In this document: positions 1-35,297 of the stretch, in pieces
Position numbering within the stretch: the first letter of the stretch is position 1
Layout of the letters: each line of letters starts with the position of its first letter
DNA from: Halobacteriovorax sp.
GTDB lineage: Bacteria; Bdellovibrionota; Bacteriovoracia; Bacteriovoracales; Bacteriovoracaceae
Reading direction: 5' to 3'
Assembly: GCA_024686135.1 (NCBI GenBank)
Contig: JAIBDQ010000018.1
Span: forward strand, 1-35,297
DNA: 35,297 bases
Made by a program: the position numbers and the translations under genes
The notes under the pieces: model-generated
Database searches by the model: none
The model's input: the letters and a program-made list of their open reading frames with translations, nothing else
What the model was told of the DNA's origin: nothing

Positions 1-2
1 AG

Positions 3-416
3 ATTCGTCAAAGGGAAGATGGAACAAAGATTTCTAAAGTCGTTATCTCAAATGACCCCAACGTAAACTTAAATGACGTTAGTGGTGCTCTTATAGGTAC
101 TCTTAACTACGACTTAAGTGCCCTACTTGGGGGAGTGGCCGTTCAATTTCAAATCGACTTTCAAGAGTTTGATATGTACAGCTATAAGTTTTCAAACCCT
201 CGCTTTGTTCTTAATGGTAGAAGTGTGAAAGTTAAAAATATTAAAATTCTAGTTAATAATCAATTTAATCCTCAACACTCTACTTATACAATTGTAGATA
301 AAGTTGTATCCCCTGCTGATCCTAGCGCATCTAACTCAGCTATGATCGTGCTTAAAGACCAAGGGCTCATGCTCGACAGAATCTCATTTTCTTTCGAAGA
401 ATTGCAGCTACAGTAA
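3..416 (+). CDS. Hypothetical protein, 5'-truncated by window edge
   Basis: The frame of the 135..416 ORF stays open back to nt 3 (IRQREDGTKISKVVISNDPNVNLNDVSGALIGTLNYDLSALLGG-VAVQF...), so the GTG at 135 is probably internal. Stop TAA at 414-416. Confidence 0.7.
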   Translation: MRQREDGTKISKVVISNDPNVNLNDVSGALIGTLNYDLSALLGGVAVQFQIDFQEFDMYSYKFSNPRFVLNGRSVKVKNIKILVNNQFNPQHSTYTIVDKVVSPADPSASNSAMIVLKDQGLMLDRISFSFEELQLQ

Positions 417-417
417 A

Positions 418-1275
418 ATGAAAAAGGACTTTGTATATAGCCTCGTTATTTTTTCAGTTTGCCTTTTGGTTGACCAGTTAACAAAGTCCTGGGGTCTAAG
501 TTTAAATACACTTAAATTTAATGAAGGTGTTATCTTTGGACTCTATGGAGACCTCTCTAAAACACTTAGGATTATCACCCTTTGTAGTGTGTTTGGGTTT
601 CTCTTTTTTCTATACCTAATTCTTTTATACCTCTTGCCAGCACAGCTAAGACAATTAAAGTATGGCCTATCTTTACTCATGGGCGGAATCTTTGGAAATG
701 TCTTAGATCGTACACTATGGGGTAAAAGTATCGACTTTATTCCCTTTAGCTTAGGCGATATAAATATCGTTTTTAATATGGCAGACGTCTTTCAGTGGAT
801 CGGTGCTGCGATTATCATTTATAAAGTAATTAAAAAAGAAAAGGTCATTTGGTACCCGGACAATCAGCGTGGTCAATACCTCGTAAACCCTAAAGAGCAG
901 ATCTTATTCTCACTTAAGCTAAGTGCTATCGTTCTATGCTCGAGTCTCCTACTCGGCATTTTTTGTTTTACCTTTTTTAGAACAACAATGACCGACTGGG
1001 GCTTTCGGCATTACAACCAAGTCATGATGAGTTTTGCTATCGCTTATATTTGTTTAACTTTGGCCTTTACCCTCTTAGTTTTTTTCGCAGGGCTTATAAT
1101 TTCCCATAAATCGGCTGGTCCCCTCTATGCTTTTGAATTATACGTAGAAGACCTTTTAAAGGGGCAAAGGCGCAAGTTTATCTTAAGAGATGGAGATAAT
1201 TATCGTCATCTGGAGCAGGTCGCCAATCAGCTAGAACAACATTTCGAAGAACAAGATAAAGATAAGGCAAGTTAA
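418..1275 (+). CDS. Signal peptidase II (LspA)-like protein with extra C-terminal transmembrane + HAMP-like segment
   Basis: LspA-type blocks DQLTK, GGIFGNVLDR and FNMADVFQWIG keep both catalytic Asp positions. The C-terminal part has two more hydrophobic segments, then ISHKSAGPLYAFELYVEDLLKG resembling HAMP. Confidence 0.8.
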   Translation: MKKDFVYSLVIFSVCLLVDQLTKSWGLSLNTLKFNEGVIFGLYGDLSKTLRIITLCSVFGFLFFLYLILLYLLPAQLRQLKYGLSLLMGGIFGNVLDRTLWGKSIDFIPFSLGDINIVFNMADVFQWIGAAIIIYKVIKKEKVIWYPDNQRGQYLVNPKEQILFSLKLSAIVLCSSLLLGIFCFTFFRTTMTDWGFRHYNQVMMSFAIAYICLTLAFTLLVFFAGLIISHKSAGPLYAFELYVEDLLKGQRRKFILRDGDNYRHLEQVANQLEQHFEEQDKDKAS

Positions 1276-1373
1276 CGCGAAGCTCTGAGCTTATTTTCCC
1301 TATAAAAACCAGAGCTTTCTCCCTATAATTACCCAACGAATTTTATCAATCTTAATTTTAGGAAATTGGCCTT

Positions 1374-2540
1374 TTGTTAAAGCTAATTGCACTTCTATTT
1401 ATTCTTCCAGGTGTGGCCTGGTCCTATCCCAACTTTATTGGTTACGACTACACCTCTTGCCTAACTTGCCACTACAATCCTATGGGAAATGGTCCTTTAA
1501 CTGATTATGGGCGCGCCGTTGGGGCGACGGTTATAAGTGACAGAATTTTGCGAGATGCTACGACCACTGACGATCAAATCGGAAAGTCTTCTGGCTTTCT
1601 TTTTATGGAACCCATGAATGATTGGTTCAGACCTTCTTTTGATTATCGTGGGCTAACTTTAAAAACCAATTACGATGAACTTAACGAAGAAAACGAATAT
1701 ATTCATATGATGGCAGACGCAGCCATCACTTTGAGACTTGGTCCCAAAGATAACAAAGACAAGTTTATCATGTCTTTCACTATGGGCTATGCCCCTACTC
1801 CAAGGGCATTAAAAGACAACGCCAGTATAAAAAAAGAATCAAATTACAGAACGAGAGAGCATTATATTGGCTGGAGAACAAATCAAAAATGGGGTCTCTA
1901 TGTTGGTTTAATGGATAAAGCTTTTGGAATTAGAGTACCTGATCACAACGTCTTCAGTAGATCAACCACAGGCCTATCCATGAATGATCAAACTCACGGT
2001 CTCCTTGTTCACTACACTATTCCTGAATTTGAGTACGCGCTTCACGCCTTTATTGGTAATCTTGCACAAGAGGGAAATATAAGACAAACCGGTGGCTCTG
2101 GAACCTTTGAGTGGACGGCAACAGCGAAGACAAGAGTCGGCGCTTCAGCTCTTTCCTCTCAATCGGATTTTGTTAAGCAGTCCTTGTATGCGGCCCATAT
2201 AAGAAGTGCCTTTGGAAAAGGTTCAAGTGTGATGATTGAAGTAGGTCAACAAAATAAAAAAGTTATCCTAAGGGATAAGTCTACAACCAGTAGATATATC
2301 TTCACCCAAAACCATGTTCGTCTTAAAAGAGGACTGAATATGATCAATACTCTTGAATACCTAAAGGCCGATACTGAAAAGAAAGAAGATAAGGTCTTAA
2401 GACTTGGTCCAGGTCTTCAGTATTTCCTAAATCAAGGGATGGAGTTACGTTTAGATATTTATAACACAAAAGTTTTCTCAGAAACCTCAGTATCGGATGA
2501 TAGCTGGGATGTAACCGGGCAGTACCATATATGGTTTTAA
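1374..2540 (+). CDS. Outer-membrane beta-barrel-like protein with N-terminal c-type heme motif
   Basis: TTG start, signal peptide, CLTCHYNPMGNGPLTDYGRA (CxxCH) just after the signal, then amphipathic beta-rich sequence ending in a C-terminal aromatic (GQYHIWF). Confidence 0.7.
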   Translation: MLKLIALLFILPGVAWSYPNFIGYDYTSCLTCHYNPMGNGPLTDYGRAVGATVISDRILRDATTTDDQIGKSSGFLFMEPMNDWFRPSFDYRGLTLKTNYDELNEENEYIHMMADAAITLRLGPKDNKDKFIMSFTMGYAPTPRALKDNASIKKESNYRTREHYIGWRTNQKWGLYVGLMDKAFGIRVPDHNVFSRSTTGLSMNDQTHGLLVHYTIPEFEYALHAFIGNLAQEGNIRQTGGSGTFEWTATAKTRVGASALSSQSDFVKQSLYAAHIRSAFGKGSSVMIEVGQQNKKVILRDKSTTSRYIFTQNHVRLKRGLNMINTLEYLKADTEKKEDKVLRLGPGLQYFLNQGMELRLDIYNTKVFSETSVSDDSWDVTGQYHIWF

Positions 2541-3643
2541 GAGGTTTAAAACATTTCTTAAAAAACATGCTGCTTTTACTGGGCATGATTTTGTTAACAC
2601 TTTTTATTTCCCAAAAAGTAAGTGCCGCTAGTGGTGACGACCGATTATTCGAGCAGGCAAAGAAAGCTTATACCGCGGAAAATTACGAATCGGTTATTTC
2701 ACTTTTAAGAAGAAGGTATGACTTTAGAGATTCTAAAACTCCCTACGGCGCACTTACTCTAGCTGCCTACTCCTATGAGAGGCTTGGAAAATTAAGAAAT
2801 GCCCAGCATATTTATACCTTTCTCATTAAAAGAAGATTTCAATCTATCAACAACGAAATCATCGCTGCTTATAAAGAACAGGATGGAGCAGATGATTTAC
2901 CAGAAGCTCCTGAAAAGCTTTATAGCTATTATTACAAACGTGGAGATCTTCTCTCTAAAATATATGTAAGAGATGGTCGCTACTTATCTACTAAGCGTAA
3001 AAAGCTTTATAAAGAAACAGCTACGAGCTATGCAGAAATTGTTAGTGAATCAGACTATGAACCTGAAGATGACGGCGACGCTGAAGAGATTATTACTCGA
3101 ATGGAAGCTGCTGAAAAAAAATGGGAAATGGAAACCTTCAAATGGGGCTGGTTTGGCTCTCTCCATTATTTAACCTGGAGAGATAAACTAAAAATTACGA
3201 CTCCCACAGGTACGACTGTTGATATTCGTTCGACTGCAGAGGGCTGGTGCTTAGGCGGTGGATTAAAGTACGAAAACTCTTGGTGGCAATGGAATCTTAA
3301 CGGATGTTATGCCGCCATGAGTGCCACAGTCGGAAATGATTCTAACCTCGTTAACTATTTTCAAAAAGATGTTCCGGCATCAGCTTTTTTCATGGGAGCT
3401 GGCGGGTTTTGGAAACCTAATGCTATGGATGCTACAATTGGATTAAATATTCCACTCATGTACCGCAGTGGAGACTATACAGAGCCAGTGGGGTATCAGT
3501 TAGACAATACCTCTACCCTTTCTTATGGCTGGTTAATTGAGGCTCAATGGAATTGGGGAAGCTTGGCCTACTCACTAAAATATGGGAAAATTAACAAATT
3601 TTCTTCATCTATGCTCTTTATCGGTGGTTTATACAACTTCTAA
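2531..3643 (+). CDS. Outer-membrane protein with N-terminal TPR-like region and C-terminal beta-barrel-like region
   Basis: Overlaps the previous CDS by 10 bp. Signal peptide, TPR-like helices (DDRLFEQAKKAYTAENYESVISLL...AYSYERLGKLRNAQHIY), C-terminal strands ending LYNF. Confidence 0.65.
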   Translation: MVLRGLKHFLKNMLLLLGMILLTLFISQKVSAASGDDRLFEQAKKAYTAENYESVISLLRRRYDFRDSKTPYGALTLAAYSYERLGKLRNAQHIYTFLIKRRFQSINNEIIAAYKEQDGADDLPEAPEKLYSYYYKRGDLLSKIYVRDGRYLSTKRKKLYKETATSYAEIVSESDYEPEDDGDAEEIITRMEAAEKKWEMETFKWGWFGSLHYLTWRDKLKITTPTGTTVDIRSTAEGWCLGGGLKYENSWWQWNLNGCYAAMSATVGNDSNLVNYFQKDVPASAFFMGAGGFWKPNAMDATIGLNIPLMYRSGDYTEPVGYQLDNTSTLSYGWLIEAQWNWGSLAYSLKYGKINKFSSSMLFIGGLYNF

Positions 3644-3659
3644 TCTTGATCATAATTCG

Positions 3660-3668
3660 TGTTATAAT
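3660..3668 (+). promoter_or_regulatory. Extended -10 promoter for the 60-aa microprotein
   Basis: TGTTATAAT is an exact TGnTATAAT extended -10. It is followed by AAGGAG at 3677-3682 and ATG at 3688. Confidence 0.6.
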
Positions 3669-3687
3669 ATTCTTGTAAGGAGTACAT

Positions 3688-3870
3688 ATGTGCATAATGT
3701 GTGTTGAAATTTTTAGAGAAAGAATGACGGTAACTGAGGCGAGAACGGCCCTAAGAGAGCTTGTGGCCACAACTGAGAATGAAGAGGAGTTAGAGCATTA
3801 TCAAGAGCTTTCTAAAGCAACTGATGAGGAGCTTCTAGAGTTAGCAAAAGACTCTCAACCTAGTTCTTAA
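3688..3870 (+). CDS. Small CxxC-containing protein (60 aa), unknown function
   Basis: Extended -10 and strong SD directly upstream. MCIMCVE N-terminus, acidic helical body. Confidence 0.65.
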   Translation: MCIMCVEIFRERMTVTEARTALRELVATTENEEELEHYQELSKATDEELLELAKDSQPSS

Positions 3871-4693
3871 GCCGTTCGAATAAAACCATTTTTAGTCCTG
3901 ACTCAAGTTCTTCTTCTTCGAATGCACCATAGAGAATTTCTTTAACTTCTAGATCAGGGCAATTTTCAATCAAAAACTCAGAACCATGAAAAGGTGAATT
4001 TAAACAGGCCAAGATCTGCCCTCCAGGACTCAACCAACTAGCGGCACGGCCAAGTAATTTTGGATAATCCTTTTCTAAATTAAAGCTTTTTTGCTGGGAA
4101 GGAGGATCGATAATGATAAGGTCCCAGGGTCCTTTCTTTTTTAATCCGCTAAGAGACTTCATTATTTCATAGCTTAAGTATTGAACATTACCAGAGAGCT
4201 CATTCAACTGATGATTCTTCTCTCCAGTCTTCAAGAAGCTTTTTTTCATGTCAACATTTGTTACTTTTTTCGCTCCCCCAGCTTTAGCAGCTACTGAAAA
4301 TGAGCATGTATAAGCAAAGAGATTTAAGACCATCTTACCCTTAGATAGTTTTTGAATAAGCTCTCTACCTGGTCTCATATCCATAAAGAAGCCAATATTT
4401 TGATTTCCTTGAAAACTGATCTCGAATTTTAAATTATTTTCTACTAAGAAATGTTTTGTTGGAACCTCTCCAACTAAGGCCGTAAAAGCTTCCCTCTTTT
4501 TTCTATTGCGATAAAAGATTCCTTCACAGTCGGAGTTTTCATCTACAATTTTTTTCTTTTCGAGCTCATCTAGATCCACAAAGGAGTCTATGACTAAATA
4601 GGGAGGAAAAGAATCAATATTGAAGTTTTGTTTTTGACCGCGTCCGTGAAAAAGCCTCTTTGCTTCTTTCACTAAGGCATTTGCTGAACCCAT
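3860..4693 (-). CDS. Class I SAM-dependent rRNA methyltransferase-like protein (RlmI/RlmK-type)
   Basis: GFFMDMRPGRELIQKLSKGKMVLNLFAYTCSFSVAAKAGGAKKVTNVDMKK SAM-binding block and DLIIIDPPS motif. Confidence 0.8.
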   Translation of the reverse strand: MGSANALVKEAKRLFHGRGQKQNFNIDSFPPYLVIDSFVDLDELEKKKIVDENSDCEGIFYRNRKKREAFTALVGEVPTKHFLVENNLKFEISFQGNQNIGFFMDMRPGRELIQKLSKGKMVLNLFAYTCSFSVAAKAGGAKKVTNVDMKKSFLKTGEKNHQLNELSGNVQYLSYEIMKSLSGLKKKGPWDLIIIDPPSQQKSFNLEKDYPKLLGRAASWLSPGGQILACLNSPFHGSEFLIENCPDLEVKEILYGAFEEEELESGLKMVLFERLKN

Positions 4694-5073
4694 TCCACTA
4701 GGGTCTGGTATTCTGTATCAGAGATTTGGGGAGCATCCGCAGGCATATTTCCCCCTTGGTTTTTAAGTCTCGTAATGACTGTCGATCCTGCAACCGAACC
4801 GGCAACAACACGACCAGAGGCTTTCCAGGCGGCATCGTTTGTATAGCTTGACCACTGATCATGATAACCAGAATGACAATTAGTACATCTCGTTCTAATG
4901 ATAGTTTCCGCTGCACAATAACGGTCTCCTGCGGCGGTTCCAGCTTCTGAACATGCAGTAAAAGCAGTTAAATTGGCATCATTAGAATTTGAATTAAAGG
5001 TCTGCCCACAGCTTGAAAGCGATGCGAGTAAAATTACAATAAGAAATTTATTTGTATCTGATAAAAGCTTCAA
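4672..5073 (-). CDS. c-type cytochrome lipoprotein (single CxxCH)
   Basis: Lipobox-like LLASLSSC, then TRCTNCHSGYHDQW heme motif; distal Met in NMPADAPQ. Confidence 0.75.
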   Translation of the reverse strand: MKLLSDTNKFLIVILLASLSSCGQTFNSNSNDANLTAFTACSEAGTAAGDRYCAAETIIRTRCTNCHSGYHDQWSSYTNDAAWKASGRVVAGSVAGSTVITRLKNQGGNMPADAPQISDTEYQTLVEWVQQMP

Positions 5074-5533
5074 TGCGTACGTTATCCTTTACACCAACAC
5101 CCATGTACTTTATTCCTTCAAACTTAAACTTTTTTAAATTGATTTTAAAGTCTGCTTTCATGTACTTGGAATTAACTTTTTTATAGGTAAATGGTACCTT
5201 GCCTTTTACACCTCGAATATCAAAAAGAGCTGTTCCTTTTCCGCCTTTTCCTACGGCCTTGACCATTTTAATTTTGGGGAATTTTTTCCTATTTAATTTC
5301 TTTTGAAGGTGCTCGTCCCTAAGGTCTAAACCTGTTTTCAACTTCTTAACGCTTACGGTTAAATTCTCCGCTACGACTTTGTCGCCTTTAACAATGGCCT
5401 TACCTTTTATGGACTTAGCCTTGGCCTCAAAAGAGCCAGCAGGAGAAAGGTCAATAAAAACAGTGACACCCTTAGCCAAAAGGCCAGATGAAAAGAGTAA
5501 GGTCAGTAAAGAAACAAAAAATATCTTCTTCAT
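5048..5533 (-). CDS. YceI family periplasmic protein
   Basis: Signal peptide. LSPAGSFEAKAKSIKGKA...TGLDLRDEHLQKKLNRKKFPKIKM follows the YceI pattern. Confidence 0.75.
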   Translation of the reverse strand: MKKIFFVSLLTLLFSSGLLAKGVTVFIDLSPAGSFEAKAKSIKGKAIVKGDKVVAENLTVSVKKLKTGLDLRDEHLQKKLNRKKFPKIKMVKAVGKGGKGTALFDIRGVKGKVPFTYKKVNSKYMKADFKINLKKFKFEGIKYMGVGVKDNVRIEAFIRYK

Positions 5534-5556
5534 ATTAATCCTTTAAGGAAATAGTC

Positions 5557-6369
5557 CTATATTTCCCTTCTATTAAAAAGCATATAGAAAAAAGTAAAAA
5601 ACAAAATCAACGTGACGAAGTAATGTCCTAATTCCATAGGAATATTTAAGACCGTATCATCAACTTTCAAAAGAATATTTCTACCGATATCATCAATATT
5701 TCCTATTCTAGGAAAGATTGCATGAAAGCCTAAACCGATTCCCTTGAAAATATTCATTTCCTCAGTCATCGCACTCCAATCCTTTCCTTTAAAATAGCCA
5801 TTACTTGCCGTGACTAAAATAGAGCAAAAGGAGGTCATCATAAAGGCCATAATCTTCGGCATATAAAGCCCCATAAATGAAGCTACTAATATAATGACTA
5901 AATTACTTAGGGCCGAGAAAAACATGGCCCCTAAAAGGTGAGGTCCACCAATCAAACTTCCAACAGAAGTGCTTAAAAGAATCTGAGCAATGATAACCGA
6001 AACAAAGTAATAGATAATTACGATAAACCAACTTCCAAGGACTCTAGATAAGATATACTCCATCCTTGAAACAGGAAAGGAAAGCATCAAAGGGGCTACA
6101 TTATTTTCGATATCAGACTTTATACAGTTTACTCCAAACACAATGGCGAGCAATGAAGTAAATTTACTAATAATAAAGATGAGAGCTTGAGCGGACCCTT
6201 GCGCAGCTCCTTCAGCTCCCATTTGACTTAGGAACTCTGTAGAGATGTAGCTCAACAAAGAATTAATAAGAAAGATGATCACAACCGTAAAAATAGAAAC
6301 TAACAAAAGTGTTTTTGATCTAAATTCTTTTTGAAGGGTATTTAGCAAGAGAAGTTGAAATTTTCTCAT
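5557..6369 (-). CDS. ABC transporter permease (NosY/ABC-2 type)
   Basis: Six-TM pattern with SDIENNVAPLMLSFPVSRMEYILSR typical of ABC-2/NosY permeases. ATGA overlap with the upstream ATPase. Confidence 0.75.
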   Translation of the reverse strand: MRKFQLLLLNTLQKEFRSKTLLLVSIFTVVIIFLINSLLSYISTEFLSQMGAEGAAQGSAQALIFIISKFTSLLAIVFGVNCIKSDIENNVAPLMLSFPVSRMEYILSRVLGSWFIVIIYYFVSVIIAQILLSTSVGSLIGGPHLLGAMFFSALSNLVIILVASFMGLYMPKIMAFMMTSFCSILVTASNGYFKGKDWSAMTEEMNIFKGIGLGFHAIFPRIGNIDDIGRNILLKVDDTVLNIPMELGHYFVTLILFFTFFYMLFNRREI

Positions 6370-7079
6370 TTTTCATCTCCTTTAACTAAGTCGTAAAATG
6401 CATCTTCGAGAGACTTACTTCCCTTCACCTCACTTAGACTTCCTTGCACTAAACAGTCTCCCTTATTTAAAATAGCAACTTGATCACAGATCTGCTCCAT
6501 TTCACTAAGAATATGTGAGTTGATAAAAATAGTTTTTCCCTGGTTTTTCAATCTATTAATTAGTTCTTTTAGTTCTTTAATCCCAATGGGATCTAAACCT
6601 GAAAAGGGCTCATCTAGAATTAAGATTTTATTCTCCCCCATTAAGAGGTTCGCCAAACCTGTCCTTTGAACTTGTCCTTTAGATAAGCTATCCATTCGTT
6701 TACTACGAAGTTCAGTTATATTGAGAGCATCTAAAGCGGTGACAATAGCTTCATTAAGAATTGCCCCATTCAGGCCTTGCATTTTGCCATAGAATGAAAG
6801 TACTGACTCAACTGTATAATATGAAAAAAAGTTAAATTTCTCGGGAAGATAAGCAAGCCCTTGTCTGGCATTTTTATCTCTAACATCCAGGCCTTGGAGT
6901 TTGATATCTCCACCGCAATTTGTCAGTCCGAGTAAGGCACGAACAAAAGTTGTTTTCCCTGCTCCGTTCGGACCTAAAAGAGCAAAAGCAGAGCCCTCCT
7001 CCACCGATAAGCTAAGACTTTTAAGGGCAGCTAAACTGCCATAATTTTTAGAAACGTTTTGGGCTTGAATAATTTGCAT
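6366..7079 (-). CDS. ABC transporter ATP-binding protein (NosF-like)
   Basis: Walker A GPNGAGKTT, signature LSKGQVQR, Walker B ILILDEPFSGLDP. Confidence 0.9.
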   Translation of the reverse strand: MQIIQAQNVSKNYGSLAALKSLSLSVEEGSAFALLGPNGAGKTTFVRALLGLTNCGGDIKLQGLDVRDKNARQGLAYLPEKFNFFSYYTVESVLSFYGKMQGLNGAILNEAIVTALDALNITELRSKRMDSLSKGQVQRTGLANLLMGENKILILDEPFSGLDPIGIKELKELINRLKNQGKTIFINSHILSEMEQICDQVAILNKGDCLVQGSLSEVKGSKSLEDAFYDLVKGDEK

Positions 7080-7095
7080 GTTGGTATTTTAGGCC

Positions 7096-9621
7096 CTAGC
7101 GGGCTTCCTGTAAAAGAATGGCCGGTTTAACTCTCATAACTTTTCTAACCGCCAGTTCCGCAACAAAGACTCCAAAGCCGGTTAAGGATATCCACGTCAC
7201 AAAAGGCGTTAATACTGGGGGTCTCCATAGTCCATCGAAAAAGAAGTAACTAAGCAGATACCCGACGAGATAGCTCAACAAGACACCAAGCAAAGTACCG
7301 CCTCCCGTCAATAATAGGATTGAATAAAGCTGAATCCTTCTTAGATCAGCAAAAGAGAAACCTAGAGTTTTTAAAAGTGCCCAGTCTTTCTTTCTAGCAT
7401 TAGCTTGATGACCCACTAATGCACTTACGACAAAAAAGCCAACCAATACAGAAAGAAGGCTCATTCCTTGCAGGGCTCCCTTCATTTGATTTAAAAGAAC
7501 TAAGATTCTTTTTATCAATCTTGAAACATCAACTGAACTAATATTGGGAAAGAGATTATACAGAGAGAACATCACTTCATCTCGGTTCTTTCCACTTAAG
7601 GCCCCTATTACACCCAAATATGTTTTTGGGGCATCGTCCAAGACTCCAGGCTGGAACACAATAAAGAAATTTGGCATAAACGTGGTCCACTGAACACTTC
7701 GGATAGAAGTAACTCTCCCCTCAACTGGCATACCTAGAACTTCAAAACTTAACTTATCACCGATTTCTATGCCTAATCTTTTGGCATACCGCTTTTCAAT
7801 ACTAATCTCCGGCACTCCATTGCCATCAAACTTAGAGCTAAAGTATTTCCCCTCAATAATTTTTTCACCAGTCCCAAGTTCATTTCTAAAAGTTAAATTG
7901 ACTCCCCTGTTCCTAAAACGCCTTTCTCTTTGCTCTTCTCTAGTAAGACCCCTTTCTAAAGAGACCTCAATCCTCTTTCCATTAATTTCTAAGAGCCTCG
8001 CCCTAATCATGGGCGTTATCGCCTTTAATGGTGTCTGTTCTTTTTTCAATTTTTGCACGAGAGGTTGTACCTGTTCCTCTTGGATATCGAATAAAAATAG
8101 ACTTGGAAGTTTTCCGTCCTCAGGGCGTTCGACCTCTTGGAGAAGAGAGCTCTCTAAATTAGGAATCAAAGTCAATAGCAATGAGCCTAACACTAGGCTT
8201 AAAAAGATGGTAACACTAGAGGTTTTAAATCTTTTAAAATCTCTAAAAATAAATCTTAGAGAAAAACTTAAATCACGTTTAGAGACCCAAGTTACAAACC
8301 AAATAAATACTGGAAAAATGATGGCGCTAATGCCTAAGAAGATTGCTGAAAAAATCAATCCGACTCGAATACTGTTACTTACATAAATAGATAGAAAACA
8401 AAAATAAATACACCATGGAGTAAATAAAAGAAGGTCCCTAAGACTTAAACTAAGGTTTTCTACACCTAGACCATGAAATGGATTTCCTGCTTTTTGAGTA
8501 ACTCTTTGAATGATTAAAGGAATGCCGATAAATAAGCATCCCCCCACTCCCACAAAGAAGCCGAGGATAACCGCTCTGGGGTCTAAAAGATAAGACAGTT
8601 TTAAAGGAACAGCGTCACCTAGAAAGCCTAAGATCAAAGGTGTTAGGCCAAAGACGATAAAGACGGCTATTAGGCTTCCCATAAAGCCTAAAATTAATAA
8701 ATGCATACTATATAATTTAAAAATTGAGGCTTTTCCTAACCCAAGGGAATGTAGAGTGGCAAAGCTATATTTCTGTTCACTTAAATAGCTACGGTATAAA
8801 TAAAAAGCGCCAACGGTTGCGAGAAACAACGCCACTAAACTTACTAGCCCCAAGAAGTCATTAAGGTAGTTCACCACTCGCCCAACATTTTCGCTTGCAT
8901 TCGTGGGTGTTTTAACTCTCTTAGAGTTATCATTTATTATTTCGGTAAACTTTCCCTTTAACTCTTTTAATTCATTTTTAGTTTTATCGACTTTAAAATA
9001 ATAGCCGTATCGAACACTTGAGCCTTTTTGAACAAGGTTGGCAGAATCTAAATCTTTCAGATTGACAATAATCTTCGGTGCCATGGCCCCCATTTGAAAT
9101 GTCTGTCCATGATCTTTGGCTATGACGTCTGCCACTTTGTATTTGGTCGCGCCAATTCCAATTTCATCACCAACTTCTATACCTAATTGAATCTTAAGCT
9201 CTGGATAGATCCAAACCTCGTTCTTACCTAGCTTTATGTTCTGGGGATACTTCCCTCCATTTTCTAGTTCTAGTCCTCCGTAAAATGGAAAACCCTCCTC
9301 TAAACCGGAAAACCAAACGAGTCGTGTATTCTTTTTATGGCTTGCCATGGTAAACATGCCAACATTCATTTTGAATTCAGACTTTTCTCCTAACTCTTTT
9401 CTAACGAGATCAATTTTTTCATTTGGAACAGCCCCTCTTCCCGTAATGGCAAGGTCTGCTCCTAAGATTTTTTTGGCCCTTCCCTCAAGAACCTGGTCAA
9501 AGCTAACTCGAAAATGTTGCATTAACATCAGCCCGCATAAACCAAAGGCGATATTCAATAGAAATATTGTTGTGAACTTTCTTCTATTACTGAATTCTCT
9601 AAAGGCCAATTTTAAAAGCAC
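7096..9621 (-). CDS. ybbP: ABC transporter permease, FtsX/YbbP family
   Basis: About 840 aa, N-terminal LAFREFSNRRKFTTIFLLNIAFG, two FtsX-like blocks, directly downstream of a YbbA-like ATPase and TesA-like hydrolase. Confidence 0.85.
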   Translation of the reverse strand: MLLKLAFREFSNRRKFTTIFLLNIAFGLCGLMLMQHFRVSFDQVLEGRAKKILGADLAITGRGAVPNEKIDLVRKELGEKSEFKMNVGMFTMASHKKNTRLVWFSGLEEGFPFYGGLELENGGKYPQNIKLGKNEVWIYPELKIQLGIEVGDEIGIGATKYKVADVIAKDHGQTFQMGAMAPKIIVNLKDLDSANLVQKGSSVRYGYYFKVDKTKNELKELKGKFTEIINDNSKRVKTPTNASENVGRVVNYLNDFLGLVSLVALFLATVGAFYLYRSYLSEQKYSFATLHSLGLGKASIFKLYSMHLLILGFMGSLIAVFIVFGLTPLILGFLGDAVPLKLSYLLDPRAVILGFFVGVGGCLFIGIPLIIQRVTQKAGNPFHGLGVENLSLSLRDLLLFTPWCIYFCFLSIYVSNSIRVGLIFSAIFLGISAIIFPVFIWFVTWVSKRDLSFSLRFIFRDFKRFKTSSVTIFLSLVLGSLLLTLIPNLESSLLQEVERPEDGKLPSLFLFDIQEEQVQPLVQKLKKEQTPLKAITPMIRARLLEINGKRIEVSLERGLTREEQRERRFRNRGVNLTFRNELGTGEKIIEGKYFSSKFDGNGVPEISIEKRYAKRLGIEIGDKLSFEVLGMPVEGRVTSIRSVQWTTFMPNFFIVFQPGVLDDAPKTYLGVIGALSGKNRDEVMFSLYNLFPNISSVDVSRLIKRILVLLNQMKGALQGMSLLSVLVGFFVVSALVGHQANARKKDWALLKTLGFSFADLRRIQLYSILLLTGGGTLLGVLLSYLVGYLLSYFFFDGLWRPPVLTPFVTWISLTGFGVFVAELAVRKVMRVKPAILLQEAR

Positions 9622-10287
9622 TTATACCTCTTCGAGTTTTCCGCCAACAAGCTTAACGGTTCTTTCACATTCTTTGGCCAACTCTTTATTATGTGTGACA
9701 AGAATTAAGGTGCTTCCTTCTTCTTTTACTAGACCAAAGATCAGATTCATCACTTTGTTGCCTGTACCTTCATCTAAGCTTCCACTAGGCTCATCGGCTA
9801 AAATAATATCTGGACCAATGGCCAAGGCCCTAGCGATAGCAATTCTTTGTTTTTCGCCTCCACTAAGCTGATCAGGAAAATGATCCTTTCGATCAAGTAG
9901 TCCTACTTTCTCAATCCATTTTAAAGCTTCTTCTTTAGCATTATCTTTTTTTAATATCTCTAGTGATAAAGCTATGTTCTCGAGGGCATTTAAATGGGGC
10001 AGTAAGTGAAAGTTTTGAAAAATGATGCCTATTTTTTGCGCTCTTAAGTTAGTTAGATCTTTTTCTTCAAGGCTAGATAGCTCAACACCATCTAACTTAA
10101 TATTCCCGCCTTCAGGTTGATCTAAACCACTTAGTAGAGATAGCAAGGTTGATTTACCAGATCCACTTTGACCTAGGATGGCCAGAGTCTTTCCTTTTTC
10201 TACCTTAAGGTTAAGATCCTTAATGACCTCTATTTTTTTGGGACCCTGTAGGTATGATTTACTTAGAGAGTTAACATCGAGAATCAT
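9622..10287 (-). CDS. ybbA: ABC transporter ATP-binding protein (YbbA/LolD-like)
   Basis: Walker A GQSGSGKST, signature LSGGEKQRIAIARAL, Walker B IILADEPSGSLD. Confidence 0.9.
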   Translation of the reverse strand: MILDVNSLSKSYLQGPKKIEVIKDLNLKVEKGKTLAILGQSGSGKSTLLSLLSGLDQPEGGNIKLDGVELSSLEEKDLTNLRAQKIGIIFQNFHLLPHLNALENIALSLEILKKDNAKEEALKWIEKVGLLDRKDHFPDQLSGGEKQRIAIARALAIGPDIILADEPSGSLDEGTGNKVMNLIFGLVKEEGSTLILVTHNKELAKECERTVKLVGGKLEEV

Positions 10288-10880
10288 AAAAGTGGCTCCA
10301 AGGTCTTCAAGACAGTCTCAGCTATTAGCTCATGACCTTTTTCGTTGGGGTGAATGCCATCATTTTGATTATATTCGGCCTCTCCCCCCACACCTTTTAA
10401 TAAAAAAGGAATCCTATAAATAGTGAGTTCTTTCTCCAATTTTTTAAACATGTCTTCAAATTCAGTACGATACTTCTCTCCGTAATTTACTGGTAAAAGC
10501 ATTCCTGCCAAGATGACTTTAATTTTTTTAGATTTAGCTAACTTAATTATTTCTCTAAGGTTTTTTTCGGATTCCTGTAACTTTATTCCTCTTAGACCAT
10601 CATTGGCACCGAGAGCTAGTAATAAAAAGTCCGGCTTAGCCTTTAGGAACCAGCGCAGCCTACTAATACCAGAAGCGGTTGTAGAACCACTAACGCTTCC
10701 ATTAAGGATTTTTACTTTCTTACCTTTTTTATTTAATTTATCTGAAACCAAGCTAGGGTAAGACTTCTCTTTAGGGACTCCATAACCTTCAGTTAATGAG
10801 TCACCTACAAAAAGAATCGTTGTTTGAGCGTAACTTCCAAGGCAAATAAATAAGCTAAGTATTCCAATCCAGATTTTCAT
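10284..10880 (-). CDS. tesA: Arylesterase / SGNH-GDSL hydrolase (TesA-like)
   Basis: Signal peptide, block I GDSLTEGYGV, block III GANDGL, block V DGIHPNEKGH. Confidence 0.9.
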   Translation of the reverse strand: MKIWIGILSLFICLGSYAQTTILFVGDSLTEGYGVPKEKSYPSLVSDKLNKKGKKVKILNGSVSGSTTASGISRLRWFLKAKPDFLLLALGANDGLRGIKLQESEKNLREIIKLAKSKKIKVILAGMLLPVNYGEKYRTEFEDMFKKLEKELTIYRIPFLLKGVGGEAEYNQNDGIHPNEKGHELIAETVLKTLEPLL

Positions 10881-10896
10881 CTGCCGATTATAGCCT

Positions 10897-12849
10897 TTAT
10901 TTTGCTAATTTGGCAGGGTGAAAGCGTCTTGTTTTGGTTAAGAATAAGTCAATTTTATGCCTTTTTTCGGCATATTTAATCTCGCGGTAGAGAACCAGGA
11001 TTTCCGAGCACTCTCTAAAACTGCCCCAGGACAATGGTAGGCGCTTCTCTAGACTCAATGCTCCCTCAGTCTCACCACGGACAATTCCTACCTTTGTTAG
11101 TTTCTTCAAGAAGTTCGCATAAGCTTTGTCTACAGGATCGACCTCACCCTTTAAACTATTTCTCCAAAAGTAAAAGAATCCGAGTAAAAATAGAATACAT
11201 ATGCTCATTAAAATAGCACGAGAGTATCTTCTGAGATTTGATAAATTAAAAAGCTCTCTTTGCGCTCTAGAGTCATACTCTAAAAACCTTTGGTTTAATT
11301 GATTATATAAAGAATCAAAAAAGAAAAAGGCTTTAGTTAAAAAGGCATTTTTTCTATTTCCTATAAAGTCCTTCAACTGCATGCCCTCTGGCATTTGTGA
11401 CCTTAAAAGAAAACCTTCTGAGCCAAAACTTATTCTCTCTGGGGCCACCACATTTGTAGGGTCCCCTCTTCTCCACATCTTTCCATTCCAGAATTCAAGC
11501 CATGCATGGGCATCTTGCCCTCTTACCTGGAAATATTCTCCCGTTGGGTTATAAAGTCCACCATGAAAGCCAATAACGATTCGACTAGGTATTTGATTTG
11601 CCCTAAGAAAGATCGCCGCAGCAGAAGAGAAATGTTCGCAAAAACCTCTTTTATTACTAAAAATAAAACTTTCTAAATTCTGCACCCCTGGTTTTAAAGT
11701 ATAAGTAAATTTTTGGGCCCTAAAGAACTCGAGAATATTCTGATATGTCTCGTCAGGATTTCCTCTACCTAAAGTCTTAGCAAAGCTAATAACTCTTTCA
11801 GACACTCCGGGATCCAGCTCTAAGTATTTGTACTTATCTTTAGGAATAATTCTTTCACTTTCAACTCCTGAATACTCAGCCGAGTACCTTCCCTTATGAT
11901 TTGCATAGGGATGAAAATAGGTGATTCCACCTGGGTCAGAAATTCTATGACCGGGAGAAGTTTGTTTAAAACGTCTTGTGCCTTTAAGGTGAAATAATGG
12001 AGAGCTCTCCAAAGTAGACATATTTATGGTGTATTCAAAAAGTATTTCTTTTTTCGTCGTGAAGTCCTTAGCTCGCCTAATATCTCCCTTATCCCATGAG
12101 AACCCACTATTCTTAGAGAGCACTCCACCTCTCCAGTATAGGTTTGGAAAAGCGATAGCATCTTCAGGTATTTTGGCCCTAAAGTATGTGCTATCATCCT
12201 GAACGACTTTGGCTATCTCACCGGGTCTAAGAGATGAAGTAAAACCAGTAACACCTGCGGGTTTCTTTTTTAAGCTAAAAAGATTACCGATTGGCAATCG
12301 AGGGAAAACAAAAAATAAGAAAATTGTTAATGGCACTGAATAGTAGAAAACCTTTATGATTAGTTTTTTTCGTTCTCCATTGCCCTGTGCTTCTATGGAG
12401 TTTTCAACTTTATAAAATCTTGCCAAAAGAAAAAAGAGGAAAAGAGAGATTAAAAAGATATAGCCACCAAACCAAAGTGAAAATTCATCAAGAAGCTGCC
12501 CTAAAAATAGCAGCTCGCAAATAAAGACAAATAGTGTAAAGTCTTTCTTCGAATTAATCCTTACACTTTGAACAAGAGCGATGAGCGTCAATAAAGAAAC
12601 CGCTGCCTCAAGCCCTTGGAAGGTTCCATACTGATAAAAAATAAGGCCAAAGGAAAGAATCGAAAATATACCTAATAAATACTTTCCATATTTTACTAAG
12701 TGATCACCAAGGCTCCAGCTCAAAAGAAAACCAATAACCGATGCTATCTGTATGATCAGTGGTTTTACCGTGAAAGAGGGGGCCATAATAAAAAGAAAAA
12801 GTAAAAGGCTACTTCTTCTCATTCCTAGGTTTGAGATAATTCTATTCAT
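10897..12849 (-). CDS. Transglutaminase-like membrane protein (TgpA/DUF3488 type)
   Basis: Multi-TM N-terminus. Triad motifs KRGFCEHFSSAAAIFLR, GQDAHAWLEFW and GDPTN. C-terminal TM and DUF4129-like tail. Confidence 0.88.
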   Translation of the reverse strand: MNRIISNLGMRRSSLLLFLFIMAPSFTVKPLIIQIASVIGFLLSWSLGDHLVKYGKYLLGIFSILSFGLIFYQYGTFQGLEAAVSLLTLIALVQSVRINSKKDFTLFVFICELLFLGQLLDEFSLWFGGYIFLISLFLFFLLARFYKVENSIEAQGNGERKKLIIKVFYYSVPLTIFLFFVFPRLPIGNLFSLKKKPAGVTGFTSSLRPGEIAKVVQDDSTYFRAKIPEDAIAFPNLYWRGGVLSKNSGFSWDKGDIRRAKDFTTKKEILFEYTINMSTLESSPLFHLKGTRRFKQTSPGHRISDPGGITYFHPYANHKGRYSAEYSGVESERIIPKDKYKYLELDPGVSERVISFAKTLGRGNPDETYQNILEFFRAQKFTYTLKPGVQNLESFIFSNKRGFCEHFSSAAAIFLRANQIPSRIVIGFHGGLYNPTGEYFQVRGQDAHAWLEFWNGKMWRRGDPTNVVAPERISFGSEGFLLRSQMPEGMQLKDFIGNRKNAFLTKAFFFFDSLYNQLNQRFLEYDSRAQRELFNLSNLRRYSRAILMSICILFLLGFFYFWRNSLKGEVDPVDKAYANFLKKLTKVGIVRGETEGALSLEKRLPLSWGSFRECSEILVLYREIKYAEKRHKIDLFLTKTRRFHPAKLAK

Positions 12850-13775
12850 CTCTTCTCCCCTTTTGAGGAGATGGCCTTAAGACAAGATAAAAGCTGATTT
12901 CTTCCAGAACCAAGTCCTATCGTTCGCCCATTTACGTTCAATGAATATCTAGCTCCCATTTCTTCCGCACGAAGTACCCATCCCGTTAATATGCCGAGAA
13001 CCTCTTTTCGGTTTCCTAAGACTGTGGACTCATCAAACTTAAAACTCGTGCCAATATTAGAATCAAAATCTTTTACGTACAGCTGATCTCGTTTGGCATA
13101 CAACTTCCAATCGATTCTTTGGAGACTTTCATTATTATATTTTCGATGCTCAAGGAACTCTTCTTTTTGTAAAGAGCTTCTTAGTATGCCCTTTTCACTA
13201 CTAGAATTTATACTACCTGGTAATGGCATTTCAACGGGTTTAGGAATAACTAAGTAATCTGAGGAACACTTAAAAGGCTTCCAGCTTTTAAAGATCCCAA
13301 AAGGAAAGCTGGTATTTAAATTTCCTCTTTCAATTTCATAGAGCCCTACTTCTTTATGGGGCAATATAAGGCCTAGCTCACAGCTTTGACCTGGCAATAC
13401 TTCAGCAACATAACTAGAACTTGAATTAAAGATACTAACTTCTATATCGTAGCGGCTTTTTGTCCCTGAGTTTTTAACTCCAACAAAGGCCATTGCTTCC
13501 TCTTCTTCAAAATAGTAATCAGCGAGTTTTAAACGAAAGAAATCTATACCGTATAGGTTAAAATTCGTTATATGGCAGCTCACAAAAATAACTGAGAAGA
13601 ATAAAAAACTGCACAGATAAGCTAAAGAATTTGCATAAGAGAGAGAAATAATAAAAAGAATAAAAATTAAGAGACTAAAGTAGCCTCCACTTCCTGTTAG
13701 AAAGATATACACCTTTCCGTTAGAGGTCGCTGCTTCAACCCTCGCGACGATCTTTTCCTTAACTGAATTTAACAT
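12846..13775 (-). CDS. DUF58 domain-containing protein
   Basis: Two N-terminal TMs. EFLEHRKYNNESLQRIDWKLYAKRDQLYVKDFD matches the DUF58 core (R.Y..gD....IdWk..Ar...l.vk). Lies between MoxR and transglutaminase genes. Confidence 0.88.
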   Translation of the reverse strand: MLNSVKEKIVARVEAATSNGKVYIFLTGSGGYFSLLIFILFIISLSYANSLAYLCSFLFFSVIFVSCHITNFNLYGIDFFRLKLADYYFEEEEAMAFVGVKNSGTKSRYDIEVSIFNSSSSYVAEVLPGQSCELGLILPHKEVGLYEIERGNLNTSFPFGIFKSWKPFKCSSDYLVIPKPVEMPLPGSINSSSEKGILRSSLQKEEFLEHRKYNNESLQRIDWKLYAKRDQLYVKDFDSNIGTSFKFDESTVLGNRKEVLGILTGWVLRAEEMGARYSLNVNGRTIGLGSGRNQLLSCLKAISSKGEKR

Positions 13776-14670
13776 GAGTTAGGATACCCTTTACGAGTTC
13801 GGATCCATATTTTACGCCTCTATGTCCACCAAGGCGATGGCCCCAGACGTAAGGTGAAACAGTTTGTATATCCTCAGGTAAAACATGATCTCTTCCCTGA
13901 AGAAAGGCATAACCTCTGGCGACAAATAATAAATCCCTACCTGCTCTTGAAGACAAAAAACCTTCATCTGTTTCAGAACGTGCATATTCTAATAAATCGA
14001 GAGCGTAATCAGCAATAGCATCACTAATTTTAACGTTAAGAACTTCTTCTTGATATCCTTCAAACTCCATTTGGTTTAAAACCGGATCCAAGTTTAAAAA
14101 GCTTCTATCTCTATCTGGAAGAAGAAGTATCTTTTTCTCGATCTCTCTTGAAGGCAGATCGAGGTAAAGGGCCATTCTAAAGCGATCTAATTGCGATTCC
14201 GGCAATAGATGTGTTCCAATTTGATCGAATGGGTTCTGGGTGGCCACTAAAATAAAAGGTTTTGGTAATTCAATAGTTCCATGCTCATGGCTGACACTAC
14301 CTTCCTCCATGGCCTGAAGTAAGGCACTTTGAGTTTTGGGTGTGGCCCTATTTAATTCATCAGCGAGGACAAACTTATTGATTAGAGGACCTTCTTTAAA
14401 TTTAAAATCAGAAGTTTCTTTAACGAAGATATTAGTCCCAATGATATCAGCTGGAAGTAAGTCATTGGTACACTGAATCCTAGAAGTCTCAAATCCAATA
14501 AGTCTTGCTAAGGCCTGGACCAAAGTCGTTTTACCAACACCAGGAACATCTTCAATTAAAAGATGTCCTTTACTAAGCAAGCAGGCCAGAGAGAGCTTGA
14601 TTTCAAGCTCTTTACCTAAAACGACTTCAGATAAAATAGATTCTATTTGTTCTAATTTTTTAATATTCAT
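13759..14670 (-). CDS. MoxR-family AAA+ ATPase
   Basis: Walker A EDVPGVGKTTL, Walker B VLADELNRATPKTQSALLQAMEEG, ATQNPFDQIGTHLLPESQLDRF. Start at 14670 (MNIKKLEQ, preceded by GAGGCAG) is preferred over the 14727 ATG, which lacks an SD. Confidence 0.88.
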   Translation of the reverse strand: MNIKKLEQIESILSEVVLGKELEIKLSLACLLSKGHLLIEDVPGVGKTTLVQALARLIGFETSRIQCTNDLLPADIIGTNIFVKETSDFKFKEGPLINKFVLADELNRATPKTQSALLQAMEEGSVSHEHGTIELPKPFILVATQNPFDQIGTHLLPESQLDRFRMALYLDLPSREIEKKILLLPDRDRSFLNLDPVLNQMEFEGYQEEVLNVKISDAIADYALDLLEYARSETDEGFLSSRAGRDLLFVARGYAFLQGRDHVLPEDIQTVSPYVWGHRLGGHRGVKYGSELVKGILTHVKFS

Positions 14671-14777
14671 CTGCCTCAAGTTTAAGGCTTCCACTTGGCC
14701 CTTACCAGCAACAAAACCTGTCACCATAGATGTAAGTTACTGATTTCACATAAGGAAAATTAGGCCTTTACCGGCTT

Positions 14778-14805
14778 TTGACCAAATTTCTCCCTCTGCT
14801 AAACT
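14778..14805 (+). promoter_or_regulatory. Sigma70-like promoter for the lytic transglycosylase/PilZ pair
   Basis: TTGACC (14778-14783), 16 nt, TAAACT (14800-14805) with extended TGC; SD AAGGGA upstream of ATG 14825. Confidence 0.55.
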
Positions 14806-14824
14806 TCAAAAAAAGGGATGGGTT

Positions 14825-15931
14825 ATGAATATAAAGTTCGTATTTGCGGTATTCTTTCTGTCGTTGACGACAAGTTGCGCGGGTCCCATGAATCCATTTG
14901 GTGCCGTTGAGCCGGTTCAAAATATTAATTCACAAAGTCCTGAGTTAGCTAGGAGTCCTTCAAGTTATATTAGTACTACCGATGCTGTAATTGATTTTTT
15001 GCCAGGAAGACAAAATTGGCATACGGCCATTAACTTTAGAACTAGAATTCATGATCACAATGGAGTTGGACCAAGATCTAAGGTGAAGTTCTTTTATAAT
15101 AATAAAGACATTACTGAGCAAGTACAAAAGTACTCCACTAAAACTCTATCTAAAGATAAAAAGACTATTTTTTATTCTTTAAAAAACTTCAGATTAACGC
15201 TTGATAGAGAAAATAAGATATCTGTTGCTTATCAAAGAGATGATCATAGTGCTCCACTTATAAAACATTATGAAGAACCAAGGTGCCCTATAGATTCTGT
15301 CCAAAAGGTTATAGACCACGGTAGATTTAAGTCTAAAAAGATTACTTTTAAGACAATTGAAAAGATTTCTTTAGAAGAAGGAATTAATCCTAGCTTACTA
15401 GCTGGCCTAATCGCACAAGAGTCTGGGTTTAATCCTCTGGCCATAAGTTGGGCCAAGGCCATTGGTCTAACCCAAGTCACAAGTTTAGCTGAGACCCATG
15501 TACTTAAAAAATTTCCTGAATGGCCGAGATATGAAGACATTTCAGGTTATTCCTATGCAAAGGTAAAGTCTCTGATTCTTCTTGGAAAAATTAACAAAAA
15601 GAATGAATGGAGATTAAACGAGGAAATGTCCATAAAAGGTGGAATCGAATATCTTCGTTTTGTAGAATCCTACTGGTCGATTAATTCAAATAGAAAAATG
15701 GTTGAACAAGTCTTTCCAGATCATCCAGAGATTTTAGAAGAGATTATCTTAGCATCTTATAACTCAGGGCCTTTCAGAGTGAAGAAAGCAATTGAGCGCC
15801 GAGGAAACGATTGGTTAGATTCAAATACTTTAAATGAAGCTAAAAAGTATGTAAAAAAAGTAAAATCATATTGTTATCATTTTTCAAACTCTGGGGAGAC
15901 TTACGCTCCCTTTTCCGTGAGTAGCTTATGA
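14825..15931 (+). CDS. Lytic transglycosylase-like lipoprotein (SLT domain)
   Basis: Lipobox LTTSCAG. SLT motifs GLIAQESGFNPLAISWAKAIGLTQVT and ILASYNSGPFRVKKAI. Confidence 0.85.
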   Translation: MNIKFVFAVFFLSLTTSCAGPMNPFGAVEPVQNINSQSPELARSPSSYISTTDAVIDFLPGRQNWHTAINFRTRIHDHNGVGPRSKVKFFYNNKDITEQVQKYSTKTLSKDKKTIFYSLKNFRLTLDRENKISVAYQRDDHSAPLIKHYEEPRCPIDSVQKVIDHGRFKSKKITFKTIEKISLEEGINPSLLAGLIAQESGFNPLAISWAKAIGLTQVTSLAETHVLKKFPEWPRYEDISGYSYAKVKSLILLGKINKKNEWRLNEEMSIKGGIEYLRFVESYWSINSNRKMVEQVFPDHPEILEEIILASYNSGPFRVKKAIERRGNDWLDSNTLNEAKKYVKKVKSYCYHFSNSGETYAPFSVSSL

Positions 15932-16674
15932 AAAAGAGACCTCTACTATTTAATCTCTATACTCTATTTTTCTTATCCGTTGCCATAAGTTTTCCCATTC
16001 AAATTATGGCGCTATATGGACATGAGCCCTCAGAGGCTTCAATGATCGTAAACAAAATGACATATTTAAACTGGTCCGTTATTGGGGTCTGCCTAATAAA
16101 CGCTACCTTTTCATTTTACGGGCATTGGCTTTTAAAGCTATCCCTCCCCTTTTCATTTTTTGTTGTGGCCCTAAATAACTTTTTTGTTTCGAAATTAGCT
16201 CATGACTACAGCCCCCTCGCTACGACATTAGCGACCTTAACTTTTGGTCTCATAAGTTCATATTTATTTTTCACAAACGCCAGAGAAGTTTTAAATGATC
16301 AAAATAAACGATGGTGGCTGGCCCCTAAAAGGTTCAAGCGAAATCTTCCTGTTTGGGTACAGGGCCCTCTTGGAAGTCCGCTTCTCTCTAAAACATTTGA
16401 TATCTCTAAGTCGGGAGCATTCCTCTCTCATTCAAGCTTAACGAGTACTAGAGAAGATGTGCCAAATACTTTAAATGAAGGTGATGAAATCTCTCTAACA
16501 CTAGGACTCTCTGGTCAAAAAGAGTTTTCCTGCCAAGCTGAAGTGGTCAGATTAACAAAACCAAAGGGTGACTACCCTGGTGGAATAGGTATCCGTTTCA
16601 AAGATATGTCTGTAACAAATAAATGGGTTCTGGATCAAATCTTAAGGGATACGGCTGCTGTTGTGAGTGCTTAA
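15928..16674 (+). CDS. Membrane protein with C-terminal PilZ domain
   Basis: Four or more TM segments, then KRFKRNLPVWV...FDISKSGAFLS...GIGIRFKDM. ATGA overlap with the upstream gene. Confidence 0.8.
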   Translation: MKKRPLLFNLYTLFFLSVAISFPIQIMALYGHEPSEASMIVNKMTYLNWSVIGVCLINATFSFYGHWLLKLSLPFSFFVVALNNFFVSKLAHDYSPLATTLATLTFGLISSYLFFTNAREVLNDQNKRWWLAPKRFKRNLPVWVQGPLGSPLLSKTFDISKSGAFLSHSSLTSTREDVPNTLNEGDEISLTLGLSGQKEFSCQAEVVRLTKPKGDYPGGIGIRFKDMSVTNKWVLDQILRDTAAVVSA

Positions 16675-16675
16675 G

Positions 16676-16702
16676 AAGAGGACCTCAATCGAGATCCTCT
16701 TT
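16676..16702. terminator. Bidirectional intrinsic-terminator-like hairpin between convergent genes
   Basis: AAGAGGA-c-CTC-aatc-GAG-a-TCCTCTT inverted repeat followed by TTATTATATTCTTC, in a 42-bp convergent gap. Confidence 0.7.
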
Positions 16703-16716
16703 ATTATATTCTTCAA

Positions 16717-17973
16717 TTACTTTAAAAGCTTATAACCTTCTAAAAAGGCTTTGTACTCACGAACAAGAGTGGTTGGATTAGTATTAGGAGTTGTAATCAC
16801 TTTACATGATCCGCCTCTTGGTCCACTACCAAAAATCTTCTTCTTACATTTAATTCTAGCATTACACCCTTTAAAGTCACATTGAAGTGCGTTCCCTGGA
16901 TGAGCTTGAAATCTATTTGTGTTGTTAGCAACAGCATTTTTAATCCCATCAACACATCTTTTGAAGTAGTTCTTATCCTTAGCCGTTGAACAAAGATAAT
17001 CAAATAGAACCGTCTTATAATCTTCCAAATTAGCGTTCTTATCGATGGCCTTTACAGATGGAAAAGAAAATAATTGTAGGGCCATGGCCTTTTCACAACG
17101 CTTATCAGAATTATCAAAATTACAAAAGAATTTTGGAAAACTTAGCCCACCGTCTTCAAAACTTCCCCAGTAACTTGAGTAGTTTTTACGAGCGGTTTTG
17201 AGTCTCCAGCAAACACCTTTTTTACAATCAAGAGCATCTTTAAAGCTTAGTGTGTTTACGCTAAGTTTCTGAGAATCATCTCTATCAGACTTCTTATAAA
17301 AACCGTCTACCTGTAGTCTTTCAAATTTAGTACTTGTTAAGGATCCACTTGCAGGAATTCCCCATACAGTAGATAGCTCGGGAGCAATATTAAAGCCACC
17401 GTTGCAACCATTTAAAGTTGCGTAAGCTAGTTTAGTAAACCTAGGAATTACCTTTTGAAGTGTTGATTTGTGACTTCCTGGTTCAATAGTTCCATTCTTT
17501 TTAGCAAGCTTAATGGCCCATGGACTCGAGTGCCCGTAGTAGTCAAAACTTGCGATCTTATTAAAGAAAAGCATCTCATTAACGAGGTTGTACACATTGA
17601 GAGTAGCATCAACGAGCTTAATAATTGGAAGGTTAAACCTTTGAAAAACCTCATCATTATCTGCACCGTTAACATCGGGCGCTGTTATGATAACAACTTG
17701 ATGTGCCGGGTACATTTCGCGGTACTTATAACCTTGAATTAATCCTGTCTGAAGGAATTGATCTGAGTCTTTCTTCATACTAGAACCGACAACAATTATA
17801 TGAGTTGTCTTTTCAGCGTTTAAGCTAGACTGGCCAAGGGCCGTCACTAAGTACTCGCTAGAGCCCTTATTGGATAGAGAAGAGGAGTCGTCCTCAGACC
17901 GGTCTACGTAGGCAAATACATTGGTAGTAAAGCCCAAGACCACTAGTAGCATCATTATTTTTATAGTTTCCAC
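16717..17973 (-). CDS. Secreted protein with possible clan CD cysteine peptidase-like fold
   Basis: Signal peptide. Alternating strand/helix pattern with KIASFDYYGHSS (His) and KLAYATLNGCNGGF (Cys) after successive predicted strands. Confidence 0.5.
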   Translation of the reverse strand: METIKIMMLLVVLGFTTNVFAYVDRSEDDSSSLSNKGSSEYLVTALGQSSLNAEKTTHIIVVGSSMKKDSDQFLQTGLIQGYKYREMYPAHQVVIITAPDVNGADNDEVFQRFNLPIIKLVDATLNVYNLVNEMLFFNKIASFDYYGHSSPWAIKLAKKNGTIEPGSHKSTLQKVIPRFTKLAYATLNGCNGGFNIAPELSTVWGIPASGSLTSTKFERLQVDGFYKKSDRDDSQKLSVNTLSFKDALDCKKGVCWRLKTARKNYSSYWGSFEDGGLSFPKFFCNFDNSDKRCEKAMALQLFSFPSVKAIDKNANLEDYKTVLFDYLCSTAKDKNYFKRCVDGIKNAVANNTNRFQAHPGNALQCDFKGCNARIKCKKKIFGSGPRGGSCKVITTPNTNPTTLVREYKAFLEGYKLLK

Positions 17974-18004
17974 GAGCGAAACTTATGTCAGACGATACGG
18001 AAAG

Positions 18005-20335
18005 TTAAGGTAATTTTAGACCGTGTATTTTTTTACCACTAAGGCTTTCCACAGCAAGAACAATACAAGGTAAAATAACTAGATCGCAGAATAAGGCCAT
18101 AAATAGGACAAATGATGACAATATTCCGAAGTTCTTATTAGGAGTAAGACTGGCGAACATGAAAAGACCAAAGCCGCTAACCAGAATCATCGTCGTGACT
18201 ATCAAGGCGACTCCGGTACCACTGATGACTTCAGTTAAGGCCTCGATTCGAGGCATTCCTTGTTTTATTAATTTATTATAATGAGAAAGAAAATGAATCG
18301 TATCATCGACTGCAATTCCTAATGTGACAGAAGCAACGATAGCACATCCCACATCCACAGGAGTGTTAATTATAGTGAGAAGTCCAGCCCCTAAAACGAT
18401 TGGTATGAAATTTGGAATAAGTGAAAGAAGACCCATTTTAAACGATCGATAAACCACGATAAGGATAATTGTGATCAATACTAAGGCCATGCCCATGGAG
18501 GTGGTAAACGTTTCTACAACATAGCCATTCATTCTTTGAAATAATACTGGTTTTCCAGTTGAGGCCATTTTTAAACCTAACTCTCTTGCCTTGTCTTCTA
18601 TTTCTTCAATCCTAATTAAGCTCTCTTTAGAGTTTTGAACACTCCATAAGATGCTTAGCCTTAATTCCCTTTGTTTTAAATCAATTCTATTATTTAAGTC
18701 CATTCCTTGTGGAAGGCCCATTGTGTATAGAAAAATCTCTTGAGCAATCATTTCTTTTGAGTCAGGAATTCGGTACATCTCCTCTATTCCCCCATGTAGG
18801 GATTGATTGACCTCTTTTATAATATCAGTAATAGAAATGATCCGATTGATGTACTCTCTTTGATTCAACCAGTTTTGGAAGTTGTCTACGGTCTTTAAGA
18901 AAGTAGGATCCGTAATTCCATTTTCTTTTCCGCTATCAATAACAAGCTCTGGTCCACCTACCCCTTTAAAGGTCTTTAAAGTGAATTGATTCCCGATACT
19001 TATCGGATTGCTATCATTAAAGTACTCATAGGGGTTTGAGTTCACTTCATTTTGTAAGGCAAGCCAGGTAAAACTACCTGTGATCAAGATAAAAGCGACA
19101 AGAATTGACTTATGCCATCTTTCCAAGAAATTAACATACCTACGGGCCGTAAGCTTTTTGATGGTTCTTCCACCTCTTTGTGCTTTGCTTGATCCAACAT
19201 TAAAGAGAATCAAAGTAGAAGGTATATAAAGAAGAGATAATACAAAGGCCATTATGGTTGCTATTCCGGCCAAAAGCCCCATCTCAGCAACGGGTCTAAC
19301 ATCTGAAGTCGTCAAGCTAAAGAAACCGATCGCCGTAGAAATTGAAGTAAGAAAGATTGGTGAAATATTTTTATCAAGTGCGGCCCTAAGCGATGTTTTT
19401 AAATCCGCGCCTTCAGCGTACTTATCAAAATAAGTTGATAAGAGATGGACCGAGTCAGCAATGGCGATGGCAATGATAATCCCCGGCAAAATAAAAGTTA
19501 AACTATTCATTTTAATCTGGAGAAATCCAATTAATCCCATCATAAAAATTAAAGTCGTACCAATTATAGTGAGAGGCAAAAAGACGCCCCAAAAGTTTTT
19601 AAAACAAAAAATAAGATAAACAATAACCAATACTACGAGAATAGGATTGATGGTTCTTAAATCTTCAAAGGAAGTTCTCTTAAAGGTTACATTTAAGGAA
19701 GGAGCTCCCAAAATATGAAACTTAATATCTTGCGGAGCTAATACTTCATCACCAATTTTTTGAAAACCATCAAAGATCGCATCAAAGTCCACTTCTCCTT
19801 CAGGTTTTTGAACAACTCGTCCATATATGACCGCTGATTTATAGTCCCTAGTTAGAAATACTCCGGGAAGAACCTTATGAACTTGAAAGGCTTTTTTCCT
19901 TTTTTCTAAAAAGCCCTCATCATCAATCTCTTCAAAAGGAATAAATTCCTCTGTCGAAATATCGTCTTCTTCAGAGGTCGTTAAATTCTGATTATTAAGA
20001 GAATCAACTCTGGCAATATCCGGGATCAGCCAAATGGCTTCTGTAACTTTATGAAGAGTTTTAAGTTTTTCTTTATTAAAGAACCCTTCATCTGAATGCA
20101 TAACCAATACGGCAGACTCATCGTTTCCAAACTTCTTCTCAAAGGAATCTAGCTGGGTGATATTGGGATCATTTGCCCTGAACCAGGTTCTAGCGGAAAA
20201 GTCCAAAACAATATTTGTAGAATAAGAAACAAAGATAAAGGTAATCAGCAGACCAAGAGTGAGTGCTGACTTTGGGTAACCCATACAATAGCGAATGATA
20301 AGGTCTTTAAATCGTTCCACATGCTCTTTTAACAC
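18005..20335 (-). CDS. RND superfamily / MMPL-type exporter
   Basis: 776 aa with two halves each holding a hydrophobic TM bundle. GIIIAIAIADSVHLLSTYFDKY and VTLGIAVDDTIHFLSHY motifs. Confidence 0.88.
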   Translation of the reverse strand: MLKEHVERFKDLIIRYCMGYPKSALTLGLLITFIFVSYSTNIVLDFSARTWFRANDPNITQLDSFEKKFGNDESAVLVMHSDEGFFNKEKLKTLHKVTEAIWLIPDIARVDSLNNQNLTTSEEDDISTEEFIPFEEIDDEGFLEKRKKAFQVHKVLPGVFLTRDYKSAVIYGRVVQKPEGEVDFDAIFDGFQKIGDEVLAPQDIKFHILGAPSLNVTFKRTSFEDLRTINPILVVLVIVYLIFCFKNFWGVFLPLTIIGTTLIFMMGLIGFLQIKMNSLTFILPGIIIAIAIADSVHLLSTYFDKYAEGADLKTSLRAALDKNISPIFLTSISTAIGFFSLTTSDVRPVAEMGLLAGIATIMAFVLSLLYIPSTLILFNVGSSKAQRGGRTIKKLTARRYVNFLERWHKSILVAFILITGSFTWLALQNEVNSNPYEYFNDSNPISIGNQFTLKTFKGVGGPELVIDSGKENGITDPTFLKTVDNFQNWLNQREYINRIISITDIIKEVNQSLHGGIEEMYRIPDSKEMIAQEIFLYTMGLPQGMDLNNRIDLKQRELRLSILWSVQNSKESLIRIEEIEDKARELGLKMASTGKPVLFQRMNGYVVETFTTSMGMALVLITIILIVVYRSFKMGLLSLIPNFIPIVLGAGLLTIINTPVDVGCAIVASVTLGIAVDDTIHFLSHYNKLIKQGMPRIEALTEVISGTGVALIVTTMILVSGFGLFMFASLTPNKNFGILSSFVLFMALFCDLVILPCIVLAVESLSGKKIHGLKLP

Positions 20336-20380
20336 CTTTTAGACCTATTGTGGACTCAATTTAATCTAATTTTCCCCCAA

Positions 20381-20408
20381 TTGTTTTAAGCCTCTATAAA
20401 GGTACAAT
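20381..20408 (+). promoter_or_regulatory. Sigma70-like promoter for the 20434 CDS
   Basis: TTGTTT (20381-20386), 16 nt, TACAAT (20403-20408), then AAAGGAG before a TTG start. Confidence 0.4.
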
Positions 20409-20433
20409 TAAGTGTGAAGAAAGGAGTTCCTGT

Positions 20434-21243
20434 TTGATTCACTTGGTTATTATCTCTATTCTCTTGTTCTCGTCTAACCTTTTGGCAGAAGGCGATCCCT
20501 TGCAAGTGAACCAAGGTACAGAAACTAAGCAGCTAAGTTCTGACACTGAAATTGGTGAATTATGTGTCGAGCTTGATATAGAAAAAGAGGTGGCCAAGAG
20601 TATTGCCAATGCCTCACTACCTTTTAGCATCGACGACAAATTTTCAAATACCCCCTTTCTCTACTTCTTTAACGGTATTATTCCTAAGGACAAAAGCGAT
20701 AAGAAGATTTGGTCTATGGGCGGACACTATCTACAAATTGTAAAGATGGGAGAGCTTATCTCAGTAAATAATTTGTACTTTTGTGGCTCATTGAAAATTT
20801 CTAACTCCAATGATCATTTAGTATGTAAGTCTGCGCAGGGAACAAAGTTAATAAATTTTGATGGAACAATTAGAGATAATAGTTCCACTGGTAATATCTG
20901 CCCTACGGCGAAGTCAAGTAAATCGATTAGCTACGGAAACTGTCTCATCTTCTTAAAGAAAGATATCCTTAGATGCGAAGTTGAAATGACATGGCCTTCT
21001 ACTCAAAAAGAGTTTTTAAAGAAGTCATGTAAAAATGTCGAGATCATTGGTGATGTTCTCCATTGTAGAAGAACAAAATTAAAAGATAGCGAAAAAATAA
21101 ATTTGGCCAATAACTGCTTAACAGATAGCTCTGTCATGACTGCGCCAGGAGTTTTTGATGGTAATAGGGGCGATCTATTAAAGAGGCTTGATTCTGGGTC
21201 TCAACAAGGTAAAGAGCCACCTTCCGAAACGATGCAAAAGTAA
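20434..21243 (+). CDS. Secreted Cys-rich hypothetical protein
   Basis: TTG start with SD AAGGAG, signal peptide IISILLFSSNLLAEG, multiple Cys residues. Confidence 0.6.
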   Translation: MIHLVIISILLFSSNLLAEGDPLQVNQGTETKQLSSDTEIGELCVELDIEKEVAKSIANASLPFSIDDKFSNTPFLYFFNGIIPKDKSDKKIWSMGGHYLQIVKMGELISVNNLYFCGSLKISNSNDHLVCKSAQGTKLINFDGTIRDNSSTGNICPTAKSSKSISYGNCLIFLKKDILRCEVEMTWPSTQKEFLKKSCKNVEIIGDVLHCRRTKLKDSEKINLANNCLTDSSVMTAPGVFDGNRGDLLKRLDSGSQQGKEPPSETMQK

Positions 21244-21860
21244 TTATCTAGTGCAAGCCTCGAGGCTTCTTCAATACTTTGACCATAAAAAATTATTCCA
21301 TCTTGATGACCATGCATGACCAAAATGCCCTTTTCTTCCCCCCTGATCAGCTCCATTGCCTCATGGGCCATTTCACTTGTTCCATAAGAGGTACACTTAT
21401 CAGTTCGAGGAAAGTCGCCCTTTAGCATATACTCCCACATCTCTGTATGGTGAATATGCACGATGGCCTTAATCTTTTTATTAGCTAAATATATAGCCCC
21501 ATGGGTTAGTGACTCACTTGAAGCCTGAATAGGTCCATGACAACCGATACTTTGGGCCTCTAGGTCTCCATCAACAACTCTAGTATAATGTTCTCCAGTT
21601 AACTCACTAAAAGCACCTGTTTGGGTACCTGTAATAAGAAACTGAGGAAACTTAGATTTTTTTAGATGAGAATAATCTTTGCGAATAGAAATATTTCCAA
21701 ATCCAATCTTCTCAGGAAGATATTCTCCAATTAGATTTACTTTGAATAATTTCTTTCTTTGAATCTCTAGTTTTTCAAATTCGGAAAATGGGATAGCATC
21801 AGTTTCTTCATATTCTGAAAAATTAAATTTAATGACACCATCATCAATCATAGATTTCAC
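21201..21860 (-). CDS. Class II aldolase/adducin family protein
   Basis: KKIKAIVHIHHTEMWEYM and GILVMHGHQDGIIFYGQSIEEA metal-binding His blocks; early SKFPQFLITGTQTGAFSELT. Confidence 0.85.
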   Translation of the reverse strand: MKSMIDDGVIKFNFSEYEETDAIPFSEFEKLEIQRKKLFKVNLIGEYLPEKIGFGNISIRKDYSHLKKSKFPQFLITGTQTGAFSELTGEHYTRVVDGDLEAQSIGCHGPIQASSESLTHGAIYLANKKIKAIVHIHHTEMWEYMLKGDFPRTDKCTSYGTSEMAHEAMELIRGEEKGILVMHGHQDGIIFYGQSIEEASRLALDNYFCIVSEGGSLPC

Positions 21861-22563
21861 TATCCAGTTTATTTAGGCACGCAAGCATGGCACTTCTCGT
21901 TTGCTCCATTAGTTCCGGGGCATCTTCCTTAGTCATTCCCTCAGTTGAGATAGTGGGAAGACATTGGGCTATAATTTTTCCACTCTTCCATTTTCCTAGG
22001 TTGATCTTATTAGCGTAAGAGCTAAAGACCACTGGAGCAATTGGACATTGAGCTGCAATGGCCGTAACAAAGGCTCCCTTTTTAAACGGTAAAAGCCCCT
22101 TACCTTTACTTCTTGTACCTTCAGGCATTACCCAAACAGAGATACCTTCTTCTCGAATTTTCTGGGTAACTTTTTCCATTGATTTTCTTGCTTTAAAGGA
22201 ATTTGACCTATTGATCATGATGTTCCCAGAAAGCCAAAAAAATTGTCCAAAGAATGGAATCCAAATTATTGAATTCTTTCCTAGAACAACGGTATTTTCC
22301 TGTACACATGATCCGCCAGGAAACATATCCATATTATTTTGGTGATTGCTGCAATAGACTGCCGCCCCGATACCTTCATGAATTTTAGCATCTCGTTTTT
22401 CGTATTCTATCCCTAAGATATCAAATCCCTTCCAGGCCAACATTCTAGAAATAATATAAACATTATTAGGATGTCTTGGCCTTAACAGAGAGATAAGGAT
22501 CCCAAGACTCATGACTCCGGCTATATAAAGACCTATTAAAAATATCCTAACTATTTTAAGCAT
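21844..22563 (-). CDS. 1-acyl-sn-glycerol-3-phosphate acyltransferase (PlsC-like)
   Basis: NHQNNMDMF (HX4D) and MPEGTRSKGKGLLPFKKGAF. Confidence 0.88.
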   Translation of the reverse strand: MLKIVRIFLIGLYIAGVMSLGILISLLRPRHPNNVYIISRMLAWKGFDILGIEYEKRDAKIHEGIGAAVYCSNHQNNMDMFPGGSCVQENTVVLGKNSIIWIPFFGQFFWLSGNIMINRSNSFKARKSMEKVTQKIREEGISVWVMPEGTRSKGKGLLPFKKGAFVTAIAAQCPIAPVVFSSYANKINLGKWKSGKIIAQCLPTISTEGMTKEDAPELMEQTRSAMLACLNKLDSEIYD

Positions 22564-23347
22564 GACTTTTTATACCAACTTTTCTTCCAGACTCAATGAC
22601 ATCTTTTGGATAAATGACCGAATTTGGACCAACTGTCACTCGCTCACCTATTTTACAACCACCGAAAACCATTGCGTTTAGCCCTATCGTCGTTTTCTTT
22701 CCTATTTTTAACTCATCTAAAACGAGTAATCCATGCATACCGTAGTGAGCCATTAAAACAGCCGAGCCACCTACTGTTACATTGTCTTCAAGTTCAATCA
22801 GGCAGGCATCTGAAATATTAGATGAGTTAATCATCACATTCTTGCCAATCTTCATTCCCATTAATCTAAAGAAAAGTTCATTCAATATGGAGGGGGTAAT
22901 AAAGTCTAAGACCGTATATCTCACTAGGTAAATTAGAGCGTTGTGCATATACCATGGAATAGTTTGAATTGAGAGCCAAGGCCCTTTGTATTTCCCATTT
23001 CTTCTAAGCCAAATCTTAAAAGGAATATTAAACAGAGGAACGACTAAGATTAAACTTACAACAAAAAGGAACCCTCCAGTACTAAAACTGAGGGCCATAA
23101 GAATTGACCTAGAAAACAAGGACCAATCTTGGCTGCTTTCAAAGCTTTTTAAACATAGCCATATGCCAGGGGTACAAGAAATGCTGATACATAAGATATA
23201 GATGATAATCATCGGACTGGAACTCAAAAATGAGACTAGAGTGGGAAATTTACGAAATAGATTCTCAAAAAGACCTATTAATCCCTTTCTACGAGACTTC
23301 AGCTCATTTATGTTCGATTCAGCAAGTGACTTCTTTTCTTTATTCAC
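22556..23347 (-). CDS. Membrane protein with left-handed beta-helix (hexapeptide) acyltransferase domain
   Basis: Two or more TM segments, then hexapeptide-like repeats IGKNVMINSSNISDACLIELEDNVTVGGSA...IGKKTTIGLNAMVFGGCKIGERVTVGPNSVI. Confidence 0.75.
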   Translation of the reverse strand: MNKEKKSLAESNINELKSRRKGLIGLFENLFRKFPTLVSFLSSSPMIIIYILCISISCTPGIWLCLKSFESSQDWSLFSRSILMALSFSTGGFLFVVSLILVVPLFNIPFKIWLRRNGKYKGPWLSIQTIPWYMHNALIYLVRYTVLDFITPSILNELFFRLMGMKIGKNVMINSSNISDACLIELEDNVTVGGSAVLMAHYGMHGLLVLDELKIGKKTTIGLNAMVFGGCKIGERVTVGPNSVIYPKDVIESGRKVGIKSHA

Positions 23348-23417
23348 CGCCCTATTTTCCCCAGATTTACAAAGGTTTGGCTATCTCAAATCGCCTAACA
23401 CAGTGTAAAATTTCTGT

Positions 23418-24737
23418 ATGATTAGTTTAAAGTCCAGAGTCAAAGAACTTGCCCTATTTTCAATTCCAATTATTGCAGGGCAAATAGGCCAAATGTTCTT
23501 CGGGATAGGCGATATCATGGTTGCGGGAAGGTACTCAAATGAGGTTGTATCTGCCCTTGGAGTCGCCACTGGTATTTTAGCTCCTTTTATTATGGTTGGA
23601 CTTGGTATCACCTACGCCGTATCAGCCATTGCCTCCCAGAGAAGAGGGAAAAATCAAGAATTAAAAGATTTAGTTGGTTCCTCAATAATGGCCGCACATA
23701 TTTGCGGCGCCGCTCTTTTACTCATCTTATCTTTGCTTATTTATAACCTCGATCTATTAAATTTACCTGATGCAATCGCGAGTAAGGTTCATATCTATCT
23801 TATTTTTGCTGGTCCTAGTATTTTTCCCATTATGATCTTCCAGGTGTTCAAAGAATACTTGCAAGCCTATGACGATACTTACTATGCCAATGGTTCAATT
23901 TTAGCTTTCAATGTTTTTAATATCTTTTTAAATATTATACTCATGTTTGGTCTTGGCCCAATTCCAGAGCTAGGTATTAAAGGTGCCGCAATAGCAACTT
24001 TGATATCCAGATCTCTCATGGCCTTAGTTATTTTAAAGTACACCATAAGAAAGCATCCATTTGATAGGCTTTGGAGTAAACCAACCTTAAAGTCCGTTAT
24101 TAATTTAGGCATACCGATTTCACTTTCTACATTAATTGAGGTCTCTCTTTTCTCAGTAGTAACGGTATTAGTCGGTAAGATGTCCATCACCGCCAGTGCC
24201 TCTCATAATATAGTCTTGAACCTAGCCTCTCTTACTTTTATGGTGCCTCTAGCACTGGCCTCCTCCGCTTCGGTTAAAGTCGGAGGGTCTTACGGTAAGA
24301 ATGACCCAAAAGAATTGCTACAATACACCTTAGCTGCGGAAATCCTTTCAGTTGGTTTTATGATCACTACAGCTCTTTGCTATTTTTTAATACCAGGTCT
24401 TTTATTGAGATTCGCAACTGACGATCCTGAGCTTCTAAAATACGGCGCCGGGATGCTCGTTTTTGTAGCGGCCTTTCAAATCCCAGATGGGATTCAAGTT
24501 ACGATGTCTGGTATCTTAAGAGGTATGGGTGTCACTAAAGAGGTCATGTTTTTTGCTTTAATAAGTAACTGGGCAATTGGACTTCCTGTAGGACATTATT
24601 TTGCTGTAACCAAAGGAATGGAAGCCGCTGGATATTGGGCCGGCCTAGCATCTGGATTAACAGTCATGTGTTTATTTTTAGTTTGTGTCTTCTTTATTAA
24701 ATATAAAAAATTCAAAGCAGAGGGTCCTAGTTCATGA
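23418..24737 (+). CDS. MATE family efflux transporter
   Basis: 12-TM pattern, IIAGQIGQMFFGIGDIMVAGRYS, GLGPIPELGIKGAAIATLISR. Confidence 0.9.
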   Translation: MISLKSRVKELALFSIPIIAGQIGQMFFGIGDIMVAGRYSNEVVSALGVATGILAPFIMVGLGITYAVSAIASQRRGKNQELKDLVGSSIMAAHICGAALLLILSLLIYNLDLLNLPDAIASKVHIYLIFAGPSIFPIMIFQVFKEYLQAYDDTYYANGSILAFNVFNIFLNIILMFGLGPIPELGIKGAAIATLISRSLMALVILKYTIRKHPFDRLWSKPTLKSVINLGIPISLSTLIEVSLFSVVTVLVGKMSITASASHNIVLNLASLTFMVPLALASSASVKVGGSYGKNDPKELLQYTLAAEILSVGFMITTALCYFLIPGLLLRFATDDPELLKYGAGMLVFVAAFQIPDGIQVTMSGILRGMGVTKEVMFFALISNWAIGLPVGHYFAVTKGMEAAGYWAGLASGLTVMCLFLVCVFFIKYKKFKAEGPSS

Positions 24738-26251
24738 AGGTAGCATTGGCACAAATGCCCTTTTGGCCCACTTATATGCCTCCTTTAGGGTTGGCCTATA
24801 TAACGGCCATCCTTCGCAGGAGAGGTCATGAAGTTGTTGTGCAAGATCTCAATCTTGAATGCTGGACAAGAGTAAAGAAAAATCATGCAAATCCATGGGA
24901 TGGTTTTTTATTAGATAATGCTAGTAACTTAAAATACTTTAAAGAGAAGCTCATGCCCATGGTTCAGTCTGACTTAACAATTTATGCTAAGAAAGTTGCT
25001 TTTGGTGAATTTGATGCCGTCGGTTTTACTGTCAATGAGCTCAATGTTCACTCAACTCGATTTGTCGTTCAGCTTATCAAGAAAATGAATCCAGATATTA
25101 AAATCTTCATCGGCGGACCTGAAGTTTATAGTGAACAAAATAAATTACTAGAAGATATTTATTCAGGAACTGTAGAAGCCGCTGTCATTGGTGAAGGAGA
25201 AGAGATAGTTGATGAGCTCTTTGAGGCATGGGAGACAGGATCTTCAATTGATCAGATTATTGGCCTCGTCACAAATAATAAAAATAGTAATTATGAAAAA
25301 GCAAAGAAGCGTGCTGCCATAGACTTTTCAAAGCTTCCTCTTCCCGATTTTTCAGACTTTTATTTAGATAAATATATGCATAAACAGATCCCCATTATGA
25401 TGAGCCGGGGCTGCGTTGCGGCCTGTACCTTTTGTACTGAATTTGTAACTTGGAGATCTTATCGAGTCAGGACTGCCAAGAATGTCTTTGATGAGATGGT
25501 CAGCATAAAAAAAAGTACCGGGATCAGTTCTTTTTATTTTTGTGATTCACTAATTAATGGCAACCATCAAATGTTATCTGACTTAGTTGACCTCATCTTA
25601 AATAATAATTTTCAATGTGATTGGGTCGCCTTTTGCCGAGCAGATGAGAGGTTAACGAAAGAACTATTAACAAGAATGAAAAACTCAGGTTGCAAGGAAT
25701 TATTCTTTGGCTTTGAATCCGGTTCTAATAAGATCTTGAAGCTGATGAACAAAAATAATACCGTTGAGACGGCGAATAAGGTGATTAAAGAGACGGCCAG
25801 TTCTGGAATCTTGGTTCACGGCCTCTTTATCATCGCGTTTCCCGGTGAGACCAGTGAGGACTTCTATCTTACGAAAAAATTTATTTATGAGAATAAAGAG
25901 GATTTTTATAAAGTCACGATAGGAGGCACCTTGCAGCTTCCCCCCATTGCCCCAATGTCACAAAGGCCTAAGGCCTTTGATATAAAGCTAAATGCAGATG
26001 GCTCAGTTTTCTTCGATGAAAATGGAAAATGGTATTCAAAAGATGGTAAGTTCTCCCCAAAAGTAAGGGCAAACCGATTAGAAGCTATGCAGAACTTTCT
26101 TGAGGCCATAGATGTTAATTGGGACCCCATTCCTTTTGAAAGAACTCAGCTTAGTGGTTTTAAAAAGCTTGCCACTAAGCTTAAAGAAAAACATCAGCTG
26201 CTTGTGTTTAAAAAAGAAGATAAAAACTATTCTTCAAACTTAAGCCGGTAA
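24734..26251 (+). CDS. B12-binding-domain radical SAM protein
   Basis: N-terminal MPPLGLAYITAILRRRGHEVVVQDLN and FIGGPEVYSE...VIGEGEEIVDEL; radical SAM CVAACTFC (CxxxCxxC); FFGFESGSNKILKLMNK. Confidence 0.9.
   Translation: MKVALAQMPFWPTYMPPLGLAYITAILRRRGHEVVVQDLNLECWTRVKKNHANPWDGFLLDNASNLKYFKEKLMPMVQSDLTIYAKKVAFGEFDAVGFTVNELNVHSTRFVVQLIKKMNPDIKIFIGGPEVYSEQNKLLEDIYSGTVEAAVIGEGEEIVDELFEAWETGSSIDQIIGLVTNNKNSNYEKAKKRAAIDFSKLPLPDFSDFYLDKYMHKQIPIMMSRGCVAACTFCTEFVTWRSYRVRTAKNVFDEMVSIKKSTGISSFYFCDSLINGNHQMLSDLVDLILNNNFQCDWVAFCRADERLTKELLTRMKNSGCKELFFGFESGSNKILKLMNKNNTVETANKVIKETASSGILVHGLFIIAFPGETSEDFYLTKKFIYENKEDFYKVTIGGTLQLPPIAPMSQRPKAFDIKLNADGSVFFDENGKWYSKDGKFSPKVRANRLEAMQNFLEAIDVNWDPIPFERTQLSGFKKLATKLKEKHQLLVFKKEDKNYSSNLSR
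26148..26181 (-). terminator. Possible intragenic terminator hairpin for the minus-strand two-component operon
   Basis: 10-bp perfect inverted repeat AGCTTAGTGG (26148-26157)/CCACTAAGCT (26172-26181) with 14-nt loop, about 46 nt past the response regulator stop, followed on the minus strand by GAGTTCTTTC. Confidence 0.35.
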
Positions 26252-26907
26252 CCAATTCCTCTCACTGTCTCAATCCAATCTTCCCCAATTTTTTGTCTAA
26301 TCTGTAAGACATGGGTATCAACGGTTCTCGTGGTTGGGTAGTTCTCATAGCCCCAAACTTTATTTAAGATTTCTTCCCTTGAAAAAGCTCGGTTTGGGCT
26401 TTCCGCGAGTAACTTTAAAAAGTCAAATTCCATTTTTGTAAATTCAACTTGCTTTTCAGCAACGGTAACAATTCTTTGGATAGAATCAATAATTAAGTCT
26501 CTTAAAGTTAAAACTTCTGCCGTATTGGTTGCATCGGACTGAGATTCTACTTTATCTCTAATTTGAACTCGAACTCTGGCCACTAACTCTCTTGGTTCAA
26601 AAGGCTTTGTAATATAGTCGCTTGCCCCTGATTCAAGTCCAATGACTTTATCGATAAGATCAGTTCTGGCAGTTAACATAATCACCGGTTGCTTTTTGCC
26701 TTCTCCCCTAATTTCTTTTAGGAAATCAATTCCTTGTCCATCGGGTAGCATCCAATCAAGAATGAGCAGTTTATAGTCATCAACCGTTTGTTCTTTAGCT
26801 TCTGCGATTGATTTGGCCCATGTGATCTCAAAACTTTCATCACTTAAATACTGTTTTAAACTTGTTCCTAAACTTTCATCATCCTCAACGATTAATATCT
26901 TATCCAT
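26227..26907 (-). CDS. OmpR-family response regulator
   Basis: ILIVEDDESLG, LLILDWMLPDGQG, ITKPFEPRELVARV, and winged-helix tail TRTVDTHVLQIRQKIGEDWIETVRGIGYRL. Confidence 0.93.
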   Translation of the reverse strand: MDKILIVEDDESLGTSLKQYLSDESFEITWAKSIAEAKEQTVDDYKLLILDWMLPDGQGIDFLKEIRGEGKKQPVIMLTARTDLIDKVIGLESGASDYITKPFEPRELVARVRVQIRDKVESQSDATNTAEVLTLRDLIIDSIQRIVTVAEKQVEFTKMEFDFLKLLAESPNRAFSREEILNKVWGYENYPTTRTVDTHVLQIRQKIGEDWIETVRGIGYRLKFEE

Positions 26908-28495
26908 TATTTTCTCCTAGTTTTTGATTTTTAAAACTAATCGTAAAAGAAGTAGGCTTAGGGTTAAAAAGCATTTGCCCCTCCATCTCTTTTACAACCT
27001 TCTTTACTATATTTAGACCTAGTCCAGTTCCTGAACTCTTATTGCCTTTCACAAACTCTCTTGTTAACTCTTCAAGATTATCAAAATCACATTCACCTAA
27101 ATCACTGACTTCCACATAAAGTTGCTCTTCTTTCCAACTTAGTTCGACATTAATAGGCTTCAAACCATGAGTTAGGGCATTCTCAACTAAATTTTTTACA
27201 CAAATAGCGACCCAGTAAGTATCAGTATTTAGCTCACAGTCTGTCTCTAAGTATTTAACCTTGAAATCATCCCCTAGTCTTTCATCATATCCACCAAGAA
27301 GCTCTTCAAAGTACATGTTTACACTATCAACCGTTTCAAAATTAAAGTTGATAAGATCTTTACTTTGCTGAGCCTTCAAATAGTTTCGACTGGTCTCGGT
27401 TAACCTCTGCATCCTATAGACCTCTGATGATAATCTTAAAAAAGCTTCTTGCGTTTCTTCGTCCATACCGTCATATCTCTTATTTAAACGCTCAATGGTG
27501 AGAAGCATACTCGTAATCGGTGTTCTAAACTCATGAGTTAAGACCTGCAAGGCCAATCTTCTTCTATCATCCTCAAGCCTTTGCCCTTTAATTTTTACTA
27601 AAAGTAGTCTTATAGAAACCACAATCATAATAAAGAGGCCTACAAAAACCCCCAAGGTTGAGGTGTTGGCCATTCTAAAGATATGTCGAACATTATAATT
27701 CCAACAAAGTTCCCCATCTTTATAGAAGCAACTTCTACTCACTTTATAAGTCTGAAGACTATAAGGAGAGCTCTCTAAAAAGTTATCAAGATCGTCCCTT
27801 AGGTAAATTCGATATTCTAAAATATTAAAGATCTTTGGATAACGTAGCCTTGCAAATAAGAAGTCGCGAGTAAGTATAGTCCCCTGCCCTTTTGCCAAAT
27901 CAGAAAGGGCATCTTCATCAAGCCTCTCTAAGATTGAATAGATTCCCCCGAGCTCTCCAATATTTGACCTAAGTTTTTTTAGTTCCATTGTATGAAAATA
28001 AGAAAGATGATTTTTAACCCAAGATTTTTCATCATATCCGCCTTTCTTTAAATTAAAGGCCAAGTAGGCAAAAGACTTTCCTGAGGGATGCATATAAGGA
28101 GGGTCAGTAAAAAAACTTGCTGGTAAATAAGAGCGCCCCCCACATCTAAACTCTTCCCAAACCCAAACCTTTTCAAAATTCTCCGTATTAATTAATTTAG
28201 TAAAACCTTTGAAACACTTCTTCGTTGTTGAATAAAGGATGCTGTTATCTGTTCCTGGCTCAGGTAGGGTATTGGCAGGGTCTAGCAATTTAAACTGCTC
28301 AGGTGAGAAATATAGGGAATTAAAATTGACTATGGACTGAGGAGCAACTCTTCTTTGGAAATCGGTCTTAATGGCCGTGATTTCCATGGTTTCTTCTTGC
28401 GTAGCGACATTAGAGCCCTGAATAAAAAGCGCGAAGTACCCAAGAGTGAAGGCAATACCTACGGCAGTGAATATCAAGGTTACATATAGCTTCAT
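26900..28495 (-). CDS. Sensor histidine kinase
   Basis: Two TMs flanking a large periplasmic domain, H-box LTHEFRTPITSM, N-box CVKNLVENALTHG, G-box KSSGTGLGLNIVKKVV. 8-bp overlap with the response regulator. Confidence 0.92.
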   Translation of the reverse strand: MKLYVTLIFTAVGIAFTLGYFALFIQGSNVATQEETMEITAIKTDFQRRVAPQSIVNFNSLYFSPEQFKLLDPANTLPEPGTDNSILYSTTKKCFKGFTKLINTENFEKVWVWEEFRCGGRSYLPASFFTDPPYMHPSGKSFAYLAFNLKKGGYDEKSWVKNHLSYFHTMELKKLRSNIGELGGIYSILERLDEDALSDLAKGQGTILTRDFLFARLRYPKIFNILEYRIYLRDDLDNFLESSPYSLQTYKVSRSCFYKDGELCWNYNVRHIFRMANTSTLGVFVGLFIMIVVSIRLLLVKIKGQRLEDDRRRLALQVLTHEFRTPITSMLLTIERLNKRYDGMDEETQEAFLRLSSEVYRMQRLTETSRNYLKAQQSKDLINFNFETVDSVNMYFEELLGGYDERLGDDFKVKYLETDCELNTDTYWVAICVKNLVENALTHGLKPINVELSWKEEQLYVEVSDLGECDFDNLEELTREFVKGNKSSGTGLGLNIVKKVVKEMEGQMLFNPKPTSFTISFKNQKLGENNG

Positions 28496-28608
28496 TCGTC
28501 TCCCAAATGCAGATTATCACCAATAAACCACCCTTTGTCAGGGTACTGTCAAAATCTAGCCTTTTTTGTTAAGGTCTGGGCCACAAAACTATAAATAAAG
28601 GCCAGTAG

Positions 28609-29382
28609 ATGATTATTTTAGGAATTGATTTAGAAGGTGTTAACCAAAACTTAGTAGAAAATGGGGTTAATTTAGAAGTAGACCGCGTTATCGAAATCGG
28701 AGCAGCCTTATGGGACTGGGAAGCAGGTCAACCAGTAAGCATGATCTCTGAAATAGTTAATGAGCCAGACCGATTAAAAATTTCTGAAGAGCTAGAAGAG
28801 TTAACCGGTATCTCTGAAAGCATCTGCCAAAAATGGGGCCTCGGAGAAAAACATATCGAAGCCACACTTAGAAACCTTGCCGCCATGATGGATAGAGCTG
28901 ATTATTGCATGGCCCATAATGGTACTAACTACGATGAGCCAATGATAAAGGCCATGTTCAAAAGGTTTAATATAGAAATGCCTGGAACAGTCTGGATCGA
29001 TACAATGGTAGACCTTGAATTCCCTAGACTAATCAAAGGAAGAAGCATGGCCCTTCTCGAACATGCCCATGGCTTTATAAATCCATTCCCTCACAGAGCG
29101 ATCACCGACGTTCTATCGATGTTAAAAATCGCTAGCAATTATGATATTAATAGAATGGCCAAGCTAGCTGAATCTCCTATTGTTAAAATTATTGCCAAAC
29201 TTAATGCTCCAAATTGGCGAAATGCCAACGAAGTGGATGCCTTTAATAAAGTTAAAAACAAAGTGGCAAAGGCCAGATTTAAATGGAATCCTTCTAAAAA
29301 AACTTGGTTCAAAGAAGTTCACCAAGTGCTCCTTGATGAAGGTAATATCAACTATGATTTTGATTGGTTTATTGAGCAATAA
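28609..29382 (+). CDS. DEDDh 3'-5' exonuclease (DnaQ-like) with C-terminal extension
   Basis: Exo I GIDLEG (DxE), Exo II AHNGTNYDEPMI, Exo III HRAITD (Hx4D). C-terminal ARFKWNPSKKTWFKEV. Confidence 0.85.
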   Translation: MIILGIDLEGVNQNLVENGVNLEVDRVIEIGAALWDWEAGQPVSMISEIVNEPDRLKISEELEELTGISESICQKWGLGEKHIEATLRNLAAMMDRADYCMAHNGTNYDEPMIKAMFKRFNIEMPGTVWIDTMVDLEFPRLIKGRSMALLEHAHGFINPFPHRAITDVLSMLKIASNYDINRMAKLAESPIVKIIAKLNAPNWRNANEVDAFNKVKNKVAKARFKWNPSKKTWFKEVHQVLLDEGNINYDFDWFIEQ

Positions 29383-29417
29383 CAATAAGTTAACCTTATT
29401 ATTAAAACCGACCTTTT

Positions 29418-29426
29418 TGCTAAAGT
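29418..29426 (+). promoter_or_regulatory. Possible extended -10 promoter for the coiled-coil/MotAB-like operon
   Basis: TGCTAAAGT (TGn + TAAAGT) upstream of ATG 29481; -35 not well defined. Confidence 0.35.
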
Positions 29427-29480
29427 AAATCCCTCGAGCACCCGACAAGTTAACTGTTAGATTTATGAACAGGAGACTTC

Positions 29481-32400
29481 ATGTCAGCTCACCACAATGA
29501 CGACGAAAACAAAGACGACGGTTCCGTTTGGACCTCCTATTCTGACTTATTCACAACTGTCGCCGTCATCTTTCTTGTTATGTTTGTCTTTGCCCTCCTC
29601 AGATCTGGAATAAATACGGCTAAGGCCCTGCGAGAAAAACAGGCACAAAAAGAAATCCTTGAAGGAAAGATTCCTGAAAAACTTGCTCTAGATAATCAAA
29701 AAAAGAAAGACACCTTAGATAAATCTATAAAAGAAATGGATAGTTTTAATGAAGTCATTGATCAAAAAATGATGGAAATTAATACTTTCCAAGAAAAAAT
29801 GAAAAAGCACCAAAATGTGATGGTGGATCTTCTTAAAGACCAAGAAATTAAAGAAACGGTTATGGCCGAACTTCGAAAGGAATTGGATCAAAAAGAAGTG
29901 GATATGGTTAAAACGACTCAAAAAATTGATGACCTCAATAAAACTATAGAACAAAAAATAGCCGCCTTGAGTGAGAATAAAAAAGAAACTATCGCTCTAG
30001 AGAAAAGGAAAATTGAGTTAAAAAAACAGATCGTCGACTGGGAACAAAAAGTTGTTGAAATAGAAGAACAACATGAAGAGAAAATCATTAAGAAGAATGA
30101 AGATATAAAAAGCCTGCAATTAGAGGTTTTAAATAAAGACCAATCCAACGACCAGCTAGAACAAAAAATAACTAACTTGAAAAAGGTAGAAATAGAGAAA
30201 GTTGAAATCATTAAAAGTCTTGAGAACAATGTCGAGGGTCTAAATAAAGATTTACTAACAAAGAAAGAAGAATTGAAAGGCCTTGAAAGTAATTTAATTG
30301 AAACTAAAAAAACCGTTAAGATTAAGTCTGCCAATATTGAAAATCTACAAAAGAAGCTCACAAACGAATTAGAAATAAATCAACAACTTGATAATAAAGT
30401 AGTCGACCTCTCTAAAGATCTTCGACAGACTCAAAAAGAAGTTAAACTGGCTAAGTCTGAAATTGCTCAGAACAAGAATCAAATACAGGAAAAAATTAAG
30501 AAGATCCAAGAATTAAAGCAAAATGTTGCTGATCAAAATCTTGTCAATCAAGATTTAAATAAAAATATTGAAAAGCTTGATCAGACTGTGACTAAAGCCA
30601 AAAACCAAATCAAGGCCCTTGAAAATCAAGTTAGTAATAAAGATCAAAGAATCACAAACTTAGATAAGGAATTAACCAATCTACAAAAAACTTATGATCA
30701 ATCAGTTATTGATAATCAAAAACTTAATAAAAAGTCAGAGAATCTAACTGCACAACTGGCCTTAACCACTGAACAGCTTCAATTAGAACAACTAGATAAA
30801 GCCAATATTGAAGTAGACTATAAGGCTGCCGTAAAGAAAGCCGAAGAGATGCATAAAAACATAGAGAACATGAGACAAAATGTAGATGGTTTACACAAAC
30901 AAATCACGGCTAAAGAAAACATCGTTAAAGATCTCGAAGTTCGTCTAGCTTCTTCAAAAGCCAAAAACTTTAAAAGTAATAACAAAAATACGGCACTCAA
31001 TAGTAAGGTTACGAGTCTAGAGACCCAAATTAATAAATTAAATAGTGAACTTAAAAATGAAAAAGAAAATAAAAATAAGGTTAATCAAGACTTAGCAAAC
31101 CTAGAACAAAATTATTCAAGAAATGAGAACAAAAGAAAAGAACTGAAGTCCGTTATTAATGGCCTTAATCGTCAGATAACAAATCTACAATCAGATATAA
31201 ATTCTAAAGATAGTAAGAACAAAGGACTTAATAACGAAGTAGCCAAGTTAATGAAGCAACTTGATGGGCAAATGAGTAATAACGGAAAACTAAGTCAGAA
31301 TATCGATTCTCTTAAAAAGCAAGTAAATGAACTAAACAGTTCACTTGGGCAAAGAGCGGCAAATCAAAAAACTCTTGAACAAAGGGTCGCCACACTTAAG
31401 AATGGCATTCTTAGAAGAGATGGAAACAATCAAGAGTTAAGTAAGAATATTGAGGATCTAGAAAATAAAGTTGCCGGACTCAATTCAGACCTTCAAAAGA
31501 AGGGCCAAACTGTAAAAGGGCTAGAGTCACTTTTAAAAGATTTACAGAGTAAATACGCCTCAGCCCAGAATGAATGGAGTAAAACTAAAAATCAGGGTAA
31601 CCAAAAAGATAATCTTATCTCGCAGCTAAAAAACCGAATCGCTACAATGAACAACCAGATCTCGAAGAATGGTCAGGTAAGCATGGGGATTAAAGAAAGG
31701 TTTGATCGCATGGCCAATGATTACTCTAAGGCACTAAACAGAAGTAAAGGGCAGGAGGAAGAGCTAAGAAAGCTAAATAATAAGGTTCGTGAACTCTATG
31801 CCCAAATGGAAACAGATAAATTTCAAGAGATTGAACCAAACAAACTAGAAGAAGAAAATACGATGCTAGCTCAGCAAAATGCCGTTCTTAAGAAGTTACT
31901 CGAAAGAAGAGAAAAGGAAGCTACCAATAAGGCAAAAGATGAAGGAAGAAAGATAGCTAGTGTTCAAAACTCACTACGGGCTCATATTGGAAAGAAAATC
32001 GCAGATAGAATGAAAGCTGCCAACTTAGATGTTTTTGTGGATCCTAACACTGGAGCCGTAATCCTAAGAATGGATAATAGCTTTTTGTTCAAGAGAAACT
32101 CGGCGGACTTATCTAATGGACTTAAAAAGACCTTAAAAAATGTCATCCCCCTTTATGTTGATGAATTGTTTAAAGATGCTGGAGTGGCAAACAAGATCAA
32201 TCACGTTAATATTATTGGTCACGCCTCCCCTAGACATAGACAAAAATACGTAGACCCGCTTGGCAAGAATATTAGGGCCTATAATTTCAACTTAGATTTA
32301 AGTTCAGACCGCGCAAGAAGTATTGTGAAATACATTTTTGGCCGTCAATTCGGAACTTTTGAATATGCACCTCAATTTAGGCAAAAAGTACAGGCCATAG

Positions 32401-32549
32401 GAAAAAGTTTTTCAGATCCTGTCCTAAGAAAACCTGGGTCAATAAAGAAGCCCAGTAATGACTGCGGAAAGTATGATTGTAAGCTAAGCCGCCGAGTAGA
32501 GATCAGTTTTACGCTTAAAGATAATAAAGACGTTTGGGAAAATAAATAA
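29481..32549 (+). CDS. MotB/ZorB-like single-TM protein with giant coiled coil and C-terminal OmpA-like peptidoglycan-binding domain
   Basis: N-terminal GSVWTSYSDLFTTVAVIFLVMFVFALL (MotB-type TM with Asp22); about 790 aa of charged heptad-like sequence; C-terminal VNIIGHASP...NLDLSSDRARSIVKYIF (NxxLSxxRA) and RRVEISF. Confidence 0.85.
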   Translation: MSAHHNDDENKDDGSVWTSYSDLFTTVAVIFLVMFVFALLRSGINTAKALREKQAQKEILEGKIPEKLALDNQKKKDTLDKSIKEMDSFNEVIDQKMMEINTFQEKMKKHQNVMVDLLKDQEIKETVMAELRKELDQKEVDMVKTTQKIDDLNKTIEQKIAALSENKKETIALEKRKIELKKQIVDWEQKVVEIEEQHEEKIIKKNEDIKSLQLEVLNKDQSNDQLEQKITNLKKVEIEKVEIIKSLENNVEGLNKDLLTKKEELKGLESNLIETKKTVKIKSANIENLQKKLTNELEINQQLDNKVVDLSKDLRQTQKEVKLAKSEIAQNKNQIQEKIKKIQELKQNVADQNLVNQDLNKNIEKLDQTVTKAKNQIKALENQVSNKDQRITNLDKELTNLQKTYDQSVIDNQKLNKKSENLTAQLALTTEQLQLEQLDKANIEVDYKAAVKKAEEMHKNIENMRQNVDGLHKQITAKENIVKDLEVRLASSKAKNFKSNNKNTALNSKVTSLETQINKLNSELKNEKENKNKVNQDLANLEQNYSRNENKRKELKSVINGLNRQITNLQSDINSKDSKNKGLNNEVAKLMKQLDGQMSNNGKLSQNIDSLKKQVNELNSSLGQRAANQKTLEQRVATLKNGILRRDGNNQELSKNIEDLENKVAGLNSDLQKKGQTVKGLESLLKDLQSKYASAQNEWSKTKNQGNQKDNLISQLKNRIATMNNQISKNGQVSMGIKERFDRMANDYSKALNRSKGQEEELRKLNNKVRELYAQMETDKFQEIEPNKLEEENTMLAQQNAVLKKLLERREKEATNKAKDEGRKIASVQNSLRAHIGKKIADRMKAANLDVFVDPNTGAVILRMDNSFLFKRNSADLSNGLKKTLKNVIPLYVDELFKDAGVANKINHVNIIGHASPRHRQKYVDPLGKNIRAYNFNLDLSSDRARSIVKYIFGRQFGTFEYAPQFRQKVQAIGKSFSDPVLRKPGSIKKPSNDCGKYDCKLSRRVEISFTLKDNKDVWENK

Positions 32550-32567
32550 CTCGTAAGGGAGTAAGTT

Positions 32568-33506
32568 GTGATACTTAACATGGTTTTTGACTTTTTTAGT
32601 AACTACCTAATTGAATTCATGGGTTCAATGCTTGTCATCGGTCTTGGATTCAGATGGGCCAGTTGGCATGCGAGTAAAAGGGAAGATGCCTATTTTACAG
32701 GTTTTACCTCTGAAATAGAAAAGACTATCCTACTTCAAAAAGATGTCACCCATGAACAAGTCGAAGATGTGGATAAGTATCTAGTAGAACTCCTAGAAAC
32801 GGTCAGTGAAAAGCTCCCCACTCGTAGCCTTAGAAATAAAAAGCAATCAAAGAGCAACCAGGAAACCGCCGAAAAAATGGGGGCTCAAAATGTTGTTTCC
32901 CTAAGAGAGTATGTAAAAGGGGATCAAAGCTTATTCCTTGGGATAAAAAATGAAAGTGCTTCTTTTAAGTCTAAGTTCCCACCAAATTTTAATGAGCTAA
33001 CAGATCGAATTCTGGAAAAAGATGACAACTGGAATAAGCTATTAAACTTTTTTCCAATAGGTCCGATTTCAAGGTTGATCGATATCCTACCAGGACTTTT
33101 TGTTGTCTTCGGAATCTTCGGTACTTTTATCGGAATCTCAATGGCGCTTCCAAAAATTGCAGAGATGGATTTTAATAATCTTGAAGCTTCAGGTGAAATA
33201 CTGACTCAGTTCGTACTAAGTGTAACTTATGCCATGAAAACAAGTATTGCTGGTATTCTCTTTTCAGTGATTATGACTCTTCTAAATACGATCGCTCCAG
33301 TAACTGGTATGAGAAATAGAACTTATAAAAAGATTTCAAATTGTTTTGAAAATATCTGGCATTCAATTCATGGTGAAAAGTCTATTGAGGAAGAAATGCA
33401 CGAAGTCCTTCCTGCTCTTTTAGAGGAAGTTAAGGCGCTTAGAAAAGCGGCTGAAGATAAAAATGAATCAGATGAGGAGAAACTTGAGCATAAGGAAGGA
33501 GCTTAA
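32568..33506 (+). CDS. MotA/TolQ/ExbB-type (ZorA-like) proton-channel family protein
   Basis: SRLIDILPGLFVVFGIFGTFIGISMALPKI...FVLSVTYAMKTSIAGILFSVIMTLLNTI. GTG start 32568 or ATG 32580. 18 bp after the MotB-like gene. Confidence 0.85.
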   Translation: MILNMVFDFFSNYLIEFMGSMLVIGLGFRWASWHASKREDAYFTGFTSEIEKTILLQKDVTHEQVEDVDKYLVELLETVSEKLPTRSLRNKKQSKSNQETAEKMGAQNVVSLREYVKGDQSLFLGIKNESASFKSKFPPNFNELTDRILEKDDNWNKLLNFFPIGPISRLIDILPGLFVVFGIFGTFIGISMALPKIAEMDFNNLEASGEILTQFVLSVTYAMKTSIAGILFSVIMTLLNTIAPVTGMRNRTYKKISNCFENIWHSIHGEKSIEEEMHEVLPALLEEVKALRKAAEDKNESDEEKLEHKEGA

Positions 33507-33508
33507 TC

Positions 33509-33994
33509 ATGAGCGCCATCGCAAACCTAGTTAAAGGTTGTCCCCTTTTTCATGAGATCTACGATAATGAAGTCGAAAAGATTTTGGCAGACTGTCTCGT
33601 GGCGACCTATCAGCCAGGTGACATCATCATGAAACAAGGCGAAGAAGGCACGGATATTTGTGTTATCTTAAGCGGCTATGCAAATATTTCAGTCCTAAAA
33701 GGTGAGGAAGAACATTTTATTGCGACCATTGGTCAGGGTGATATCTTTGGCGAAATGGTTTTAATTAATGAGACAAAAAGAACTGCCAATATTGTTTGCA
33801 AAGAAAAGTGCGACGTCCTTGTTTTGAGCTTTGAAAACTTTTATAAGTTTTTTAGCAAGAACCCCTCAGTCTTTGCCCTTATGGTTTTAAATGTAACGAG
33901 ACTAATTACCAAAAGACTTAAAAATTCTAATCTTGTTGTCCAAGAACTGAATCATAAAATCATTGAGCTAGAAGGAAAAAACAAGGCAGCATAA
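33509..33994 (+). CDS. Stand-alone cyclic nucleotide-binding domain protein
   Basis: CNB fold: YQPGDIIMKQGEEGTDICVILSGYANI...IGQGDIFGEMVLINETKRTANIVC. No C-terminal HTH. Starts 2 nt after the MotA-like stop. Confidence 0.88.
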   Translation: MSAIANLVKGCPLFHEIYDNEVEKILADCLVATYQPGDIIMKQGEEGTDICVILSGYANISVLKGEEEHFIATIGQGDIFGEMVLINETKRTANIVCKEKCDVLVLSFENFYKFFSKNPSVFALMVLNVTRLITKRLKNSNLVVQELNHKIIELEGKNKAA

Positions 33995-34014
33995 CTCAAT
34001 ACTTTCAATACCTT

Positions 34015-34053
34015 AGAGGCTGTCAATTCACCATCTCCCAGATGAAATCCTCT
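34015..34053 (+). terminator. Weak candidate terminator after the coiled-coil/MotA-like/CNB operon
   Basis: Nested inverted repeats AGAGG...CATCT-ccc-AGATG...CCTCT followed by CTTTCCTTTCC. Confidence 0.25.
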
Positions 34054-34089
34054 CTTTCCTTTCCATCTCACCATGCTTATCCTTAAGAT

Positions 34090-34533
34090 GTGAAAAACAC
34101 CGAAAAAGTTTCAAGATTATTAGCTGGCCCTGAAGTTAGATCATGGAGGGCCTTGTTCAATGCTTTTAAAAGCCTCTCTTCAGAGTTTGAGAGCAGCCTC
34201 TTAGAGCATGACTGTTCCGTACCGCGATTTCAGATTTTACTGCATCTCCATACTACTGGACCACATACTCCAGTAACACTAAGTAGATTAATGAAGGTAA
34301 GCCGAGCAAATATTACGACTTTCTTAAAAAGGTTAATTGAAGACGGTCTAATAAAGTCAACTCTAGAAAATGGCTCAGAAAAAAGACCTGCCTATCAGTT
34401 AACCAAAAAAGGTGTAAAGTTTTTTGAAACAGTACTTCCCTCTCATATTGGGAATGTAAAAAAGAAGATGCCTGCTTTTCCAGAGGAGCTTATCGCTCTT
34501 TTAGAAGAAATCCCCGAGACTCTTGAAAATTAA
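34090..34533 (+). CDS. MarR-family transcriptional regulator
   Basis: Winged-helix pattern VTLSRLMKVSRANITTFLKRLIEDGLIKSTLENGSEKRPAYQLTKKGVKFFE. GTG start without a clear SD. Confidence 0.8.
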   Translation: MKNTEKVSRLLAGPEVRSWRALFNAFKSLSSEFESSLLEHDCSVPRFQILLHLHTTGPHTPVTLSRLMKVSRANITTFLKRLIEDGLIKSTLENGSEKRPAYQLTKKGVKFFETVLPSHIGNVKKKMPAFPEELIALLEEIPETLEN

Positions 34534-34538
34534 TTATC

Positions 34539-35297
34539 TTATTTAAATCTGGAAAGAGTTTTATCTATATTTTTAAAATTAGGGTTTAACTCTTTTACCT
34601 TTAGGAGTTGTTTCTTTGCCATTGGATAATTTTTTTTCAAAATATAGACGTGAGCTTTATTATAATAAGCCTTAGTCACTTGATCTGATCTAACCAATAT
34701 TTTATCCAAATATATAAGAGCATCATCTAGTTTCTTTCTTCTTAGTAGCCACATAGAATAATTCTCAAGCGACCGAGGCCTATGCTCCCATTCCTTAATA
34801 ACTTCTGAATACTCATTAACCATAAAACTAGAAAATGGTCTTTGTAATGATTTAAATCGCGCACCTGCTGGAGTAAAAGGTAATCTCATCTGATTACTAA
34901 TCTCTAAGAAGACACCTGGTTTATCCAAGAAACTCGGGGTATCCATAAACAGATTCCAAGTCTTTCGATAACTTCCTTTACCGACAATATCATGCCTTGT
35001 TTTATTGGCCAAAGTCATAAGGTTATATTGATAATATGCTGTAATTAAAAAACCTACGGCCAATGAAACTTTAACAACTTTCCAGTATATATTTTGAGAA
35101 GAAAACTTGATTAATTCCTCCCCTCCCATAATAAGAAAGATAAAAAGTATAAGAAGAGAAGAGTCCACATAAAAAGGTTGAACTGCAGAATATAAGCCTA
35201 AGTAAAATAAAATGCCAAGCCAACCGGACTTTTCTAATCCCTTCTTATTTAGAAGTTCTTTTCCCATAAAATAACATAATGCTATAAAACCTAGGAT
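34539..35297 (-). CDS. Membrane protein with C-terminal TPR-like repeats, 5'-truncated by window edge (possibly O-antigen ligase-type)
   Basis: The frame is open upstream of the 35267 ATG to the window end (ILGFIALCYF-MGKELL...). Hydrophobic segments, then TPR-like LENYSMWLLRRKKLDDALIYLDKILVRSDQVTKAYYNKAHVYILKKNYPMAKKQLLKVKELNP. Confidence 0.55.
   Translation of the reverse strand: MLGFIALCYFMGKELLNKKGLEKSGWLGILFYLGLYSAVQPFYVDSSLLILFIFLIMGGEELIKFSSQNIYWKVVKVSLAVGFLITAYYQYNLMTLANKTRHDIVGKGSYRKTWNLFMDTPSFLDKPGVFLEISNQMRLPFTPAGARFKSLQRPFSSFMVNEYSEVIKEWEHRPRSLENYSMWLLRRKKLDDALIYLDKILVRSDQVTKAYYNKAHVYILKKNYPMAKKQLLKVKELNPNFKNIDKTLSRFK

Follow-up and report, generated by a model that had tools for sequence, protein, structure and literature searches.

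Introduction

Ion-driven complexes of 5:2 stoichiometry are known from flagella, the Tol and Ton systems, gliding, type 9 secretion and Zorya. Solved examples of the last include type II ZorAB of S. kujiense (8VVI) and type I ZorAB of Shewanella (8VVN), and in type II ZorB the residues H141 and S143 are required for peptidoglycan binding (PMC11890865). In the Agl-Glt system AglRQS is combined with GltG, which bears an FHA domain; Bdellovibrio has clusters related to this system (PMC3169522). In 2025 MotAB relatives were surveyed in a study that described non-flagellar B subunits as lacking OmpA homology, set ZorAB apart and mentioned very large periplasmic domains, without detail (PMC12505986). 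In the open-licence literature we found no description of a family that carries an OmpA-like domain and a rod and is linked to a cyclic-nucleotide-binding (CNB) or FHA protein, nor a characterised ortholog with a mundane function. This agrees with a preliminary description of the locus presented here, which had held its architecture to be undescribed.

Results and Discussion

The window, that is, the whole stretch of 35,297 nucleotides analysed, is contig 40 of a draft Halobacteriovorax genome that is 81.6% complete. On its + strand lie three intact ORFs, gene A (29481..32549; 1022 aa), gene B (32568..33506; 312 aa) and gene C (33509..33994; 161 aa). Gaps of only 18 bp (A-B) and 2 bp (B-C) separate them, as reported at the outset, and A is preceded by a ribosome-binding site (AGGAGA) rated as good. 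A is MotB/ZorB-like, with one transmembrane (TM) helix, a long heptad coil and an OmpA-like C-terminal domain; B is a channel subunit of ZorA/TolQ type; and C consists of a lone CNB domain. The genes flanking A-B loci are mostly housekeeping genes and are common only to the closest relatives. Elsewhere in the window, on the - strand (10284-14727), genes for a MoxR-type AAA protein, a TgpA-type transglutaminase and a GDSL lipase adjoin ABC/FtsX transporter genes (5557-10287), an arrangement that looks ordinary.

The sole hydrophobic segment of A comprises residues 22-40. At its start stands Asp22, part of the motif WTSYSDLF (residues 17-24), and motif and helix together cover residues ~16-40 (29526..29600, + strand). 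An alignment of 18 homologues shows W17, Y20, S21, D22 and F24 to be invariant, and the Asp is kept in 57/57 full-length A proteins, in the context YS/AD. The proposed MotB-type helix with a conserved Asp is thus borne out, and loss of this residue among orthologues, which the preliminary description had singled out as an adverse sign, was not seen. An N-terminal profile of A matches ZorB best (8qyd_F, E 4.8e-6), followed by 8vvi and 8vvn. One homologous locus (L050, 7907-9745) has A split into two ORFs of 412 and 162 aa, which reflects either disruption of the gene or faulty assembly.

At the other end of the protein, residues ~844-1015 (32010..32525, + strand) form the OmpA-like domain. By itself A passes PF00691 narrowly (E 4.9e-6, 27.3 bits against a cut-off of 27.2); the same model matches 21/21 homologues, and the domain assigned in the first reading holds. 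A C-terminal profile of A finds type II ZorB as its best match (8vvi_A, E 3.9e-11), and the AF2 model of the domain (pLDDT 87) leads Foldseek to the same ZorB, 8vvi (TM 0.70, E 1.2e-9). The domain contains the motifs NxxLSxxRA and GHAS. In the profile alignment GHAS falls on the GHTS of type II ZorB, which places it opposite H141 and S143 with the numbering matched via the motif. The H is replaced by F in most A proteins of a sister lineage in which an FHA protein accompanies A and B (see below). Cys995 and Cys1000 are invariant, and their conservation fits a periplasmic disulphide.

Between TM helix and OmpA-like domain lie ~778 residues of heptad coiled coil (residues ~49-825; 29625..31955, + strand). 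The coil itself had been recognised in the preliminary description, and its length, given there as ~790 aa, is here corrected. The hydrophobic period is exactly 3.500 and stays in phase along residues 49-825; its power is 55, whereas 500 shuffles gave at most 5.5. With the coiled-coil rise of 0.1485 nm per residue, this corresponds to a rod of ~115 nm if straight. Moreover, large indels between the coils of close kin leave the heptad register intact (+49 and +49 relative to L037; -7, -7 and -7 between L044 and L118), apart from an additional indel of -17 in the L044/L118 pair; this comparison was judged on close relatives, as more distant pairs align too poorly. Across the family the coils range from ~255 to 1485 residues (~38-220 nm), and they are longer in the CNB lineage than in its sister (median 517 vs 311 residues, P 4e-7, uncorrected for kinship). 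An origin of the coil length in tandem DNA repeats was also considered and rejected, one short AT-rich run being all that was found.

A could also be inserted in the reverse orientation, such that coil and OmpA-like domain would be cytoplasmic and the complex a cytoskeletal scaffold. In the CNB clade the charges flanking the TM helix average -1.7 before and +2.0 after it, which is the reverse of the positive-inside pattern of an N-in protein and is an unexplained contrary sign; in addition, the coil is weakly similar to the crescentin rod, probably through a composition effect. However, the homology to ZorB with the same order of motifs, the invariant Cys pair and the peptidoglycan-type residues of the OmpA-like domain all speak for a periplasmic rod, and we regard the reversed orientation as very improbable.

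B alone lacks a Pfam match above cut-off. PF01618 does not match the window B at all, and 8/23 members reach only E >= 0.003. A profile of the B family yielded confident matches to ZorA chains only (8vvn, 8qyh; E 1e-7 to 2e-3), and the AF2 monomer of B (pLDDT 80) retrieved ZorA at Foldseek ranks 1-4, then ExbB and TolQ. Since the whole-chain match is weak (E 2.4e-3, TM 0.42-0.48), B is assigned to ZorA mainly from the sequence profile. The TolQ/MotA-type core first described in B stands, but ZorAB had been missed as the closest solved relatives. Within the core G182, G185, T186, S226 and G229 are invariant, the polar pair Thr186/Ser226 being unchanged in 23 sequences. Ahead of the core B carries a large domain (residues 30-165) that is, by homology, cytoplasmic. 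Across all loci B measures 291-375 aa and is without the long cytoplasmic tail of ZorA.

By sequence, A is homologous to ZorB and B to ZorA. Both features by which we judged membership of the 5:2 MotAB/ExbBD/ZorAB class, a TM Asp and an adjacent homologous channel subunit, are present. As the preliminary description had proposed, A and B very probably form an ion-driven ring of the MotAB/ZorAB class.

C was originally described as a lone CNB domain with a phosphate-binding cassette, and both parts of this description are supported. PF00027 matches at E 5.6e-20 (71.6 bits against a cut-off of 27.5), the cassette, [FL]GE...R, occurs in 34/34 C sequences, and G81, E82 and R91 are invariant. NCBIfam models place C near CRP, minus the DNA-binding part. 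Class III cyclases were found in 20/20 genomes tested, the source genome included; as they occur with or without C, a source of ligand exists but does not discriminate between these genomes. In one genome (G104, contig C49, 152268-152741) a class III cyclase gene (a frame of ~299 aa) lies ~7 kb from the A-B-C operon. In another (G080, contig C7, 44444-44896) a C-like sequence is interrupted by two stop codons, lies beside no listed B match and is perhaps a decaying copy.

For A and B alike, the best matches in sequence and in fold are the type I and type II ZorAB complexes of Zorya (PDB 8VVN, 8VVI, 8QYD), which share with them the W-x-S-Y-x-D-L TM motif, the OmpA/peptidoglycan domain and polar residues in the B core. 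In contrast to ZorAB, where the long tail is cytoplasmic and sits on the MotA-like subunit, the long coil here sits on the MotB-like A and none is found on B, just as the first reading of the locus had it. Unlike Zorya, moreover, these loci have no ZorC or recognised effector beside them, the third gene being CNB or FHA/coil. Curated models also fall short: NCBIfam antiphage_ZorA_2 scores 34.4 bits on B against a cut-off of 100, and ZorB2 and ZorB1 score 34.9 and 27.2 bits on A against a cut-off of 400. The PADLOC ZorB1 model PDLC00609, for which no curated cut-off is shown, scores 112.7 bits on A. A ZorC model found nothing in 11/12 genomes. The twelfth (G024) has a ZorC-like gene (L158; contig C23, 7237-8937) scoring 175.7 bits against a cut-off of 490, away from its A-B loci on contigs C47 and C39, so that a Zorya-like system may coexist there with two A-B loci. 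We rejected membership of Zorya on the curated scores, the absence of ZorC and the non-defence neighbours.

A looser relation to defence would be an anti-phage system that is Zorya-like or Pycsar-like, with a ZorAB-type trigger and a regulator or effector binding a cyclic mononucleotide (cNMP). Besides the closeness of ZorAB and the PDLC00609 score, the resemblance of C to the CNB part of Pycsar TIR effectors favours this. We nonetheless consider it distinctly improbable: the sole ZorC-like gene stands on another contig, the curated cut-offs are missed, B has no long cytoplasmic tail, and in a scan of genes surrounding the operon in the window neither a cyclase, as a Pycsar system would call for, nor an effector was recognised. 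Neighbours are mostly housekeeping genes, and in the genus of G154, a genome of the sister lineage, the locus is single-copy, with exactly one match in each of 20 genomes.

The locus also resembles MotAB/PomAB flagellar stators in its TM Asp, OmpA domain and adjoining A and B genes. It differs from them in that a coil of 250-1500 residues replaces plug and linker and in that no MotA_ExbB match exceeds the Pfam cut-off. We recognised no flagellar neighbours in the window, and a flagellar stator was rejected on this ground and on the missing PF01618 match of the window B. TolQR, ExbBD and AglRQS share the Foldseek proximity of B to TolQ and ExbB, which follow ZorA, whereas TolR and ExbD have neither an OmpA domain nor a long coil.

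In the gene-neighbourhood survey that had been suggested for the locus, the three-gene unit proved to be conserved within one clade. Here, C adjoins B in 33/33 loci, on the same strand in 32 and convergently in one (L046), and this CNB clade is supported at 100/100, with one label change on the tree. Among 105 genomes of the family a C profile gave 42 strong matches, at least 38 of them beside a listed B match. C is present in 36 of these genomes and the A-B-C set is absent from many, which means that its function is dispensable there. B homologues occur in 181/369 genomes of the phylum. A single scan of genome contigs gave matches in close relatives only, the nearest named record being a Halobacteriovorax sp. 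assembly whose B is 94% identical. Carriage on plasmids was rejected, as 72,556 plasmids yielded no match. The expected synteny thus holds for the CNB clade, but the preliminary description had missed the sister clade, in which another gene replaces C. There, in 27/30 loci, the gene after A and B encodes an FHA protein, typically of 700-1370 aa and rich in long coils, for example in the A-B-FHA operon L088 (G154:C1:1101000-1120000). In two of the other three loci this place is taken by a coil protein in which no FHA match was recognised, and one has neither. The B proteins of the CNB and FHA lineages are only ~25% identical.

The sister lineage invites comparison with Agl-Glt, which likewise combines a motor of MotA/TolQ type with an FHA protein in the same bacterial group. 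By analogy, surface motility or prey attachment might be the role of these loci, as the pairing of AglRQS with FHA-bearing GltG and the related Bdellovibrio clusters would suggest (PMC3169522). The likeness is confined to the sister lineage, however, and the two systems differ in motor subfamily, B being nearest to ZorA. Other glt or agl genes, or any common neighbours, were not recognised beside A-B loci. GltG is a transmembrane FHA/TonB-type protein, whereas the FHA proteins here are mostly coil. We therefore think a role in motility or attachment unlikely.

B and C share one further property, which the preliminary description did not contain. B ends in KEGA (33492..33503, + strand) and C in KNKAA (33980-33991, + strand), and such small-small tails, [AGVS][ASG] of the KKAS/KKAA type, terminate 63/64 B and 29/34 C proteins, as against 0/64 A proteins, 46/766 other genes in the same loci and 0/30 MotA/ExbB paralogues; the rows are related, so that Fisher values for these counts are overstated. 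Against mere kinship stand the low identity of the two B lineages, given above, and the position of the tail on linkers that are not conserved and whose codons are freely chosen. We considered it as a by-product of the C ribosome-binding site or of a terminator and rejected this, because the codons vary and the tail is found also without a close downstream gene and also on C. Probably a single cytoplasmic factor recognises the C-termini of both proteins. This factor is perhaps a ClpX-type protease, a reading made plausible by the tmRNA tags of these organisms, which end in LAA, MAA or similar.

Taken together, we propose that the products of A, B and C make up a single machine of the inner membrane, a peptidoglycan-anchored, ion-driven motor or gated channel under cNMP control, whose function in the envelope would be one of regulated force or tension. 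We give this reading a probability of roughly 55%. Five B subunits would ring two A helices, the 5:2 ratio expected from homology. The path of the ions (H+ or Na+) would lead past Asp22 of A and the polar residues Thr186/Ser226 of B, and their flow would either rotate the ring or open the channel. In the periplasm each A dimer would form a parallel, unbroken coiled coil of ~115 nm; being several times longer than the usual periplasm is wide, such a rod must run alongside the wall or bend. The OmpA-like domain would thus grip peptidoglycan far from the motor. C would have as its ligand a cyclic mononucleotide, supplied by the genomes' own class III cyclases, and would act on the cytoplasmic face of B, but it could act elsewhere than on B, and for cNMP control of the complex we judge the odds to be even. 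In the sister lineage the FHA/coiled-coil protein would stand in for C, perhaps with phospho-threonine control.

The same parts could instead make up a gated ion channel that senses stretch of, or damage to, the wall, in which rod and OmpA-like domain report on peptidoglycan, the ring admits ions and the third protein, be it C or FHA, passes on the state, all without continuous rotation. In the model put forward by the authors of the Zorya study, damage to peptidoglycan enables ZorB to bind and to open the channel (PMC11890865). Both third proteins, CNB and FHA, are signalling domains, but they may equally well be inputs, and the spread of rod lengths from 255 to 1485 residues is hard to fit to a fixed sensing distance. 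We hold a gated channel to be somewhat unlikely. The machine proposed above remains our preferred reading, and its cellular role, which we infer, would lie in regulated force or tension at the envelope of predators and their relatives rather than in phage defence. Any one named envelope role would nevertheless be an improbable choice. More tentatively still, the family may consist of exchangeable control units on a ZorAB-like ring, with a rod of ~38-220 nm as tether to distant peptidoglycan, a cNMP switch in one lineage, a phospho-threonine (FHA) switch in the other and turnover set by the tail of B and C; this more elaborate scheme is possible though doubtful.

Conclusions

A practical consequence concerns defence surveys, in which the PADLOC ZorB1 model PDLC00609 may produce false calls, since it matches a protein outside Zorya. 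For the biology of these bacteria, A-B-C would represent a new layout among ion-driven 5:2 complexes, together with a direct link, at the level of genes, to second-messenger or phospho-signalling, in a family that occurs in a group including bacteria that attack other bacteria.
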